Assembly (NCBI GenBank): GCA_025449735.1
Contig: JANWIV010000002.1
Coordinates: 124,001-188,000, forward strand
Length of the DNA stretch: 64,000 nucleotides
From: Candidatus Microgenomates bacterium
Lineage (GTDB): Bacteria; Patescibacteriota; Microgenomatia; UBA1406; HO2-37-13b
Direction of reading: 5' to 3'
Shown here: positions 1 to 64,000 of the stretch, piece after piece
Numbering within the stretch: position 1 is the stretch's first letter
Layout of the letters: each line of letters opens with the position of its first letter
The notes under the pieces: model-generated
Seen by the model: the letters and a program-made list of their open reading frames with translations, nothing else
Told to the model about the DNA's origin: nothing
Databases searched by the model: none
Translations under genes and position numbers: made by a program

Positions 1-8
1 TATTCTCC

Positions 9-37
9 TTGACAATTAGCAAAGGCTGCGATATACT
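9..37 (+). promoter_or_regulatory. sigma70-type promoter of lon
   Basis: TTGACA at 9-14, a 17-nt spacer and TATACT at 32-37. The lon ATG is at 49, so the transcript would have a leader of only about five bases and no room for a Shine-Dalgarno site. Confidence 0.8.
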
Positions 38-48
38 GCTAACTAAAT

Positions 49-2493
49 ATGAAAATAATTGCTGATTCCAGCTCAAATCGCTACCCTGTCGTCGCCCTTC
101 GCGATGGCATAATCTTTCCTTCAACTGAGAATATGCTTCTTTTTGGTCGCGAGAAAAGCGTTGAGGCAATCAATACGAGTCTCCGTGATAGCAACAAGAT
201 AGTTTTGGTCATGCAAAAGGATCATCTGCTTGATGACCCATCGACAAAAGATCTTCATTCAATTGGAGTGCTAGCCCAGATTCAGCGCATTTTTGATGGT
301 GAGCGAGGCGAAATATCAGCGCTAATCAAAGGTCTGCATCGTGTCAAAATCAATCGATATACCAAAGAAAACCCTTATCTTGAGGCCGAGATTGAACTTT
401 TGACAGAGATAATTCCTGAGACCGAAGAAGTGACCGCCCTGGTGCGCCATATCAATAGACAGCTTCGAGAGGCGATTAACCTAGGCAAAGGAATTGATGT
501 GGTTTTCTTGATGAATCTGATGAATAATAGCTCGCCAAGCCAGTTTTCAGAGCAAGTAAGTATGATTCTTGACGTCAAGCCGGCGGTCCGCCAGAATCTT
601 CTTGAGGAATTAAATCTTTTTGAAAGGTTGAAAAAGCAATCGGAGCTGATCTCAAAAGAAGTCAAGGTGCTTGAAATTGAAAAAAATATCAGTAATAAAA
701 CCCAACGCAAATTTGAAAAAGGGATGAAAGATGCTGTGCTACGGGAGAAATTAAAGACAATTGAAAGAGAGCTAGGTACAGAAAACAGCGAGGACAAAGA
801 AATTCATGAGCTAGAAAGCAAAATTAAAAAAGCCGGCATGTCTGAGGAAACGGAAAAGAAAATTCTTAAGGAGCTGAAAAGACTGGCGCAAATGAGTCCT
901 TATAATCCAGAAGCTTCATATCTTCGCACCTATATGGATCTCATCGTCGAGCTCCCATGGAGTAAGGTTAGCAAAAGTAACTATGATACCAAGCGGGCCG
1001 AAGCGATTCTTGATGAGGATCACTTTGGACTTAAAAAAGTCAAAGAAAGAATTTTGGAATATTTGGCAGTGATTAAGTTGAAGCATATGGCGGTTAAAGA
1101 AGGCATTGTCGACAAAAAATCAACTATTGCCAAGCACCCGACCATTCTTTGTTTTGTCGGGCCTCCAGGAGTCGGTAAGACTTCATTAGGACGCTCAATT
1201 GCTCGCGCATTAGGACGCAAATTTGTCAAAGTCTCACTCGGTGGTATTAGGGATGAAGCTGAGATAAGAGGTCATCGTAGGACCTATGTCGGCGCTTTAC
1301 CGGGTCGAATCATCCAAGGGATTCATCAGGTCGAGACCAAGAACCCAGTATTTATGCTTGATGAAATTGATAAAGTGGGCCATGATTATCGGGGTGATCC
1401 CTCATCGGCGCTTCTGGAAGCGCTTGATCCAGAGCAAAATCAGGCTTTCTCTGACCACTATTTGGAAGTGCCATTTGATTTGTCAGAGGTCATGTTTATC
1501 ACTACCGCCAATATTCTCGACACGATTCCATCTGCTCTTCGCGATCGACTGGAAATCATTCACTTCCCCGGATACACCGAGGATGAAAAATTCAAGATTG
1601 CCAAAAACTACCTAGTGAAAAAACAAAAAGAAGCCCATGGCTTAGGTAACAAAAAAGTCAGCATGACCGATGATGCCGTCAAACTAATCATTAGGCGCTA
1701 CACCAGAGAAGCGGGAGTTAGAGAGCTGGAGCGTCAAATTGCTGGCAACTTCAGAAAGATAGCCCGCGAAGTGGTTGAAGGCAAAATGAAGTCTAAAAAA
1801 ATAACTATCACCGATGTGCCAAAATACCTTGGCGCTTATAAATATTCAGCACAAATGATTGAGGAAAAAGATACCGTTGGCATTGTCAATGGACTGGCTT
1901 GGACACAAGCCGGTGGAGATATCTTGTTTATTGAAGTCGCCAAAATGCCCGGGAAGAATCGATTGACTCTCACCGGTCATCTGGGAGATGTGATGAAAGA
2001 ATCTTGCCAAGCGGCTTTGTCATATATTCGGGCACGCTGGAAGATATTTAAGCTTAATGAAAACTTTTTTGAAAGCCAGGAGGTCCATGTCCATGTGCCT
2101 GAAGGTGCCGTGCCAAAAGATGGTCCAAGCGCTGGCATTGCGATCACTACCGCTATGGTGTCTGCCTTAACTGGCATTCCAATTGATCGAACCGTGGCGA
2201 TGACTGGAGAGATAACTCTTCGCGGTCGAGTGCTTGAAATTGGTGGCGTCAAAGAAAAGGTCATTGCGGCTCATCGAGCTGGAATTAAGACGGTAATATT
2301 GCCAAAAGACAATAAAAAAGATTTGGAAGACATTCCTCAATATGTCTTATCTGACTTGAAATTTGTCTTTGTGGAGCATATGGATGAGGTCTTGAGAAAA
2401 GCGCTCATCTTCCCGAAAGCGCGATATGATTATGCCTATGCGCAGAAATTTATTGCCGCTCAAGAGACTCCGGGGAAATCGATCAAGAACTAA
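49..2493 (+). CDS. lon: ATP-dependent Lon protease
   Basis: Cytoplasmic AAA+ serine protease that degrades misfolded and regulatory proteins. The 814 residues match the usual family length. Visible parts, in order: an N-terminal substrate-binding domain with the typical opening PVVALRD, a coiled-coil region around residues 190-280, an AAA+ module with Walker A GPPGVGKT at 371-378 and Walker B FMLDEID, and a C-terminal protease domain. The catalytic Ser is S694 in PKDGPSAG, and the Lys is probably K737 in GGVKEK, with the 43-residue spacing known for E. coli Lon. The start at 49 is fixed by the strong promoter just upstream. It is monocistronic and convergent with the next gene, with only four bases between them. 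Confidence 0.97.
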   Translation: MKIIADSSSNRYPVVALRDGIIFPSTENMLLFGREKSVEAINTSLRDSNKIVLVMQKDHLLDDPSTKDLHSIGVLAQIQRIFDGERGEISALIKGLHRVKINRYTKENPYLEAEIELLTEIIPETEEVTALVRHINRQLREAINLGKGIDVVFLMNLMNNSSPSQFSEQVSMILDVKPAVRQNLLEELNLFERLKKQSELISKEVKVLEIEKNISNKTQRKFEKGMKDAVLREKLKTIERELGTENSEDKEIHELESKIKKAGMSEETEKKILKELKRLAQMSPYNPEASYLRTYMDLIVELPWSKVSKSNYDTKRAEAILDEDHFGLKKVKERILEYLAVIKLKHMAVKEGIVDKKSTIAKHPTILCFVGPPGVGKTSLGRSIARALGRKFVKVSLGGIRDEAEIRGHRRTYVGALPGRIIQGIHQVETKNPVFMLDEIDKVGHDYRGDPSSALLEALDPEQNQAFSDHYLEVPFDLSEVMFITTANILDTIPSALRDRLEIIHFPGYTEDEKFKIAKNYLVKKQKEAHGLGNKKVSMTDDAVKLIIRRYTREAGVRELERQIAGNFRKIAREVVEGKMKSKKITITDVPKYLGAYKYSAQMIEEKDTVGIVNGLAWTQAGGDILFIEVAKMPGKNRLTLTGHLGDVMKESCQAALSYIRARWKIFKLNENFFESQEVHVHVPEGAVPKDGPSAGIAITTAMVSALTGIPIDRTVAMTGEITLRGRVLEIGGVKEKVIAAHRAGIKTVILPKDNKKDLEDIPQYVLSDLKFVFVEHMDEVLRKALIFPKARYDYAYAQKFIAAQETPGKSIKN

Positions 2494-2497
2494 ACTG

Positions 2498-3478
2498 CTA
2501 TAGTACGGCACGCTCTACCTCTTTTGATTCTTTGATAATTTTAATAAGTCCGGCTTTTTTCAGTATTTTGAAAATCGGAATTGTCAGCATCATTTCAATT
2601 CCCTGGACGATGAACATAAATGGTTGTAGTAGCAGGATTGTCAGCAATGCAACGATAAATGGAGCAAATAGCGCATATTTATTTATTTCTCGATTTATTG
2701 CATCAGCAATATCTGGCAGCATCGCAGCAACCATTGGACTTAGATCAACACCGCCATTTTCATAAACAATAGTTTTCTCAACGGGAATGGTACTGGGGTC
2801 AATACCATAAATGGTGCCATTTTGGCTCGCCATCGATTTTAAAGTCTCAACGATGACATAATCGGCGATTTTTTCGCGATTCTCTGGTGTTAATTGGTCT
2901 TTGTCAACAGTAGCAAATTGTTTTTGCAAGCTACTTGAGAATTGTTGATTGAATGTAGTAATAAAAGGCTTGCTGATAATGCCAACCATACCTGGGGTAA
3001 TCAAATTGTTTTCAGAAAGCCGGTCTTGGGTTTGAGCAAAGTTTAAAGCGGCAAACATAATGACCAGTACCATCAGGCTTTTTTTCAATACCGGGCCAAC
3101 GATCTCGCTCGGGTTAAATCGGACAAACATGGCGGCTCTTTTACTACTCGATTGAAAAACATATATCAGAAAAAGAAAAAAAGTGGATGATAATCCTAAA
3201 GACAAAACAAAATTTAGATTAACCAAAAAAAATGTAAAGCCAAAAAAAACACTGGATAGGCCAAAAATACTGACATAATGCTCTCTGCCGGAAAAATCAA
3301 GCAGGATGACACAGATCAAGGTGAGATAGGTAAATAAAACAGCAGCTATCAAAAGAGTCAGATTTAGGCCATGATCACCTCCGAGGAATCCAAAAAAATC
3401 AAGCGCACCTAAGGCACCACCGAGTAGAATCGAAGAAAAGCAAAGCAAACCCGCAAGAAAAATTTTTTTCGAGGTCAT
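2498..3478 (-). CDS. polytopic membrane protein of unknown function
   Basis: I do not recognise this 326-residue protein. By eye it has an N-terminal block of four hydrophobic segments (about residues 7-29, 39-61, 69-86 and 90-108), another at about 133-150, then a roughly 120-residue polar region predicted to lie outside the membrane (rich in Q, S and T, with ENREKIADYVIVETLKS), and a last membrane segment at about 270-300 before a basic tail. That layout suggests a membrane-anchored extracytoplasmic domain. A TACAAT box lies six bases before the ATG. The gene ends four bases from the lon stop. No enzymatic motif is visible. Confidence 0.7.
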   Translation of the reverse strand: MTSKKIFLAGLLCFSSILLGGALGALDFFGFLGGDHGLNLTLLIAAVLFTYLTLICVILLDFSGREHYVSIFGLSSVFFGFTFFLVNLNFVLSLGLSSTFFLFLIYVFQSSSKRAAMFVRFNPSEIVGPVLKKSLMVLVIMFAALNFAQTQDRLSENNLITPGMVGIISKPFITTFNQQFSSSLQKQFATVDKDQLTPENREKIADYVIVETLKSMASQNGTIYGIDPSTIPVEKTIVYENGGVDLSPMVAAMLPDIADAINREINKYALFAPFIVALLTILLLQPFMFIVQGIEMMLTIPIFKILKKAGLIKIIKESKEVERAVL

Positions 3479-3484
3479 GATTTG

Positions 3485-3490
3485 ATTGTA
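3485..3490 (-). promoter_or_regulatory. -10 box six bases before a start codon
   Basis: TACAAT on the minus strand, separated by six bases from the ATG at 3478. It belongs to the leaderless-promoter pattern seen through the window. Confidence 0.5.
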
Positions 3491-3615
3491 GCAGAATCAG
3501 AAATATTAACCAAATAATTAAATAAATCGATAATACCGTGAGTTTAAGTACAAATAACCTTGGGACTGCTTACTTATGCTTGAGTTGGGTCATCATATAA
3601 CCCAATTTGAACATC

Positions 3616-3643
3616 TTGACAAAATGTAAGTGGAGTGTAAAAT
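3616..3643 (+). promoter_or_regulatory. sigma70-type promoter
   Basis: TTGACA at 3616-3621, a 16-nt spacer and TAAAAT at 3638-3643. The ATG follows at 3655, giving an expected leader of about five bases. Confidence 0.7.
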
Positions 3644-3654
3644 AGCGGTAATTT

Positions 3655-4311
3655 ATGAATCAAGTGGAAATTGCGCTAATCCCAAACGAAATCACGGGGG
3701 AAATAAGTCATATAAAAAGTATAGCAGGTACGCCATATACAGAGCTGATGAAAAGAATGGACAATTTAGTGGCTGATGCACGAGAAGCTAAGCGACGTTG
3801 TGATGAACTTGTAGAAAGATTGCCATTCATTGCTGACTTGGATCACGATTCTGTAGCAGTACACTTTCATGAGAATGGATCCATGCAAAATTATTTTTGT
3901 GCCCTTGTTGCTACAACAGCAGATGGCGAGGACAACAAACAAATACATATTGTTAAGTTTAGTCCAAGCAGCACTATTTTAGAGTTGCCCGCTCGTCTAT
4001 CCGTAGGCAAGCTTCGAGATATATCAAAATTTGGTGATAATTCTGACTTGCCCCATGGTGGGGATCAGTTCGACCCACCAGACGTATCTGATTTCAATAA
4101 TGCTGTGTTTAATGTGGAACGGGGCAGAGAAAATACATCAAAAAGATGGGACTTAGTAGATGATCCTATCGAGAAATGCAGAATAGCAGGGTTGGCCATG
4201 TATGGATCTGTACATCAAATGATGCATCCTGATCCTATTGGATATCTTAAACTAGGCCCAATGAATTATCCGGACGAAATGATTCCGCTTGTAGCTTCCT
4301 TAAAGGGGTAA
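3655..4311 (+). CDS. orphan soluble protein
   Basis: Unrecognised protein of 218 residues without a signal peptide or membrane segment. It is acidic and has a short helical, charged stretch at about 30-55 (LVADAREAKRRCDELVERL), then a region that looks like a mixed alpha/beta fold. It has its own good promoter and stands alone between two minus-strand genes, so it is transcribed separately. Codon use and a clean reading frame support it as real. No function can be assigned. Confidence 0.65.
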   Translation: MNQVEIALIPNEITGEISHIKSIAGTPYTELMKRMDNLVADAREAKRRCDELVERLPFIADLDHDSVAVHFHENGSMQNYFCALVATTADGEDNKQIHIVKFSPSSTILELPARLSVGKLRDISKFGDNSDLPHGGDQFDPPDVSDFNNAVFNVERGRENTSKRWDLVDDPIEKCRIAGLAMYGSVHQMMHPDPIGYLKLGPMNYPDEMIPLVASLKG

Positions 4312-4356
4312 TTTTCGAGCTTATCAAAGGGTGACCGTGATGCAGCTCTACTCGAA

Positions 4357-4725
4357 CTAAGTATATTGAGCAATCTGAATAACATTATTGTCAGGATCGT
4401 TAAAATAGAAATCTATTCCCCAACTATGATCCGACATTTCCTCGATAATAGTGATATTCTGTGATTTTATCCAAGCTAGCGATTCGTGAATATCTTTTGA
4501 CTCAAATCCGATAAAGATAGGCGAATTTGTTGGATCTTTAACTGAAGTTGATAGAGTAATAGTGTCGGTTGAAAAAAGCTCAAGCTTCATATTTGTAGTT
4601 TGAAAAGCGACCCAACCAGGTTTTGAATGCTTTATCTCAAGCTTCATAACTTTGTTATAGAATCTGAGCATCTCATCAAAGTTAGTTGTATTAATGCCAA
4701 GAAAGTTGAGTTTAAAATCTGACAT
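4357..4725 (-). CDS. glyoxalase/VOC-fold protein
   Basis: The 122 residues fit a single vicinal-oxygen-chelate domain: an opening LNFLGINTTNFDEMLRFYNK, a middle strand MKLELFST, a second half with SPIFIGFES, and the ending HSWGIDFYFNDPDNNVIQI, which is the usual GxxxxFxDPxGNxxxL signature. VOC proteins bind a metal and act as lyases, dioxygenases or antibiotic-binding proteins; the substrate here cannot be told. The expected metal-binding Glu near the C-terminus is replaced by the Q of VIQIAQY, so catalysis is uncertain. An extended -10 (TGCTAAAAT) lies six bases before the ATG. Confidence 0.85.
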   Translation of the reverse strand: MSDFKLNFLGINTTNFDEMLRFYNKVMKLEIKHSKPGWVAFQTTNMKLELFSTDTITLSTSVKDPTNSPIFIGFESKDIHESLAWIKSQNITIIEEMSDHSWGIDFYFNDPDNNVIQIAQYT

Positions 4726-4731
4726 GATGCA

Positions 4732-4737
4732 ATTTTA
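4732..4737 (-). promoter_or_regulatory. extended -10 promoter of the VOC gene
   Basis: Minus-strand TAAAAT preceded by TGC, which makes an extended -10. Its last base is six bases before the ATG at 4725. Confidence 0.5.
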
Positions 4738-4779
4738 GCACAAGTGGGATGATATAAATGCTCCAAAGAATATGTGAGA

Positions 4780-4837
4780 TACCGTAGGTGCGAACCTAAT
4801 TCACCCCGGGGGTTATTTGAGTACGTAACTCACGGTA
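4780..4837. repeat. CCCCGGGGG-centred palindromic element, copy 1
   Basis: A 58-bp intergenic element bounded by taccgt (4780-4785) and acggta (4832-4837), with the core caccccgggggt in between. It is clearly related to the element at 47443-47502: both share the core, a following ttga-tacg block and the ending acggta. It lies between two minus-strand genes. Confidence 0.7.
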
Positions 4838-4862
4838 AATGCAAATAAACCCGCTCAAAACA

Positions 4863-5348
4863 TTATAAGCCAGTAACCTTGATAATTCCCAATAAGGCTT
4901 CAAGCCTCTTGTCTTTTTCAATAAAATAATATGCAGGGTGAGAATTTGCGCCCAGGCCAGGTACAGGCCCAAGTTTAAGCATATCGTAGATCGCAAAAGT
5001 GGCAAATGGAGAATCTCCCATTGTAAGCCTTAGATAATGAACTAAATCGTATTCGTCACTGTCTATAATTTCAAACTTTCCCGCATGCTGAGTTTTTTGT
5101 ACGATGCAACAGTAGATAAAATTATTTTGCAACTCTGTTTGTCGATGATATGTCCCTGTTGAAGTGAGCAGAGGGAGTAAATTTGGTGAAAAGGCGCTAT
5201 AACCAAACTTTGTCCCAAATAAATTAAGCTTTTTTAGACGGCGTCTCAAAATATCCTGTTCGGTTGTTACATAACCATCGGCCTCGATTGTATCAATTTC
5301 GTCAAGAATATAACTTGAACTTGGTCTCTCTTTAGATGCGTTACTCAT
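4863..5348 (-). CDS. orphan protein
   Basis: Unrecognised 161-residue protein with no membrane segment or signal peptide. The first 25 residues look disordered (SNASKERPSSSYILDEIDTI), followed by a mixed helical and strand region and an aromatic-rich C-terminal half. It begins 25 bases downstream of tRNA-Glu on the same strand. No clear -10 box lies at leaderless distance, so it may be read through from the tRNA promoter. An overlapping minus-strand frame at 4796-5005 is a shadow. Confidence 0.6.
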   Translation of the reverse strand: MSNASKERPSSSYILDEIDTIEADGYVTTEQDILRRRLKKLNLFGTKFGYSAFSPNLLPLLTSTGTYHRQTELQNNFIYCCIVQKTQHAGKFEIIDSDEYDLVHYLRLTMGDSPFATFAIYDMLKLGPVPGLGANSHPAYYFIEKDKRLEALLGIIKVTGL

Positions 5349-5373
5349 GGTGCTTGATTACTCTTTTAAAGAG

Positions 5374-5447
5374 TGACCCCGACGGGATTTGAACCCGTGA
5401 TTTCCAGGATGAGAACCTGGCGTCCTAGGCCGCTAGACGACGGGGCC
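5374..5447 (-). tRNA. tRNA-Glu (CTC)
   Basis: A full cloverleaf can be drawn on the minus strand. The acceptor arm is GGCCCCG paired with CGGGGTC plus discriminator A. The anticodon stem CCAGG/CCTGG encloses loop TTCTCAT, giving anticodon CTC. The T-arm holds GGTTCAAATCC. No CCA is encoded. The first twelve bases recur just upstream at 5494-5505. Confidence 0.95.
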
Positions 5448-5505
5448 GAGTCAAACTCGGCTAGGCTTGCTCACCGTCAGTCAAGTTTGACTTGACGACG
5501 GGTCC
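5446..5505. repeat. palindromic element abutting the 5' end of tRNA-Glu
   Basis: Contains two small inverted repeats (ccgagt..actcgg at 5446-5460 and tcaagtttgacttga at 5481-5495). It ends with gacgacgggtcc (5494-5505), which repeats the tRNA end gacgacggggcc (5436-5447) with one mismatch. Its left half resembles 33509-33553. Confidence 0.6.
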
Positions 5506-5625
5506 ACACATAATATTTTATCATAGATAAGGCAAGATCTCTCCTCGGCTTGCAATTTGTAAATTTATGGTTTATCATATCCTGACACATAAGATCCGGT
5601 GTCGTTTTTTTTCTATCTAAATAAT

Positions 5626-6087
5626 ATGCAACAAGCCAACAATATCACCAAAGAAGGTCTTGAGAAACTCCAGTTGGAGCTCAAGAAATTGCGTGAGGTC
5701 GATCGACCCAAGGCAGTGGAGCGCCTCTCAACCGCTCGCTCGATGGGAGACCTTTCTGAAAATAGTGAATACACTGCCGCTAAAGAAGAGTTGGGTTTTC
5801 TTGATAGTCGACTGGTCGAGATTGAGGAGAAACTGCGCAATGTCAAAGTCATAACCTCAAATGGCAAGCATGATTCGGTGGGTATTGGCAATAGCGTGAC
5901 TGTGAGGATCGACAACCAAGAGCAAACCTATACCCTCGTTGGCGATCTTGAGGCTGATATTAATGAAGGAAAAATTTCAGAAAAATCCCCCATTGGCCGC
6001 GCTCTCATGGGAAAGCGCACTGGAGAATCGGTGACGGTTGAGGTGCCAGCAGGGAGCGTAGAATATAAGATTGTTGAGATAAAGTAG
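5626..6087 (+). CDS. greA: transcription elongation factor GreA
   Basis: Rescues backtracked RNA polymerase by inserting its coiled coil into the secondary channel and stimulating transcript cleavage. The ATG at 5626 gives 153 residues; an upstream GTG at 5599 would add a poorly conserved MSFFFYLNN extension. The N-terminal coiled coil ends in the acidic tip motif GDLSENSEY (known to hold the catalytic Asp and Glu). The C-terminal FKBP-like domain carries SPIGRALMGKRTGESV, the family signature. It stands alone between the tRNA-Glu region and lysS. Confidence 0.96.
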   Translation: MQQANNITKEGLEKLQLELKKLREVDRPKAVERLSTARSMGDLSENSEYTAAKEELGFLDSRLVEIEEKLRNVKVITSNGKHDSVGIGNSVTVRIDNQEQTYTLVGDLEADINEGKISEKSPIGRALMGKRTGESVTVEVPAGSVEYKIVEIK

Positions 6088-6205
6088 GAATCTTATAGAA
6101 GATAGAAATAAGAAATTAGATGTTAGACGATGAAGTTGGAAGTTTGATCTGACGGGCTTCACACAAATCGATCCAATTTCTTTCCTCAAGCCTCCAATTT
6201 CCTTC
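6088..6205. repeat. AT-rich low-complexity spacer
   Basis: The greA-lysS gap holds short A/G-rich words (gaagatagaaataagaaa, gaagttggaagttt) and then their near-complements (ccaatttctttcctc, cctccaatttccttc), so the two halves can loosely fold back on each other. It resembles the other AT-rich spacers of the window. Confidence 0.4.
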
Positions 6206-6215
6206 AATTAATAGG

Positions 6216-6221
6216 TATAAT
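6216..6221 (+). promoter_or_regulatory. -10 box seven bases before lysS
   Basis: Consensus TATAAT whose last base is seven bases before the ATG at 6229. No -35 consensus is seen 17 bases upstream. Confidence 0.55.
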
Positions 6222-6228
6222 TGACTTC

Positions 6229-7794
6229 ATGTATTGGGCAGATAAATTAATCCAAAATTTGGATAAAAACAAAACACATCGAGTTGACGATGGTTCAACA
6301 CCGTCTGGTCATTATCACGTAGGGTCGCTTCGAGCGGTATTGACGCATGGACTGGCATATGAGGCAATGAATCATGCTAATTTTAAGGTTGATTTCACTT
6401 ATTTCTTCAATGATATGGATCCGATGGATGGTCTACCGGTCTATCTAGACAAAAAAATATATGAGGAGCATATGGGTAAGCCACTTTATAAAATTCCGGC
6501 TCCGGATGGCAAGTCAGCTAGTTTTGCCAAGCAATATGCCAGTGAATATATCGACTCTTTCAATAAAATGGGTTTTCGTCCAGAAATTTTTTGGTCGTCT
6601 GAACTATATGAGTCTGGGAGCATGAATGACAATGTGAGGACAATGCTTGATAATGCGCCTGAAATTAGGAAAATATATTTAGAAGTCGCCAAGCAAAGTA
6701 AACCAGATAATTGGTACCCATTGCAAGTCATTTGCCCAAATTGCCAAAAAATCGGCACCACTATCGTCACCGATTGGGATTCTCATGAAGTGACCTATGA
6801 ATGTAAGCCTGATTTGGTTGAATGGGCGCGCGGTTGTGGTCATCAAGGCAAAATCTCACCATTTGATGGGCGGGCAAAACTTATGTGGAAGGTAGATTGG
6901 GCGGCTATGTGGGCTAGGCTCGGCGTCACTGTTGAGGGAGCAGGGAAAGATCATATGACCGCTGGTGGTAGTCATGAAATTGCTTCTGAAATAGCCAGGC
7001 GAGTGCTCAAAATAACGGTGCCGTTTTCATTTATGAATGAGTTTTTCCTAATTGGAGGGGCGAAGATGTCTTCATCTAAGGGCAAGGGTTTTCGCGCTAC
7101 CGACCTTTTGACTATTTTGCCGCCAGCAGTCGCAAAATTTCTTTTTGTTCGGACGCCATATCGCACTGCGCTTAATTTTGATCCGAGCCGCCCTGAGACT
7201 ATTCCTGATCTTTTTGATGATTACGACAGGCATGCGGCAGCTTGGTTTGAAAATGGTGATAAAACACCCCTTGGGCGTATTTATCAAGCATCGCAGCTTG
7301 GGGATACGAGCACGGAAAAATTATTTTTACCCCGTTTTCGAGTGGTGGCAAAGCTCATCCAAATGCCTGGAGTGGACTTGGAAAAATATTTTAGCGATGA
7401 AAAAAAGTCACCTTTGAATGAGAAGGAAAAAGAAATTCTTGCCGAAAGAGTGAGATATTCCAAGATTTGGATGAAGGAATTTGCTTCTTCCGAGGAGCGT
7501 GTAGAAATAAAAGATAAATTACCTGAATCAGCCAAAAAATTGTCTGAAGATCAGAAAACCTTTCTAAAAGATTTACATCAATTGCTGACAACTAAGGAAT
7601 TTGCCGATGGCGAAGCATTGCAAACAGAAATATTTGAACTGGCGAAGATAAATCCGGCCGGTCCCAAAGGTTGTTTTGTCTCCATTTATACGATTTTTAT
7701 TGACAAAACCTATGGCCCCAAAGCGGGGTGGTTTATGCTCGATTTGTTAAAAAAGGACAAGGAGTTTGTTTTGAAAAGACTTACTCAACTATGA
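6229..7794 (+). CDS. lysS: lysyl-tRNA synthetase, class I
   Basis: Charges tRNA-Lys. It belongs to the class I (Rossmann-fold) LysRS family, common in archaea and found in scattered bacteria, not to the usual bacterial class II type. It carries a HIGH-type motif GHYHVGS at residues 27-33, a zinc-ribbon-like pair CPNC at 169-172 followed by GCGHQG, and KMSSSKGKG starting at 279. Its 521 residues agree with the family. The C-terminal helical anticodon-binding part runs from about residue 340. A TATAAT box sits seven bases before the ATG, and the stop overlaps the start of the next gene (ATGA). Confidence 0.95.
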   Translation: MYWADKLIQNLDKNKTHRVDDGSTPSGHYHVGSLRAVLTHGLAYEAMNHANFKVDFTYFFNDMDPMDGLPVYLDKKIYEEHMGKPLYKIPAPDGKSASFAKQYASEYIDSFNKMGFRPEIFWSSELYESGSMNDNVRTMLDNAPEIRKIYLEVAKQSKPDNWYPLQVICPNCQKIGTTIVTDWDSHEVTYECKPDLVEWARGCGHQGKISPFDGRAKLMWKVDWAAMWARLGVTVEGAGKDHMTAGGSHEIASEIARRVLKITVPFSFMNEFFLIGGAKMSSSKGKGFRATDLLTILPPAVAKFLFVRTPYRTALNFDPSRPETIPDLFDDYDRHAAAWFENGDKTPLGRIYQASQLGDTSTEKLFLPRFRVVAKLIQMPGVDLEKYFSDEKKSPLNEKEKEILAERVRYSKIWMKEFASSEERVEIKDKLPESAKKLSEDQKTFLKDLHQLLTTKEFADGEALQTEIFELAKINPAGPKGCFVSIYTIFIDKTYGPKAGWFMLDLLKKDKEFVLKRLTQL

Positions 7795-8405
7795 AGCTTT
7801 TGATAGGAAGTCAAAACAAGGCCAAACAAGATGAGCATAAAAAAATTCTGCTTAAATTGGCCAAAAAATATAAAATCTCTCTTCAGGTAGTTTTCCCTCA
7901 GGATTTAGGGATCACCGATGAGCCAGAAGAAACCGGATCAACAATTGAAGAAAATGCTTTGATTAAAGCAAAATATTATTTTGAGAAATCGGGCTTACCT
8001 ACAATTGCCGATGATGGTTCATTTGAGATAGATGCTTTGGGAGGGCTTCCTGGGGTGCAGGCCAAATATTGGTCAGGACCGACGCTTGATGACAGCAAAA
8101 TAATTGCAAAAACGATTCTTGAACTAGCTCGCTTTAAAACAAAAAAAGAGCGCACTGCCAGGTTGAAGATTTGCCTTATCTATTATGATGGCAAGTCTAC
8201 AATCTCTGAGATAGAATCAATCGAAGGGCATATCGCTTTCAAACCCTCCAAAAAGCAGATACTCGGCTTTCCTTATCGTGCGCTACTGATTGTTGACCAT
8301 GTTGAAAAATATTATGATGAGTTGACAACGAGTGAGCATGAGCGATTTAACCACCGGGAAAAAGCCCTCAAGAAACTAATCAGGAAAATGCCTCTTGCTG
8401 TATAA
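7791..8405 (+). CDS. non-canonical purine NTP pyrophosphatase (RdgB/HAM1-like)
   Basis: Likely hydrolyses XTP, dITP and similar damaged nucleotides to monophosphates, keeping them out of DNA and RNA. From the ATG at 7791 it has 204 residues and opens with MKLLIGSQNKAK, the family nucleotide-binding start. Then come TGSTIEENALIKAKYY, ADDGSFEIDALGGLPGVQA and a degenerate GFPYRALLIVD. The usual DDSGL reads DDGSF here and the usual GFGYDP is GFPYRA, so it is a divergent member. The start overlaps the lysS stop by four bases, which suggests translational coupling; a longer in-frame start at 7728 lies inside lysS and is rejected. Confidence 0.82.
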   Translation: MKLLIGSQNKAKQDEHKKILLKLAKKYKISLQVVFPQDLGITDEPEETGSTIEENALIKAKYYFEKSGLPTIADDGSFEIDALGGLPGVQAKYWSGPTLDDSKIIAKTILELARFKTKKERTARLKICLIYYDGKSTISEIESIEGHIAFKPSKKQILGFPYRALLIVDHVEKYYDELTTSEHERFNHREKALKKLIRKMPLAV

Positions 8406-8406
8406 T
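8401..8406 (+). promoter_or_regulatory. -10 box six bases before serS
   Basis: TATAAT spanning the stop codon of the RdgB-like gene; the serS ATG follows after six bases at 8413. Confidence 0.5.
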
Positions 8407-8412
8407 AAATAT

Positions 8413-9657
8413 ATGCTTTCAATAGATTTTATTCGCGAAAATAAAGAGCTAGTCGCTGAGGCGGCAAAAAATAAAAGGCGCAAAATTGACCTTGATAAAA
8501 TCCTAGACCTTGATCTCAAGCGTCGAGAACTACTCAAAAAATCTCAATCTTTATCAGAAGAGAAAAACAAGCTTGCCAAGGAGTCAGATCATGAAGGTGC
8601 AAGAGAGCGAGGCAAAGAAATAAAAGAGTCTTTGAGAAAATCAAATGAGGAGCAAACGAAGCTTGAGATGGAGTTGCAAACGCTACTTTCACAAGTGCCC
8701 AATGTGCCGCTTCCGGAGGTGCCAGTAGGCGGCGAAGAGGCTAATCAAGAGATAAAGACATGGGGTGAGGTACCAAAATTTGATTTTACTCCCCTTTCTC
8801 ATATCGAGCTATCGCAAAAGCATGATCTAGTTGATCTTGCAGTCGGTGCCAAGGTATCTGGATTTCGTGGTTATTTTTTGAAAAACCAGGCGGCTATTTT
8901 GCAGACGGTCATCCTTTTTTGGACGATGCAAAAACTGACTCAAAAAGGTTATACGCCAATAATCGCCCCTTCAATCGTTCGTGTCTTTTCTTTGTTTGGC
9001 ACCGGTCAGTTTCCATGGGGAGAGGGCGAGGTCTATAAATTAAATGATGAAGATGCTTATTTAGCAGGAACGGCTGAAGTTCCGGTGACGGCATATTATT
9101 CCGACAGCATTTTAAATGAAAAAGATTTACCGAAAAAATTTGTCGCTTTTTCTCCTTGTTTTCGTCGCGAAGCCGGCAGCTATGGGAAGGATACCAAGGG
9201 CTTATATCGTTTGCATGAGTTTTGGAAGATTGAACAAGTTATCATTGGGAAAGCCGATATTGAAGAAGCGAAGAAATTGCATGAAGAATTGCAACAAAAT
9301 TGTGAAGAAATTTTGCAGGCGCTGGAATTGCCATATCGGGTGAAGCTGATGGCGACAGCGGAGATGGGCGAACCACAGATCTTAAAATACGACACCGATA
9401 CCTGGATGCCAAGCAGAGAGGCTTATTGCGAAACCATGTCAAATTCAATAATGGGGGACTTTCAAGCAAGAAGGTTAAATATTAAATATCGAAGTGGGGA
9501 GAGTACTAAATTTTGCTATACCTTAAACAATACTGCCATTGCCAGCCCGAGAATTCTAATTGCCCTTCTTGAGAATCATCAGCAAAAAGACGGCTCAATC
9601 AATATTCCGAAAGCCCTGCAGGAATTGTGTGGATTTGATACAATATCTCACGAGTAA
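8413..9657 (+). CDS. serS: seryl-tRNA synthetase
   Basis: Class II synthetase that charges tRNA-Ser. From the ATG at 8413 it has 414 residues and begins MLSIDFIRENKELV, as family members do. Residues about 30-100 form the antiparallel coiled-coil arm that grips the long variable arm of tRNA-Ser. Motif 2 is visible in CFRREAGSYGKDTKGLYR and motif 3 in NTAIASPRILIALLEN. An in-frame upstream ATG at 8395 would lie inside the previous gene; the TATAAT at 8401-8406 makes 8413 the better start. Confidence 0.96.
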   Translation: MLSIDFIRENKELVAEAAKNKRRKIDLDKILDLDLKRRELLKKSQSLSEEKNKLAKESDHEGARERGKEIKESLRKSNEEQTKLEMELQTLLSQVPNVPLPEVPVGGEEANQEIKTWGEVPKFDFTPLSHIELSQKHDLVDLAVGAKVSGFRGYFLKNQAAILQTVILFWTMQKLTQKGYTPIIAPSIVRVFSLFGTGQFPWGEGEVYKLNDEDAYLAGTAEVPVTAYYSDSILNEKDLPKKFVAFSPCFRREAGSYGKDTKGLYRLHEFWKIEQVIIGKADIEEAKKLHEELQQNCEEILQALELPYRVKLMATAEMGEPQILKYDTDTWMPSREAYCETMSNSIMGDFQARRLNIKYRSGESTKFCYTLNNTAIASPRILIALLENHQQKDGSINIPKALQELCGFDTISHE

Positions 9658-9796
9658 ATCCGAAATTCGAAGCACGAAATCCGAAACAATAATCAAAATT
9701 CCTTAATAATTTCATAATAATGTTTTGATTTGATTATTTGTTTTTTAATTCGAATTTGTTTCGTGTTTCGAAATTAGTATTTCGTATTTGTAAGCT
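9658..9796. repeat. AT-rich fold-back repeat between serS and secA
   Basis: The left arm (aattcgaagcacgaaatc and following) and the right arm (ttgtttcgtgtttcgaaatt) are near reverse complements. Inside them aatcaaaa and ttttgatt also pair. Its cgaaattcgaa words recur inside two glycosyltransferase genes (34138-34206 and 40095-40160). Confidence 0.65.
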
Positions 9797-12649
9797 ATGT
9801 TAAATATTTTCAAAAAAATCCTCGATTATAATCAACGCGAGATTGATCGACTGCAAAAAATAGTCAGCCAAGTCAACGATTTGGAAGAAAAAGCCAAAGC
9901 GCTCAAAGATGCTGATTTTAAGACGGAAACCGATAAATTAAAATCCTCAATTCAATCTGACAAACAAACTCTTGATGAGGCATTACCATGGGCTTTTGCC
10001 TTGGTTCGTGAAGCGAGCCGCCGCACTTTGGGATTGAGGCATTTTGATGAGCAAGTGCTCGCTGGAGTCGCTCTTCATGAAGGTAAAGTTGCTGAGCAAA
10101 AAACTGGTGAAGGTAAAACCTTGACGGCAACTCTGCCGCTTTATCTCAATGCTTTGAATGGTAAAGGAGTCCATTTGGTGACTGTCAATGATTATTTGGC
10201 GAGGCGAGACGCTGGTTGGATGGGAATGGTTTTCAATTTTTTGGGTCTTACTACAAGCTCAATTATTGGTCAAAACCGATCATTTCTATTCGACGAATCC
10301 TATCAAGATGAAGGTGCCACTGACTGGAGGACTAAAAGTCTTAAATCTTGCTCTCGTCAAGAAGCTTATGCCGCGGATATTACCTATGGGATTAATTCTG
10401 AATTTGGTTTTGATTATTTGCGTGATAATATGGCCAAAAACCCAGAGAATTTGGCACAGCGAGGATATACCTACGCGATTATTGACGAGGTTGATTCGGT
10501 GCTCATTGATGAAGCTCGTACCCCACACATCATCTCCGCTCCTTTTGGCGATGATCCCCAAAAATATGCGCAGTATACCCAGATGATAAAGAGACTTGAC
10601 CCGGAGACTGATTATGTAATTGATGAGAAGATGCATACCGCTCACTTGACTGAAAAAGCACTTACCAAATTGGAAAAAATGCTCCATGTCGATAATATCT
10701 ATGAGGAGCAATTTGACACCGTTTTTCACCTCGAAGCGGCGCTAAAGGCCGATGCGCTATTTAAATTAGACAAAGATTATGTGGTCAGAAATGGTGAGAT
10801 AGTTATCGTCGATGAGTTTACCGGGCGGCTGATGCCAGGTCGGCGATGGAGCGAGGGGATTCATCAAGCGATTGAAGCCAAAGAAGGAGTGGCGGTACAA
10901 AAAGAATCAAAGACTCTGGCGACCGTGTCACTACAAAATTATTTCCGTATGTATGAGAAGCTTGGCGGTATGACTGGTACGGCGCAAACTGAAGCAGAAG
11001 AATTTCATAAAATCTACAAGCTTGAGGTCATCGTGGTGCCGACTCATGCGCCGATGGTCAGAGCCGATAAGCCGGATTATATTTATAAGACGACCCGCGG
11101 CAAGTATGGAGCGGTAGTTGAGGCGATTGCCAATTATCATATTGAAGGTCGCCCGGTACTAGTTGGCACTACCTCAATTGATAAAAATGAAATTCTTTCC
11201 AGCCTCTTAAAAAAGAAAGGGATTCCTCATCAGGTGTTAAATGCCAAAAATCACGAAGCTGAAGCGCAGATTATTGCCGATGCGGGTAGACGGGGCGCGG
11301 TCACTGTCGCTACCAACATGGCCGGCCGAGGAGTCGACATCATTCTTGGTGGTGAACCACCAAGTAAATTAAAAATGGAAAATGCGAAAGACAAAGCAGC
11401 TGCTGAAAAACAATTCAAAATTGAGGAGCAAAATTGGCAGAAAGATCATGATGAGGTGGTCTCGCTTGGTGGACTGGTTGTCATTGGTACGGAGCGACAT
11501 GAGAGTCGAAGAATTGACAATCAACTAAGAGGTCGATCAGGCCGTCAGGGAGATCCGGGGGAGACGAGATTTTTCGTCTCGCTTGAGGATGATTTGATGC
11601 GAATATTTGGCGGTGAACAAGTAGCGAAGCTGATGACCATGTTCAAAATTCCCGAGAATACTCCACTGGAGCACAGTATGGTTAGCCGGGCTCTTGAGCA
11701 AGCGCAGGTTAAGGTTGAAGGCTTCAACTTTGATGCCAGGAAAAATACTGTCGAGTATGATGACGTCTTAAATAAGCAACGAGAAATTATCTATGGCAAA
11801 CGTCGACAGGTACTTCTATCGGAAGAATTAAAGGGAGTCGAGAATATTACCAAAGAATCTTTTGATGAGGAGCTAGCTAATTTAGTCAATGCTTATGTTT
11901 CGACCCCCGAGACGCGAGATATTGAAAAATTCAATACAGAGGTATCCTTAATGTTTATGCAGGATCGAGAAAAGATCGCCAAAAAGCTTGATACCAAAGT
12001 CTATAGTGAGCTTGAAGAGAGAGCGAGAAAAATGTTTGATAGCGCCATTACAACCAAGAAAAAAAATTATGGCGAAGAACTATGGCATTTGCTCCTTCGC
12101 ACCGTTTACTTAGACACAGTCGACACTATGTGGGTCGATCATCTGACGGCAATCGAAGATTTACGACTTGGGGTGGGATTGCGCGCTCGCGCTCAGCTCG
12201 ATCCACTGACTGAATATAAAAATGAAGCTTTCTCAATGTTTGAGAGTCTACTTGGAAGCGTCAACTATGAGTTTGTGAGGCGCGTCATCAGAGTTGAAAT
12301 TCGCCAAGAGCAAGCCGAGAAAGAAATCGAAAGTCAGGACAATTTGCTTGAGGGGGCTAGCTTCCAGGCGCCTTCACAGGTAGGCGCGATTGAGGAGCGT
12401 AAGCAAGAAATAAGTCAAGAGGTTGCAACTCAAGCAACACCTTCAATGGCTGAAGAAATGACAGGTCTTACTGACAAACAAAGGAAAACAGAAGAGAAAT
12501 TGTCACAACCTATGGAAATAGGAGGGGTCAAATGGATTCCTCCAGGAGGCAGTCATAAAGAGCCCGGTCGCAATGACCCTTGCCCTTGCGGATCGGGTTT
12601 AAAGTACAAGAAATGCGGTTTGATTAACGCCCCTCAGCATAAAGGGTGA
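9797..12649 (+). CDS. secA: preprotein translocase ATPase SecA
   Basis: Motor that pushes unfolded precursors through SecYEG. Its 950 residues are slightly longer than the E. coli protein. Walker A is TGEGKT with K at about 107, and the DEAD-like Walker B is IIDEVDSVLIDEAR. The helicase-like second domain has VTVATNMAGRGVDIILGG and GTERHESRRIDNQLRGRSGRQGD split over one block. The C-terminal SEC-C zinc motif reads CPCGSGLKYKKC followed by G where a His or Cys is normal, so the fourth zinc ligand is missing or supplied by the His near the end. It follows an AT-rich repeat. Confidence 0.96.
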   Translation: MLNIFKKILDYNQREIDRLQKIVSQVNDLEEKAKALKDADFKTETDKLKSSIQSDKQTLDEALPWAFALVREASRRTLGLRHFDEQVLAGVALHEGKVAEQKTGEGKTLTATLPLYLNALNGKGVHLVTVNDYLARRDAGWMGMVFNFLGLTTSSIIGQNRSFLFDESYQDEGATDWRTKSLKSCSRQEAYAADITYGINSEFGFDYLRDNMAKNPENLAQRGYTYAIIDEVDSVLIDEARTPHIISAPFGDDPQKYAQYTQMIKRLDPETDYVIDEKMHTAHLTEKALTKLEKMLHVDNIYEEQFDTVFHLEAALKADALFKLDKDYVVRNGEIVIVDEFTGRLMPGRRWSEGIHQAIEAKEGVAVQKESKTLATVSLQNYFRMYEKLGGMTGTAQTEAEEFHKIYKLEVIVVPTHAPMVRADKPDYIYKTTRGKYGAVVEAIANYHIEGRPVLVGTTSIDKNEILSSLLKKKGIPHQVLNAKNHEAEAQIIADAGRRGAVTVATNMAGRGVDIILGGEPPSKLKMENAKDKAAAEKQFKIEEQNWQKDHDEVVSLGGLVVIGTERHESRRIDNQLRGRSGRQGDPGETRFFVSLEDDLMRIFGGEQVAKLMTMFKIPENTPLEHSMVSRALEQAQVKVEGFNFDARKNTVEYDDVLNKQREIIYGKRRQVLLSEELKGVENITKESFDEELANLVNAYVSTPETRDIEKFNTEVSLMFMQDREKIAKKLDTKVYSELEERARKMFDSAITTKKKNYGEELWHLLLRTVYLDTVDTMWVDHLTAIEDLRLGVGLRARAQLDPLTEYKNEAFSMFESLLGSVNYEFVRRVIRVEIRQEQAEKEIESQDNLLEGASFQAPSQVGAIEERKQEISQEVATQATPSMAEEMTGLTDKQRKTEEKLSQPMEIGGVKWIPPGGSHKEPGRNDPCPCGSGLKYKKCGLINAPQHKG

Positions 12650-12669
12650 TACGGGAGAGAATTTAGTGT

Positions 12670-12675
12670 TACAAT
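12670..12675 (+). promoter_or_regulatory. -10 box six bases before a GTG start
   Basis: TACAAT, six bases before the GTG at 12682. Confidence 0.45.
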
Positions 12676-12681
12676 AAATCT

Positions 12682-13242
12682 GTGAAAGTACTTCTTTTGA
12701 ATGGTAGTATGGCCAGAAAATCCCATACTAAAATTCTTTTGCTACACATTGAAACTCTTTTTAAGGAAAAACAGGTTGAGACTATTTTTTGGGATTTAAA
12801 AGAAAAACCGCTTCCATATGTTGACCCTTTTTATCACCATGATCCTTACAAAAATCCTGATCTCGTAGTCAAAGAATTTGTATCTATAGTCCTGAGCGTC
12901 GATGGCATTGTCCTTGGGAGTCCACTTTATCATGGCTCTTATTCTGGTGTGCTTAAAAACGCGATAGACAACTTGGGTCCAGATGGATTCCGCGATAAAT
13001 GGATTGGTTTTGCTGGCAATGCGGGTGGGGCAAGGGCTGATCATGTGCAACATACTCATTTGCGCAATGTAGTCAAAACGCTTTATGGCTATGCCACACA
13101 AACTCAAGTCGGCACTCACAAAGGAGATTATAAGGAGCATGATGATCGATATGAGTTGATTGATGATGATATTAAAGCCCGTTGCCTTAGACTGGTTGAC
13201 GAGATGATAAAATTACTGAGCATATGGACAAAGACAAAATAA
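12682..13242 (+). CDS. NAD(P)H-dependent FMN reductase-like flavoprotein
   Basis: Flavodoxin-fold protein of 186 residues with the NADPH-dependent FMN reductase layout: a first strand and FMN phosphate loop MKVLLLNGSMARKSHT, the family signature GSPLYHGSYSGVLKNAIDN in the middle, and a WIGFAGNAGGARA strand-loop. It probably reduces FMN, quinones or azo-type compounds; the true substrate is unknown. It starts with GTG at 12682, six bases after a TACAAT box. The next gene starts inside its last codons (13224), so the two form an operon. Confidence 0.85.
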   Translation: MKVLLLNGSMARKSHTKILLLHIETLFKEKQVETIFWDLKEKPLPYVDPFYHHDPYKNPDLVVKEFVSIVLSVDGIVLGSPLYHGSYSGVLKNAIDNLGPDGFRDKWIGFAGNAGGARADHVQHTHLRNVVKTLYGYATQTQVGTHKGDYKEHDDRYELIDDDIKARCLRLVDEMIKLLSIWTKTK

Positions 13243-14183
13243 AATCAATCCTTAATAAACCCCATCGCGCCGCGCTCACCCTTCATGAGCGACCTGATGG
13301 TGACTCGATTGGAAGCAATTTAGCGATGGCGGCGGCACTGCGCCAGATGGGCTCTACCGCTCAAGTATATTCAATAGACAAGCCGGACCCTAAATTTGCA
13401 TTTCTCTCCGGTTTTGATGACATTAAAGTAAATGATGGTGCCATAGCATGGGAGGCTTATGATTATTTTTGGGCGCTTGATATGTCTTCAGTTGAAAGAA
13501 ACAATCGCATGGGTCAAAAAATAGCCCTGCCAAATCAATTAAATGTAATTGTCATTGATCATCATCGCACCAACACCGGTTGGGGGAAATATAATCATGT
13601 CGAAATAACCGCTTCAACTACCTTGGTTTTATATAAATTATTTACATCATGGGGAGTGAAGATCGACAAAGACATTGCGACCGCCTTATTTGTCGGTCTC
13701 GCCACTGACACTAGTTTTTTTCAAAATGACAGCACCAATGCCGACGTATTCAAAGTCGCTCAAGAGCTGTTGCAGTTGGGGGTAGAGTACGATAAAATTT
13801 CATATGAATTAAATAGGCAACTGACAATGCCTGATATCAAGTTTTATTCAGAAATGCTTTCAAAAGTCCAAATAAATGAGGAAAAGCAGGTGGCCTATAT
13901 AGCCGTCACGCAAGAAGAATGGGAAAGGTTTGGCGCTGGACCAGAAGAATATGATTATATTAAGGAATATTTAAAAAAACTAAAAGGAACAAGACTCGGA
14001 ATAATGTTTACTGAGGAAAAGCAGGGTTATGTCAGGTTAGGATTGCGGTCCCGAGATGCTGACTATGATGTCTCTGCACTTACCCAGAAATTTGGTGGCG
14101 GTGGCCACAAAGCCGCCGCTGGCGCGAGTCTCTCAGGTAAGACATTAAACGAAGCAATCGAAGCCGTCATTGCGGAAATCTAA
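13224..14183 (+). CDS. nrnA: DHH/DHHA1 phosphoesterase, NrnA-like
   Basis: Predicted bifunctional oligoribonuclease and 3'-phosphoadenosine 5'-phosphate phosphatase, finishing RNA decay by degrading nano-RNAs. In its 319 residues the DHH motifs are visible in order: HERPDGDSIGSN near residue 22, ALDMSS, VIDHHRTN and GLATDTSFF, then a DHHA1 domain ending in FGGGGHKAAAGA. It overlaps the preceding flavoprotein gene by 19 bases. Its stop codon overlaps that of the convergent enolase gene. The exact substrate is inferred from the family. Confidence 0.88.
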   Translation: MDKDKIKSILNKPHRAALTLHERPDGDSIGSNLAMAAALRQMGSTAQVYSIDKPDPKFAFLSGFDDIKVNDGAIAWEAYDYFWALDMSSVERNNRMGQKIALPNQLNVIVIDHHRTNTGWGKYNHVEITASTTLVLYKLFTSWGVKIDKDIATALFVGLATDTSFFQNDSTNADVFKVAQELLQLGVEYDKISYELNRQLTMPDIKFYSEMLSKVQINEEKQVAYIAVTQEEWERFGAGPEEYDYIKEYLKKLKGTRLGIMFTEEKQGYVRLGLRSRDADYDVSALTQKFGGGGHKAAAGASLSGKTLNEAIEAVIAEI

Positions 14184-15421
14184 ATTTCATTCTTCTCAAT
14201 TTCTACTAGTCTATTATATTTGGCTAACCGTTCACTTCGGCTCATTGAACCGGCCTTGATGAAATCAGCGCCACAGGCATAGCTCAAGTCAGCGATAAAG
14301 CTATCTTCAGTCTCCCCTGAGCGATGGGAAATAATTACTTTCCAACTAGCAGATATCGTCATTTTGATGGCGGCAACTGTCTCATAAAGACTACCGATTT
14401 GATTAGGCTTGATTAGCACGGCATTGGTAGCGCGTACCTTGACCCCTTGTTCAATTCTTTTGGGGTTGGTGGTATAAAGGTCATCGCCGATGACGAGACA
14501 CTTGCTACCCAGTTGGGCGGTAAATTTGGTAAAAGAATCCCAGTCTTCTTCTGCAAAAGGGTCTTCTACGGAGAGCAAATGGTAATTAGTCATTAGCGAT
14601 TGGTAGTAGTCAATGAGCTCCGAACTAGACAAAAATTTATTCTCTTTTTTCAGATGATATTTACCATCTTTAAAAAATTCGCTTGCGGCGACGTCGATTC
14701 CAAAGTCAAAATCTTGACTATGGTTAGATTTATTTGCCGCCTCAAGAATCAAATCAAAAGGAGCCGTATTTGAGTCTAGATTGGGGGCATAGCCACCTTC
14801 ATCTCCTTTAAGAGTTGACAAGCCTTTACTTTCTAGTAAAATTCCTAAAGCATTAAATATTTCACTTCCAATTTCTAGGCTTTCTTGTGGACTTTTCCCT
14901 CTTGGGATAATTTTGTATTCTTGGATATCAAAAGCCCAGGCGGCGTGGGCACCACCGTTGACAATATTTATCATAAAACGAGGGAAGCTTGGCTTGATAT
15001 CAGCAAAATAATATTCATTAAGCACTTGCCAAAGGGGGAGGTGTTGATATTTAGATAAAGCACGAGCACAAGCCAGGGAGACTGAAAGAATCGCATTGGC
15101 ACCAAGCGCTGATTTGTTTTCCGTATAATCAATGCCAATCATTGTTTTATCGATATTCGACAGTTCCTCAATCGGTAGCCCGACTATCGCTTCGGCGATT
15201 TTGTCATTAACATTCTCAATGGCTCGATTGACACCTTTACCATCAAAATGCTCACTCTCATTATCACGAAGCTCTACTGCCTCATATTTGCCAGTACTTT
15301 TGCCCGAAGGAACCGAAGCGGTACCGATGGTACCGTCTTCAAGCTCGATTGAGGTTTCCAAGGTTGGATTACCCCTTGAATCAAGAATTTGAATGGCGGA
15401 GATTTTTTTTATATTACTCAT
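14180..15421 (-). CDS. eno: enolase
   Basis: Interconverts 2-phosphoglycerate and phosphoenolpyruvate in glycolysis. The ATG at 15421 gives 413 residues starting MSNIKKISAIQILDSRGNPT, the standard opening; an upstream ATG at 15463 would add a tail derived from the repeat at 15425-15482 and is rejected. Active-site landmarks are present: SVEDPFAEEDW, GDDLYTTN, LIKPNQIGS (catalytic Lys) and SHRSGETEDSF. The last bases overlap the stop of the convergent nrnA. Confidence 0.97.
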   Translation of the reverse strand: MSNIKKISAIQILDSRGNPTLETSIELEDGTIGTASVPSGKSTGKYEAVELRDNESEHFDGKGVNRAIENVNDKIAEAIVGLPIEELSNIDKTMIGIDYTENKSALGANAILSVSLACARALSKYQHLPLWQVLNEYYFADIKPSFPRFMINIVNGGAHAAWAFDIQEYKIIPRGKSPQESLEIGSEIFNALGILLESKGLSTLKGDEGGYAPNLDSNTAPFDLILEAANKSNHSQDFDFGIDVAASEFFKDGKYHLKKENKFLSSSELIDYYQSLMTNYHLLSVEDPFAEEDWDSFTKFTAQLGSKCLVIGDDLYTTNPKRIEQGVKVRATNAVLIKPNQIGSLYETVAAIKMTISASWKVIISHRSGETEDSFIADLSYACGADFIKAGSMSRSERLAKYNRLVEIEKNEI

Positions 15422-15424
15422 ATT

Positions 15425-15482
15425 GTTATCCTGGTTTGTCCAGGATCTAGATTCTGGAGTCACTTTCGTTCCCCAGAATGAC
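15425..15482. repeat. GTCATCCTG-type palindromic repeat, copy 1
   Basis: Runs from gttatcctgg to cagaatgac. It holds two small hairpins, atcctggtttgtccaggat and attctgg..cccagaat. It shares the words ccaggatctagattctg and cagaatgac with 33500-33615 and fills the enolase-exonuclease gap. Confidence 0.7.
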
Positions 15483-15494
15483 TTCGTGTAAATT

Positions 15495-16415
15495 TCAGAA
15501 CAAGCCTAATTGATCTTTGCTGTCAATACTCTTTTCCTCAACTACTGGTTTTGAGGCGGGGGTATTGAAATATCGGCGCGACAGGGTCCTAAATTCATAT
15601 TTTTCAAAAAAAGGTTTCAAATTTTCGTTGTAGCCAGAAAATTTGGCATCACTCAGGGTAATTTCTAAATCGGCATTTTTTTCAAGAAGGGCTAATTTTT
15701 TCGCTAGTTTTGCCATTTCAGCACCATCTTTTAATTTTTGTGCTGTTTTTGGGTCGATATTGTCGAGATTTTTATAAATATTCTCGACTGTGCCCCATTT
15801 GCTAATAAGCAAGACGGCATTTTTCGGTCCAATTCCAGTGACACCTTTATAGTTGTCTGAAGGGTCGCCAGCAAGAGATTTGAAGTCAGCAATGTGCTCG
15901 GGAAATACCCCAAACTTCTCTTCAACCGCTTTCTTGTCATAAAGCTTGCCGTTGCTAAAGCCAATTTGAGGGGTCAAAACAAAAGAATCCGAGTCAACGA
16001 GCTGAAACAAATCACGGTCACCAGACAAAATAATGGTTTTTAATTTTTCTTTATGAGCCAAAGTGTCAAAAGTGGCGATAAGATCATCAGCCTCTAGGCC
16101 AGGTTTTTCGAGATGGACGATTCCAGCCGCCTCAAGGAACTCCTTAACCATTGGAAACTGAGCAACAAGGGATCTTTCCGTTTCTGGTCTTTGGGCTCGA
16201 TACTGCTCAAAAATTTTGTCACGGAAAGTGGGTTCTGGTGAATCAAGGCAAACAATCAAATGAGAGGGTGAATAATCAGAGACCACCTTGTAGAGAATTG
16301 AAACAAAGCCATAAAGGGCATTGGTGGGCACGCCATCTTTGGTCTTGAAATCAGGCAAGGCATGATAGGCACGGTGAATGAGCGCATTACCATCGATTAG
16401 AAGCAGAGTATTCAT
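15495..16415 (-). CDS. stand-alone 5'-3' exonuclease, PolA N-terminal type
   Basis: The 306 residues correspond to the 5' nuclease domain of DNA polymerase I without a polymerase part. Such proteins remove RNA primers and flaps. Visible are LLIDGNALIHRAYHA at the start, LEADDLIATF with the metal-binding acidic cluster, ILSGDRDLFQLV, and the helix-hairpin-helix part AGDPSDNYKGVTGIGPKNA. The C-terminus is a short SPKTD-like tail ending DQLGLF. Whether the genome has a separate polymerase A gene cannot be seen here. A GATAAT-like box lies about six bases before the ATG. Confidence 0.92.
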   Translation of the reverse strand: MNTLLLIDGNALIHRAYHALPDFKTKDGVPTNALYGFVSILYKVVSDYSPSHLIVCLDSPEPTFRDKIFEQYRAQRPETERSLVAQFPMVKEFLEAAGIVHLEKPGLEADDLIATFDTLAHKEKLKTIILSGDRDLFQLVDSDSFVLTPQIGFSNGKLYDKKAVEEKFGVFPEHIADFKSLAGDPSDNYKGVTGIGPKNAVLLISKWGTVENIYKNLDNIDPKTAQKLKDGAEMAKLAKKLALLEKNADLEITLSDAKFSGYNENLKPFFEKYEFRTLSRRYFNTPASKPVVEEKSIDSKDQLGLF

Positions 16416-16493
16416 TACCTAATTATCAATGATCAATGCCCAATTATCAATGAATAACCAAGTTATCTAAATTTTCAATTTAGGAAAAACTAA
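16416..16493. repeat. AT-rich repeat spacer
   Basis: Contains two nearly identical words (aattatcaatgatcaatgcc and aattatcaatgaataacc), followed by aaattttcaattt. The same type of sequence lies before murB (50335-50446). Confidence 0.5.
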
Positions 16494-18362
16494 TTATTTT
16501 TTAGTTTTGTTTTCAACCAAGCTTAGGAACTCTTCATCATCAAGGCTTTCTTTTTCAATCAAAGCCTCCGCGACTCGATCAAGCGCGGCGCGATTCTTTT
16601 TTAAGATTTCGTGAGCATCATTATGAGCTTGATCCAAAATTTTCTTCACTTCCTCATCAATACGAGCTCTCATCCCCTCACTGATATTTTCCTGCTGCCA
16701 ATATCCTTTACCCCAATCGGTGACATCAAAACTAGCGCCCAGCGTTATCGGGCCAAGGTTGCTCATACCATAGTCAACTATCATGGCGCGAGCAATGCGA
16801 GTGGCTTGGACAAAATCATTGGCGGCACCGGTCGTCACTTCGGAGAAAACGATTTCTTCTGCGGCGCGGCCGCCCATCATCGTGATAATCATTTGCAGCA
16901 GATGAGTTTTAGTTTCATGGAGCCTGTCTGCAGATGGAGGGACTAAGGTATGACCAAGAGACATGCCACGACTAACTATTGAGATGCGATGAACAGGGTC
17001 CATATTGGCCTGAAATTGGTTGACAATAGCGTGCCCGGCTTCATGATAAGCAGTAATCTTTTTATCTTGGTCTGATTGCAGTCGTTTTTTCTCGGGCCCC
17101 ATTTTTACTTTAGTAGCCGCTTCCTCAAGTTCGATCATAGAAATGGCCTTTTTGCTAGCACGGGCCGCCAAAATTGCCGCTTCATTCAGCATATTGCCAA
17201 TATCGGCTCCTGAGAAACCAACGGTTCGTTTGGCAATTTTTTCCCAAGAAACCTTTGGTGCCATTGGTTTACCTTTGGCATGAATGGCAAGAATAGCACG
17301 ACGCCCCTCAATATCAGGATAATCAATGATCACCCGCCTGTCGAACCTTCCGGGTCTGAGCAATGCTGAGTCGAGCAGATCGCCTCTATTGGTAGCGGCA
17401 ATGACTATCACGCGATCATTGGGTTCGAAGCCATCCATCTCAACTAAAATTTGGTTTAAGGTTTGCTCGCGCTCATCATGGGCTGGCATCGTCCCCACAG
17501 ACCTGGTGCGACCAATGGCATCAATCTCATCAATGAAAATGATTGAGGGAGCATTTTTTTTCGCCGTAGCAAAGAGATCTCTTACTCGAGCGGCGCCAAT
17601 GCCTACCAGCATTTCCATAAATTCCGAGCCGGCAATGGAGAAAAAAGGTACGCTGCTCTCACCAGCAACTGCTTTGGCAAGAAGGGTCTTACCGGTGCCG
17701 GCGGGACCGACCAAAATGACCCCTTTGGGTGATCGAGCGCCGAGCTTGGCATACTTGCGAGGGTGTTTTAGGAAATCGACGATTTCTTCAAGTTCCTTTT
17801 TGGCCTCATCAACGCCAGCGACATCCTTGAAGGTGATTTTGGACATTTCTTTTGAATAAAGTTTGCTTTTCGCTTGTCCAAAAGAAAAAATCGAATCTTG
17901 AGCCCCTCGAGCTTGACGAAAAATAAAGGCAAAAAAAGCAATCATCAAGACAATTGGCAATAAATTAGTCAAGGCGGAAGTCCAAAATCCATCATTTTCG
18001 GTACTTTTAACTTCAATATCGACATTCTTAGCTTCGATATCGTTATCTTTAAGTAGGGTAAATATTCCCTCACTTAGCTCCTTGGTGGTCTGGCTTTCCG
18101 AACCTGAATTATATAATACGGTAATTGATTCTCCTTTGACTTCCAGTCGTTTCACCTTACCCGATTTAATTTCACTAAGCACTGTTGTCAGTGGTTTTGT
18201 CTCAATTGGAGAGTTCAAATTATTTGAGGATAAGTAAAGCGAAACAAAGAACAATCCTAAAAAAAGCGCGATAAAGATAGTCTTGATATTGAGCTCAAAT
18301 TTGAATCCGGCAATCAGACTCTTTTTTTCTGGTACTTTATTTTCGCTTTGCATAGAGGACAT
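16494..18362 (-). CDS. ftsH: ATP-dependent zinc metalloprotease FtsH
   Basis: Membrane-anchored AAA+ protease for membrane-protein quality control. In its 622 residues, transmembrane segments lie at about 28-45 and 131-148 with an extracytoplasmic domain between them. Walker A is GPAGTGKT at 219-226 (the usual second Pro is Ala), and the second region of homology is GRFDRRV. The zinc site is HEAGH at 440-444, and a further ligand lies downstream in the AAEEIVF region. The start is at 18362, but an ATG nine bases downstream lies at a better leaderless distance from a TAAAAT box. It ends before an AT-rich spacer. Confidence 0.96.
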   Translation of the reverse strand: MSSMQSENKVPEKKSLIAGFKFELNIKTIFIALFLGLFFVSLYLSSNNLNSPIETKPLTTVLSEIKSGKVKRLEVKGESITVLYNSGSESQTTKELSEGIFTLLKDNDIEAKNVDIEVKSTENDGFWTSALTNLLPIVLMIAFFAFIFRQARGAQDSIFSFGQAKSKLYSKEMSKITFKDVAGVDEAKKELEEIVDFLKHPRKYAKLGARSPKGVILVGPAGTGKTLLAKAVAGESSVPFFSIAGSEFMEMLVGIGAARVRDLFATAKKNAPSIIFIDEIDAIGRTRSVGTMPAHDEREQTLNQILVEMDGFEPNDRVIVIAATNRGDLLDSALLRPGRFDRRVIIDYPDIEGRRAILAIHAKGKPMAPKVSWEKIAKRTVGFSGADIGNMLNEAAILAARASKKAISMIELEEAATKVKMGPEKKRLQSDQDKKITAYHEAGHAIVNQFQANMDPVHRISIVSRGMSLGHTLVPPSADRLHETKTHLLQMIITMMGGRAAEEIVFSEVTTGAANDFVQATRIARAMIVDYGMSNLGPITLGASFDVTDWGKGYWQQENISEGMRARIDEEVKKILDQAHNDAHEILKKNRAALDRVAEALIEKESLDDEEFLSLVENKTKK

Positions 18363-18417
18363 TATTTTATCAAATTTTTGGTAGAATTGAGAGGTGAATC
18401 ATTAGATTGCTACAACA

Positions 18418-19500
18418 ATGAAAATAATTAAATTAAACAATAAAAATAAGCAAGCGGTGATAGCGACCGCCATTGCAATATTGAAAAATGGTGGTTTGGT
18501 TATTTTGCCTTCTGACACTGTATATGGTGTTGCTGTTGATACCACATCTATTACTGGGGTAGATAAATTAATCAAATTTAAAAGTCGAACTCCTGGAAAG
18601 GCAATTTCGGTATTTGTATGTGATTTTGAGATGATGAAGCAATATGTCAATTATAGCCATGACATTGAATTGACGTTGAAAACCATTCTTCCTGGTCCTT
18701 ATACAATTATTTTGCCCTCTTTTCATCATTTGGACAATCGACTTGAAGCGGAAAATGGCAGTCTTGGGGTTCGGTTAGTTGATAATAAATTTATCAACAA
18801 TTTGGTTAAGGCTTATGGTACTCCGCTGACGGCAACATCGGCTAATTTATCTGGTCGCTCACCTCATTATTCAGTAGTCAGTTTGCTAAATTCGCTTCCC
18901 ACAAAAAAAAGGGAAATGATCGATCTTGTTATTGATGGTGGGCAACTGCCACGAAATAAACCATCAACTGTGGTTGATTTGAGTCAAGGAAACGTAAAGG
19001 TTCTTCGTCAAGGAGAGATGTTTTTTAAGGACAATTTAAATTCAAAAAATATTATTTCTAATAGTGAAGCAGAAACCAAGCGAATTGCCACTGATGTATT
19101 AAAAGAAAAATTGACTCTGTTTAAAAAAAAGCCTTTGGTAATTTTGCTTTATGGCGATCTTGGTGCCGGCAAGACGGTATTTGTCAAAGGAGTTGGCGAA
19201 AGCTTGGGAGTTAAGAACATTATTTCCCCGACGTTTGTCATCTATTATGAGTACAAGGTCGATAATCAGTTAGTAAAAAAATTATTTCATTATGATTTAT
19301 ATCGAATTGAAGATGCCCAAGAATTCGATCACATTGGACTTAATGAGGCGCTTTTGCCTGGTAATATAATTTGTATCGAGTGGAGCGAAAAGAGCCAACC
19401 TTTATTAGCAACTATTCAAAATAAAGCAGAAACTGTCTCAGTAAACATGAAATATATTAATGATAAAACCCGAGAAATAAAAGTTAGTGAAAATCTATGA
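18418..19500 (+). CDS. TsaC-TsaE fusion (tRNA t6A synthesis)
   Basis: Two t6A enzymes in one 360-residue chain. Residues about 1-205 are a YrdC/Sua5 (TsaC) domain, which makes threonylcarbamoyl-AMP: NGGLVILPSDTVYGVAVD, KFKSRTPGKAISVFV, LPGPYTIILPS, TATSANLSG and STVVDL are visible. Residues about 220-350 are TsaE, the ATPase that resets the TsaBD complex: GDLGAGKTVFVKG (Walker A Lys at 252), SPTFVIYYEY, HYDLYRI and CIEWSEK. No stop or shift separates them. tsaD follows with a four-base ATGA overlap, so three t6A functions are produced together. TsaB is not in the window. Confidence 0.93.
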   Translation: MKIIKLNNKNKQAVIATAIAILKNGGLVILPSDTVYGVAVDTTSITGVDKLIKFKSRTPGKAISVFVCDFEMMKQYVNYSHDIELTLKTILPGPYTIILPSFHHLDNRLEAENGSLGVRLVDNKFINNLVKAYGTPLTATSANLSGRSPHYSVVSLLNSLPTKKREMIDLVIDGGQLPRNKPSTVVDLSQGNVKVLRQGEMFFKDNLNSKNIISNSEAETKRIATDVLKEKLTLFKKKPLVILLYGDLGAGKTVFVKGVGESLGVKNIISPTFVIYYEYKVDNQLVKKLFHYDLYRIEDAQEFDHIGLNEALLPGNIICIEWSEKSQPLLATIQNKAETVSVNMKYINDKTREIKVSENL

Positions 19501-20528
19501 ATATTTTAGCGATTGACACCAGTTGTGATGAGACGGCGGTGGCAATCACAAATGAGCGAAATATTTTAAGCAATGTCACTCACTCGCAAATCCTAATGCA
19601 TCAGGAGTGGGGTGGGGTGGTGCCCAATTTAGCCCGCCGTGCCCATGAAGAAAATATTGATATGGTAATTGAAACGACGCTTAAAAAGGCGAAACTTTCT
19701 TGGAAAAAGATAGATTATATTGCCGTCACTTATGGACCGGGATTGGCCATCGCCTTAGGAGTGGGGATTGAGAAAGCCAAAGAGCTAAGTCGGCAATACG
19801 ATAAAAAGCTTATTGCGATAAATCATATGGAAGGACATATCTATAGTTGTTTTGCTCAGAATAGCGCCGGCAACCCACTCCGACCATTTAAATTCCCTTA
19901 TCTATGTCTACTTGTCTCTGGCGGTCATACCGAGCTAGTTTTGTTTAAAAATCATCTTTCGTACGAAATCATTGGCCGGACATTGGACGATGCGGCTGGG
20001 GAATGCCTAGATAAAGCAGCTCGATTAATTATGAGTGGCACTGTATATCCGGGAGGGCCACTTATTGAGCGACTGGCCAAAACCGGTAAGACTGATTTTG
20101 TCAGTTTCCCGCGACCGATGACAGGATCAAAAGATCTTAATTTCTCATATTCTGGTCTTAAGACTTCACTTTTTAACTATGTTAATAGGCATGATGACGA
20201 TCATCGAAGGACTCATTTGAATGATATTGCCGCCTCTTTTCAGGAAGCAGTCATTGATAGTTTGATATTTAAGCTCGAGCAAGCAATAAAGGAGTACAAA
20301 ATAAATAGAATCCTGATCGCTGGTGGAGTCGCGGCAAATGCGAGACTAAGACTAAAAGCACGGCAATTAGCGAATAAATATCAGGGCGAAGCACTGTTCC
20401 CAACATTTAAAACATTGTATGGAGACAATGCAGCGATGATTGGCGTCGTTGCAAATTACAAGGCAGAAAAAGGCGATTTTGTTAAAAATTTAGATAGCCT
20501 AGATCGCGAGGCAAGAGCAAGTTTATAA
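19497..20528 (+). CDS. tsaD: tRNA threonylcarbamoyladenosine transferase TsaD
   Basis: Transfers the threonylcarbamoyl group to A37 of ANN-decoding tRNAs. It has 343 residues of the ASKHA/Kae1 fold. It begins ILAIDTSCDETAVAI; the metal-binding HMEGH motif is present (INHMEGHIYSC), as are LVSGGHTELVL, DDAAGECLDKAAR and LIAGGVAANARLR. The start overlaps the stop of the TsaC-TsaE gene by four bases. It is followed after three bases by a convergent orphan gene. Confidence 0.97.
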   Translation: MNILAIDTSCDETAVAITNERNILSNVTHSQILMHQEWGGVVPNLARRAHEENIDMVIETTLKKAKLSWKKIDYIAVTYGPGLAIALGVGIEKAKELSRQYDKKLIAINHMEGHIYSCFAQNSAGNPLRPFKFPYLCLLVSGGHTELVLFKNHLSYEIIGRTLDDAAGECLDKAARLIMSGTVYPGGPLIERLAKTGKTDFVSFPRPMTGSKDLNFSYSGLKTSLFNYVNRHDDDHRRTHLNDIAASFQEAVIDSLIFKLEQAIKEYKINRILIAGGVAANARLRLKARQLANKYQGEALFPTFKTLYGDNAAMIGVVANYKAEKGDFVKNLDSLDREARASL

Positions 20529-20531
20529 ATC

Positions 20532-20885
20532 TCAATCCGAGGGAGGCAGTTTGTCAATATCATCCTCAAGAGTTAACTTTCCTTTCAAAAGGGGATCGTC
20601 GGTAAATTCGGCAACGATTGCCCTGACGAATCGATTTAATAACTCAACGTGTTCTTCAGTTCTATCGAGTACCAGCTCCATTGATGGATATATTCCCATA
20701 ACGCGATAAATAAGTTTATCAGCAACTGTCAAATTGCGGCTTAATATTAAATATATTGGCGGGGTTCCTTCTGGAAGAATTCCTTTATCTAGGTTGTCGA
20801 TTTGCTCGGCTGAGAGACTGTTTCGCCACTTGAAATATAATTGCCATTCGACATCTGAATCTGGTGGGCTCGATTCTTTTGTCAT
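20532..20885 (-). CDS. small acidic orphan protein
   Basis: Unrecognised, 117 residues, strongly acidic at the C-terminus (KLTLEDDIDKLPPSD) and with an N-terminal PPDSDVEWQLYFKWRNSLSA segment. No membrane segment. Reality is supported by a consensus TATAAT box six bases before the ATG and by its clean position between tsaD and the next gene. The helical middle (EEHVELLNRFVRAIVAEF) suggests a protein-binding role, but nothing specific can be said. Confidence 0.6.
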   Translation of the reverse strand: MTKESSPPDSDVEWQLYFKWRNSLSAEQIDNLDKGILPEGTPPIYLILSRNLTVADKLIYRVMGIYPSMELVLDRTEEHVELLNRFVRAIVAEFTDDPLLKGKLTLEDDIDKLPPSD

Positions 20886-20891
20886 AAAATA

Positions 20892-20897
20892 ATTATA
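20892..20897 (-). promoter_or_regulatory. -10 box six bases before an orphan gene
   Basis: Minus-strand TATAAT; the ATG begins six bases further on at 20885. Confidence 0.55.
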
Positions 20898-20952
20898 ACA
20901 AATTGTGGCTGGGAGAAAATTTTAAACGATTATTTTAATTGTGCGTTTGAAT

Positions 20953-21360
20953 CTATCCTCGGCGAGGATAATTGTGTCGAGAGTAGTTGATCTTCATTTG
21001 ATTTAAGAAAGCTTCTAGCGATGCAGAAATTTTATAAACTTTTTCAACGTCGTAAGGTGAATAGTGATCTCTTATCAAAACTCCCGAAGCTCTTTCAGCG
21101 ACACCCCAGCCTTCCTGATCAAGTTTGTATAATTTACAATGATCAAAATACTCACCTTGAAAATTACCACTCACTCCGCCTTCTTCATTCCAACCACCGA
21201 CATCAAAGCAAGAATAGGCTTTATTTCCTTCGGTAATTACTAGCCAATGTGTTAATAATTCACGATCAATCCAGGCTCGATAACCATTATTATCAAGATC
21301 GGGTCTAGGTAAATTAAAAAAAACCATGCTGTCAGGCGCTATTTGTTCTTTTTCCGTCAT
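20953..21360 (-). CDS. small orphan protein
   Basis: Unrecognised protein of 135 residues from the ATG at 21360 (a GTG one codon earlier is possible). It is rich in aromatic residues and Asp/Glu, with DNNGYRAWIDRELLTHWLVI and a GGWNEEGGVSGNFQGEYFD block in which Gly and Trp recur. No signal peptide. It has its own TATAAT box five bases before the ATG. It lies between another orphan and the tRNA genes. Confidence 0.6.
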   Translation of the reverse strand: MTEKEQIAPDSMVFFNLPRPDLDNNGYRAWIDRELLTHWLVITEGNKAYSCFDVGGWNEEGGVSGNFQGEYFDHCKLYKLDQEGWGVAERASGVLIRDHYSPYDVEKVYKISASLEAFLNQMKINYSRHNYPRRG

Positions 21361-21365
21361 CACTT

Positions 21366-21371
21366 ATTATA
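21366..21371 (-). promoter_or_regulatory. -10 box five bases before an orphan gene
   Basis: Minus-strand TATAAT, five bases from the ATG at 21360. Confidence 0.5.
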
Positions 21372-21419
21372 ACATGGTGTAGCTAAAACTAAGGAAATCA
21401 GGTAAAATATAGCTTGTCA

Positions 21420-21493
21420 CGGGGTGTGGCGCAGTTGGCTAGCGCGCGCGCTTTGGGAGCGCGAGGTCGCCGGTTCAAGTCCGGCCACCCCGA
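21420..21493 (+). tRNA. tRNA-Pro (TGG)
   Basis: Acceptor CGGGGTG pairs with CACCCCG, with discriminator A. The anticodon stem CGCGC/GCGCG encloses loop TTTGGGA, giving anticodon TGG. The T-arm contains GGTTCAAGTCC. No CCA is encoded. The last 18 bases of the gene plus one recur at 21593-21611. Confidence 0.95.
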
Positions 21494-21611
21494 CATAACG
21501 GTATAATGTGTAAGGGTTGTCGGTTTCCCGACGTTTCCGTCGGGATTAACTGACAGTAACTGCTCGCTGAAGCTTGCAGACTGCCAGTTGAACAAGTCCG
21601 GCCACCCCGAC
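21476..21611. repeat. duplicated tRNA-Pro 3' end flanking a hairpin-rich insert
   Basis: The 19-bp word caagtccggccaccccgac occurs at 21476-21494 (inside tRNA-Pro) and again at 21593-21611, just before tRNA-Met. The 98 bases between hold a TATAAT (21502-21507), a hairpin cccgac/gtcggg, and an imperfect hairpin aactgacag/ctgccagtt. Confidence 0.8.
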
Positions 21612-21684
21612 GGCTGGGTAGCTCAGCGGTTAGAGCATTCGTTTCATAAGCGAGAGGTCGGGAGTTCGATTCTCCCCCCAGCCA
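21612..21684 (+). tRNA. tRNA-Met or tRNA-Ile2 (CAT)
   Basis: Acceptor GGCTGGG pairs with CCCAGCC, with discriminator A. The anticodon loop TTCATAA gives CAT. Position 1 is paired with 72 and the anticodon stem lacks three G-C pairs, so it is not the initiator. Elongator Met and lysidine-modified Ile2 cannot be told apart by eye. No CCA is encoded. Confidence 0.93.
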
Positions 21685-21714
21685 CTTTTTGCTACAATCA
21701 TATTAATAAATAAA

Positions 21715-22365
21715 ATGTCTGGAAGCATATATCGAGATTATGTGAAGCGGATTTTTGATATTGTATCGGTATTAATCTTAATGTTATTGTTTAGTCCGCT
21801 CGTCGTCATTGCGGCGATCATGATTAAACTCGAGTCGAGTGGTCCGGTGATGGCTGATGTACCGGAGCGAGTCGGTCAACATGGGGGTCTTTTCAAAATG
21901 CATAAATTTCGCTCAATGGTTGAAAACGCTCATCACATGCTTAAACATGATGAAAAATTTAAGCTTCTCTATGAGCAATATAAACAAGGGAGTTACAAGC
22001 TGAAAGAGGATCCTCGTATTACCAAAGCTGGCAAATTCATTCGTCGACACTCAATTGATGAAATTCCCCAACTGCTTAATGTTTTGAGTGGTGAGATGAG
22101 TTTAGTTGGGCCTAGGGCTTATTATCCTGATGAGCTTGAAGAACAACAAAAAAAATATCCTCACACGGCACCATTGGTCAAAAAGGTGCTTACCGCTCGC
22201 CCTGGCATCACCGGGTTATGGCAAGTATCAGGTCGGAGTAATGTCAATTTCGACAAACGTATTGCAATTGACGCTAAATATGTAGATAATATGAGTCTAA
22301 TGCAAGATATTATTATTGCTCTGAAGACCCCTTGGGCGATGATTTCAGGCCGGGGAGCGATATAG
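21715..22365 (+). CDS. priming sugar-phosphate transferase (polyprenyl-P glycosylphosphotransferase)
   Basis: Probably starts a surface glycan by moving a sugar-1-phosphate from a nucleotide sugar to polyprenyl phosphate at the membrane. The 216 residues match the short bacterial sugar transferase (WcaJ C-terminal/PglC-like) form. There is one hydrophobic segment at about 16-37, then FKMHKFRSM, the basic RITKAGKFIRRHSIDEIPQL block (catalytic Asp-Glu region), SLVGPRAYYPDEL, and ARPGITGLWQVSGRS near the end. It is the first gene of the polysaccharide region. A TACAAT box (21693-21698) lies 16 bases before the ATG. Confidence 0.93.
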   Translation: MSGSIYRDYVKRIFDIVSVLILMLLFSPLVVIAAIMIKLESSGPVMADVPERVGQHGGLFKMHKFRSMVENAHHMLKHDEKFKLLYEQYKQGSYKLKEDPRITKAGKFIRRHSIDEIPQLLNVLSGEMSLVGPRAYYPDELEEQQKKYPHTAPLVKKVLTARPGITGLWQVSGRSNVNFDKRIAIDAKYVDNMSLMQDIIIALKTPWAMISGRGAI

Positions 22366-22366
22366 G

Positions 22367-22402
22367 AATTTGAGATTTGAGATTTGAAATTTGAAATTGG
22401 AA
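22367..22402. repeat. tandem TTTGAAA-type repeat
   Basis: Tandem copies of a seven-base word (gatttga, aatttga) make a short AT-rich tract before the DUF4012 gene. The reverse complement of the same tract occurs inside the glycosyltransferase gene at 28642-28680. Confidence 0.6.
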
Positions 22403-22422
22403 AGATATCAAAGAATTAAGCT

Positions 22423-24330
22423 ATGTTATTAAGGCAACAGAAAAGAAAGAGAAAATTCCATTTTGGTAAACCGGGAAGGCGCAAATTCATCTTGCTAGTG
22501 ATTGTGCTCATACTTGGTTATTTTTTCTTGATTCAACCAATACAGCATATAATGGTTAAGGGTCGTAAAATTGAGCATCAGCTTAAAGATGTCAAAGCTT
22601 CTTTTGCTGAAAATGACCTGCTTCGAGTTGAGGAAGAGTTGAAAGAAACGCAGGTGATGTTTGATAGCTTAAGACGTGACTCCCGCAGAATCTATTGGGT
22701 TCGTTTCATCCCGCTTATCGGGGGCTATGCTTCAGATTATCGGGCCGTCATTGAAGCCGGGCACGAACTTCTTCAAGCAGGAGTAATCAGTGTCGCGGCG
22801 GTTGAGCCATATGCCGATCTGATTGGCTTCAAAAAAGGGCAGGATGCATCATTTCTTGACCGACCCGCTGAAGATCGCTTGCAAACTGCGGTTCTAACAT
22901 TAGATAAAATTGTGGTTGATGTTGATGAAATTGCGGTCCATGTCGATGTCGCCAATGAATATATTCAAAAAATAAACCCGAAGCGATATCCGAAGAGCCT
23001 ATTCGGTAAACAAATAAGACCGAAGGTTGAGATGGTCAAGAACTCATTTGGCGGTGCGGCATCGCTTTTTGTTGACGCCAAGCCTTTTATCAAAAAATTA
23101 CCAGAAATTCTCGGTGCTGAAAAAGAAAAAACCTATATTGTCTTATTTATGAACGACAAAGAGCTCAGGCCGACTGGAGGGTTTCTCACTGCCTACAGTG
23201 TTTTTAGAATTGATAAAGGCAAATTTAAGGTAGATAGAAGCTCTGATATCTATTCACTCGACAATTCAATAAAAGTCCATCCAACAGCGCCGAGAGAAAT
23301 TAAAACTTATCACAAAAATGTCACCAAATTTTATATTCGTGATAGCAACTTAAGTCCAGATTATTTGGAATCGGTTCGCCTTTTTGAAGAGCTATATGAG
23401 AATTCTAGTGAAAAGGTTGAATATGAGGGGATTATTGCCGTTGATACCCATGTCTTGGTCGATGCTTTGGATATCCTAGGAGATACTGAGGTCAGAGGGA
23501 CGCTTTTTTCATCCAAGATTGACAAGCGTTGTGATTGTCCTCAGGTAATATATAAATTGCTAGACGAGATCGATCGACCAGTTGCCTATATGAAGGAAGA
23601 CAGAAAAGGAATCTTAGGAGATTTGCTCCTTGGGTTGACACAAAAGGCACTTGGTTTCTCACCATCACAGTATTGGGGACCACTCTCACAAATGATGGTT
23701 AAAAATCTCAATGAGAAACATGTCTTGGTCTATATGACTGATAAAGAGTCTCAGCAAGCAATGGAAAGCCTAAATTTCGCTGGAAGAATCAAGCCTTATG
23801 ATGGCGATTATCTGCATATTAATGATACTAACTTTGCTGGCGCAAAGTCCAATTTATATGTTCAGCATTTTGTCAAAAGTGAGACTGAAATCAAGCGTGA
23901 TGGCAAAGTTATTCGTACCTTAACGATTGATTATAAAAACCCTGAAAAGCATTCCAATTGCAACCTTGAATATGCTGGTGAGATTGGTTTTGGTGGGCTT
24001 TGTATCAATGCCACGCTTCGCAATTGGCTGCGAATATATGTACCTGAAGGGTCAAAACTAACGGAATTTAAGGGTTCTAAGACCAAAGTAGAAACTTATA
24101 ATGAGCTTGGCAAGACGGTATTTGAAGGTTTCATGGAGGTGCAACCACAAGGCAAGGCGACGGTGACGATCTCCTATATATTACCGTTTGAAGTCAAGGA
24201 TCGGGATGATTATAAGCTACTGATTCAAAAGCAACCTGGTACCGTCGGCCATCAATATACCGTCTATGTCAACGGCAAAACCATTGAAAAACTGCCATTA
24301 ATCACCGATGAAGAAATAATACTAAACTAA
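22423..24330 (+). CDS. DUF4012 membrane-anchored protein
   Basis: A 635-residue protein with a basic N-terminus (KRKRKFHFGKPGRRK), one transmembrane helix at about 25-44 and a large extracytoplasmic part. The block TYIVLFMNDKELRPTGGF, then GKFKVDRSSDIYSLD, is the hallmark of DUF4012, frequent in CPR and Gram-positive bacteria; its function is unknown. It also resembles LytR-associated proteins in being an extracellular domain encoded next to glycan genes. It follows the priming transferase, so a role in handling the surface glycan is a reasonable inference only. Confidence 0.88.
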   Translation: MLLRQQKRKRKFHFGKPGRRKFILLVIVLILGYFFLIQPIQHIMVKGRKIEHQLKDVKASFAENDLLRVEEELKETQVMFDSLRRDSRRIYWVRFIPLIGGYASDYRAVIEAGHELLQAGVISVAAVEPYADLIGFKKGQDASFLDRPAEDRLQTAVLTLDKIVVDVDEIAVHVDVANEYIQKINPKRYPKSLFGKQIRPKVEMVKNSFGGAASLFVDAKPFIKKLPEILGAEKEKTYIVLFMNDKELRPTGGFLTAYSVFRIDKGKFKVDRSSDIYSLDNSIKVHPTAPREIKTYHKNVTKFYIRDSNLSPDYLESVRLFEELYENSSEKVEYEGIIAVDTHVLVDALDILGDTEVRGTLFSSKIDKRCDCPQVIYKLLDEIDRPVAYMKEDRKGILGDLLLGLTQKALGFSPSQYWGPLSQMMVKNLNEKHVLVYMTDKESQQAMESLNFAGRIKPYDGDYLHINDTNFAGAKSNLYVQHFVKSETEIKRDGKVIRTLTIDYKNPEKHSNCNLEYAGEIGFGGLCINATLRNWLRIYVPEGSKLTEFKGSKTKVETYNELGKTVFEGFMEVQPQGKATVTISYILPFEVKDRDDYKLLIQKQPGTVGHQYTVYVNGKTIEKLPLITDEEIILN

Positions 24331-24361
24331 TCATTTCAATTGTTCTAATCTCTCAAAAGAC

Positions 24362-24501
24362 ATAAGAAACAAGATACAAGTTACAAGATACAGACAAATC
24401 TCAATTTACAAATTCCAAAATTAATGCGCTGGTTATTTTAGGTTGAATATTGTTTGTTACTTGGTCCGCCAGCTGGCGGATGTTTCTTGTTACTTGTTAG
24501 T
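24362..24501. repeat. fold-back repeat before recO
   Basis: The left words aagaaacaagatacaag and caagatac pair loosely with the right words gtttcttgttacttg. A perfect 16-bp palindrome, tccgccagctggcgga, lies at 24465-24480. It creates a spurious N-terminal extension of recO. Confidence 0.6.
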
Positions 24502-25032
24502 ATGTTTCATACTCATTCCGATGAAGGGATAATCCTCAAAAAAACGCTCTATCCTGACAGTAAAGTTAGACTTAATATCTTTTCAAAAACCTTTGGCAAG
24601 CTCAATATGACCGCTTATGGCGTCAAAAAAATCACCAGTCGTCGCTTGGCCCATCTGGAGACTGGAAATCTCATAAAATTTACCTATTCAGATCGTGATT
24701 CTCATCTATCGCTTCAGGAGACAGAAATTATCTATGGGTATTCGAAAATCAAAGACGATTTGCAGAAGCTCAAAATACTTTATTTGCTTTTTTTTATACT
24801 GCAAAAATTACTTCCTGAGAGCCAATCTGAAGAAGAAATATATATTCAAACCAAGGAGTTTATTAAAAAACTGAATAATAAGCCATTGGAGCCTCATGAT
24901 TTAGAAGAATTCTTAGGTTGGTTTTTTATCCATGGCGGTTATGTTGATGAAAAAACCGTGTCAAGTCCTAGTTTCTCAATTGTCAGTTTTGCGGAAGAAT
25001 TAATTGGCCAGAAGTTGCCGAGGTTGATTTAG
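24502..25032 (+). CDS. recO: short RecO-like DNA repair protein
   Basis: RecO anneals single strands and helps load RecA in gap repair. From the ATG at 24502 it has 176 residues. The N-terminal OB fold opens HTHSDEGIILKKTLYPDSKVRLNIFS split by family-like spacing, followed by FGKLNMTAYGVKK and then a helical part. It lacks the C-terminal zinc-binding Cys cluster and is shorter than the usual 240 residues. A longer frame starting at 24454 is made of repeat DNA. Its stop overlaps the stop of the convergent pyrophosphorylase gene. Confidence 0.85.
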   Translation: MFHTHSDEGIILKKTLYPDSKVRLNIFSKTFGKLNMTAYGVKKITSRRLAHLETGNLIKFTYSDRDSHLSLQETEIIYGYSKIKDDLQKLKILYLLFFILQKLLPESQSEEEIYIQTKEFIKKLNNKPLEPHDLEEFLGWFFIHGGYVDEKTVSSPSFSIVSFAEELIGQKLPRLI

Positions 25033-26114
25033 GTGAGATCTTTGAGTTCTCCTTCTTCAAGTGAACTGACTAGCTTTTTGACTTTGGGGACAGAGCTTTT
25101 CTTAGTAACCAAGAGGACGTCTGGCGTGTTAACCACCAAAAAATCGTTCAAGTCAATGCCAACGACGAATTTACCTTCCTCATAATTATAGACTAGGCTA
25201 TCAGTGCTGTCTTCAAGGATGACCTTGCCTTGGGTGACATTATCCTCATGGTTACGTTCCAGCGCCTCCTTAAGCGCTTCCCAGGCGCCAACATCACTCC
25301 AACCTAGATCTGAGGAGACGACTGCGCCCTCTTTGAAATCCATTTTCTCAACAACGGCATTGTCAAATGAGACCTCTTCAAGCTTTGGATAAACTGAGGT
25401 TAGCACTTTCTGGTATTCAGATGTGCCATACGAATCTTGTATTTTTGATAAACCCGCGGCTAATTTAGGAGCACTTCTCTCAAATTCTTGCCATAAGTAA
25501 CTAGGAGTAGTAACAAAATAGCCTAAATTCCAGGCATGATGCCCGTCTTCAAAATATTTTTCAGCCGTTGCTTTATCAGGACGGTATTCAAAACCCTCCA
25601 GATTATGAAAAATAACATTTTTATTTTCGAGTAATGTCTCTCCATAGCGAATCCAGCCTAGGTTTTCACTGGCAAATCGAGGTGTTTGCCCGATCAAAAC
25701 AATCTTTTTTTCACCTTTTTTAATTAAATCTTCACTGACTTTGAGAATTAGTCTAAATCGTCCTTCTCTCTTTACCAAATGATCACCCCATAAAATGACG
25801 ATTGGTTCATCGGGAAATAACTTGGCAAATATAGCGATAGAAAGACCAACCGCAGGCCCGACATCGCGACTCATAGGCTCAGCAATAATGTTTTTAGCTG
25901 GCAAGCTAGGCAATTGTTTTTTCACCTCATTGACGAAATCGGTATTGGTACTAATATAAATGTCTTCCATATCAAAACCAGGTACGAGCCTGTCGACGCA
26001 AAGCTGAAGCAGGGACTTATCTTGGGTGATTGTGAGAAACTGTTTAGGAGAAGATTTGCGAGACAATGGCCACAATCGTTTACCACTACCACCGACAAAA
26101 ATAATTGCTTTCAT
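25029..26114 (-). CDS. manC: mannose-1-phosphate guanylyltransferase-like enzyme
   Basis: Makes GDP-mannose from GTP and mannose-1-phosphate, a donor for the glycosyltransferases nearby. The 361-residue protein begins IIFVGGSGKRLWPLSR followed by SPKQF, the type signature of this family. Further family blocks are FAKLFPDEPIVILWGDH, HAWNLGYF and SSDLGWSDVGAWEAL. It lacks the extra C-terminal isomerase domain of bifunctional ManC proteins. Its ATG shares one base with the stop of the upstream glycosyltransferase, so they form one operon. Confidence 0.92.
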   Translation of the reverse strand: MKAIIFVGGSGKRLWPLSRKSSPKQFLTITQDKSLLQLCVDRLVPGFDMEDIYISTNTDFVNEVKKQLPSLPAKNIIAEPMSRDVGPAVGLSIAIFAKLFPDEPIVILWGDHLVKREGRFRLILKVSEDLIKKGEKKIVLIGQTPRFASENLGWIRYGETLLENKNVIFHNLEGFEYRPDKATAEKYFEDGHHAWNLGYFVTTPSYLWQEFERSAPKLAAGLSKIQDSYGTSEYQKVLTSVYPKLEEVSFDNAVVEKMDFKEGAVVSSDLGWSDVGAWEALKEALERNHEDNVTQGKVILEDSTDSLVYNYEEGKFVVGIDLNDFLVVNTPDVLLVTKKSSVPKVKKLVSSLEEGELKDLT

Positions 26115-27274
26115 TAGATTTCGTTAATTAAATTCATAAAGTTAATCTCAAATATTTTTCGACTAAATCTTTTTACGTTTACTTGCCCCTCACTCATAGT
26201 ACTTTGCCTAAGATTGTAAGCTTCTTTCTCAAATATTTCAAGCGCGCTTGAAAGGGATTTTTCAGTTTGACTGTCAAAAAATATACCGGTTTTGCCATCA
26301 AGCACGGTTTCAGTGGCACCACCCTTGCCATAGGTGATGACGGGGCAGCCAAAAAATTGTGCTTCAAGGCTAACCAAGCCAAAATCCTCCTCTTGGGGCA
26401 TAATTAGCGCCTGTGCTTGGGAATATAATTTCCCTAATCCTTCGTCATTGACGTTTTCAACAAAACTGACATTACTGCAAGCAATGCTTTTTAGTATTTT
26501 TTGTTCTGAGCCATTTCCAACGATAATTAGTTTTTGATCAATTAAACGTTTAAATGTTTCGACGACAAGATCTACCTTTTTATACGGCTCAAGTCGACTA
26601 ACAACTAGATAGAATTTAAATCTTTTATTCTTGTCATTCTGAGTGACAAACGAAGAATCCCATTGAGATCCTTCGCTTTGCTCAGGATGACGACGATATG
26701 TTTCGGATTTTACATTTCTCCAGTATTCAATATCAAATGGGGGATAGACGACTTTTGAGTCTAGGTTATAAACATTTTTAATTCGTTTTTGCACAGTTTT
26801 TGATATCGCGATAATATTGTCGGGGCGCTTGGCGGCTATTTTGTCCCAACGTTTTAAATGTTTGATGATTAAATTTGTAAACAAAGGTTTTTGATAATTA
26901 TCTTCATGTGACCACAAAAATCGCGTCGGTGTCAGGCAAATGTTTATATGTTTGGTTGGTGGGCGAGTTATTATCCCTTTGGCAAAACTGGAGCTTATTG
27001 AGATTACCAGGTCATAGTTTGAAAAGTCAAATGATTCAAAAGCGAGCGGATAGAGGGGAGTTGAGAGTTTCCTTGAATTTTTGATGAAGTTAGGTAGCTT
27101 CTCTATAAAACTAGTGCGAGGTTGAAGTTCCTTTGCCCATTCAGCGCGTTTGTAGTCAAAAACCGAAGTATACCAGTCGGCCTTAGGAAACATCTCGTGC
27201 AGGGTCAGCAGCACTCTCTCTACCCCTCCCCAAGAATCCATCCAATCATAAACAATGGCGGTTTTTTTATTCAT
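26114..27274 (-). CDS. GT4 glycosyltransferase with repeat-derived linker
   Basis: GT-B fold transferase of 386 residues. The opening AIVYDWMDSWGGVERVL and the retaining GT4 motif EEDFGLVSLEAQFFG are clear; it may transfer mannose, given the neighbouring GDP-mannose enzyme. Between the two Rossmann domains, after DIEYWRNVKSETY, about 25 residues containing HPEQSEGS and ending before KRFKFYLVVSRLEPYKK are encoded by an inserted palindromic repeat (26633-26691) that stays in frame. It starts 40 bases from the divergent orphan gene. Confidence 0.93.
   Translation of the reverse strand: MNKKTAIVYDWMDSWGGVERVLLTLHEMFPKADWYTSVFDYKRAEWAKELQPRTSFIEKLPNFIKNSRKLSTPLYPLAFESFDFSNYDLVISISSSFAKGIITRPPTKHINICLTPTRFLWSHEDNYQKPLFTNLIIKHLKRWDKIAAKRPDNIIAISKTVQKRIKNVYNLDSKVVYPPFDIEYWRNVKSETYRRHPEQSEGSQWDSSFVTQNDKNKRFKFYLVVSRLEPYKKVDLVVETFKRLIDQKLIIVGNGSEQKILKSIACSNVSFVENVNDEGLGKLYSQAQALIMPQEEDFGLVSLEAQFFGCPVITYGKGGATETVLDGKTGIFFDSQTEKSLSSALEIFEKEAYNLRQSTMSEGQVNVKRFSRKIFEINFMNLINEI
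26633..26691. repeat. GTCATCCTG-type repeat inside a glycosyltransferase gene
   Basis: Ends are gtcattctga and tcaggatgac, reverse complements with one mismatch. It contains the word tccttcgctttgctcagga. The reading frame crosses it without a stop, coding for the HPEQSEGS-containing peptide. Confidence 0.8.
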
Positions 27275-27301
27275 TTTGCTGTAATCTAGTGCAAACTATT
27301 T

Positions 27302-27307
27302 TACAAT
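27302..27307 (+). promoter_or_regulatory. -10 box seven bases before an orphan gene
   Basis: TACAAT, seven bases before the ATG at 27315. Confidence 0.5.
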
Positions 27308-27314
27308 AAACAAT

Positions 27315-27680
27315 ATGACCTTGCCCGAGGTAAATCTGCATAAAGATTATAGTCCAGCGGAATTTAAATACGATTATATTGAACAAGCGTGGGGGGCCTT
27401 CAGCGGAGACCATTCACATGGTCGATACTTTTTCATCGCGAAACTTACAGTCAGTCTCCGAAATGGTATTTGGATGGCAATGCTTAGAAGACCAGTTAAG
27501 GAAGATTTATCATACGTAGATGTTCCATTTAACTATGACGGTTTTGAGGAAAGTGGTCTTGCAAATATAGCAATTTTTAATAGAAGCTTTGAACTTGGAT
27601 GGAGAATTAGAGAGATTTCAGTTGACTCATTGCCTACGGTTATAGATGAATATTTGGCTTCGTTCTTAGGTGAAAAGTAA
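27315..27680 (+). CDS. small orphan protein
   Basis: Unrecognised, 121 residues, aromatic-rich (FKYDYIEQAWGAFSGDHSHGRYFFI), with no signal peptide or membrane helix. It is the only plus-strand gene in this stretch of minus-strand glycosyltransferases and has its own -10 box at leaderless distance. A hairpin tctaatcc/gggttaga (27690-27708) follows between it and the convergent gene. No function can be proposed. Confidence 0.6.
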   Translation: MTLPEVNLHKDYSPAEFKYDYIEQAWGAFSGDHSHGRYFFIAKLTVSLRNGIWMAMLRRPVKEDLSYVDVPFNYDGFEESGLANIAIFNRSFELGWRIREISVDSLPTVIDEYLASFLGEK

Positions 27681-27689
27681 TTTTGTTTA

Positions 27690-27708
27690 TCTAATCCTTC
27701 GGGTTAGA
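27690..27708. terminator. possible hairpin between convergent genes
   Basis: Eight-base stem tctaatcc/gggttaga with loop ttc. No good T-run follows on either strand, so termination is uncertain. Confidence 0.3.
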
Positions 27709-27726
27709 GTGAGGTCGATCCCTTGA

Positions 27727-28809
27727 TTATTTTAAGACTTCCTTATAAACTTCGAGTGTACTTTTGGCCATTTTGGGGAATGAATAGGCGCTACTCATTT
27801 TTTCCGTACTCACAAACTGATTCTGGTATATTTCAGGATTGGAAATGTATGCTGTCAAAGCGTCAGATATTTGCTCAACACTTTCTGGATCAAATGAAAG
27901 TCGATCTTTGCCCAAGAGCTCGTCAAAGACATCAATATTTGAGGCGACAATTGGCAGCTTAAAATAAGAAGCTTCAACGATTGGCAGACCAAAGCCCTCA
28001 CTAAGCGATGGATGAACCAATGCTTGGGCATTTTTATAGAAAAAAACAAAATCAGACAGGTTTGGATTATGATACATTCGAACATTTGAGACCTTTTTTA
28101 GTCTTTTAGCAAAAAAATCATCAGGGCCGACGAGCACCAGCTCATGCCCGGTCTCTAATTTAGAAAAAGCGTCTACCAAACGCTCCACATTCTTATGTGG
28201 ATAAAAATTACCGACATAAAGAAGATAAGGTTTGTTAAATTGTTTAGCTAAGGATTTATTTTCCTCAGCATTTATCAAGTCCTTATTAACTCCTTCATAG
28301 GTGACGGCTATTTTGCTTTCAAACCGATTGCCGTAGTGATCAATTATTTGTTTTTTTACGGATGTTGTTGGTGTAATGATTGCTTTTGATGCGCTTACCG
28401 CTCGTTTCATCAGTAGGCTGTAGGCTTGATGTTTCAAGTTATAGGTTAAATGATGTCGAGTTGAGGCGCGACCAGTTTTGAAAAAAAGGGGGGTGAGATC
28501 ATGAATGGTAGAGACAAAAGGGCGAGTATAAAAAATCGGAAAGCTGAAATAGGTGAAGTGCATTAGGTCAAGCTGATCTGCGTTTATTTGTTTCAAAAAA
28601 CCAATTTGTTCGCTCAATGAATGCCAGCGATAAGGAGCTTGTTTAATTTGAAATTTTAAATTTGAAATTTGAAATTTGACACTCGGATTTAGATACAGAA
28701 CAAATTCAATATCCTTTGGTGCGATTTTTTCCAGTTCGCGCAATAGGTTTGAAATATAGACGCCAACACCGGTTTGACCAATTAGGCGAGCATCAATACC
28801 TATACGCAT
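27727..28809 (-). CDS. GT4 glycosyltransferase
   Basis: GT-B fold transferase of 360 residues. It opens MRIGIDARLIGQTGVGVYI, the usual start of the WbaZ/mannosyltransferase-like group; YLLYVGNFYPHKNVERLVDAF marks the second domain, and HPSLSEGFGLPIVEASY is the donor-binding E-x7-E motif. In the N-terminal domain, after FVLYLNPS, the peptide KFQISNLKFQIK is encoded by an AT-rich tandem repeat (28642-28680) related to the intergenic tract at 22367-22402. It acts at the cytoplasmic face of the membrane; donor and acceptor are unknown. Confidence 0.93.
   Translation of the reverse strand: MRIGIDARLIGQTGVGVYISNLLRELEKIAPKDIEFVLYLNPSVKFQISNLKFQIKQAPYRWHSLSEQIGFLKQINADQLDLMHFTYFSFPIFYTRPFVSTIHDLTPLFFKTGRASTRHHLTYNLKHQAYSLLMKRAVSASKAIITPTTSVKKQIIDHYGNRFESKIAVTYEGVNKDLINAEENKSLAKQFNKPYLLYVGNFYPHKNVERLVDAFSKLETGHELVLVGPDDFFAKRLKKVSNVRMYHNPNLSDFVFFYKNAQALVHPSLSEGFGLPIVEASYFKLPIVASNIDVFDELLGKDRLSFDPESVEQISDALTAYISNPEIYQNQFVSTEKMSSAYSFPKMAKSTLEVYKEVLK
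28642..28680. repeat. tandem AAATTTG-type repeat within a glycosyltransferase gene
   Basis: Tandem aaatttg words on the plus strand; on the coding strand they read KFQISNLKFQIK. It is the same family as 22367-22402. Confidence 0.7.
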
Positions 28810-28885
28810 GAATCATGTATCTTGAAACTTGTAGCATTAACCATTTTTTTAACTTAATACAAAATACTAAATACTAAATACACAT
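28810..28885. repeat. AT-rich spacer with a TGTATC-TGAAAC word
   Basis: tgtatcttgaaacttgtagca lies directly before the start of the downstream gene. The related tgtatcgtgaaacatgaagca stands in the same position before the next glycosyltransferase (29792-29812). The rest is tandem aatactaaatac. Confidence 0.45.
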
Positions 28886-29782
28886 TTACATCTTGCTTTT
28901 TAGGTCAACGAAAAAATGAACTACTTTGTTTATTAGCGGGTTATTTTTAGGAGCATAATGCTTGTCATAAAAGATTTTCATCGCTGAATAAAAGTGGCTT
29001 CTTGTAATCTCTTCGATTTCAGTTGTGCCGCTTTTGAGCCCGCTGACTTTCTTCAAGTGGACCACATATTGGGTGGGATAATACATGATTTTATAACCTA
29101 ATTTCTTAATTCGAAATGACAGGTCTAGGTCTTCGCCATACATAAAATAATCCTTATCAAAACCTTTGAGCTTGTCAAATAGCTCTTTTCGGGTGAGATA
29201 AAAGGCACCACTGGGGCTATCGATTTCATGTATGGTGTTGAGGTCAAGATGCTTGAGATGATAGCCCCCAAGATATCTCGGTAAAAAAGGGGCTCTGCCA
29301 GTCAGTTTTTCCAGTCCCGCATAATAGGTAGCGGCTCGCCAGACATTGGGAAATCCGCGATGGCTTGCCGGGTCTATCCTGCCATCAGGTAATAGCACTT
29401 TTATCGTGAGGGCGCCGACAATCGGATTGTTATCCATATATTTGATTAATGAATCAAAATTAACGTCCTTCACGATGACGTCGGAGTTCAAAAGCAGGAT
29501 ATAGCGACCTTTGGAAACCTCAGCTGCCTGATTATTAGCCGCCCCAAAACCGAGATTCGTCTTGTTTTCAACAAGATTTAAGATTAAAGATTTATGATTA
29601 AAGTTTTTTTGTAAACTTTTTATCATTTTGATTGACTTGTCAGAAGAGGCATTATCAACCACAATGACTTCAATTTTGCTGTTTTGCTCCCGCTTTATAA
29701 ATTCAAATAAAGTTTGTAGACATTCCTTCGTCACGTCATGAGTGTTGAAAGAGATAATTATAATTGAAAGATCAGTGGTCAT
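28886..29782 (-). CDS. GT2 glycosyltransferase
   Basis: GT-A fold, probably inverting, rhamnosyltransferase-like. From the ATG at 29782 it has 298 residues; the seven extra residues from 29803 come from a repeat. It opens DLSIIIISFNTHDVTKECL; the nucleotide-binding VDNASSDKS and the DXD-like LLNSDVIV follow, with GFDKDYFMYGEDLDLSFRIK near the C-terminal third. Before NLGFGAANNQA there is an unusual FNHKSLILNL stretch encoded by AT-rich repeat-like DNA (29572-29605). It belongs to the minus-strand polysaccharide genes. Confidence 0.93.
   Translation of the reverse strand: MTTDLSIIIISFNTHDVTKECLQTLFEFIKREQNSKIEVIVVDNASSDKSIKMIKSLQKNFNHKSLILNLVENKTNLGFGAANNQAAEVSKGRYILLLNSDVIVKDVNFDSLIKYMDNNPIVGALTIKVLLPDGRIDPASHRGFPNVWRAATYYAGLEKLTGRAPFLPRYLGGYHLKHLDLNTIHEIDSPSGAFYLTRKELFDKLKGFDKDYFMYGEDLDLSFRIKKLGYKIMYYPTQYVVHLKKVSGLKSGTTEIEEITRSHFYSAMKIFYDKHYAPKNNPLINKVVHFFVDLKSKM
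29572..29605. repeat. AT-rich repeat-like tract within a GT2 gene
   Basis: aagatttaagattaaag and tttatgattaaag are tandem near-copies. On the coding strand they give FNHKSLILNL at a position where relatives normally have a short loop. Confidence 0.45.
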
Positions 29783-29852
29783 AAAGCGTGTATCGTGAAA
29801 CATGAAGCATAATTTTTAAACATAATAATTCAAAATAATTTCGTTCAATTCT

Positions 29853-29858
29853 ATTATA
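29853..29858 (-). promoter_or_regulatory. -10 box of the GT2 gene
   Basis: Minus-strand TATAAT about 70 bases before the GT2 start, just past the terminator of the cassette. This gene therefore has a real leader, which contains a repeat word. Confidence 0.4.
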
Positions 29859-29868
29859 ACAAGAAAGG

Positions 29869-29923
29869 AAAAAACTGCGGAGACCTCGGTTGGTTCCCGT
29901 TGAGGGTACCCAACCGAGGTCTC
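29869..29923 (-). terminator. strong rho-independent terminator of the small-protein cassette
   Basis: A 14-bp perfect stem (gagacctcggttgg at 29880-29893 with ccaaccgaggtctc at 29910-29923) and an inner ccc/ggg stem. On the minus strand it is followed after five bases by TTTTTT (29874-29869). It sits 35 bases after the last gene of the cassette. Confidence 0.85.
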
Positions 29924-29957
29924 GCTCAAGCTGTAAGAGTATTATGCTTTCGAGAGT

Positions 29958-30377
29958 TTACGGCACTGGTGCCGTCGCACAGGTCGTAGGGTCCATATAG
30001 CGCATCTCTTGTGGGTCGAGATCGTATACAGCACGCTTCCAGGCAGCACAGACGTCGGCATTGCCATTGACGTAGATCACCGGATGCTTATCGACGATGC
30101 CAGTCAGAAATTGATGGGGGTCGGTGATTCGCATCTCCCGACGGCCATGAGAGGCGATGTATACATCGCCTCGGAGCGGGGACAACTCTATCCTATCGTA
30201 CTCCAATAGATGATACTGTCTATTGGCGAGTTCGTCTAGATGCTGAACTGTAGCCTTCCGTTCCCCTTCAATTTGCACGGTACTTACTATGTGACACCCG
30301 GCGCCCAAGACCCCAATTACGATGAAGATTGTAGCGCCGATGGCGAGGAACCGTTCAGCAATTCTGGATTCTGGCAT
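29958..30377 (-). CDS. small membrane-anchored protein, cassette gene 3
   Basis: Unrecognised. From the ATG at 30377 it has 139 residues; this start is chosen because AGGAG lies eight bases upstream. One hydrophobic segment at about 10-27 (FLAIGATIFIVIGVLGAGC) anchors it, and the remainder should be outside. The exported part contains KATVQHLDELANRQYHLLEY, an RGDVYIASHGRREMRI strand region and two Cys in the last third. Base composition is GC-richer than in neighbours. It is followed by a strong terminator. Function unknown; it probably acts at the cell surface with the two genes before it. Confidence 0.7.
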   Translation of the reverse strand: MPESRIAERFLAIGATIFIVIGVLGAGCHIVSTVQIEGERKATVQHLDELANRQYHLLEYDRIELSPLRGDVYIASHGRREMRITDPHQFLTGIVDKHPVIYVNGNADVCAAWKRAVYDLDPQEMRYMDPTTCATAPVP

Positions 30378-30390
30378 GGACGTATCTCCT
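30378..30390 (-). promoter_or_regulatory. Shine-Dalgarno site of cassette gene 3
   Basis: AGGAG eight bases before the ATG at 30377. Such sites are rare elsewhere in the window. Confidence 0.7.
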
Positions 30391-30426
30391 AGTTGGTAGT
30401 TGACTATGCAAGTCGACTTCGGATGT

Positions 30427-30858
30427 CTACGGACAAGGATAGGTTGGTAACTCAAGAATCTGTTGCGCTAGGAAGATCGACTGGGAGCGGCATAAAAAAA
30501 ACTGGCCGCCAAGCTTTACCCACTCGCCATCTTCCTTTCGTACCTGTGCCGCAAAGGTATCGTAGTCTTCTTGTTTTTCAAATACGATCCCAACTGCCGC
30601 ACTACAGATGGGGGGTAGAACGATGACGAAATGCCACTGGTCGCAGGACGAAGGTGGAGTGTCGAGATCGGACACTGACACATATGTCCTTAACTCCTCT
30701 TGCTCCCATCCCAAGATCGGAAGAAAGAGATGTTGATCGAAGATCGGTTGTGGCGCTGGTGGCGGGTATGCCTGTGCTTCAACCGAATTGTAATTAGTCT
30801 TGGTCGTGACCAAAACGGTGATGACCGAAATGGCCAAGACGGCGATAAGCCTGCGCAT
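30427..30858 (-). CDS. small secreted protein, cassette gene 2
   Basis: Unrecognised, 143 residues from the ATG at 30858. That start has GAGGAG seven bases upstream; an ATG two codons earlier would leave only one base of spacing. A signal peptide is evident: MRRLIAVLAISVITVLV, then a polar stretch ending EAQA before YPPP, which fits signal peptidase I cleavage. The mature part starts with a Pro-rich segment and has four Cys (SSCDQW, PPICSA, FFLCRS and the C-terminal PCP), which could form two disulfides outside the cell. It lies 35 bases after gene 1 and 49 before gene 3. Confidence 0.7.
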   Translation of the reverse strand: MRRLIAVLAISVITVLVTTKTNYNSVEAQAYPPPAPQPIFDQHLFLPILGWEQEELRTYVSVSDLDTPPSSCDQWHFVIVLPPICSAAVGIVFEKQEDYDTFAAQVRKEDGEWVKLGGQFFLCRSQSIFLAQQILELPTYPCP

Positions 30859-30893
30859 GGTCATGCTCCTCGATTGATATCTGGTTTCAGATG

Positions 30894-31325
30894 TTACTTA
30901 CTGCGACACTCATCATAGCTAAGTACGGCCTGGGTGGTTTCCGCGTCGTCCCAGACAGCACAAAGCTGATAGAGTTGTGTGTCACCGGTCTCTAATCCAT
31001 ACAACACTAACTTCTGAGTTCGCAAATCAAACTTCTCCAATAGTGCTGCAGGATCTTCAAATGATCTGATTTCGTCGACAAAAGGCCGATGGTAATCCTT
31101 TACGACTTTATAGTGGTCTTGTTCTATGAAGACGAAGTTTGTGGCGATCAGGCTGTATACGCCAATGACTTTATTTCGTTCGGCTTTCGCCTCCAGTTGC
31201 GCCAGTTGTTGTTGGGCTTGCTGATGATGCTGAACTGCTTGTTCTTCGGGTGACATTGATGGCCCGTCACCGCATCCCAAAATTCTAGTTAAGGCTAAAG
31301 CGACGATGATGAGTCGAGTATGCAC
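30894..31325 (-). CDS. probable lipoprotein, cassette gene 1
   Basis: Unrecognised. The GTG at 31325 is preferred because AGGAG lies eight bases upstream; it gives 143 residues. The N-terminus HTRLIIVALALTRILGCGDG reads as a short lipoprotein signal peptide with Cys at about residue 18, though Leu at -2 is not the commonest residue. Then comes a Gln-rich helical stretch (EEQAVQHHQQAQQQLAQLEA) and a folded domain ending YDECRSK. The longer frame from 31391 would lose the signal peptide and is rejected. First gene of the GC-richer cassette. Confidence 0.7.
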   Translation of the reverse strand: MHTRLIIVALALTRILGCGDGPSMSPEEQAVQHHQQAQQQLAQLEAKAERNKVIGVYSLIATNFVFIEQDHYKVVKDYHRPFVDEIRSFEDPAALLEKFDLRTQKLVLYGLETGDTQLYQLCAVWDDAETTQAVLSYDECRSK

Positions 31326-31529
31326 GAGTCTTTCTCCTTGAGCGGTGTCCGGCAGCAGCCGGGTTGAATTCGTTTCAGATGAAACGGACATTCTAAATTC
31401 GAATATTCAAGTTTAAATTGCCCGTTTCATCAAATACTCTATATTTACAGCTTATTATCAAAGTACATATCTCAATTAATCAGTTGCAGAAAGCAAAATC
31501 AGCACTAAGTAAGTGAGAAATTATGCTAG

Positions 31530-31535
31530 TATTAT
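31530..31535 (+). promoter_or_regulatory. -10 box five bases before a GT-C gene
   Basis: TATTAT (or the overlapping TATACT at 31533-31538) just before the ATG at 31541. Confidence 0.45.
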
Positions 31536-31540
31536 ACTGT

Positions 31541-32800
31541 ATGAAATTTGCAAAATCAAAACTATGGGGTATTTTTATCGTCTTAATTGCGAGTATCGTT
31601 ATTTTTTTAAAATTTACTCAAATCCCAGCGCATTTTGCATTTGATGAGGTTGAGTTTGCAAGGCTCGCTTTGTCGCTCAAAGACAGTCCTTATAGCGTCT
31701 ATAGCACTCTGGCGACTGGTCATTCGACGCTTTATTTTTATGTAATTCTTGCCTCATTTTATCTATTTAAAGTGTCAAGTTTTGCGCTTCGCCTGCCTTC
31801 AGCCATTTTTGGGGTATTGTCTGCCCTTGTTTTTTACAAATTAATGGTTGGGCTATTTATCAATAAAAAGATCGAACTAAAATTCAAAAAAGCGATGTTG
31901 ACAGTGCCTTTAGCTTTTCTCCTGACGCTCATTTTGGTTAGCTCTAGGTGGTTTTTTAGTTTTGCGAGATTTGCATTTGAACCAACATTTTTATTATTTC
32001 TTGAGCTGTCATCACTTTATTTTGTTTTTAAATTTGTCTCATCAGAAAAATGGCGTCATTTAGGTATTTCAGCCATATTTGCCGGACTAGCCTATCATTC
32101 CTACACTCCAGGAAGAATTTTTTTCATTATTCCCATGCTCACCGTGATTCTACTAACTAAAAACAAATTTAAAAATATTTCCTCATATTTAATTATTTTG
32201 TTTATGGTTATGCTGCCATTAATTGTCTATTTATGGCAACACCAAGATATTCGAATTAGAGAACAAATGTATATTTCAAACACCGAGCTGACAATTGAAG
32301 ATAAAATCGCTTTTTTTGAAGCAAATACCCTAAATAACATCAAAATGCTTTATGTACCCGGGCAAGGTGACGGCAACGGACGACATAATTATCCATTGAA
32401 ACCAGCGATTAATCCGATTTTGTTTGCTTTATTTGTATTGGGATCAGCAGTTGCGCTTTCTAAACCGCGAAACAAAACACATGCTATTTTTTGGATATAT
32501 CTTGGAATCAGTTTTGCACCAACATTGCTGACCTATCCCTGGGAAAATCCTAATATGTTGCGTACTTACACGATGATTCCGGGTCTTGTATATTTTATTG
32601 GGGTTGGACTGTCAAGATCTATTGAGGTGATTAACGCAAGGTTTAACAAGCCATTGTGGCGAAGTATTGTAGTTGCTGGTTTATTGCTTATTGTTTGTGC
32701 ATCAAGTTTGTATGAACTGAGGACTTATTTCTACTATCAAGCCCGCGATGTCATCCCCCATGCATTTGATGAAGAGCTTAATCTTAAAAATTTACATTAG
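31541..32800 (+). CDS. GT-C fold membrane glycosyltransferase (GT39/ArnT-like)
   Basis: Polytopic membrane protein of 419 residues from the ATG at 31541, with roughly ten hydrophobic segments. The first loop after helix 1 has AHFAFDEVEFARLALSL, where the acidic pair is typical of polyprenyl-phosphate-sugar-dependent transferases (GT39/83). It would add a sugar from a lipid carrier on the outer face of the membrane. The donor is unknown. The gene is divergent from the small-protein cassette and ends at a perfect palindrome. Confidence 0.82.
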   Translation: MKFAKSKLWGIFIVLIASIVIFLKFTQIPAHFAFDEVEFARLALSLKDSPYSVYSTLATGHSTLYFYVILASFYLFKVSSFALRLPSAIFGVLSALVFYKLMVGLFINKKIELKFKKAMLTVPLAFLLTLILVSSRWFFSFARFAFEPTFLLFLELSSLYFVFKFVSSEKWRHLGISAIFAGLAYHSYTPGRIFFIIPMLTVILLTKNKFKNISSYLIILFMVMLPLIVYLWQHQDIRIREQMYISNTELTIEDKIAFFEANTLNNIKMLYVPGQGDGNGRHNYPLKPAINPILFALFVLGSAVALSKPRNKTHAIFWIYLGISFAPTLLTYPWENPNMLRTYTMIPGLVYFIGVGLSRSIEVINARFNKPLWRSIVVAGLLLIVCASSLYELRTYFYYQARDVIPHAFDEELNLKNLH

Positions 32801-32835
32801 TTGAGCGTACACACCCCGGGGGTGTGTACGCTCAA
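32801..32835. terminator. perfect 35-bp palindrome between convergent genes
   Basis: Arms of 17 bases (ttgagcgtacacacccc and its exact complement) around a single central g. It shares the CCCCGGGGG core with 4780-4837 and 47443-47502. It starts right after the stop of the GT-C gene and is followed by gtttt, so it may terminate both directions. Confidence 0.65.
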
Positions 32836-32879
32836 GTTTTGCAATAATAAGAAATTTATCGATTTTTATCTAAAATAAT

Positions 32880-33488
32880 TCATCTAAACCAGGCGGCTCG
32901 GCCGAGGCGGTAGTTGAGCTCTTTTTGCTTGCGTTCACCGATAATGCGAGCTGGCACGCCACCAACAATAGCAAAAGGTGGTACATCGCGGGTCACCACG
33001 GCTCCAGCAGCGACGACAGCGCCGTGGCCAATAGTGACCCCAGGTAAGATTATTGCCCGAGGACCTATAAATACATAGTCTTCAATCGTTACCGGGGCAG
33101 TTACGATCTCCTCAACGGCAGCAAAATGTTTGGACTCGACATTATGCTCACTGTTATAGATCATCACCTCCGATGCAATATCGACGTGGTTGCCGATCGT
33201 GAGGCGATGACGACCATCAAGTACCGCTGACTCGCCGATGATGGTATCTTCGCCGACTTTGATATTTCTTGGGTTATAAAAACGGGTATACATGTGAATT
33301 GAGGACCCTTTGCCTATTTTCATCCCCACCAAGCGATATTTGAAGCGTCTGAAATGATGCAAGGGAATATGACCTATTAAATGAAGATCGTAGACAATGA
33401 GTTCACGCAAGACAGTACGAATGCGAAAGCCGATTTTCCCGGCAGTTTCGTTTGGGGTTAATTTTCTACCTGTTTTGTCTTTTAGCAT
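32880..33488 (-). CDS. left-handed beta-helix acetyltransferase
   Basis: Predicted CoA-dependent O- or N-acyltransferase acting on the surface glycan. The 202-residue protein has an N-terminal helical part (GFRIRTVLRELIVYDLHLIG), then hexapeptide repeats: IGKGSSIHMYTRF, IIGESAVL, IGNHVDIASEVMI, VTIEDYVFIGPRAIIL and IGHGAVVAAGAVV. The catalytic His region is YNSEHNVES, and the ending IVGGVPARIIGERK is typical of the WbbJ/maltose acetyltransferase group. The substrate sugar is unknown. Downstream lies the convergent palindrome. Confidence 0.9.
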   Translation of the reverse strand: MLKDKTGRKLTPNETAGKIGFRIRTVLRELIVYDLHLIGHIPLHHFRRFKYRLVGMKIGKGSSIHMYTRFYNPRNIKVGEDTIIGESAVLDGRHRLTIGNHVDIASEVMIYNSEHNVESKHFAAVEEIVTAPVTIEDYVFIGPRAIILPGVTIGHGAVVAAGAVVTRDVPPFAIVGGVPARIIGERKQKELNYRLGRAAWFR

Positions 33489-33499
33489 TATATAAACTG

Positions 33500-33615
33500 G
33501 TCATCCTGGCCGAGTCTAACTCGGCTCTGCTTGCCTGCCACGTTTGACGTGGTCCAGGATCTAGATTCTGCCCTCGCAGAGGATCTTCGAGATGCGCTTC
33601 GCTTACCAGAATGAC
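33500..33615. repeat. GTCATCCTG-type palindromic repeat, long copy
   Basis: Begins gtcatcctgg and ends cagaatgac, with the internal words ccgagtctaactcgg, cacgtttgacgtg, ccaggatctagattctg and gaggatcttcgaga. It matches 15425-15482 at both ends and 5446-5505 in the ccgagt..actcgg module. Its last base is the first base of the TAG complement of the next gene. Confidence 0.75.
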
Positions 33616-34715
33616 TAAACGTTAGTTAATAATTCTAGTGTCTCTTTGCCACATTTTTCCCAACTAAACCTTCCTACCCGCGCTTTGCCTTTTTTTATCA
33701 AATCATCTCGCATTGATTTGTCTTTTAATATCATATCAATTTTACCTGCTAGTTCAACACTATCGTGAGGATTAAAATAAAGTGCCGCTTCACCAGCAAT
33801 TTCCGGAAGACTAGAAACATTTGAGGTAATAACTGGGCAGCCAGCCGCCATTGCCTCGAGAATTGGGATTCCAAATCCTTCATAGAGAGAAGGCAAGACC
33901 ATCATCGCGGCATTTTTATAAAGAATTGCCAATTCCGAATCTGGCAAATAGCCGGTGAATTTAATCTTATTTTCAAGACCAAGATCAGATACTTTTTGAA
34001 AAATTGAATTATAAAGCCAACCACGTTTGCCGACAATTATCAGTTTGAGGTCTTTATTTGATTTAACTACTGTTGAAAAGGCTTCAATTAGAATCGCAAT
34101 ATTTTTGCGAGGTTGAAGAGTACCGACAAATAACAAGAATTTAGAATTTAGAATTTTGAATTTAGAAATTGTTTCGGATTTCGAATTTAGAAATTCGGAT
34201 TTAGAGCGAAAGCCATTGTAAATAACTTTTACCCTTTCACTCGGTGTTTGATAATACTTGAGAATGTCGCTTTTGGTGTTTTGTGAGACAGCTATGACGG
34301 CGCGCGATTTATTAACGGCACTTTTAGTCCAGTTTTTAAGTTTATATAGGTCTTTTTTTAAAAATTCAGCCGGGTAATATTCATAAGCGAGATCATGAAT
34401 CGTGACCACTGCCGGGCAGGGGACAAAAGATGGCAAATAATGAGCCGGTGAGAAAAAAATATCTGGTTTTGGATCACGCATTAAGGCGAGTGGGAAAAAC
34501 AGTCGACTCCATAAAAAACTTCCGCCAACGACGCGATAACGAAAATATTCAGTTTTTTTTGGTAAATCAGCTCGAGGTGGATTTTTTAAATAAATGGTGA
34601 ATTGAAGTTTCTCATTTGCTTGAGTATGGAAATATCTCAGCAGTTCCAGAGTATACATTGAGACGCCAACGCGGTTCTCATCATTGGCAGCGACCCCATC
34701 AATAGCAATTAGCAT
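33615..34715 (-). CDS. GT4 glycosyltransferase with repeat-derived linker
   Basis: GT-B fold transferase of 366 residues. It opens MLIAIDGVAANDENRVGVSM; FLLFVGTLQPRKNIAILIEAF starts the second domain and PSLYEGFGIPILEAMAAG is the E-x7-E motif. The inter-domain linker after VKVIYNGFR reads FLNSKSETISKFKILNSK, a low-complexity peptide encoded by AT-rich repeat DNA (34138-34206) like that between serS and secA. It ends at the border of a palindromic repeat. It lies 19 bases downstream of another GT4 gene on the same strand, so they are probably co-transcribed. Confidence 0.93.
   Translation of the reverse strand: MLIAIDGVAANDENRVGVSMYTLELLRYFHTQANEKLQFTIYLKNPPRADLPKKTEYFRYRVVGGSFLWSRLFFPLALMRDPKPDIFFSPAHYLPSFVPCPAVVTIHDLAYEYYPAEFLKKDLYKLKNWTKSAVNKSRAVIAVSQNTKSDILKYYQTPSERVKVIYNGFRSKSEFLNSKSETISKFKILNSKFLLFVGTLQPRKNIAILIEAFSTVVKSNKDLKLIIVGKRGWLYNSIFQKVSDLGLENKIKFTGYLPDSELAILYKNAAMMVLPSLYEGFGIPILEAMAAGCPVITSNVSSLPEIAGEAALYFNPHDSVELAGKIDMILKDKSMRDDLIKKGKARVGRFSWEKCGKETLELLTNV
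34138..34206. repeat. AT-rich GAATTTAGA/TTTCGGATTT repeat within a GT4 gene
   Basis: Tandem words aatttagaattt and aatttagaaatt, plus ttcggatttcgaattt. It codes in frame for the inter-domain linker. Words are shared with 9658-9796 and 40095-40160. Confidence 0.75.
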
Positions 34716-34734
34716 GAATTAATTATACCAGGGG

Positions 34735-35931
34735 TTATTTTATCAGTTTAGCGTAGATTTTTTCCAAGTGCGCCGATACTGCTGGCCAACTGTAGCGAGT
34801 CTCAATTAGGTTTCTCGCGTTTTGTCTGATTTTGTCATAGAGTTTTGAGTCTTCAAGGAGTCGCTTGGCTTGACTGGCAAATTCTTCAGGTGAGCGAGCG
34901 ATCAATACATCACGATCATTTTTGACTTTTAGACCCGAGACTCCGGTTGGTGTTGAGATGACCGGCAGCCCGGCGGCCATCGCTCCTAATATTTTTAGTC
35001 TGGTGCCTCCTGGTCCTTCAATCGGGGCTAAGAAAACCGAGGCTCTTTCATATACGGTCATTACATCATCGGATCGAGAGGGTGCAATGTCAACTATTTC
35101 AAAGTCATTTTCGTGACCATTGCCATCGAGCTTCGCCTTGGCTCGTTGACCGGCAATGATGAATTTGGCTTCAGGGATAATCTTTCTGATCGCCGGAAAG
35201 ACGCGGTCAATCAAAATACGACCTGCTTCGACATTCTGCAGCCAAGAAAAATTACCTTGATAAAGAAAAACTGGTTCAGCCGCCTTATTTTTTTTGTAAA
35301 TTCCCAAGAGATCCTCACCGGCGGCATTGGGAATAAGCTCGACTCTAAGATCGGGGATAAGCTCAAGCATGTTTTTTTTATCATCTTGAGAGACGGCGCC
35401 AACTAGATCGGCTTTTTTCCAATAGGTTTTTTCCCAATATTTGAGTTTTAAGGTATCAAAAAAGAAAAACGGTCGAATTGGCAATGGTAACTTGCTGACA
35501 AAATGCTGATAGACTCGATACTCAATGGTTTGTTCGACCAACAAAATCGGCGTATCAGTTGGTGGGATATGAGGCATGATATAAAAAGTCTCGGCATGAA
35601 TTAGGTCAAACTTTTCTTTTTGAAGTAGGCGTTTCATCACCGCTTCGGCTTCAACTGAGTAATTGCGGACGACGAGGAATGGATAGGTGCCAAATACTGA
35701 GCGCGCCAGGTTTCCTGGCGTCCAGGGGCTCTCAGAGCGCTTGCAGACATATATTTCTTTGCAATAGTTAAGCAAATCTTTGTGAAATCCCTTTTCTTCG
35801 GTATTTTTGATCAAAGCCACGAGATACAGCTCATGATTGCGACTGAGATGTTTGATAAGGTTGTGTGAGCGTACTTGGCCACCAGATGAAGGTGGATAGG
35901 GGAGATATGGCGTCAACATGAGTATTTTCAT
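34735..35931 (-). CDS. GT4 glycosyltransferase
   Basis: GT-B fold transferase of 398 residues. It opens MKILMLTPYLPYPPSSGGQ; the second domain begins AEPVFLYQGNFSWLQNVEA, followed by PIEGPGGTRLKILGAMAAG, a variant of the nucleotide-sugar motif in which the usual first Glu region reads EGPGGTRLK as in the Stp1/PelF-like group. No repeat-derived insertion is seen in this one. It precedes the next GT4 gene by 19 bases on the same strand and follows the structured intergenic element at 36022-36101. Substrate unknown. Confidence 0.9.
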   Translation of the reverse strand: MKILMLTPYLPYPPSSGGQVRSHNLIKHLSRNHELYLVALIKNTEEKGFHKDLLNYCKEIYVCKRSESPWTPGNLARSVFGTYPFLVVRNYSVEAEAVMKRLLQKEKFDLIHAETFYIMPHIPPTDTPILLVEQTIEYRVYQHFVSKLPLPIRPFFFFDTLKLKYWEKTYWKKADLVGAVSQDDKKNMLELIPDLRVELIPNAAGEDLLGIYKKNKAAEPVFLYQGNFSWLQNVEAGRILIDRVFPAIRKIIPEAKFIIAGQRAKAKLDGNGHENDFEIVDIAPSRSDDVMTVYERASVFLAPIEGPGGTRLKILGAMAAGLPVISTPTGVSGLKVKNDRDVLIARSPEEFASQAKRLLEDSKLYDKIRQNARNLIETRYSWPAVSAHLEKIYAKLIK

Positions 35932-35944
35932 AGATTGTTATTTT

Positions 35945-35971
35945 GTCATCCTGAACTCGAATCAGGATCCA
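35945..35971. repeat. GTCATCCTG-type repeat, short copy
   Basis: gtcatcctga..tcaggatcc, a short palindrome of the same family as 33500-33615, reduced to its left end. Confidence 0.55.
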
Positions 35972-36021
35972 TACTAATAAATCTCCACTTTTGCAATTTT
36001 TGGTGCCTGAGTTCCGGGTCG

Positions 36022-36101
36022 TGAATCCGTAATACAGTGATAACCAGGGGGGATCCCAAGACATTCGTCTTCACCCTCCCTTTATCACATTAACGGATTC
36101 A
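36022..36101. other. 80-base nested inverted-repeat element (possible structured RNA)
   Basis: Four stems are nested on one axis: tgaatccgt (36022-36030) with acggattca (36093-36101); gtgataa (36037-36043) with ttatcac (36082-36088); a G-run with ccctccct; and aagac (36058-36062) with gtctt (36067-36071), closed by loop attc. It lies between a GT-C gene and a GT4 gene on the minus strand. No open reading frame fits it. Confidence 0.6.
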
Positions 36102-36162
36102 TCGCTGCCTCCACAAGTCACAAAAATTGTAAAAGTTTGCAAAAAGAATCTTTTTAAGAGAA

Positions 36163-37629
36163 TCAGAGCTTAAACAAAAACATTTCATTATTTTCAAATA
36201 CGAGCTCATACTCTAGTTTGACTTTGGCGGCGACGTCTGACTGGGTAGTGATGAAATATTGCATCCCTTGGCTTTTGAGTACTCCCAAATCATGAGTCAC
36301 CGCTGGCATACCGCGGCGACCGGCTAAATATAGCAGGGTAGTGTCACCAACTCGATCAGAGACAACCAAAGCATCCTCTGGAGTCAAAGTTTTGACGACT
36401 TTGGCCATCCTGACAACCTGATCTTGAATATGATAGTAGTCCTTGACAATATAACCTGAAAACAAAATACCGGCTCCAAATAGACCAATGACGACGCCAA
36501 TATTTAAAATCGGATAAGGAAAGGTAGTCTTTGAAGTCAAAATTGTTTTTATTCCCAGTCCCGAAAAAATAGCAATTACCGGCAAAATCATAATCTGATA
36601 ATAGTCATGTTGCACATTACCGCCTTGAAAAGTGAAAAGGTAGGCGAGGCCAGATAGACCAATTAAGTAGAAAAATAGTCCGCTTTTTTGTTTTCTTAAA
36701 ATGCCTAAAATGAAGGGGACGATCATGTAGCCACCCAAAATAAGATTAATTAGGCGCTCGGAAAACACCCAGCGAAAAAAAGCCGGTTTGAAGAAAATTG
36801 ATTCTCGGCCTTGCATCATCTGAACATCGGTTAGCAGCCAAGTGTTCAATGGCACACCCTCAGGAAATTTATTGGCCCAGAGTCTCCAGGCGACAAAGGG
36901 AAGCAAAACGATAGCACCAAATAAATAGGGAGCGGTATTTTTTATTGTCTTGGTGATACCAAAACGAGAATAGAAAAAATAAACAAAAACTAAGCCATAA
37001 AAAATCGTGGTCGGTTTAATTAGTATCGAAAGGCTAGCAAGAATTGCTGAGAGAATTACAGAGGTCCAAAACGATTTTTTATTAGTTGTCTTAACGACTC
37101 GATAGAAGACAAAAATAGCGCCAAACATTAAAGCTAAGGCAGTCATATCAGGCAACACCACTCGACTATAATAGACAAAAAAAGGCATGAGAGAAAATAC
37201 TAGCGCGCCAGATATTGCTGCCGTTCGTCCTTCCTCTTTATCCAAAAGATAGCTTATAATCATTATCAGTGAAAGCGAGGCGATTATTGAGATTATTCGA
37301 CCCCAAACCTCAAGCGGAGCTACTGGTAAATATTTGAATGCAATCGCCATGGTCGCGCTATAAAGAGGAACCTCAACGAAGCGATAGCCTTGTGGATTGG
37401 GCAAGCCGGACTGAATATTAGAAAGATCATCAAATCTCGGATGCAAAATATCAATACCGTCATCGACATAGATACGGGCGACAGAAGCTGTGTCGGCTTG
37501 TCGCCAACTATGCCAATCAGCCAGGGGAGTATTTATGCCATAGAGCCGCACCACAACCGCAAGTACCAGTATAAAGAAAAGGAGCACCTTATCAATACTA
37601 AAAAATTGGACAAATTTTGACTTTGGCAT
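36163..37629 (-). CDS. GT-C fold membrane glycosyltransferase (GT39-like)
   Basis: Polytopic protein of 488 residues with about eleven hydrophobic segments. After the first helix, INTPLADWHSWRQADTASVA is the expected first-loop motif with an acidic residue, as in PMT_2-type proteins that use polyprenyl-phosphate sugars. Residues about 430-488 form a soluble C-terminal part (LVVSDRVGDTTLLYLAGRRG). Probably adds a side sugar or modifies a protein or lipid outside the cell. It starts four bases after the O-antigen ligase-like gene on the same strand. Confidence 0.85.
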   Translation of the reverse strand: MPKSKFVQFFSIDKVLLFFILVLAVVVRLYGINTPLADWHSWRQADTASVARIYVDDGIDILHPRFDDLSNIQSGLPNPQGYRFVEVPLYSATMAIAFKYLPVAPLEVWGRIISIIASLSLIMIISYLLDKEEGRTAAISGALVFSLMPFFVYYSRVVLPDMTALALMFGAIFVFYRVVKTTNKKSFWTSVILSAILASLSILIKPTTIFYGLVFVYFFYSRFGITKTIKNTAPYLFGAIVLLPFVAWRLWANKFPEGVPLNTWLLTDVQMMQGRESIFFKPAFFRWVFSERLINLILGGYMIVPFILGILRKQKSGLFFYLIGLSGLAYLFTFQGGNVQHDYYQIMILPVIAIFSGLGIKTILTSKTTFPYPILNIGVVIGLFGAGILFSGYIVKDYYHIQDQVVRMAKVVKTLTPEDALVVSDRVGDTTLLYLAGRRGMPAVTHDLGVLKSQGMQYFITTQSDVAAKVKLEYELVFENNEMFLFKL

Positions 37630-37633
37630 ATAT

Positions 37634-39421
37634 TCAAGCTTCTTTTAAGCTTAATAGTCCGACATAGAGACCCATTGTATACCAGAAAGTGAAAGCGATC
37701 TTAGAAGCCTCAAAGATATCAATATAACCAGCATTGATCATCAGACCAAATAGACTAAACAAAGGAGCAATTACCAATGGTTGGGCATCTTCAGGCAATA
37801 GTCGCCTTCTTTTGAAAATAAAATAACCAATTTGAAATAGAATTAGCAAGAATAAACCAGTGCCGACAGCACCAAATTCTCCAAGCCAGCGAAGATAGTC
37901 ATTATCGGTAGCATCAGTAATCGATGCGGGCCCGGTGCCAAATAGCGGACTTAATTTAAAGGCACCAATGGCTCGGGGCCATTCAACCTGCAGTCGAGTT
38001 GAAAAAGAGATGTCTGGCGCCCAAGCAAAAAATTCTTTAAAAGTGGCGGAGTCAGCAATTGGCACTGGCGTTATCTTCAATCCAAATTGAGGTCCGGAGG
38101 TAGGTCCAGGAGATGTTTTTAGACTTTCGACATATATCAGGTGCTTCTTAAGAGCTTCTTCTTCAACGGTGGCTTTTTTTTGATTAACTTTCAAGACCAC
38201 TTGCGAGCCAGCGGGCAATTTATCTGATTTAATTTCTTGCACTACATGGGTCTCGCCTGTTTGTTCATTGACGAGGAAGAGTTTAATTTGAAAAGTCTGG
38301 GCAAATCTTTCAATTAACGCGGAGTTGGTAAAGGTCATGAGTAAAATCATTGTAAAGGCCAAAAGAGCCAGCACATAGCGCCTGATTGTCCACAAAAATA
38401 ATGGAGTGGCGACAATCAACCCAAAATAGGAGACTCTTGACGAGGTAAGTACTAAGGTAAAAATGGATAGTACAATTAGCGCAAAAAGATAAAGGGATCG
38501 GAATCGGGCAAAAATTAACATTGAAACAAAAAGGATTCCTCCGAGTACGAAAAACAGTATCATTTCATAGGTTTTGACCGCCTGGGCGAGCAAGCAAATG
38601 ACCCCGCTCGCTATTATAAAGATTCCAATCATTTCCGCTTTGGTGAGACTCATATCTTTAAGTAAAGATAAACTTTTACCCGATGATTTTAATTTATTTA
38701 ATTTGCTTGTAATAAATCGACCAATACCCCTCAAGATATGTAAGGGATCGATCCAAAGAATGCGCGCTGGTGATAAAAAGCCTTTACCGGCAACATAAGC
38801 TCCCCAGAGCAGCGGCATTATAAAGACGATGAATGCCGACAGATCATAGTGGCCGCCAAAAGTCGAGGAGATACGGGCTTCAGGGGTGAGAAATAGAATG
38901 CGACCTTTAGCGTATTCTGGATTCATGGTCTGTATTGCTGGGAAACCACCAAATCTTTGACCAACGCCATATACTGTGACCAAAAGCAAAGAAAAGAAAA
39001 GCGAATAAAGCAATATTTTAAATTGTTTAACTGATCTGATTGAGCCAGCGGCAATGAAAAATACAATCATATATTCGACTCGCCTCAAGGCATGGTAAAA
39101 AGCCACCTTATTAAATTCGATTGGGATTGTTTGATTGATATAGTAGCCAACATAAAAAGAGATAAATACGGCGCCCCAGAATAACAGGAAGGTTATGGCA
39201 AATTGCCGTGAGATCGTGGCTTTGCGACGTATTAGTTGAACAAGAAAGACTCCAGTTAATAGTGAGATAAAAAAATCCTCAGCGCGAATTGCGACATAGG
39301 TATAGTTGACCACCATCAGTGGGATCTTAGGGTATAGGGGGATCAAAAAAATAAATATCGCTAAAAGTCCAGTGAGGAGATTATCATCAAGCACTTTTAG
39401 CCAATTTTCGAGCTTTTTCAT
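37634..39421 (-). CDS. O-antigen ligase/polymerase-like membrane protein
   Basis: Large polytopic protein of 595 residues resembling the Wzy_C (O-antigen ligase) group, with about twelve hydrophobic segments. An extracytoplasmic loop at about 390-480 (NEQTGETHVVQEIKSD, VLKVNQKKATVEEE) precedes the signature region FGTGPASITDATDNDYLRWL followed by GEFGAVGTGLFLL. These proteins transfer or polymerise lipid-linked glycans on the outer face. Its start lies inside the end of the GT2 gene upstream (35-base overlap). It is an operon with the GT-C gene that follows. Confidence 0.85.
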   Translation of the reverse strand: MKKLENWLKVLDDNLLTGLLAIFIFLIPLYPKIPLMVVNYTYVAIRAEDFFISLLTGVFLVQLIRRKATISRQFAITFLLFWGAVFISFYVGYYINQTIPIEFNKVAFYHALRRVEYMIVFFIAAGSIRSVKQFKILLYSLFFSLLLVTVYGVGQRFGGFPAIQTMNPEYAKGRILFLTPEARISSTFGGHYDLSAFIVFIMPLLWGAYVAGKGFLSPARILWIDPLHILRGIGRFITSKLNKLKSSGKSLSLLKDMSLTKAEMIGIFIIASGVICLLAQAVKTYEMILFFVLGGILFVSMLIFARFRSLYLFALIVLSIFTLVLTSSRVSYFGLIVATPLFLWTIRRYVLALLAFTMILLMTFTNSALIERFAQTFQIKLFLVNEQTGETHVVQEIKSDKLPAGSQVVLKVNQKKATVEEEALKKHLIYVESLKTSPGPTSGPQFGLKITPVPIADSATFKEFFAWAPDISFSTRLQVEWPRAIGAFKLSPLFGTGPASITDATDNDYLRWLGEFGAVGTGLFLLILFQIGYFIFKRRRLLPEDAQPLVIAPLFSLFGLMINAGYIDIFEASKIAFTFWYTMGLYVGLLSLKEA

Positions 39422-40325
39422 AAGTTGATATTAGATAATTGTTGACAAATATTCTACCAATTGCAAGTGCAACTGTAGATTTTGCAATAAGCAAACATTT
39501 TAACATAATCAATTTTTTACTACCATAATGCTTTTGGTAAAAATACAAGAGTCCCTCAAATACTTTAATTATTGGGTCGCTTCGGCCCGATTGAGATGAA
39601 GCGCTACCATGATGAATAAATTTGGCATTGGGATAAAAACCGACATTCATATTGTTTTGTTTTGCCCTGTAAAACAGATCAATTTCTTCCATATACATAA
39701 ATATTTTTTCATCAAATCCGCCTAAGCCTTCAAAATCTTCCTTATCACCAATGAAACATGCGCCAGAAACCCAATCAACGGCTTTGATTGAGTTTGGTGA
39801 ATAACGAGTGAGCCCCCAGTAGTCACCTCGTAAAAAAAGCGCGGCAAACACTACCGGCAATGTATAAAAGTGCCCAGCACTGGATTGTGGAGTTTTTCCG
39901 TTACTTTCAAGTAATTTTGCGCCAATAAAGTTAAAGCGATTTTTCTCACTTGTTATAAACGTATAGAGAGATGTTATTGCTTCTCCCATAACTTCAGTGT
40001 CAGAGTTTAGGAATAAGAGATATTTTCCGGTCGCTACTTTGACCGCCTCATTATTACCCTTGGCAAACCCCAAATTATCCTTTGAGAGAATTGTTTTGAA
40101 TTTAATATTTTGAAGATTTGAATTTGTTTCGGATTTCGGATTTCGGATTTCGGATTTTTCAAATGCTTCAAGCATTTCAACACTGCCATCCAAGGATGCA
40201 TTATCTAATACAATAATTTCAGTTGAGAATTCAGAATCCTCAAGAGAGGCAATAACTGTCTCCAGGCATTTCTTGGTCAACTCCTTGGTGTTGAAGGAGA
40301 TGATAATAATAGATAAATCAATCAT
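39387..40325 (-). CDS. GT2 glycosyltransferase with repeat-derived insertion
   Basis: GT-A fold, rhamnosyltransferase-like, 312 residues. It opens DLSIIIISFNTKELTKKCL; LDNASLDGSVEML, LLFLNSDTEVM and FDEKIFMYMEEIDLFYRAK follow the family order. Between EAFEKSE and NLGFAKGNNEA it carries an unusual IRNPKSETNSNLQNIKFK stretch encoded by an AT-rich repeat (40095-40160), at the same place where the other GT2 gene has its insertion. A promoter TTGTCA-17-TATAAT ends seven bases before the ATG. It heads the minus-strand operon. Confidence 0.93.
   Translation of the reverse strand: MIDLSIIIISFNTKELTKKCLETVIASLEDSEFSTEIIVLDNASLDGSVEMLEAFEKSEIRNPKSETNSNLQNIKFKTILSKDNLGFAKGNNEAVKVATGKYLLFLNSDTEVMGEAITSLYTFITSEKNRFNFIGAKLLESNGKTPQSSAGHFYTLPVVFAALFLRGDYWGLTRYSPNSIKAVDWVSGACFIGDKEDFEGLGGFDEKIFMYMEEIDLFYRAKQNNMNVGFYPNAKFIHHGSASSQSGRSDPIIKVFEGLLYFYQKHYGSKKLIMLKCLLIAKSTVALAIGRIFVNNYLISTYEKARKLAKSA
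40095..40160. repeat. CGGATTT tandem repeat within a GT2 gene
   Basis: Four tandem copies of ggatttc (40131-40155) are preceded by aatttgaatttaat-like words. Read in frame as part of the GT2 protein. Related to 34138-34206 and 9658-9796. Confidence 0.75.
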
Positions 40326-40332
40326 GAGCTAC

Positions 40333-40384
40333 ATTATAATTGACTTGGAATGCCTTGACAATTCAAAATTAAAATTGATATAAT
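40333..40384. promoter_or_regulatory. back-to-back divergent promoters sharing the -35 region
   Basis: Minus strand: TTGTCA (40361-40356), 17 bases, TATAAT (40338-40333). Plus strand: TTGACA (40355-40360), 18 bases, TATAAT (40379-40384). The two -35 boxes overlap almost entirely, so polymerases firing left and right must compete. Confidence 0.75.
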
Positions 40385-40414
40385 TCGGCCTAATTAGACA
40401 ATCTAATAATAAAT

Positions 40415-40909
40415 ATGGATCTAAAATTTTACACCGTGGTGGTTAGTTCTATTCAAGGTGAATCAGGCACTACTTTACACTTGGAATACATGAGGCTTCT
40501 TACCCAAGGAAATAAGACGATTAATATCTATGGTACGACACCAGTAAATCCAGAAATTTCTGAGCAGCTATCAAAAAGATACGGGGTACCCTTAGTTTTT
40601 TTAGACGGTGAATCGCAGCTAGTAGTTTTTGGATTTGAAACTCAGAGCGAAGTCGCTCAAGAACAAAAACATTTAAGTAGAGTTTTAGATATGCTCCAGG
40701 CGGCAAAACAAACCAAAGAACAAGAAGTTGAGGTTGAGTTAGATAATTATAGAGCACTGGTCCATCCGACAACTCGAAGAAGACTTTTGCAAGACTCAGA
40801 ATTTGCAGATACATATAGACAGTTTGAAGCTGCTATTCGTACCCATGTGCTCTCTGAAACTCTTCAGTTGCCTGAGGGACAGACGGGGACTTCACTCGAA
40901 AGACGTTAA
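40415..40909 (+). CDS. orphan soluble protein
   Basis: Unrecognised, 164 residues. The N-terminal half has alternating strands (FYTVVVSSIQGESGTTLHLE, KTINIYGTT, GVPLVFLDGESQLVVFGF). The C-terminal half is helical and charged (QEQKHLSRVLDMLQAAKQTKEQEVE), suggesting a coiled coil or helical dimer. No signal peptide. It has a strong promoter (TTGACA-18-TATAAT) and a leader of about 25 bases. It lies directly before glyS, which has its own -10 box. Confidence 0.65.
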   Translation: MDLKFYTVVVSSIQGESGTTLHLEYMRLLTQGNKTINIYGTTPVNPEISEQLSKRYGVPLVFLDGESQLVVFGFETQSEVAQEQKHLSRVLDMLQAAKQTKEQEVEVELDNYRALVHPTTRRRLLQDSEFADTYRQFEAAIRTHVLSETLQLPEGQTGTSLERR

Positions 40910-40925
40910 TGTCCTGACTTTTTGA

Positions 40926-40931
40926 TATAAT
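40926..40931 (+). promoter_or_regulatory. -10 box seven bases before glyS
   Basis: TATAAT, seven bases before the ATG at 40939. Confidence 0.55.
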
Positions 40932-40938
40932 CTTTGAT

Positions 40939-42243
40939 ATGAATTCGGTAGCTACCCTTGAAAAAATTACTGCTCTTTGCAAGCGTCGTGGTTTTATCTA
41001 TCCTTCAAGCGAGATATATGGTGGATTGGCAAATGTCTATGACTTTGGTCCCCTAGGAGTAGAGCTGAAAAATAACATCAAAAGACTTTGGTGGCAAAGA
41101 TTTGTTCACCGGCGAGATGATATGGTTGGCCTCGATGCCTCAATTTTCATGAATTCTAAGGTATGGGAAGCAAGTGGTCATGTAGCCAGTTTCTCTGATC
41201 CTTTAGTTGAATGTAAGGCTTGTCACGCTCGTTTCAGAAGTGATGATGAGGGATTTGACATGGATGCGAATTGCCCTGAATGTGGTGAAAAGCAAGGTTT
41301 TTTTGACGCCAAACAGTTTAACCTAATGTTTAAAACTCAGATTGGAGCCACTCAAGAAAATTCAAGCGATGTCTATCTCAGGCCAGAGACGGCACAAGCG
41401 ATTTTTGTCAATTTCAAAAACATTCTCGATACCACTCGCCAGTCAATTCCATTTGGTGTTGCGCAGATTGGAAAAGCCTTTAGAAATGAAATTACCACTG
41501 GATACTTCATTTTTCGCATGCTTGAGTTTGAACAAATGGAGATCGAGTATTTTATTCGTGAGATCGATTGGGAGAAAACCTTTGATCATTGGCAAGATGA
41601 AATCATGAACTGGGCGCTTTCGGTTGGGATGAAAAAAGATAATCTAAAATTTCGAGAGCATGACGATAAGGAGCGTTCTCACTATTCAAAAAAAACGGTC
41701 GATCTTGAATATAATTTTGATGGCAATTTCAAGGAAATTTATGGATTGGCCTATCGAGGCGACTATGATTTAAAACAACACAAGTTGACTTTCGCCGACC
41801 AGCAAACGGGAGAGTCATATACTCCTCATGTCATTGAGCCGTCTTTTGGGCTAGAGCGGACAATTTTGCCAATCCTGCTTGATGCCTATACCGAAGACGA
41901 AAATCGAATTGTATTGAAATTAAATCCTAATATCGCTCCCTATAAAGCGGCGGTTTTTCCATTAGTTCAAAACAAGGAAGAGATTGTCAAAAAAGCCCGC
42001 GAGGTACACCAAATGCTCATTACAGCCGGAATTTATTCGGCTTGGGATCATCGCGGCAACATTGGTAAGCGTTATCTCGCGCAAGATGAGATTGGCACTC
42101 CATATTGCATAACCATTGACTATGATAGCCTGGAGGATAATGCGGTGACGATTCGTGATCGTGACACGACAAAACAAGAAAGGGTTGCAATCGATAAACT
42201 TTGTGAGTATATTAAATCTCAAATCGTGAAACATGAAGCGTGA
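40939..42243 (+). CDS. glyS: glycyl-tRNA synthetase, dimeric type
   Basis: Class II synthetase that charges tRNA-Gly, of the alpha2 (eukaryote/archaea/Gram-positive) type rather than the alpha2beta2 bacterial type. In its 434 residues, FIYPSSEIYGGLANVYDFGPLG is the usual opening, split here across the first 40 residues; a CKAC..CPECG zinc pair follows at about 93-115. Motif 2 is FRNEITTGYFIFRMLEFEQ and motif 3 is EPSFGLERTI. The anticodon-binding domain is at the C-terminus (IAPYKAAVFPLV). A TATAAT box lies seven bases before the ATG. Confidence 0.96.
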   Translation: MNSVATLEKITALCKRRGFIYPSSEIYGGLANVYDFGPLGVELKNNIKRLWWQRFVHRRDDMVGLDASIFMNSKVWEASGHVASFSDPLVECKACHARFRSDDEGFDMDANCPECGEKQGFFDAKQFNLMFKTQIGATQENSSDVYLRPETAQAIFVNFKNILDTTRQSIPFGVAQIGKAFRNEITTGYFIFRMLEFEQMEIEYFIREIDWEKTFDHWQDEIMNWALSVGMKKDNLKFREHDDKERSHYSKKTVDLEYNFDGNFKEIYGLAYRGDYDLKQHKLTFADQQTGESYTPHVIEPSFGLERTILPILLDAYTEDENRIVLKLNPNIAPYKAAVFPLVQNKEEIVKKAREVHQMLITAGIYSAWDHRGNIGKRYLAQDEIGTPYCITIDYDSLEDNAVTIRDRDTTKQERVAIDKLCEYIKSQIVKHEA

Positions 42244-42269
42244 AACATGGAACATGGAACATATAACAT
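42222..42269. repeat. GTGAAACATGAAGC tandem word
   Basis: cgtgaaacatgaagcgtgaaacatgg overlaps the end of glyS. It matches the words before the two glycosyltransferase starts at 28809 and 29782. Confidence 0.5.
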
Positions 42270-42740
42270 ATGTTAGAAAAATTAAAAAATAGACAAATCC
42301 AAATCGCCATTGTAATTATTGTTGCAGTCGTTGGAGTTGGCGCTTTTGCCATGACAAGGATCGGTGGCAGAGGTGGAGAAGACAATGAGTCAAGCATTCT
42401 TCCTCAAAATGAGATTTACCCAACAGTACCCGACACTGTTCATGTCGACCTCACCTCAGATAGCAAAAAACAAGAGGTGACTTTGACTATATCAGGAATT
42501 CCAAAAGGCACTGAATTTATTGAATATGAACTTTCATATGAGGCTAAAGGAGGATTGCCAAAAGGGGTCATTGGCACGATTGAGCCTGATGGTGAGTCGA
42601 CGGTTGACAGGCAGATTACGCTCGGTACCTGTAGCTCTGGCACTTGTGTCTATGACAAAGGAGTGAACACTATTAAAGTCACCTTGAGATTCGATGGTGA
42701 AAAAGGGACGCAAATCTTCGAGGAAGAATTTGAAATATAA
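42270..42740 (+). CDS. membrane-anchored extracytoplasmic protein
   Basis: Unrecognised, 156 residues. A short N-terminal tail (LEKLKNRQ) is followed by a hydrophobic segment at about 9-28 (IQIAIVIIVAVVGVGAFAM), then a Gly/acidic linker and a beta-rich domain of about 110 residues (VHVDLTSDSKKQEVTLTISG, YELSYEAKGGLPK, NTIKVTLRFDG), which looks like an Ig/fibronectin-type sandwich. Two Cys in TLGTCSSGTCVYD could form a disulfide. It probably sits on the outer face of the membrane. It lies between glyS and mraZ; function unknown. Confidence 0.7.
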   Translation: MLEKLKNRQIQIAIVIIVAVVGVGAFAMTRIGGRGGEDNESSILPQNEIYPTVPDTVHVDLTSDSKKQEVTLTISGIPKGTEFIEYELSYEAKGGLPKGVIGTIEPDGESTVDRQITLGTCSSGTCVYDKGVNTIKVTLRFDGEKGTQIFEEEFEI

Positions 42741-42841
42741 ATAAAGACACTCTCCATAAGCAAAAATGAGACTCCGGTAAGCCTTCCTACCCTTTTTCCA
42801 CTCATATTTACCGGTAGTGTTATTCCACCTCACTTGACCCC

Positions 42842-42871
42842 TTGACATCACGGTCGGAAATGGACTAGAAT
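42842..42871 (+). promoter_or_regulatory. promoter of mraZ and the dcw cluster
   Basis: TTGACA at 42842-42847, an 18-nt spacer and TAGAAT at 42866-42871. The mraZ ATG at 42880 coincides with the expected start of transcription. Confidence 0.7.
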
Positions 42872-42883
42872 GGTTGTTAATGG
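42859..42883 (+). promoter_or_regulatory. putative MraZ operator: three aatgg repeats at 10-bp spacing
   Basis: aatgg occurs at 42859-42863, 42869-42873 and 42879-42883, exactly one helical turn apart, over the -10 box and the mraZ start codon. In E. coli, MraZ binds three direct repeats with the same 10-bp period. Confidence 0.6.
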
Positions 42884-43278
42884 CATTTTTTGGTGAATAT
42901 GAAGTATCGCTGACTCAAGGAGGACGAATCGTGCTGCCTAAAAAAATTCGTGAGAATATGAAGGGCGAAACTTTTATTTTGACCAAGGGATTTGGCATTT
43001 GTCTCGCTGGCTATGAAAAGTCAGATTGGGATTCTCGATCTGCCGAGCTGACACAAGTTTCTCTAATAGATACTGAAAACATTGACAAAAGGCGGAGCTT
43101 ATTCTCAGGAGCGGCGGAGATCGCCATTGATGAGCAAGGGCGATTTGTCATCCCGCATTCGCTTTCAGAATTTGCTGGAACATCTGAAAAAAGCATTATT
43201 ATAGCTGGTATTGGTGATCACTTTGAGATCTGGAACAAAAATAAGTGGAAGGAATATTTAAAGAAAATAAATCTTTGA
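42880..43278 (+). CDS. mraZ: transcriptional regulator MraZ
   Basis: First gene of the dcw cluster; a DNA-binding AbrB-fold protein known to repress its own operon. The ATG at 42880 gives 132 residues beginning MAFFGEYEVSLTQGGRIVLP; an in-frame TTG at 42874 is rejected. Two swapped-hairpin repeats are visible: QGGRIVLPKKIRENM and EQGRFVIPHSLSEFAG, with FEIWNKNKWKEYL at the C-terminus as in the family. Three aatgg repeats at 10-bp spacing over its promoter suggest autoregulation. Confidence 0.94.
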   Translation: MAFFGEYEVSLTQGGRIVLPKKIRENMKGETFILTKGFGICLAGYEKSDWDSRSAELTQVSLIDTENIDKRRSLFSGAAEIAIDEQGRFVIPHSLSEFAGTSEKSIIIAGIGDHFEIWNKNKWKEYLKKINL

Positions 43279-43308
43279 CATTTTAGTTTTTACATTTGAG
43301 TTTGATCA

Positions 43309-44136
43309 ATGCATACACCAGTACTTTTAAAAGAAGCAATTGAAGGGTTACAGGTCTTGCCGGAGGGCAAATATATTGATGCCACCTTTGGTCATGGGGG
43401 TCATGCCAGAGAGATTATTAAAGGGGGAGGCATGGTTTTGGCAATTGATTGGGACAGCGAAAGCGTCAAGAAATATGAATTTGAAGATAAAAAATTAAAA
43501 CTTATATTAGGCAATTATGCAGATATTGAAACATTGGCAAAAGAAAATAATTTTTTTCCTTGTGACGGGATTATATTCGATTTGGGTATTTCGATGGGGC
43601 AAATCAAGGAGTCCAAACGTGGATTCTCTTTTAAGGCCCTCACAGAAGAGCTCGATATGAGAATTAGTAACAAATTGACCATTAAGGCAAAAGACATTGT
43701 AAACAGTTATAGCGTTTCAGAACTATATGAAATACTGGCAAGAAACGCTCAGGAGCTTAGCGCCAAGCCACTGGCTGAATCGATTATCAAGGGCCGTCGC
43801 TTGAAAAAAATTATGACAGTCAAAGATTTAAATATAGCAATAGAGTCGGTCACTCACGGATCTGAGGCGATTTTAAGAAGGGTTTATCAGAGTCTGCGGA
43901 TGGAGGTAAATGACGAAGTTAATAATATCAAGCATGGTCTATTAGGAGCAATTGAGCTACTTCGCCCGGGCGGCAGGCTGAGCATAATCAGTTTCAATGA
44001 AACCGAGGATAGGTTGGTCAAGCAGACAATTTCTAAGCAATTGATGGTAGTTATAAACAAGAAGCCCATCATTTCAAGCTCAGGATTTACTTTCGAGAAG
44101 ACAGCCAAATTGAGGGTATTCGAAAAATTAATATGA
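43309..44136 (+). CDS. rsmH: 16S rRNA (cytosine-1402-N4) methyltransferase RsmH
   Basis: SAM-dependent methyltransferase acting on C1402 in the ribosomal decoding centre (former name MraW). In its 275 residues, HTPVLLKEAIEGLQ, YIDATFGHGGHAREI (SAM-binding loop) and IIFDLGISMGQIKESKRGFSF are the family blocks, and LRPGGRLSIISFNETEDRLVK lies near the end. It is slightly shorter than the usual 310. It ends with a four-base overlap with ftsL, the classical dcw order. Confidence 0.96.
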   Translation: MHTPVLLKEAIEGLQVLPEGKYIDATFGHGGHAREIIKGGGMVLAIDWDSESVKKYEFEDKKLKLILGNYADIETLAKENNFFPCDGIIFDLGISMGQIKESKRGFSFKALTEELDMRISNKLTIKAKDIVNSYSVSELYEILARNAQELSAKPLAESIIKGRRLKKIMTVKDLNIAIESVTHGSEAILRRVYQSLRMEVNDEVNNIKHGLLGAIELLRPGGRLSIISFNETEDRLVKQTISKQLMVVINKKPIISSSGFTFEKTAKLRVFEKLI

Positions 44137-44426
44137 AAAATATAAAAAGAAATGCAACTTTAATGTTGATGCTGGGATTAACTGTACTTATGGGGCTCAA
44201 TGTCTTTTTCTTTTCAAAAACTATCACCTTATCAGACAAAATTGTTCAGTTGGAAGCTGATTCGATTCGGATTGACCGTGAAAATGTCAGCCTCGAAAAG
44301 GAATTTTATCGTTCTCGTAGCTTGACCAATCTTGAAGCGATCGCGAAAAAGCTTGACTTTACCAAACCGGTTGAGACAATATATCTAGATCACAAGCCTC
44401 TGGCAAAAATGGATTCAAGACCATGA
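44133..44426 (+). CDS. ftsL: FtsL-like division protein
   Basis: Small bitopic protein of 97 residues. A basic start (KNIKRNATL) is followed by a hydrophobic segment at about 9-28 and an extracytoplasmic leucine-zipper-like coiled coil (ITLSDKIVQLEADSIRIDRE), ending LEAIAKKLDFTKPVETIYLD, which is the conserved FtsL/DivIC tail. It would join FtsB/FtsQ and activate septal synthesis. Position between rsmH and ftsI, overlapping both by four bases, strongly supports the call. Confidence 0.85.
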   Translation: MKNIKRNATLMLMLGLTVLMGLNVFFFSKTITLSDKIVQLEADSIRIDRENVSLEKEFYRSRSLTNLEAIAKKLDFTKPVETIYLDHKPLAKMDSRP

Positions 44427-46090
44427 AGAAACTACAGTTAGTATTTGCAGTTTTCAGCTTAAGTCTTTTTTTTGTCGTCATCCGCCTTTTTTATATCCAG
44501 GTAATCGCTGCTGAGAAACATGGTACCAATCTTTATTTGCAAACACAGCGTATAATCCCGGCCCGTGGAGAGATATATGATCGGACCGGTGAGCCATTGG
44601 TATTGAATCAGACCAGATTTCAACTCTTTGCCGAGCCTAAAAAAATGGAAAAAGAGTCGCTTTCTGATGATTTATCCAAATTGGATGAGATCTTGAAATT
44701 GGGTGAGTCGACGCTTGAGGCGAAATTCGATATGAATAAGCAATGGGTGGCAATTCAATCGGATCTCGATGAAGAGATTAAGAAGAAAATTGAAGATTTA
44801 AAGCTAGTAGGTATTGGATTTGATGAGATGGGGCGTCGTTTTTATCCTGAGAGCTCCTTATCAGCCCATCTACTTGGATTTGTCGGCAAAACTGATAGTG
44901 GCGATGATATTGGTTATTTTGGAATTGAAGGATTTTATGATCGTGATTTGGCGGGGCTTCCGGGCATTGTCAAGTCAGAACGTGATGTTTTGGGCAAACC
45001 AATTCTCCTTGGCACCCAAGACAAGCTAAAAGGTGAAAACGGACGGACATTGACTTTGACAATTGATAAAAATGTCACTCGCATTGCCAAGCAAAAACTT
45101 ATGGCGGGAATTGAGCGATATGGGGCTAAAAGCGGTTGCATCACCATTGCGAATCCAATGACTGGCGAAATACTGACGATTTCGTGCTTACCTGATTTTG
45201 ATCCTGATAAATATGGTGAATTCTCCGAAGAATATTTTCGCAATCCAGTAATTTCCGATTCCTTTGAACCTGGTTCAATTTTCAAACCAATTGTCATGGG
45301 AGCGGCCCTAAATGAAAAAGCGGTCAAAATTGATGATAAATATAATGAAGCGGGACCAATTCAATTGGGAAAATATTATATTCGGACCTGGGATGATAAA
45401 TATTTGGGTCAAATCAGCATGTCTGAGATTCTGCAAAAATCATCCAATGTGGGCATGGTCTATGTGGGGAGTAAGTTAGGAGACAAAAAATTACTCAGTT
45501 ATTTCAAAAAATTTGGCTTAGGTGAAAAGACTGGCATTGACCTTCAAGGAGAAGTGGGGGGAGTATTGCGACCAGATAAGGATTGGCGTGAAATCGATTA
45601 TGCCACTGCTACCTTTGGGCAGGGAATAGCGATGACGAGGATTCAGATTTTGACCGCTTTCTCAGCTCTTATAAATGGCGGGACCTTAATGCAACCTCAT
45701 ACTGTCAAAAAAATGACCACTGCCGATGGAAAATCCGAAGAAATCCCTCCCCTCCCAGTGAGACAAGTAATCAGTGCTAAAACTTCACGGTTGATTAAAC
45801 AAATGCTTATGGAAACTGTCAAACATGGTGAGGCGAAATGGAAAGTGCCGAAGGGATATAAAATTGGAGGGAAAACCGGTACGGCGCAAATTCCAATCGA
45901 AGGCCATTATGATCCTTCAAAAACAATTGCTTCCTATATTGGTTTTGCGCCGGTAGACAATCCTAAATTTATAGCACTGGTGACTTTGACTGAGCCGACA
46001 AGCTCACCTTGGGGATCAGAGACAGCGGCACCTTTATTTTTCGAGGTGGCACGTGAGCTATTGGTATACTATAATATAGCACCGCAGTAA
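44423..46090 (+). CDS. ftsI: septal transpeptidase, class B PBP (FtsI/PBP2-like)
   Basis: Cross-links peptidoglycan during division, paired with FtsW. In its 555 residues there is one N-terminal transmembrane segment (about 5-24), then RIIPARGEIYDRTGEPLVLN and the dimerisation/pedestal domain. Transpeptidase motifs: SIFK with catalytic S285, SSN at about 340-342, and KTGT starting K484. No PASTA domains follow. It overlaps ftsL by four bases and is followed by a fold-back repeat before murE. Confidence 0.95.
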   Translation: MKKLQLVFAVFSLSLFFVVIRLFYIQVIAAEKHGTNLYLQTQRIIPARGEIYDRTGEPLVLNQTRFQLFAEPKKMEKESLSDDLSKLDEILKLGESTLEAKFDMNKQWVAIQSDLDEEIKKKIEDLKLVGIGFDEMGRRFYPESSLSAHLLGFVGKTDSGDDIGYFGIEGFYDRDLAGLPGIVKSERDVLGKPILLGTQDKLKGENGRTLTLTIDKNVTRIAKQKLMAGIERYGAKSGCITIANPMTGEILTISCLPDFDPDKYGEFSEEYFRNPVISDSFEPGSIFKPIVMGAALNEKAVKIDDKYNEAGPIQLGKYYIRTWDDKYLGQISMSEILQKSSNVGMVYVGSKLGDKKLLSYFKKFGLGEKTGIDLQGEVGGVLRPDKDWREIDYATATFGQGIAMTRIQILTAFSALINGGTLMQPHTVKKMTTADGKSEEIPPLPVRQVISAKTSRLIKQMLMETVKHGEAKWKVPKGYKIGGKTGTAQIPIEGHYDPSKTIASYIGFAPVDNPKFIALVTLTEPTSSPWGSETAAPLFFEVARELLVYYNIAPQ

Positions 46091-46180
46091 TTACAAAGTA
46101 ATTAAGTCATTGGTAATAAAGTAATTAAGCAAATCGACTTGAGATGACTAATTGCTCAATGACCAATTACGAATTACTTT
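46091..46180. repeat. fold-back AT-rich repeat between ftsI and murE
   Basis: tcattggtaataaagtaatt on the left pairs with caattacgaattactttat on the right with few mismatches. It resembles the spacers at 16416-16493 and 50335-50446. Confidence 0.6.
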
Positions 46181-47425
46181 ATGTTTCAAACACTAAAAAA
46201 TTGGTTTCACATTATTGAATGCTTTGTAGCAGATATTGTTTTTTTATTTCCAGGTCAACGACTCATATTAATTGGCGTCACTGGTACTGATGGCAAGACG
46301 ACGACAACTCATGCGATCTACCATATTTTGACGCAATCGGGTAAAAAAGCCTCTATGGTTTCTTCAATTGCGGCTCAAATTGGAGAGCGTCAAATCGAGA
46401 CTGGGCTTCATACGACAACACCTCGACCTTGGAAACTTCGCCAATTGCTATTTCAAGCTGGGCGTGCTGGCTCAAAATATTTTGTATTGGAGACGACTAG
46501 CCATGCCCTATCTCAAAATCGCGTTTGGGGACTCAAGTTTGTAGTCTCGGTTCTGACTAATATTACTCACGAGCATCAATATTATCATAATAACTTTGAT
46601 GACTATATTGCCGCCAAGCTTAAATTGTTACTGTCATCAAACACGGTAATTATCAATGCCGACGCTGAAATTTTTGATCAGGTGAGCCCAATCTTAACCA
46701 AGAAAGGCAAAAAAACCCTTACTTATTCATTAAAAAAGAATACTGCTGACTTTGTCTGGGGTCGCTCAATCAAGCTGCGATTTGCACAGGATTTTAACAA
46801 AGAAAATGCTTTGGCCGGATTTGCATGTGGCCGTGTTTTGGGTATTCCTGAAAAGAAAATTATTGCCGCACTATCAACTTTTGAATTGCCTCAAGGAAGG
46901 CTAGACATCGTCTATAATGAAAAATTCAAAGTGATTATTGACTTTGCTCATACTCCAAATTCTATCTCAAGGCTGCTTGCCTCAATAATTAAAACCGTTG
47001 GTGATAATGGTCGTTTGATTCATGTGTTTGGTGCCGCCAGTCAGCGGGACGATAGTAAACGAGTGTTAATGGGGAGCTCATCTGGAGAACATGCCGACAT
47101 TGTTATTTTGACTGAAGAAGACTATCGAGTTGAAAATATACAACAGATTTTTAATCAAATAGCCCCTGGTTTAACCAAACAAAATTTCAGTTTTGTCGAG
47201 CCAAAACTGTTTAATAAAAATATCAAAAAAAAATCTTACACAACAATTGAAAATAGAGATGATGCCATTAAAGCCGCCATTGCTCTTGCCAAAGCCGGGG
47301 ACGTCGTCGTCCTTACCGGCAAAGGTCACGAAAAGTCACTTTCACGGGGCAAAACCGAGGTGCCTTGGGATGAATATGCCGCCGTTGAACAAGCACTACA
47401 ACTAAAATCTAAGCGAAAAAATTAA
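46181..47425 (+). CDS. murE: MurE-like Mur ligase lacking the N-terminal UDP-binding domain
   Basis: Adds the third residue to UDP-MurNAc-dipeptide. It has 414 residues, against about 490 for full-length MurE. The ATP loop GVTGTDGKTTTT starts near residue 31 instead of about 110, so the usual first domain is absent. LETTSHALSQNR, TNITHEHQYYHNN and VIIDFAHTPNSISRLL follow the family. Where meso-DAP enzymes have DNPR, this one reads EDYR, so the amino acid added cannot be predicted from that motif. It lies in the classical place after ftsI. Confidence 0.88.
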   Translation: MFQTLKNWFHIIECFVADIVFLFPGQRLILIGVTGTDGKTTTTHAIYHILTQSGKKASMVSSIAAQIGERQIETGLHTTTPRPWKLRQLLFQAGRAGSKYFVLETTSHALSQNRVWGLKFVVSVLTNITHEHQYYHNNFDDYIAAKLKLLLSSNTVIINADAEIFDQVSPILTKKGKKTLTYSLKKNTADFVWGRSIKLRFAQDFNKENALAGFACGRVLGIPEKKIIAALSTFELPQGRLDIVYNEKFKVIIDFAHTPNSISRLLASIIKTVGDNGRLIHVFGAASQRDDSKRVLMGSSSGEHADIVILTEEDYRVENIQQIFNQIAPGLTKQNFSFVEPKLFNKNIKKKSYTTIENRDDAIKAAIALAKAGDVVVLTGKGHEKSLSRGKTEVPWDEYAAVEQALQLKSKRKN

Positions 47426-47442
47426 AGTGAAAATTGAATTAA

Positions 47443-47502
47443 TTACCGCGGGTTCAAAGCCAAACCACCCCGGGGGTGGTTTGAATACGACACTTACGGT
47501 AA
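47443..47502. repeat. CCCCGGGGG-centred palindromic element, copy 2
   Basis: Outer arms ttaccg/cggtaa, middle arms ttcaaa/tttgaa, and a perfect core palindrome at 47461-47483 (caaaccacccc, g, complement). It can form a cruciform. It matches 4780-4837 over core and right half. Confidence 0.75.
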
Positions 47503-47527
47503 AGTCACAAAATACTAAATGGCAAAT

Positions 47528-48280
47528 ATGAAAATTAAAGTGATCACTCTTAATCTGTGGCATGGAGGAGACTTGATGGATAAAATACTTGATTTCTTGA
47601 TCAAAGAAGATCCTGATATTATTTTTTGTCAGGAGGCAAATAACGGTCGGTTAGCTGGCGTACCGAGAGGTTTAAACACATTGACGATTTTTGCTGAAAA
47701 ATTACGCGATTACAATCAAATATTTTTTCCCTTACTCTTTTGGAGTAAAGAGCCAAAAATAGAACAGGGACTGTTGACTCTTTCTCGGTTTAGGATTGCG
47801 GAAAAGGGACTAACATTTTTTGGCCCTGAATATAGCTACTATCCGATGCCAATTGAAAAAAACGATTGGTCAGGTGACCCTTCTGCAATAAGCCAAAGTG
47901 TCGCCGTTACTGAAGCAGGAGAGATAGACTTATTCAATGTTCATGGCGTTTGGGGGTATGATGGGGCGGACAGCGAAATAAGACTAAAGATGAGTAGCAT
48001 AATTGTCGACAAAATAGGCTCAAGCAAGAAAGCTATTTTAGCTGGTGACTTTAATATGTTTCCTAATACCGAATCAATTGGAAATATTGAAAAAAACCTT
48101 CACAGTGTTTTTGGGACTGAGCTTAAAACGACTCATAATCTATCAAGGAAACCCTCAAGTTATGGCCAAGGACCAGTTGACATGATGTTTGTCACAAAAA
48201 ATATCAAAGTATTAGCGCATTATTGTCCTGAGGTCGATATTTCCGATCACCTACCATTGGTAGCGACCTTGGAGATTTGA
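47528..48280 (+). CDS. endonuclease/exonuclease/phosphatase (EEP) family hydrolase
   Basis: Metal-dependent phosphodiesterase or phosphatase fold. From the ATG at 47528 (47519 also possible) it has 250 residues. Family motifs in order: ITLNLWHGG, DIIFCQEAN (metal-binding Glu), LFNVHGVWG, AILAGDFNMFPNTE, and SDHLPLVATLEI with the catalytic Asp-His. Members cut nucleic acids, sphingomyelin or inositol phosphates; substrate unknown. No signal peptide. It interrupts the mur genes between murE and murC. Confidence 0.85.
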   Translation: MKIKVITLNLWHGGDLMDKILDFLIKEDPDIIFCQEANNGRLAGVPRGLNTLTIFAEKLRDYNQIFFPLLFWSKEPKIEQGLLTLSRFRIAEKGLTFFGPEYSYYPMPIEKNDWSGDPSAISQSVAVTEAGEIDLFNVHGVWGYDGADSEIRLKMSSIIVDKIGSSKKAILAGDFNMFPNTESIGNIEKNLHSVFGTELKTTHNLSRKPSSYGQGPVDMMFVTKNIKVLAHYCPEVDISDHLPLVATLEI

Positions 48281-48296
48281 ATTTAACCTTTACTGA

Positions 48297-48305
48297 TGTT
48301 ATAAT
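48297..48305 (+). promoter_or_regulatory. extended -10 promoter
   Basis: TGTTATAAT fits the TGnTATAAT consensus; the ATG follows after eight bases at 48314. Confidence 0.6.
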
Positions 48306-48313
48306 TCTTCACT

Positions 48314-48988
48314 ATGCCTCCTGAGATAACATTGAATAAAACAAGAGAAGACGCGTTCAAAAGTACCGACTACGTGCTTCAGCGAGGCAATGATATCCTT
48401 CTTGGAGTCAATGCTTACCTTGATGTCGATCAAGATTATCCGATTCCTTACTACGCAATGTTTTGGAGAGGAAAAGTCGATTTGGAGTCATTTTTGGAGG
48501 CAGTGAACAAGGTTTGCGCAGCTTGCATAGAAATAGGATATGAAGCTGATACTATTGATTCAGATAGGGCATTTCCGGTAGGAACTGCACATATTCGAGG
48601 GGAAGGGTCGGGATTAGAGATATCCAGCAGTTTGAGCGATTCAGATGATAATGTACTTGCAGAAGAGGAAATATCAACTTCAAGGCGGTCAGGAACAGTG
48701 ATTTTTAATTATCCCTATAACTTGGACCAATTATTGCAACAAGATATTGATTTAGAAAATGTTTTAGCGATTCGAGTTTCGACCCCGTATGGAGATTTTG
48801 GCTTTGATGACACTGATTTTGTTAGAAAAGTTCAAGCAAATTATTTTCCAAATGATCAACCTATGATTGGTGTAGTTACTCAGAAACCAATTATCGAGGA
48901 GTTCGTCTCTTTTATCCAAGCGACAAGCACAGAACTTCTTTCTGATGATGTGCGACCCCTTGTACGGGAGATCGCCGAAAGGTTATAA
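48314..48988 (+). CDS. orphan acidic protein in the dcw cluster
   Basis: Unrecognised, 224 residues, strongly acidic, without a signal peptide or membrane segment. Features seen: VDQDYPIPYYAMFWRGKVDL, a Ser/Asp-rich stretch ISSSLSDSDDNVLAEEE in the middle that is probably flexible, and a helical C-terminus (DVRPLVREIAERL). It has its own extended -10 box. It ends as murC begins, and its last bases contain the murC -10 box. No function can be proposed. Confidence 0.6.
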   Translation: MPPEITLNKTREDAFKSTDYVLQRGNDILLGVNAYLDVDQDYPIPYYAMFWRGKVDLESFLEAVNKVCAACIEIGYEADTIDSDRAFPVGTAHIRGEGSGLEISSSLSDSDDNVLAEEEISTSRRSGTVIFNYPYNLDQLLQQDIDLENVLAIRVSTPYGDFGFDDTDFVRKVQANYFPNDQPMIGVVTQKPIIEEFVSFIQATSTELLSDDVRPLVREIAERL

Positions 48989-48989
48989 T
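48984..48989 (+). promoter_or_regulatory. -10 box seven bases before murC
   Basis: TATAAT at the end of the upstream gene; the second ATG of the murC frame (48997) follows after seven bases, while the first ATG (48988) overlaps the box. Confidence 0.55.
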
Positions 48990-48996
48990 GTCTTTC

Positions 48997-50328
48997 ATGG
49001 TTACTCAACAGGCACAGAATATTTATCTTGTCGGCATTAAAGGGGTCGGCATGACCGCCATCGCAGTTTACCTCAAAGAACAAGGTCATAAAGTCTGGGG
49101 TAGTGATGTTGAGGCGGTTTTCCCGACTGACGATATGCTTCGTGAGAAGGGTATTGAGGTACTAGTTGGTTTTAAGGCGGAAAACATAACTACCGGTATT
49201 GATCTTGTTGTCACAACTGGGGCACATGAAGGACTGAATAATCAGGAGGTTGTTACCGCCAAACAAAAAGGAATTAAAGTGCAGACATTGAGCGAATTTG
49301 TTGGAGAAGAAGGTAAGAAGTTTAAGAATTTAATTGCTGTCTGCGGTAGTCATGGCAAAACGACAACGAGCGCCATGGTGGCACATGTATTCCATAAATT
49401 GGGTTTATCCGCTTCTCATTTAGTTGGAACCGATCGATTCGCTGGTTTGCTCGCTGGCCATTTCGGAGGTTATGATTATTTGGTGGTCGAGGCAGATGAG
49501 TATATGGCTTCCCCAGGTATTGATGATACCCCGAGATTCATGTATTTATCTCCTAATGTCATTATTTGCACTAGCGTCGACTATGATCATCCTGATGTAT
49601 ATCCGAAACCTTCGGATCTCGAGCAGGCCTATATGGCCTTTTTTAACAAGCTCGATTCCAGCAAAGGAGGCTTGATTTACTGTTTGGACGATGAAAAACT
49701 GAGCAAATTAGTTATGAAATTGAAGATGAAACAAACCTTTCCTTATCATGAGCCAGAGATAACCCTTATGGTGCCGGGCCGTCATAATAAACTAAATGCC
49801 GGTGCGGTAATCGCAATGGCGTCATTCTTAAATCTTAATAAAGAGAATGTCGTTCGCGCGCTTCAATCTTTTTCAGGTGCCAGCCGGAGATTGCAGATTA
49901 TTTTTAAGGCCGCAAACATTATTTTATATGATGACTACGCTCACCACCCGGTTGAAATTAGCGCTAGCATAGAAGCGATTCATAGTATTCACCCAAATAA
50001 AAGATTGATCGTTGTTTTTCAGTCACATACTTATTCTCGGACTGCGCGTTTTTTGAATGAATTTATTGAATCCTTGGCCAATGCTGATTCTGTATTTATT
50101 ACTGAGATATTTTCCTCAGCTCGGGAAAAAGAAGCCACCATCACAGCGGAAGAATTTGTCAAACAAGCTCGGGATAAGGGACATCTTCAATTTCAAGCCG
50201 TTAAGAAGCCGGAAATCGCAAGCGAGCTCTCAAAAACACTACAGCAAAACACTGTTATTGTGCTGATGGGTGCTGGCAATCTCTATGAGCATTATGATGA
50301 GATAATTCGCGTTATAGAGAAAAAATGA
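48997..50328 (+). CDS. murC: UDP-N-acetylmuramate-L-alanine ligase MurC
   Basis: ATP-dependent ligase adding L-Ala to UDP-MurNAc. From the ATG at 48997 it has 443 residues. The N-terminal Rossmann domain is IYLVGIKGVGMTAIAVYL, the ATP loop is CGSHGKTTTSAMV, VEADEYMASP holds the metal-binding Glu, DYDHPDVYP follows, and DDYAHHPVEI is in the C-terminal domain. An ATG three codons upstream (48988) is less likely because it overlaps the TATAAT box. All three domains are present, unlike murE. Confidence 0.95.
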   Translation: MVTQQAQNIYLVGIKGVGMTAIAVYLKEQGHKVWGSDVEAVFPTDDMLREKGIEVLVGFKAENITTGIDLVVTTGAHEGLNNQEVVTAKQKGIKVQTLSEFVGEEGKKFKNLIAVCGSHGKTTTSAMVAHVFHKLGLSASHLVGTDRFAGLLAGHFGGYDYLVVEADEYMASPGIDDTPRFMYLSPNVIICTSVDYDHPDVYPKPSDLEQAYMAFFNKLDSSKGGLIYCLDDEKLSKLVMKLKMKQTFPYHEPEITLMVPGRHNKLNAGAVIAMASFLNLNKENVVRALQSFSGASRRLQIIFKAANIILYDDYAHHPVEISASIEAIHSIHPNKRLIVVFQSHTYSRTARFLNEFIESLANADSVFITEIFSSAREKEATITAEEFVKQARDKGHLQFQAVKKPEIASELSKTLQQNTVIVLMGAGNLYEHYDEIIRVIEKK

Positions 50329-50334
50329 ATATGG

Positions 50335-50446
50335 GCAAAAATCCAATTTTCAATAATCAATTATCAATCAATAACCAATGTTTCAATTAACATTGGAGAA
50401 ATGAGTGTTCATTGGATGTTAATTGTTGAGTATTGATTATTTAAAT
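50335..50446. repeat. fold-back AT-rich repeat before murB
   Basis: Words aataatcaattatcaatca and ccaatgtttcaattaacattgg on the left half face ttcattgg and ttaattgttgagtattgatt on the right. It is similar in kind to 46091-46180 and 16416-16493. Confidence 0.6.
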
Positions 50447-51376
50447 ATGCAATCACTGACGATATTAAATAATAAACTTGGTCAAGGGCGAGTCAGAATG
50501 GGTGTTATTCTTGCACCATATACTACTTTCAAGCTCGGTGGTCCGGCAGAATATTATTTTGAAGCGGAAACTGATGAGGATATAGCCAACGCTGTCAAAG
50601 CCGCTCATGAGCTTAATTTGTCCTTGACGATTCTGGGCGGTGTCTCCAATGTGGTCATCTCGACCGATGGTATTAAGGGACTAGTACTTCGCAATCGAGT
50701 TGTCTACAAAGAAATTATTGAGGAGAATGAGGAGGAACAATTGCTTCGGGTGAGCTCAGGCTATTCAATGACCTTGCTTGCCAAAGAAACTGGCAATGAG
50801 GGACTATCGGGCCTTGAATATCATGTCGGGCTTCCAGGGACAGTTGGTGGGGCTATTTACATGAATTCCAAGTGGTATAGTGATCCGCGTGGTGCTCGCA
50901 TTGCTGTTTATGCCGGGGATGCGCTTGGTGAGGCTAAAATCGTCGATAAAACTGGTCATGATCGAATCGTTGATCGAGACTATTTTGAGTTTGCCTATGA
51001 TCATAGCAAACTGCAAGAAACCAGTGAAATTCTTCTTTGGGCGACATTTCGACTAAAAAAAGTTGACCCCGAACTCACCCAAAAAAGATTTAGGGAGTCG
51101 CTTGAATATCGTCACGAGACGCAACCCATGGGTATTCCTTCCTCAGGCTGTTTTTTTCGTAATGTCGATGGGCAATCGGTTGGCAAAATCATTGATGAGG
51201 CAGGGTTAAAGGGTTATAAAATTGGCGGCGCCTCGGTTTCTGAGATTCATGCTAATTTTATCGTCAATGATGGCACGGCGACAGCAGAAGACGTCCAAAA
51301 GCTACTCGATCATATAAAGACTGTGGTCCGCGAAAAACGCGGCATTGAGCTCAAGGAAGAAGTGGTGATGATATAA
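50447..51376 (+). CDS. murB: UDP-N-acetylenolpyruvoylglucosamine reductase MurB
   Basis: FAD enzyme that reduces UDP-GlcNAc-enolpyruvate to UDP-MurNAc. From the ATG at 50447 it has 309 residues; an upstream ATG at 50423 lies in repeat DNA. TTFKLGGPAEYYFE, LTILGGVSNVVIS and LEYHVGLPGTVGGAIYMNS are the FAD-binding blocks. The active-site motif reads PSSGCFFRN, so the proton donor is Cys where E. coli has Ser, a known variant. SEIHANFIVN, with the C-terminal Glu region, follows. Confidence 0.95.
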   Translation: MQSLTILNNKLGQGRVRMGVILAPYTTFKLGGPAEYYFEAETDEDIANAVKAAHELNLSLTILGGVSNVVISTDGIKGLVLRNRVVYKEIIEENEEEQLLRVSSGYSMTLLAKETGNEGLSGLEYHVGLPGTVGGAIYMNSKWYSDPRGARIAVYAGDALGEAKIVDKTGHDRIVDRDYFEFAYDHSKLQETSEILLWATFRLKKVDPELTQKRFRESLEYRHETQPMGIPSSGCFFRNVDGQSVGKIIDEAGLKGYKIGGASVSEIHANFIVNDGTATAEDVQKLLDHIKTVVREKRGIELKEEVVMI

Positions 51377-51381
51377 TTTTA

Positions 51382-51930
51382 TCAATAAATGATTTGATCG
51401 AATTTCAATATCACCGGCATACTTTTCCTATCGTTTGATCCTTCATTCCAGGCGTTTGGCAAATACTCACTTAACTGGTCAAGTACTATAGCTCTTGCTT
51501 CGCTAGTCATATCAAGAGAAGCTCTCAAGCCCATTAACTCTGGTCCGCCAGTACCGATGCCAGGTACGTCATCTTCTTTTATTAAATGAGTACTGGAAAA
51601 TCCGATAAGGGTGAGCTCGGTGCCTCTGAGTAATCTGTCTGGTCGTAGTAAGATTGTTACCTTAGTCTCGACGGGGTTTCCATCTACAACCTCGCGAGTG
51701 GACCATATCCAGCGATAAGCATCACCATCAAAGTGACGTTCCATTATCGCCTCTGTGCTCTCAGGATCGGCTTCATCAGATTGAAGCGCACTAGTAAAGG
51801 CTAGCGCTCTATCATCCAAATCAGTGAACCAACGATAGGTCATCATCATCTCAGGAGTAGGTAATATTGTCTTTACGCCTTCTTCGTCTAGTCTTTCTCC
51901 TTCTATTTCTGCTCTTTCTGTTGATCTCAT
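51382..51930 (-). CDS. orphan acidic protein
   Basis: Unrecognised, 182 residues, the only minus-strand gene within the dcw cluster. No signal peptide or membrane segment. It has an Asp/Glu-rich middle (TSALQSDEADPESTEAIMER), WSTREVVDGNPVETKVTILL and a Gly-rich GIGTGGPELMGLRA. Unlike nearly all neighbours it has a full leader with a perfect AGGAGGT ten bases before the ATG and a small hairpin upstream, so it looks like a separately acquired unit. Its stop lies five bases from that of murB. Confidence 0.65.
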   Translation of the reverse strand: MRSTERAEIEGERLDEEGVKTILPTPEMMMTYRWFTDLDDRALAFTSALQSDEADPESTEAIMERHFDGDAYRWIWSTREVVDGNPVETKVTILLRPDRLLRGTELTLIGFSSTHLIKEDDVPGIGTGGPELMGLRASLDMTSEARAIVLDQLSEYLPNAWNEGSNDRKSMPVILKFDQIIY

Positions 51931-52004
51931 AAATTATATCACCTCCTTTTTAAACAGAATTACTGTTTGGCCCGTATTATAAATCTTTCTCTTGATTTTT
52001 TCAA
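51931..52004 (-). promoter_or_regulatory. promoter, leader hairpin and Shine-Dalgarno of the minus-strand orphan
   Basis: On the minus strand: TTGAAA (52004-51999), 17 bases, TATAAT (51981-51976), then a hairpin aaacag/ctgttt (51952-51968) and AGGAGGT (51947-51941) ten bases before the ATG. The leader is about 39 bases. Confidence 0.7.
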
Positions 52005-52083
52005 GAAGAATTGTTGGTTTGCGAAAATTGATCGTGCTAAAGTGTTATCCTCGATTTAGTTTTAAATAAGTAGTACTAGGAAG

Positions 52084-52089
52084 TATAAT
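52084..52089 (+). promoter_or_regulatory. -10 box six bases before murA
   Basis: TATAAT that directly abuts the first ATG (52090) but lies six bases before the second ATG (52096). Confidence 0.55.
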
Positions 52090-52095
52090 ATGCTA

Positions 52096-53427
52096 ATGGA
52101 AGATGCTTTTATTGTGCAGGGAGGAAAAGCTCTCAAAGGAGAGGTAAGCCTTTCTGGTGCCAAAAATGTCGCCTTGAAGGTGGCGATTGCAGCGCTTCTA
52201 TTTGACACCCCAGTGACTTTTAAAAATATTCCCCATATTAAAGATGTCACAGAACTTTTAAGCCTTCTTGAGTCGCTTGGTGTCAAGTCGACTTTTAACA
52301 ATAATGAGCTGATGATCGATCCGACGGGGCTCACCAATGACAAGGTAGATCTATTGCATGGTTCAAAAACCAGAGTTTCATTTATGCTTTTTGCTCCACT
52401 GCTTCATCGCTTTGGCACGGCCTTAATACCGAATCCCGGTGGCTGTCGTATTGGTGCCCGTCCGATCGATCGGCATATCAAAATGCTAGAGAGTTTTGGC
52501 GTCACTGTGGTTTATGACTCAAGCACCGGCTATTATCATGCTAAAACTAATGGAAATAAGTTAATGGGGACAAATTTTCGATTTGAAAAGCCGACTCATA
52601 CCGGCACTGAGCTCGCAATCCTTATGGCGACACTTTGCCCCGGTATATCTAGAATCGAAAATGTGGCTCAAGAGCCAGAAATAGATGATTTGATTAATTT
52701 TCTCAATTCATCTGGGGGTCAAATTAAACGAGTCGGGCATGCAATAGAAATAAATGGGGTCGATCGCCTAAAATATTCTGGTGCCCCTTATCAAATTATG
52801 AATGATCGCAGTGAAGCACCGACACTGGCGGTTTTTGCTTTAGCCACAAAAGGTGACATATTTATTAAAGGTGCCACCGAAAAGGATTTGCATTTTTTTA
52901 TTGAGGCAGTTAGGAATATTGGTGGGGGAGTTGAGATAGGTGAGACTGGCATTCGTTTTTATTATGATAAGCCACTGGTGGCTACCGATATTACCACTCG
53001 TCCTCATCCTGGTTTTATGACCGATTGGCAGGCGCCCTGGGCGGTATTGATGACTCAGGCCAAGGGAGAGTCGACAATTCATGAGACCGTATTTGAAGAT
53101 CGATTTGGCTATGTTGCGGAGCTAAAAAAATTAGGGGCAAGAATCGAATATTTTACCCCTGAGCAATCAAATATTGATTATCAATTTAGCATGGATGATA
53201 CAATAAATAACAAAGCTCACCATCAGGCAATAAGAATCAGTGGTCCAACACTGCTTCATAATGGGGTGCTTGAGGTCAAGGATTTGCGCGCGGGGGCAAC
53301 TGTGCTAATTGCTGCGCTTGTGGCACAAGGTGAATCAGTGGTTAATGGGGTTTCGATTATCGATCGTGGCTATGAGACAATTGACAAAAAATTAGGCTTA
53401 CTAGGAGCCGAGCTTAAACGAGTATGA
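52096..53427 (+). CDS. murA: UDP-N-acetylglucosamine 1-carboxyvinyltransferase MurA
   Basis: First committed step of peptidoglycan synthesis: transfers enolpyruvate to UDP-GlcNAc. From the ATG at 52096 it has 443 residues; the earlier ATG at 52090 is less likely because it touches the -10 box. The family opening AFIVQGGKALKGEVSLSGAK is present. The active-site loop is PGGCRIGARPID with Cys at about 117, so the enzyme should be fosfomycin-sensitive in type. FMTDWQAPWAVLMTQAKG and DLRAGATVLIAALVAQG are conserved blocks. Confidence 0.96.
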   Translation: MEDAFIVQGGKALKGEVSLSGAKNVALKVAIAALLFDTPVTFKNIPHIKDVTELLSLLESLGVKSTFNNNELMIDPTGLTNDKVDLLHGSKTRVSFMLFAPLLHRFGTALIPNPGGCRIGARPIDRHIKMLESFGVTVVYDSSTGYYHAKTNGNKLMGTNFRFEKPTHTGTELAILMATLCPGISRIENVAQEPEIDDLINFLNSSGGQIKRVGHAIEINGVDRLKYSGAPYQIMNDRSEAPTLAVFALATKGDIFIKGATEKDLHFFIEAVRNIGGGVEIGETGIRFYYDKPLVATDITTRPHPGFMTDWQAPWAVLMTQAKGESTIHETVFEDRFGYVAELKKLGARIEYFTPEQSNIDYQFSMDDTINNKAHHQAIRISGPTLLHNGVLEVKDLRAGATVLIAALVAQGESVVNGVSIIDRGYETIDKKLGLLGAELKRV

Positions 53428-54629
53428 ATAAATTCGATACTATTTTAATTCTAGCTGGTGGCAAATCAAGTCGATTTTGGCCTCTGAATGAAAAAAATTT
53501 ATTTATCTTTCAGGGTACTACTCTGCTTGAAAAACAATTGAATTTTTACAGCTCATATAGCGATAATCTTGTGGTCGTCGGTAATCATGACAATAAGGCA
53601 GAAGTTGAAAAAATAGCTAAATCAGCTGGCGCTTTGGTGGCGGTTCAAGAGCGAAGTGGGCAAGCCTCAGCTATTCTATCAGCTAAGGATTTACTTCATG
53701 GCACGACCTTGATTGTTAATGGTGCTGATACTAATGAACAATCCTTAATTGATAAAGTGCTTGCAAAAATTAGTGAAAGTGATTGTGATGCAGTTGTCAC
53801 TTCAAGAAAAGTAAAAAGCTATTTCCCAGGTGGCTATTACCAGATGAATGGTGCTCAGGTGGTTGATGTGATTGAAAAGCCAGGAGCTGACAATATGCCA
53901 TCAGTTAATTTTCGCATGGTCTGCGAGGCATATCGCGATATTGCTGATTTTGTCTCGATTATTGAAAGCACCCATACCGACACTGATGATCATTTTGAAC
54001 GCTCATTATCGGCTTTCCTTGCTTCGGAGCGAAAAATCGAGCTGATTAATTATCAGGGTCGATTTGCGGCTTTAAAATATCCGTGGCATGCACTCTCTAT
54101 GATGAACTTTTATCTTAAAGGGACCAAATCGTATATCGGTAAAAATGTCGAAATTGATCCAACTGCCAGGATTGTGGGGGCTGTTCATATTGAAGACGGA
54201 GTGAAAATATTCGAATATTCCAAAATCGTCGGACCTTGTTATATTGGCAAAAATGTCATTATTGGCAATTTTTCGCTGGTCTTGCAAAGCATGATTGAAG
54301 AACATTCGGTCGTCGGTGGCTATACTGAGGTGACCAGGTCATATTTAGGTAAAAATGTTTGGTTGCATCGCAATTATATAGGAGATTCGGTCATCGACCG
54401 CGATGTATTATTTGGCGCTGGTGCACTCACTGCTAATTACAGGTTAGATCGCCAGACAATTAGATCAGCGATTAAATCAGAAAATATTGATAGCGGTCTT
54501 GCCAAATTAGGGGCGATAGTTGGAGCGGGGGCAAGAATCGGTGTCAATTGCTCTCTTATGCCTGGGGTGAAAATTGCCCCTCAATCTAAAGTATTACCCG
54601 GTACGGAAATTCAAGAAGATATTGTTTAA
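53424..54629 (+). CDS. GlmU-like nucleotidyltransferase with beta-helix domain
   Basis: Two-domain protein of 401 residues. Residues 1-230 form a nucleotidyltransferase domain opening DTILILAGGKSSRFWPLNEK; the usual GxGTRL signature is altered to GKSSRFWPL. ERSGQASAILSAKDLL, NGADTNE and VIEKPGADNMP follow. Residues about 240-401 are hexapeptide repeats (IGKNVEIDPTARIVGAVHIE, IGKNVIIGNFSLVL, LGAIVGAGARIGVNCSLMPG). It may make a UDP- or dTDP-sugar, plausibly UDP-GlcNAc for murA, with which it overlaps by four bases; this is inference. Confidence 0.85.
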   Translation: MNKFDTILILAGGKSSRFWPLNEKNLFIFQGTTLLEKQLNFYSSYSDNLVVVGNHDNKAEVEKIAKSAGALVAVQERSGQASAILSAKDLLHGTTLIVNGADTNEQSLIDKVLAKISESDCDAVVTSRKVKSYFPGGYYQMNGAQVVDVIEKPGADNMPSVNFRMVCEAYRDIADFVSIIESTHTDTDDHFERSLSAFLASERKIELINYQGRFAALKYPWHALSMMNFYLKGTKSYIGKNVEIDPTARIVGAVHIEDGVKIFEYSKIVGPCYIGKNVIIGNFSLVLQSMIEEHSVVGGYTEVTRSYLGKNVWLHRNYIGDSVIDRDVLFGAGALTANYRLDRQTIRSAIKSENIDSGLAKLGAIVGAGARIGVNCSLMPGVKIAPQSKVLPGTEIQEDIV

Positions 54630-54635
54630 TAAAGT

Positions 54636-55757
54636 ATGTCTGCAAAAACAGTCACGCTTATTTTTTTTGCCAAATTACTGCTACTTTTGATTCTTGCCTA
54701 CAATGCCAAAAGTTTGATCTCCTACGAAGGTAATTTTCCATATCAGTCGCTGATAAATTCATTTTCTCTTCCTTTTGCTTTGACCTCTTTGGCCTCTTTT
54801 GATGGTGCCCATTATATAAGCATTGCACAGAATTCCTATCACCAATATGAGCAAGCTTTTTTCCCACTTTATCCCTCACTGATTCGCATTTTAGGCCCTT
54901 TGTTATTGAATAATTACTTATTAGTGGGTATTATCATTTCAAATTTCAGCTCACTTATTGGGCTATTGCTATTGAATAAGTGGTTAATCGCCACATTTGA
55001 TAAAAAAACAGCGAGCTTCACAATGCTCTTTTACTTTGCCTTTCCCACCTCTTTTTTCTTCCATACTGTCTATACCGAAGGTCTTTTCTTGTTATTAACC
55101 GCCGGATTCCTATTCTTTGCTTCACAAAAAAAATACGCGATATCCGGCATATTCGGTTTTTTCTCCTCATTGACCCGTCTTGTCGGAGTGCTTAATATTA
55201 TGCTCTTGCCGTTATTTTTTAAAAAAAAGTGGATAACGATACGAGGAGTGATGCTTAGCTTGATTATCGCAACCGGACTTTTTTCTTACATGTTTTATTT
55301 ATGGCAGTCATCCGGAGATGCAATGGCCTTTTTTACTTCTCAATCTCAGTTTGGTTTGAATCGATCGACACATGTAATAATTCTTCCACAAGTGTACTTT
55401 CGATATTTAAAAATTTTATTGTTTTCGAGTCATACCTACCAATATTTTGTGGCTTTGTTTGAGGTTTCTTTATTTACGTTTATGATTGGTCTGGCTGTTA
55501 TATATTTATATAAGGGTTTCAAGAAGAAACATCAAGAAATGATTATGATATCAATCTTTTCTCTATCTCATTTGCTAATTCCAACATTAACCGGCACATT
55601 GCTATCGACTCCTAGGTTTGCATTGTTCTCATTCGCCTCTTTTTTATGTTTGTCCACATTACGGCAAAATAGGGTAAAATATGTTGTTGTTACAATATTT
55701 ATTATGCTGCAGCTCTGGGCAGCATTGTTTTTTGTTTCCGGATATTTCATCTCATGA
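54636..55757 (+). CDS. PIG-V-like mannosyltransferase, GT-C fold
   Basis: Polytopic protein of 373 residues with about nine hydrophobic segments. The first extracytoplasmic loop has TSLASFDGAHYISIAQNSY, followed by AFFPLYPSLIRILG, the signature shared with eukaryotic GPI mannosyltransferase 2 (PIG-V) and its bacterial relatives; the Asp in FDGAHY is the expected catalytic residue. It likely adds mannose from a polyprenyl-phosphate carrier outside the membrane. It overlaps the yvcK-like gene by four bases. A location inside a dcw cluster is unusual. Confidence 0.85.
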   Translation: MSAKTVTLIFFAKLLLLLILAYNAKSLISYEGNFPYQSLINSFSLPFALTSLASFDGAHYISIAQNSYHQYEQAFFPLYPSLIRILGPLLLNNYLLVGIIISNFSSLIGLLLLNKWLIATFDKKTASFTMLFYFAFPTSFFFHTVYTEGLFLLLTAGFLFFASQKKYAISGIFGFFSSLTRLVGVLNIMLLPLFFKKKWITIRGVMLSLIIATGLFSYMFYLWQSSGDAMAFFTSQSQFGLNRSTHVIILPQVYFRYLKILLFSSHTYQYFVALFEVSLFTFMIGLAVIYLYKGFKKKHQEMIMISIFSLSHLLIPTLTGTLLSTPRFALFSFASFLCLSTLRQNRVKYVVVTIFIMLQLWAALFFVSGYFIS

Positions 55758-56719
55758 AAAAAGTTGTAATCATTGGTGGAGGGACTGGCACTTATGTTGT
55801 TCTATCAGGCTTGAAAAAATACGACCTCAAATTGTCAGCAATTGTGACGATGATGGATTCGGGTGGCTCTACTGGTCGATTGCGTGATCAACTCGGGGTG
55901 TTGCCCCCTGGAGATATTCGTCAATGCTTAGTGGCATTGTCTGAAGCACCAGATTTGTGGCGAAAGCTATTTCTTTATCGCTTCGAATCAGGCGACCTAA
56001 AAGGGCATAATTTTGGTAATATTTTTCTATCAGCTTTGGAGATGAGTACTAATGCTTATCAGGATGTCATCGATACCGCTAGCTACATTTTAAAAACAAA
56101 AGGAGATGTGATTCCAGTGACTTTTGAAAAAGTGACTCTATGCGCCAAATACTTAGATGGTGAGACAATTTGTGGCGAAAAATTTATCGATACTGCTTTC
56201 CATAAAACCTCCCCGATTGAGAGTTTATTTGTCAAGCCAACAGCTAATGCCAATCAAATGGCGACAACGGCGATTTCTCAGGCTGACTTTATTATTATCG
56301 GGCCGGGGGACCTCTATACCAGCTTAATTCCCAATTTAGTGATAGAAGGTATCGCCAGCGCAATCAAGCAAAGCAAGGCGATAATTATTGTGCCAATTAA
56401 TTTGATGACTAAGCAAGGACAGACGACAAATTATTCTGTCAAAAATCATGTTGCCGATATTGAAAAATATATAGGTAAAAAAGTTGATGTCATACTTATT
56501 AACAATGGGAAGATTGATCAATCGATAATTGATTATTATGCCTCTCATCAAGAAAAACCAGTGCAAGATGATTTGACGACCGATAAAAGAGTAATAGTTG
56601 ATGATATCATCATGAGAACGGTATATACTAAATTTAAGAGTGATGTCGTCGATCGCAGTATGCTGCGGCACGATACTGATAAATTAGGAGCAGCGCTGTT
56701 TAAAATTCTTAACAAATAA
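55754..56719 (+). CDS. yvcK: YvcK-family (CofD-like) protein
   Basis: Family needed for cell shape and PBP1 placement on gluconeogenic carbon sources in Bacillus; known members bind UDP-sugars. The 321-residue protein begins KVVIIGGGTGTYVVLSGLKK; VTMMDSGGSTGRLRDQLGVL, PPGDIRQCLVALSE and GHNFGNIFLSALE are all family signatures. IIIGPGDLYTSLIPNLVIEG is the conserved central block. It overlaps the upstream transferase gene by four bases and is two bases from dgkA, so they are one operon. Confidence 0.94.
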   Translation: MKKVVIIGGGTGTYVVLSGLKKYDLKLSAIVTMMDSGGSTGRLRDQLGVLPPGDIRQCLVALSEAPDLWRKLFLYRFESGDLKGHNFGNIFLSALEMSTNAYQDVIDTASYILKTKGDVIPVTFEKVTLCAKYLDGETICGEKFIDTAFHKTSPIESLFVKPTANANQMATTAISQADFIIIGPGDLYTSLIPNLVIEGIASAIKQSKAIIIVPINLMTKQGQTTNYSVKNHVADIEKYIGKKVDVILINNGKIDQSIIDYYASHQEKPVQDDLTTDKRVIVDDIIMRTVYTKFKSDVVDRSMLRHDTDKLGAALFKILNK

Positions 56720-56721
56720 CT

Positions 56722-57093
56722 ATGAAAACAATAATTCACCGTCATACGATATCTGTGAAACATGCGTTTGATGGCGTCGTATGGGCAATTACTAACAATC
56801 CTAACTACTTAATTCATGTCATTGTCTCGCTTTTAGTAGTAGCGGCTGGTTTTTATTTTCATATCTTGTATTTTGAATGGTTAATATTAATTTTGACAAT
56901 CGGTATTGGTTTTGTAATTGAATCCCTAAACAGTGCACTTGAAGCGGCAACCGATGCAATTACTCGGGACTTTCGAGAGGAAATTAAAATTGCCAAAGAC
57001 GTTTCTGCTGGAGCGATGCTAATCTATGCTATCACTGCGCTTGCCATTGCTAGCTTAATATTCGGAGGCCGGATTGTTTCATTGCTTTTTTGA
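56722..57093 (+). CDS. dgkA: diacylglycerol/undecaprenol kinase
   Basis: Small membrane kinase of 123 residues. In Gram-positive bacteria this family phosphorylates undecaprenol, feeding the lipid carrier for wall synthesis. It begins with an amphipathic helix (SVKHAFDGVVWAITNNPNY), then has three membrane segments. The active-site block IESLNSALEAATDAI corresponds to the family E-x2-N-[ST]-[AL]-x-E-x3-D motif. The location between yvcK and mraY favours the undecaprenol role over diacylglycerol. Confidence 0.93.
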   Translation: MKTIIHRHTISVKHAFDGVVWAITNNPNYLIHVIVSLLVVAAGFYFHILYFEWLILILTIGIGFVIESLNSALEAATDAITRDFREEIKIAKDVSAGAMLIYAITALAIASLIFGGRIVSLLF

Positions 57094-57120
57094 TCAGCAA
57101 ATTAACTTAGACAGTTTCTG

Positions 57121-57126
57121 TATACT
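57121..57126 (+). promoter_or_regulatory. -10 box six bases before mraY
   Basis: TATACT, preceded by TG, six bases before the ATG at 57133. Confidence 0.5.
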
Positions 57127-57132
57127 AATAAC

Positions 57133-58170
57133 ATGGCAAGATATTTATTCATTTTCTTCATCGCTTTTATATTCAACATGGTGACGATAGTGCCTTTTAT
57201 CAATTTACTATATAAACTGAAATTTCAAAGAGCCCACCAGACGACACGTGACGCTTTTAATAAATTGACACCAATTTTCGATAAATTTCATAAAACCAAG
57301 GCTGGCACTCCAGTGGGGGGAGGGTTGCTTATTATCATTAATACGGTGATTTTGTTTTTTTTCACCATGTTTTTAATGATAACAACTGGCTTTGAAATCA
57401 TATCTAATTACGCCAATGTGCAAGCGGAAGTGAAGATTCTCCTTTTTACCTTTATTTCATTTTCTTTTTTAGGTCTCTATGATGATTTAAAGAAAATCTT
57501 TTTTTGGCGTGAAGAAGCTTTTTTTGGTCTTAGAGTGCGGCATAAACTGGTTTTTGAAACGGTACTGGCTTCGGTAATTGCATACTGGATATTCCATGAT
57601 CTGAGAATAGATATTCTCAATATCCCATTTTTTGGGGTTTACGAGCTTTCTTGGCTTTATATTCCATTTGCCACTTTTGTGATTGTGGCTTTTGCTAATG
57701 CGGTCAATATTACGGATGGCCTTGATGGCTTGGCCTCAGGCGTGCTCTCAATTGCTTTGATGGCCTTTTGGGCGGTATCAGTGTCAATTCTTGATACGCC
57801 ACTTCTGGTTTTTATTGCTATTTGGCTAGGAGGGATGATTTCTTTTCTTTATTTTAATATCCATCCGGCGAGATTATTTTTGGGCGATACTGGTGCGCTT
57901 TCATTTGGGGCTACTTTTGCTGTGATTGGGCTTTTGCTCGGTAAAACATTTGCCTTACCAATTATTGGTGGCATTTTCGTCCTTGAGATTGGTAGCTCAG
58001 CACTTCAACTAGCAAGCAAAAGGCTAACCGGAAAGAAAATTATTCCAGCGTCACCATTACACTTGTGGTTACAGCTCCGAGGTTGGGAAGAGGCAAAGAT
58101 AGTGGCTCGAGCTTGGATAATGTCAGTACTCTTTGTCATATTTGGCCTGATGATTGCATTTTTGAAGTGA
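57133..58170 (+). CDS. mraY: phospho-N-acetylmuramoyl-pentapeptide transferase MraY
   Basis: Transfers phospho-MurNAc-pentapeptide to undecaprenyl phosphate, giving lipid I. It has 345 residues with about ten membrane segments. KAGTPVGGGLLIIIN, FLGLYDDLKK (first Asp pair), ANAVNITDGLDGLASGVL (second Asp motif) and ARLFLGDTGALSFGA match the family in order. The C-terminal HHH motif of typical MraY is degenerate (SPLHLWLQLRGWEE keeps one His), so a WecA-like role is a weak alternative. The dcw position supports MraY. Confidence 0.9.
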   Translation: MARYLFIFFIAFIFNMVTIVPFINLLYKLKFQRAHQTTRDAFNKLTPIFDKFHKTKAGTPVGGGLLIIINTVILFFFTMFLMITTGFEIISNYANVQAEVKILLFTFISFSFLGLYDDLKKIFFWREEAFFGLRVRHKLVFETVLASVIAYWIFHDLRIDILNIPFFGVYELSWLYIPFATFVIVAFANAVNITDGLDGLASGVLSIALMAFWAVSVSILDTPLLVFIAIWLGGMISFLYFNIHPARLFLGDTGALSFGATFAVIGLLLGKTFALPIIGGIFVLEIGSSALQLASKRLTGKKIIPASPLHLWLQLRGWEEAKIVARAWIMSVLFVIFGLMIAFLK

Positions 58171-58182
58171 GCTCTTCTTTAG

Positions 58183-58188
58183 TATAAT
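58183..58188 (+). promoter_or_regulatory. -10 box seven bases before the murL-like gene
   Basis: TATAAT, seven bases before the ATG at 58196. Confidence 0.55.
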
Positions 58189-58195
58189 TAAGACT

Positions 58196-59602
58196 ATGAA
58201 ACAGGCCGAAAGATTTGTTTTTACTGATTATTCAATCAGTAAAGATTCGAATACCGTCATATTTCGATATCGGGTTGATTTTACGGATAAAACAAAGGAA
58301 ACCTTTGAGGAGAAATTAATCCTTCCCAAGGCGACTCCTCACAAGATTACTGATAATACCGCTCAAAAAATTCTGCGTAATCTACATTTAATTATAGGCA
58401 TTAGTTATTACAAACTTTTTTTGCCACGAGAAATCGTACTTGAAAATAATTTTTTGGATTCTCAGTCGGCAGAATTTTGGAATTCAGTTTATACAAAAGG
58501 CTTGGGGGAATTTTTTTACAAAAATAAAATAGATTATCGAGGCTTGGTTAAGTTTCCTTTCCTCTCTAGTCAACCTATAAATGTCCGCCTTGCCACGAGT
58601 CAGGATGTCGCGGGCATGGATTCTTTCGGTCAACAAGACGGTCGGGGGAGTGATAAATCAGACGAAGATGATAAAAAAAGCGTTTTGGTCGGCATTGGTG
58701 GTGGTAAGGATTCGATTCTGGTGGCGGATATGCTCAAAAAAGCTGGTTATGAAATTCAGACTACCTATAAAAAAAATCCGATAATGGAGTCTGTGGCGAA
58801 GCTTTTTTCTGAATCTCCGCTTGAAGTTTGGCGCGAGCTTGACACAAAGATGTTGCAACTGTCTGAGACGAATGAAGTTTATAACGGTCATATTCCTATT
58901 TCGGCGATTTATGCCTTTGTACTAATACTTTATGGCTATTTATACGACTACCGGTTTGCAGTGGTCGGTAATGAGAAGAGTTCCAACTATGGCAGTATCA
59001 AATATCTAGACGAAGAAATCAACCACCAGTGGAGTAAATCTAAGGAATTTGAAGATTTGTTTAGCGATTACATTAAGCTAAGCGTCTCGGAGGTGCAAGT
59101 AGAATACTTTTCATTGTTACGACCCTTTTATGAGATTGAGATTGTGAAGCGTTTTTGCGAACTGCCACAATATTTTCATATTTTTTCTAGTTGCAATCGC
59201 AACTTCAAAATTATTGATCCACAGCTCGATAAATTATGGTGCGGGGAGTGTCCAAAATGCGCTTTTGTCTATTCACTAATGGCGGCGTTTTTGCAGAAAG
59301 AAAAGCTTAGCGCGATATTTGGTGAAAATCTTTTTGCCAAAGAGAGCTTGCTTGATAGTTATAGGGAACTTTTAGGTATCAAGGCCATCAAACCTTTTGA
59401 TTGTGTTGGTACTCCAGAAGAAGTAAAGACCGCCTTTTATATGGCAAGTCAAAAAGGGGAGTATAAGGATGATGTCATCATGAAAATGTTTGAGAGCGAA
59501 GTTTTACCGAACTTAAATCGTATCGAAGAGTTAAAAAAAGAAGTCTTTTCTTATGGAGATGACAGCAACATCCCAGAACAGTTTCGAGCGGTCTTAAAAT
59601 GA
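58196..59602 (+). CDS. murL: MurL-like epimerase (UDP-MurNAc-L-Ala-L-Glu epimerase), PP-loop family
   Basis: Protein of 468 residues. Residues 1-150 form an N-terminal beta-rich domain, then there is an Asp/Ser-rich linker and the ATP-pyrophosphatase loop GIGGGKDS at 166-173. EVYNGHIPISAIYAFVLILY and AVVGNEKSSNYGS follow, and a CGECPKC cluster lies at 349-355. This architecture matches, as I recall it, the Xanthomonas MurL family, which epimerises the terminal L-Glu of UDP-MurNAc-L-Ala-L-Glu using ATP. The context between mraY and murD fits well. The assignment rests on motifs, not on a search. It is followed by a kinase gene with an ATGA overlap. Confidence 0.75.
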   Translation: MKQAERFVFTDYSISKDSNTVIFRYRVDFTDKTKETFEEKLILPKATPHKITDNTAQKILRNLHLIIGISYYKLFLPREIVLENNFLDSQSAEFWNSVYTKGLGEFFYKNKIDYRGLVKFPFLSSQPINVRLATSQDVAGMDSFGQQDGRGSDKSDEDDKKSVLVGIGGGKDSILVADMLKKAGYEIQTTYKKNPIMESVAKLFSESPLEVWRELDTKMLQLSETNEVYNGHIPISAIYAFVLILYGYLYDYRFAVVGNEKSSNYGSIKYLDEEINHQWSKSKEFEDLFSDYIKLSVSEVQVEYFSLLRPFYEIEIVKRFCELPQYFHIFSSCNRNFKIIDPQLDKLWCGECPKCAFVYSLMAAFLQKEKLSAIFGENLFAKESLLDSYRELLGIKAIKPFDCVGTPEEVKTAFYMASQKGEYKDDVIMKMFESEVLPNLNRIEELKKEVFSYGDDSNIPEQFRAVLK

Positions 59603-60207
59603 AAAACAAAGTCAATATGGTCAATAAGAGAGTTATGAAATTAGCATTTGTTGGCACCAGCTGCACTGGTAAGACGACAATTTTAAGAGAATTGAAAAAA
59701 CAGTTCAAGGGAGATATAAATATCCAATTTGTTGACGAAGCAGCTAGAATCCTATTTATGCGCCATACTAAAATAAATCGATTTAGCCAATCAACTCAAG
59801 AGAAAATACAGTCTTTAGCAATGGAGATGGAAAAGGTAGCCCATACGTTCTCACCTAAGGTTATATTTTGTGATCGGTCGGCCATTGATTGTATCGCCTA
59901 TCTTAAGGCAAGAGGAAAGTATAATGAGGCAGATAGATTGTTCGAAAGAGTTACTCATTGGCTGCCTACCTATAATCGATTATTATTACTCGATCCAGTA
60001 GACGTTCCTTATCGACAAGACAGAGTTCGCTTAGAGTCTGAAGACCAAAGAATTAGTTTTCATATGGGATTTTTAAATTTATTCAAGGAACGCAACATTG
60101 AATACGAACTGCTCAGTGGTAATATTGAGGAACGAGTATATAAAGTACATGAAATTATTAATAACCATTTGCCTAGACAAGTAAAAATAAAAAAATATGA
60201 GAGATGA
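59599..60207 (+). CDS. P-loop AAA (NadR/Ttd14-like) kinase
   Basis: ATP-binding protein of 202 residues (190 from the alternative ATG at 59635, where similarity begins). Walker A is GTSCTGKTT; the strand-loop IQFVDEAARILFMR and the Walker B-like VIFCDRSAIDCIAYL follow, then a lid region VPYRQDRVRLESEDQR. Relatives phosphorylate nicotinamide riboside or other small molecules, and substrate cannot be inferred. The start at 59599 overlaps the murL-like stop (ATGA), and its end overlaps the next kinase gene by 11 bases. Confidence 0.82.
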   Translation: MKNKVNMVNKRVMKLAFVGTSCTGKTTILRELKKQFKGDINIQFVDEAARILFMRHTKINRFSQSTQEKIQSLAMEMEKVAHTFSPKVIFCDRSAIDCIAYLKARGKYNEADRLFERVTHWLPTYNRLLLLDPVDVPYRQDRVRLESEDQRISFHMGFLNLFKERNIEYELLSGNIEERVYKVHEIINNHLPRQVKIKKYER

Positions 60208-61174
60208 CAAAGAATATAAATCTTATCAAGTATCTCATACAACTGACCAGGTGCGAAATTTAGTTTCATCGAATTTGAACACTGAGGTCACTTCTATTCA
60301 GCGTCTTGACGCAGGAGAAATAAATGCAGTTTATTTTGTTAGCCTTGTTCATGGAGAAGATGTTGTGGTTAGAGTTCCCCCAACTGAGAAGAAAGCAAAT
60401 CACTTTGACCGCGAGGCTTGGGTATTTGATCAGTGTCGCCGGATTGGTGTACCAACTCCTGAGGTAATTAAGGTAAATATGGAGAGTATGGATTTTCCCG
60501 AATCTTATATGATAACAAAACGACTTCCGGGCGAGAATGGAATGGATGCTAAGCTAACTCATAATCAACGAAAAGATATGTGTGGACAGCTGGGTCACTA
60601 TTTGTCACTTGTTCATTCTATAAAGATACCGGGTTTTGGACCGTTGGTTTTTGAAGATCATAAATGGCAAGGCAAGCATAAAACGATGCTCGATTATATA
60701 AAAAGTGATTCATCTGAGGGGTGGTGGATAGACTATGTTTTGGAAAATAGTTTGATGATAAAGGAGAAGCTCGATAAAGCAAGGGATATTTTCAGAATAA
60801 ATTTACCACTACTTGAAAGGGATCAGGGCGTTTTGGTTCATCACGATATTAGTCCATATGCAAAAAATGCAATTATTCAAAATGCTCGTGTGACAGGTAT
60901 AGTTGATATGGAGGATTCAAAATCTAGCGACCCAGTTGAAGATTTTGCATGGTTTCATTTTTGGGGAGGATCTCATGCTGATGAATTTCTTGAGGATCTT
61001 AAGTCAGGCTATGACGATAGCAGTATCTTTGATGATAAATTTAAGCAACGACTAAATCTTTACAAGCTTATGATAGGCGGTCAATTATTAGCGTATTTTC
61101 ACAAACGAGGCAATGATTCTGCGGTTATAGATACCAAAGAGAAAATAAATGCAATAATTGAGATGTTAAACTAA
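60197..61174 (+). CDS. aminoglycoside phosphotransferase (APH)-fold kinase
   Basis: Protein-kinase-like fold of 325 residues. The N-lobe has SIQRLDAGEINAVYFVSL and VVVRVPP (ATP Lys position replaced by Arg). The catalytic loop is LVHHDISPYAKNAII, with the Asp and Asn expected of HxDxxxxN, and the metal-binding Asp is in GIVDMEDSKSSDPVEDFA. Despite the family name it need not act on antibiotics; homoserine, choline or sugar kinases share the fold. It overlaps the preceding P-loop kinase gene by 11 bases, so the pair is co-expressed. Both are inserted between murL and murD. Confidence 0.85.
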   Translation: MRDDKEYKSYQVSHTTDQVRNLVSSNLNTEVTSIQRLDAGEINAVYFVSLVHGEDVVVRVPPTEKKANHFDREAWVFDQCRRIGVPTPEVIKVNMESMDFPESYMITKRLPGENGMDAKLTHNQRKDMCGQLGHYLSLVHSIKIPGFGPLVFEDHKWQGKHKTMLDYIKSDSSEGWWIDYVLENSLMIKEKLDKARDIFRINLPLLERDQGVLVHHDISPYAKNAIIQNARVTGIVDMEDSKSSDPVEDFAWFHFWGGSHADEFLEDLKSGYDDSSIFDDKFKQRLNLYKLMIGGQLLAYFHKRGNDSAVIDTKEKINAIIEMLN

Positions 61175-61185
61175 ACCAAAACAGA

Positions 61186-61213
61186 CTTTCATTAATTAAT
61201 TAATGAAAGTCAG
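61186..61213. promoter_or_regulatory. perfect 28-bp palindrome before murD
   Basis: Two 14-base arms (gactttcattaatt and its exact complement) with no loop, 22 bases before the murD ATG. It could be an operator, or a hairpin at the 3' end of the kinase transcript. Confidence 0.55.
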
Positions 61214-61235
61214 AATTGAATTGTGAAATAAAAAT

Positions 61236-62456
61236 ATGACTATTGAAGATTTAAGAAAATACCGTCGGATTTTAATCTTAGGCTACGGCATTGAAGGCAA
61301 AGAGACAGAATTATTTCTAAAGAAACATCTCCCAGAAAGTCAAATTATTGTTGCCGATCGAAGCGAGGGTTCTGATTATCTCAAAAAACAAGAGGACGTT
61401 GATTTGGTGATTAAAACACCAAGTATACCGCCAAAATTAGTCACCAAACCCTATACAACAGCGACCAATATTTTTTTTGCCAATGTAGACTCGACTCTTG
61501 TCGGGATCACCGGCACCAAGGGCAAATCAACGACTAGCTCTCTAATCTATCATATTCTAAAAAAAGCGGGTAAATCAGTTTATCTCGCTGGCAATATTGG
61601 TATTCCGATGCTTTCGCTTATAGACAAAGTCAGTTCTGTTGATATCGTTGTTTTGGAGCTTTCTTCTTATCAACTGCAGGATATTGAATATTCTCCTCAT
61701 ATTGGAGTAATTCTGAATATTTATACTGATCTTCATAATCACGAATCATTTTCAGCATATCAGCAGGTAAAAATGAAAATAGTCGCCAAAAGTAATGCCA
61801 CTGATTATTTTGTCTATAATCCCGCTTTTCCAGAGCTTACAACCATTGAAACCAGGGCCAAAAAAATCCCGCTTGATTCAACAAATAATGATGAGGATGT
61901 GAAGGCGGCCGAAATCATTTGCCAGCTACTCGGTGTTGATTCAGGGGCTATTGAGCAGGGAATTCAATCATTTCAACCACTACCACATCGTAATCAAAAA
62001 ATCGGTACTTATAATGAAATTATCTTTATAGACGACTCAGCTTCAACTCACCCGGAGTCGACAATTAAAGCGCTGCGAGAATTAGGAAAAGTGGACACTT
62101 TAATTTGTGGTGGTCAAAATCGTGATTTTGAATTAGATGAGCTTGCTCATGAAATTATTGCCAGTAGCGTCGAGAATGTCGTCTTATTCCCAGATACTGG
62201 CAATTTGCTTGAGAGGTCATTGTTATTATCTCCTAAAAAAGCAATGCGAATTTTTAAAACCGACTCGATGGAGTTAGCGGTCAAGTTTGCCTTGGCAAAG
62301 ACTAAACCAGGTAACGTTTGCCTTTTGTCGCCAGGTGCTCCTAGTTATCTCACTTTTAAAAACTTTGAGGAACGGGGAGACAAGTTCGTGTATTATTTAG
62401 ATAAGTATGCTAAGAAAAAAGAAGGAACAACCGAATCGTCTCAAGATCAGCAATGA
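61236..62456 (+). CDS. murD: UDP-N-acetylmuramoyl-alanine glutamate ligase MurD
   Basis: Adds glutamate to UDP-MurNAc-L-Ala. It has 406 residues, with an N-terminal domain opening RRILILGYGIEGKETELFLK, the ATP loop GITGTKGKSTTSSLIYH, LELSSYQLQDIEYSPHIG and the C-terminal FIDDSASTHPESTIKAL. If the neighbouring MurL-like protein is what it seems, this enzyme should be a MurD2 that takes L-Glu rather than D-Glu; the sequence alone does not decide. It overlaps ftsW by 50 bases. Confidence 0.94.
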   Translation: MTIEDLRKYRRILILGYGIEGKETELFLKKHLPESQIIVADRSEGSDYLKKQEDVDLVIKTPSIPPKLVTKPYTTATNIFFANVDSTLVGITGTKGKSTTSSLIYHILKKAGKSVYLAGNIGIPMLSLIDKVSSVDIVVLELSSYQLQDIEYSPHIGVILNIYTDLHNHESFSAYQQVKMKIVAKSNATDYFVYNPAFPELTTIETRAKKIPLDSTNNDEDVKAAEIICQLLGVDSGAIEQGIQSFQPLPHRNQKIGTYNEIIFIDDSASTHPESTIKALRELGKVDTLICGGQNRDFELDELAHEIIASSVENVVLFPDTGNLLERSLLLSPKKAMRIFKTDSMELAVKFALAKTKPGNVCLLSPGAPSYLTFKNFEERGDKFVYYLDKYAKKKEGTTESSQDQQ

Positions 62457-63507
62457 TACCCGTCTGCTATTTTTTTTGCCCGTCATCCTGACAATTATTG
62501 GTCTCTTTTTTATTTTTGAAGCCTCCTCAATATCAGCATACCGTGAATTTGGTGATAGTTTCTTTTTCTTAAAACGGCAGGCAATATGGTTTATATTAGG
62601 GCTCTTTTCAATGTTTTCATTAGCGGTTTTTGACTATCGAAGACTGCAGTATTTTGCTTTTCCGGCATTGATTGCGACGATAGGTTTGCTTATATTAGTA
62701 CTACTGCCTGGTGTCGGTAGCAGTGTCTCTGGAGCCAGACGTTGGATAGACTTGGGAATTATTAGTTTTCAACCAACCGAGTTTGCCAAGTTTTCCGTGA
62801 TACTTTATCTTTCCTCATGGTTGCTACATAAACAGAAACAACGTTTTCTCTCTTTCATGATGCTGATGACTTTTATTCTGGCACTAGTGATGATCCAACC
62901 AGATATGGGGACGACAATAATTCTTTTTAGCTTATTTATTTTGACTCATTTTCTAGCTGGTGAGCCGACGAGGCATTTGTTGGCGCTTGTGCCAGTGGCA
63001 ATTACTGGCTTTTTGATTCTGGTGAAAACCTCTCCCTATCGGATGCGACGCTTTCTTTCATTTCTTGATCCCAATGTTGATACCCAAGGCATAAGCTATC
63101 ATATTACCCAGATTTTGATTTCTTTGTCCTCTGGAGGTTTATTCGGTCGTGGTTTTGCCGGGAGTCGTCAAAAATATCAATTTCTACCCGAAGCGCAAAC
63201 AGATTCGATTTTTGCCATAATTGGCGAAGAGGTGGGTTTTTTAGGGTCAATTCTTATAATTGGAGTTTATCTCGCTCTTATGTACGTTGTTTATCGGGCA
63301 GCTTTGAATGCTAAAGATCGATTTGGTTTTTTGCTCGCGAGCTCTACTTTTGCTTTAATATCAATTCAAATCTTAGTAAATCTTGGTGGTATGGTGGGGT
63401 TGATACCGCTGACAGGAGTGCCGTTACCATTTATATCCTATGGTGGCTCCTCGCTTTTGGTATTTTTTGCTTTAATGGGAATCGTTATCAACGTTTCTCG
63501 TAAATGA
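62407..63507 (+). CDS. ftsW: septal peptidoglycan polymerase FtsW (SEDS family)
   Basis: Membrane glycosyltransferase that polymerises lipid II at the septum together with ftsI. It has 366 residues with about ten membrane segments. FIFEASSISAYREFGDSFFF, GARRWIDLGIISFQPTEFAK, PDMGTTIILF, the long loop RRFLSFLDPNVDTQGISYH, PEAQTDSIFAIIGEEVGFLG and PLPFISYGGSSLL are all SEDS signatures. It starts inside the end of murD in another frame (50-base overlap); the next Met would cut the first helix. A RodA role is possible, but the murD-ftsW-murG order favours FtsW. Confidence 0.94.
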   Translation: MLRKKKEQPNRLKISNDTRLLFFLPVILTIIGLFFIFEASSISAYREFGDSFFFLKRQAIWFILGLFSMFSLAVFDYRRLQYFAFPALIATIGLLILVLLPGVGSSVSGARRWIDLGIISFQPTEFAKFSVILYLSSWLLHKQKQRFLSFMMLMTFILALVMIQPDMGTTIILFSLFILTHFLAGEPTRHLLALVPVAITGFLILVKTSPYRMRRFLSFLDPNVDTQGISYHITQILISLSSGGLFGRGFAGSRQKYQFLPEAQTDSIFAIIGEEVGFLGSILIIGVYLALMYVVYRAALNAKDRFGFLLASSTFALISIQILVNLGGMVGLIPLTGVPLPFISYGGSSLLVFFALMGIVINVSRK

Positions 63508-63547
63508 TCTATCTTATTGCAAAAGCTTTTTTAGGTTGTTAATTTGA

Positions 63548-63553
63548 TAAAAT
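63548..63553 (+). promoter_or_regulatory. -10 box nine bases before murG
   Basis: TAAAAT, nine bases before the ATG at 63563. Confidence 0.4.
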
Positions 63554-63562
63554 ATTAAAGCG

Positions 63563-64000
63563 ATGAAAATACTAATTACCGGAGGACATATTACTCCAGC
63601 CATAGCGGTAATTGAAGAACTCAAAAAGAGTCGAAATGTTGAAATTGTCATGGTTGGGCGTAAATATAGCCAAGTTGATGAGAAGGCACCTTCATTTGAA
63701 TATGCGGAGCTAAAGCGGCAGAATATACGATTTATCAATTTGAAAACGGGCCGATTAAATAGAAAACTGTCAATCTCAACGCTCATTAATTTAATTCTTT
63801 TTGCAAGAGGTCTGCTTCAATCTCAAAAAATAGTTGGTCGCGAAAAACCCGATAAAATCCTAAGTTTTGGAGGTTATTTAGCGCTACCGATTGCAATTGC
63901 TGGTTATTTTCGAGGGATCCTAGTCTATACTCATGAACAAACTTTGGTTCCAGGTTTGTCAAATCGAATTATTGGTTGGTTTGCTAAAAATATTTTTGTT
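63563..64000 (+). CDS. murG: MurG, N-terminal part, cut by the window end
   Basis: UDP-GlcNAc transferase converting lipid I to lipid II at the inner face of the membrane. The 146 visible codons run open to the window edge. It opens MKILITGGHITPAIAVIEEL; the usual GGTGGH loop is shortened to GGH. DKILSFGGYLALPIAIAG and THEQTLVPGLSNRII (the acceptor-side HEQ motif) are clear family blocks. It follows ftsW as in the classical dcw order and has a TAAAAT box nine bases before its start. Confidence 0.92.
   Translation, partial: MKILITGGHITPAIAVIEELKKSRNVEIVMVGRKYSQVDEKAPSFEYAELKRQNIRFINLKTGRLNRKLSISTLINLILFARGLLQSQKIVGREKPDKILSFGGYLALPIAIAGYFRGILVYTHEQTLVPGLSNRIIGWFAKNIFV

What the first reader, a model, noticed from the sequence alone, without database searches (positions are those of the whole stretch)
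29869..31325. Three-gene cassette of small exported proteins with foreign features
A probable lipoprotein, a secreted Cys-containing protein and a membrane-anchored protein lie in tandem on the minus strand, spaced 35 and 49 bases. Each has an AGGAG site 7-8 bases before its start, unlike the rest of the window. A strong hairpin terminator closes the unit. Two lines I counted (30001-30060 and 30241-30300) are 58% and 50% G+C, against 40% and 27% for two lines outside (32041-32100 and 26761-26820). None of the three is recognisable. It interrupts the glycan locus and could be a surface effector, adhesion or immunity unit.
Basis: partly seen in the sequence, partly recalled or inferred. Interest (0 to 1): 0.65.

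Follow-up and report, generated by a model that had tools for sequence, protein, structure and literature searches.

The report
Acquired three-gene cassette of exported orphans
A small, self-contained block of three genes for exported proteins of unknown function sits inside a sugar-polymer locus of an ultra-small bacterium; it looks acquired from elsewhere and turns out to be one of several such blocks scattered through this genome and its relatives.

Summary
Three minus-strand ORFs (31325-30894, 30858-30427, 30377-29958) are spaced 35 and 49 bases, each with AGGAG 7-8 bases before its start, and a very strong terminator at 29880-29923 follows. G+C is 50%, against 40% for the genome; flanking gaps are 20% and 29%. 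Among 290 long ORFs of the genome only 7 (2.4%) have such a site, although the 16S anti-SD is intact; codon usage is also atypical. No relative of any of the three was found in Pfam, NCBIfam, PHROGs, PADLOC, PDB, phages, plasmids or 380 phylum genomes.

The trio is not alone. The same genome has at least four more GC-rich, SD-led orphan islands ending in strong hairpins, and islands of the same style occur in other Microgenomatia, so a chimeric assembly is unlikely. Best reading: an acquired, autonomous ("moron-like") operon whose products act at the cell surface. Acquisition is well supported; donor, mobility and function are not. Gene 1 is only a weak lipoprotein candidate; effector, adhesion or immunity roles remain untested.

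A side finding is a ~110-nt covarying palindromic element, absent from Rfam, upstream of some sister islands but not of this trio.

The parts
30894..31325 (-). Gene 1, 143 aa, GTG start; short N-terminal hydrophobic stretch ending ILGC (weak lipoprotein or secretion signal), then a Q/E-rich probable helix and a C-terminal domain with two Cys
   Evidence: no relatives:
31334..31339 (-). SD site AAGGAG of gene 1, spacer 8
30427..30858 (-). Gene 2, 143 aa, ATG start; N-terminal signal-like helix, Pro-rich linker, 4 Cys
   Evidence: fold pLDDT 47; no relatives: (only hit is antisense to gyrA)
30866..30870 (-). SD site AGGAG of gene 2, spacer 7
29958..30377 (-). Gene 3, 139 aa, ATG start; one N-terminal transmembrane helix (residues 10-28), outer domain with 2 Cys
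   Evidence: fold pLDDT 54; no relatives:
30386..30390 (-). SD site AGGAG of gene 3, spacer 8
29880..29923 (-). Terminator hairpin (GAGACCTCGGTTGG/CCAACCGAGGTCTC) closing the unit
29869..29874 (-). T-run of the terminator
31378..31431 (-). Abutting 27-nt inverted repeat (81% complementary), a long hairpin in the presumed 5' leader; unique in the genome
   Evidence: leader fold z -4.8
31349..31362 (-). Small hairpin CCGGC-TGCT-GCCGG just before the gene 1 SD
31401..31522 (.). AT-rich (29% G+C) divergent intergenic region that must hold the promoter; no convincing consensus promoter found

Best explanation
The trio is an acquired, self-contained transcription unit ('moron-like' orphan island) in a Microgenomatia (Roizmanbacteria-related) genome. 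Shown: it has its own distinct composition and codon usage, its own strong Shine-Dalgarno sites facing an intact anti-SD, a hairpin leader and one of the strongest terminators of the genome, which closes the unit before the downstream glycosyltransferase genes; sister islands of the same anatomy but unrelated proteins lie elsewhere in this genome and in relatives. Inferred: it was taken up by horizontal transfer, is co-transcribed leftwards from a promoter in 31401-31522, and its three products are exported (one secreted with Cys pairs, one membrane-anchored, one lipoprotein-like or secreted), acting together at or outside the envelope, most likely in contact with other cells or as part of the surface coat. 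The biochemical activity is not known; the surface role is a guess of about 30%.
For: Composition and borders; SD 3/3 against 7/290; anti-SD CACCTCCTTTC at the 16S 3' end (L041); codon usage nearer to other islands than 99% of native test genes and coding-type GC1>GC3>GC2; terminator rank and z; sister islands C1:71697-72818, C1:74932-76317, C3:86607-87788, C4:23728-26231; same style in G006, G056, G233, G146 with strong and often nested terminators; no relatives in 380 phylum genomes or in the order's 83 genomes; export features. Published context: Patescibacteria novel families are enriched in transmembrane or signal-peptide proteins, 53% against 33% (PMC10849945).
Against: No donor, no empty site and no mobility gene or direct repeats were found at the borders; flanking genes are not adjacent in relatives, so insertion cannot be dated. 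Gene 1 composition is only mildly atypical (z 2.4). No convincing promoter. A native, fast-evolving, highly expressed gene class could mimic several of the features.
Confidence: 0.68

Rival explanations
1. Native lineage-specific genes: a fast-evolving class of exported proteins, highly expressed, in which strong SD sites, higher G+C and strong terminators are selected rather than imported.
For: Such islands recur across the class; the anti-SD is kept; the terminators are tailored to each unit.
Against: G+C differs from island to island (46-63%) and departs from the host even at synonymous sites; islands share no protein families with each other, as independent acquisitions would; core genes of the class use almost no SD.
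Confidence: 0.18
2. A cassette or remnant of a specific mobile element (integron-type cassette, plasmid or virus of these bacteria), not just generic transfer.
For: Standard anatomy (leader, SD-led orphans, terminator) repeated at many loci; a covarying palindromic element lies just upstream of some sister islands; Y1/RAYT-type transposases present in all five genomes tested.
Against: The trio lacks that element (the only two credible hits in this genome are at islands D and E); the terminator's outer stem is not an attC core pair; no viral, phage or plasmid relative; no phage genes among the neighbours.
Confidence: 0.15
3. Chimeric assembly: a 1.5-kb piece of another organism joined into this contig.
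For: Sharp composition borders; reads were not available.
Against: Two joins within 1.5 kb, each in an intergenic AT-rich stretch, would be needed; the ends coincide with a leader and a terminator; islands with the same anatomy occur in independently assembled genomes.
Confidence: 0.04

Closest known systems
Phage 'moron' genes (autonomous accessory units; from general knowledge)
   Same: Own expression signals and terminator, composition unlike the surroundings, accessory genes often altering the cell surface
   Different: Sits in a bacterial glycan locus with no phage genes around it; no promoter proven
Integron gene cassettes (from general knowledge)
   Same: Mostly orphan genes with their own SD, compositionally distinct, enriched in exported proteins, hairpin at the 3' end
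   Different: Three genes under one terminator, hairpin followed by a T-run, no attC-type core pair at the stem ends, no array
Uncharacterised novel families of Patescibacteria (FESNov catalogue, PMC10849945)
   Same: Novel transmembrane or signal-peptide proteins are over-represented in this phylum
   Different: The trio was found in one genome only and is organised as an SD-led GC-rich island, which the passages read do not describe
GC-atypical ORFan genomic islands of bacteria (from general knowledge)
   Same: Atypical composition and no homologues
   Different: Very small, tidy operon with strong translation signals in a lineage whose core genes hardly use SD

Membership tests
Horizontally acquired ORFan island | Base composition and codon use differ from the host | tested here: met
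Horizontally acquired ORFan island | Absent from close relatives, present in a donor or mobile element | tested here: inconclusive
   Absent from the order's 83 genomes and 380 phylum genomes; no donor found; no same-genus genome held
Horizontally acquired ORFan island | Empty site in a relative | tested here: inconclusive
   Flanking gene order not kept in the relatives examined
Phage moron | Own terminator and distinct composition | tested here: met
Phage moron | Own promoter | tested here: inconclusive
   Only weak consensus matches upstream
Phage moron | Located in a phage or prophage genome | tested here: not met
   Ten neighbouring proteins are glycan-pathway enzymes
Integron gene cassette | attC site with RYYYAAC...GTTRRRY core pair at the hairpin ends | tested here: not met
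   Read from the sequence: outer stem is GAGACCTC/GAGGTCTC, followed by TTTTTT
Integron gene cassette | Integron integrase and cassette array | not tested
   Integrase not searched for
Known anti-phage defence system | Match to a PADLOC model | tested here: not met
Bacterial lipoprotein (gene 1) | Lipobox [LVI][ASTVI][GAS]C after a hydrophobic signal | tested here: inconclusive
   Only relaxed ILGC; hydropathy 1.41, Arg in the h-region

The most novel reading that the evidence does not exclude
Microgenomatia carry a class-wide compartment of autonomous, mobile orphan-gene cassettes: GC-rich, SD-led units of exported or membrane proteins ending in strong, often nested terminators, inserted among core genes that hardly use SD. 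The retained anti-SD would then serve largely to translate these acquired cassettes, which would be the organism's toolkit for contact with host or rival cells. The window trio is one cassette.
Probability: 0.25. Interest if true: 0.78.

Novelty: new variant of a known kind. Interest (0 to 1): 0.5.

Why it matters
How these tiny, probably host-dependent bacteria interact with other cells is a long-standing open question, and their exported proteins are mostly unrecognisable. A simple signature (strong SD plus high G+C plus strong terminator in a genome whose core genes hardly use SD) gives a way to list acquired, exported gene units across the class and to test whether they are gained and lost, expressed and surface-located.

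Tried and rejected
Homology for the trio: Pfam, NCBIfam, PHROGs, PADLOC, PDB sequences, phages, plasmids, viral contigs, 84,980 genome species by peptide patterns and whole genomes of the class, order and phylum: nothing. The class hit G054 (E 0.0036) is antisense to gyrA and the order hit G371 has stops inside; both rejected. Weak names such as Lpp-like (E 0.019) and Tic22 (E 0.065) are far below cut-offs. Structure models of genes 2 and 3 were too poor for a fold search, so none was run. A shared leader for all islands was considered: hairpin + GCNCCTTGACAAT is shared by islands D and E here and by an island in G006, partly by B and C, but not by the trio, so it does not explain the trio. 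Integron attC rejected on the stem ends. Flanking-gene synteny gave no empty site. A Chloroflexota donor, suggested by Pro-rich linkers and HLFLPIL-like ends, is memory only and was not tested.

Full report
CHECK OF THE OBSERVATION. The three ORFs, their spacing (35 and 49 bases), the AGGAG sites at 7-8 bases and the closing hairpin are all present as described. The quoted line compositions are exact. Measured over the whole unit, G+C is 50.0% against a genome mean of 40.0% with sd 3.2% for 1500-base windows, with flanking gaps of 20% and 29%. The terminator folds at -37.7 kcal/mol (z -4.7) and ranks about sixth among 2,443 hairpin-plus-T-run candidates in 726 kb (overlapping candidates are counted, so the rank is approximate).

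FOREIGN CHARACTER. Of 290 long ORFs in the genome only 7 (2.4%) have AGGAG or GGAGG at 5-10 bases from a start in the first 30 codons; control motifs give 0.3-1.0%. The same holds in 17 stretches from other genomes of the class (3 of 133). Yet the 16S rRNA ends in a normal anti-SD (CACCTCCTTTC, L041). The trio's 3 of 3 is therefore not chance (about 1e-5). A codon model trained on other islands, without the trio, scores the three genes at z +2.4, +4.4 and +4.9 relative to held-out native genes. The three ORFs show the coding pattern GC1>GC3>GC2.

THE TRIO IS ONE OF MANY. Scanning the genome for GC-rich and SD-led ORFs brought out C1:71697-72818 (373 aa, secreted), C1:74932-76317 (five small, mostly membrane proteins), C3:86607-87788 (393 aa) and C4:23728-26231 (several small genes), most ending in an exceptional hairpin terminator. 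A further GC-rich secreted gene (C3:230233-232560, a putative lipase with fn3) lacks a clear SD. In relatives, the same style occurs in G006 (a Roizmanbacteria genome: its contig of 39,764 bases matches L055), G056, G233 and G146, with lipoprotein-like, secreted and membrane proteins. Sixteen queried island proteins, including the trio, share no sequence similarity with each other or with other fetched loci. G233 and G146 were sampled without selection; G006 and G056 were chosen because they carry the palindromic element described below.

NO HOMOLOGUES. Nothing was found for the trio in curated families, solved structures, phages, plasmids, viral contigs, 380 phylum genomes, or the order's 83 genomes. 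The genome contigs and viral scans use exact peptide patterns and see close relatives only, so distant donors remain possible.

EXPORT. Gene 3 has a clear N-terminal transmembrane helix (19-residue hydropathy 2.38); gene 2 has a signal-like start followed by a Pro-rich linker and 4 Cys; gene 1 has a short hydrophobic start ending ILGC, which is only a relaxed lipobox with an Arg in the hydrophobic stretch. Structures predicted without an alignment are unreliable.

MECHANISM. Shown: autonomous translation signals, distinct composition, strong leader hairpin and terminator. Inferred: leftward co-transcription from a promoter in the divergent AT-rich gap, independent translation of each ORF by SD pairing, termination before the glycosyltransferase gene at 28886-29803, export of the products, and joint action at the surface. 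The neighbours are glycan-pathway enzymes, so a role near the surface polymer is plausible but not shown.

RIVALS. A chimeric assembly is unlikely because islands of the same anatomy recur in independently assembled genomes and both joins would have to fall at the leader and the terminator; reads were not available. A native fast-evolving class of exported proteins is the main rival. A specific mobile cassette system is the most novel reading; for the trio no repeats, integrase link or empty site were found.

SIDE FINDING. Leaders of islands at C4 (L018) and C3 (L039) share a hairpin plus GCNCCTTGACAAT, and the same 15-mer CTGCAAGGGTCTGCG recurs in G006 and in two Berkelbacteria. A covariance model from four sequences finds the ~110-nt element in 35 of 300 class genomes, up to seven copies each. 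Its pairs covary strongly: 142 cells with double changes against 40 in shuffles and 22-39 in slid controls (the alignment was fitted to the model, so this leans towards the structure). It gave no Rfam match. It often lies just upstream of genes, with its final TTGACA placed as a -35 box, and a diverged copy lies in frame inside a leuS-like gene, which suggests a mobile palindromic element; Y1 transposases are present in all five genomes tested. The trio does not carry it.

VERDICT. Observation confirmed. The unit is most likely an acquired autonomous orphan operon and a member of a recurrent class of islands. Function is unknown; a surface role is plausible at about 30%.

Noticed in passing
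L039:12623-12746 (-), L018:6395-6514 (-), L063:1501-1577 (-), L056:4532-4643, L058:5734-5845 and about 45 further places in the class: A ~110-nt strongly covarying palindromic element (CCCGCCAGA...TCTGCAAGGGTCTGCG-hairpin-CCTTGACAA), absent from Rfam, in 35 of 300 Microgenomatia genomes and in Berkelbacteria; its end often supplies a -35 box upstream of genes such as dnaK-, lon- and lexA-like ones and it precedes some GC-rich orphan islands.
   Followed up: partly
L081:1501-1624: A diverged copy of that element lies in frame inside the start of a leuS-like gene, as a mobile palindromic insertion would.
   Followed up: partly
L041, 16S rRNA 3' end (minus strand); all long ORFs of the genome: The 16S rRNA keeps a normal anti-SD (CACCTCCTTTC) although only about 2% of long genes here, and in 17 stretches of the class, have an SD site.
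   Followed up: yes
L014:11697-12818 (-), L014:14932-16317 (+), L032:6607-7788 (-), L018:3728-6231 (-), L039:10233-12560 (-): Other GC-rich orphan islands in the same genome; most have SD-led genes and strong hairpin terminators.
   Followed up: yes
L092:5482-9126 and 10961-13337; L097:7160-8716; L113:8912-10195 and 16923-17690; L111:9740-10787 and 15303-15668; L052:7025-8452: Islands of the same style (AAGGAG-led, GC-rich, exported or membrane orphans, several with strong nested terminators) in other genomes of the class.
   Followed up: partly
window 20532-20885 (-), 20953-21363 (-), 27315-27680 (+), 40415-40909 (+): Small ORFs with no convincing Pfam match but native composition and no SD, scattered between core genes; a different kind of orphan from the trio.
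   Followed up: no
L014:6556-6798 (-): The only Y1 (IS200/RAYT-type) transposase found in this genome lies about 5 kb from two of the GC-rich islands.
   Followed up: no
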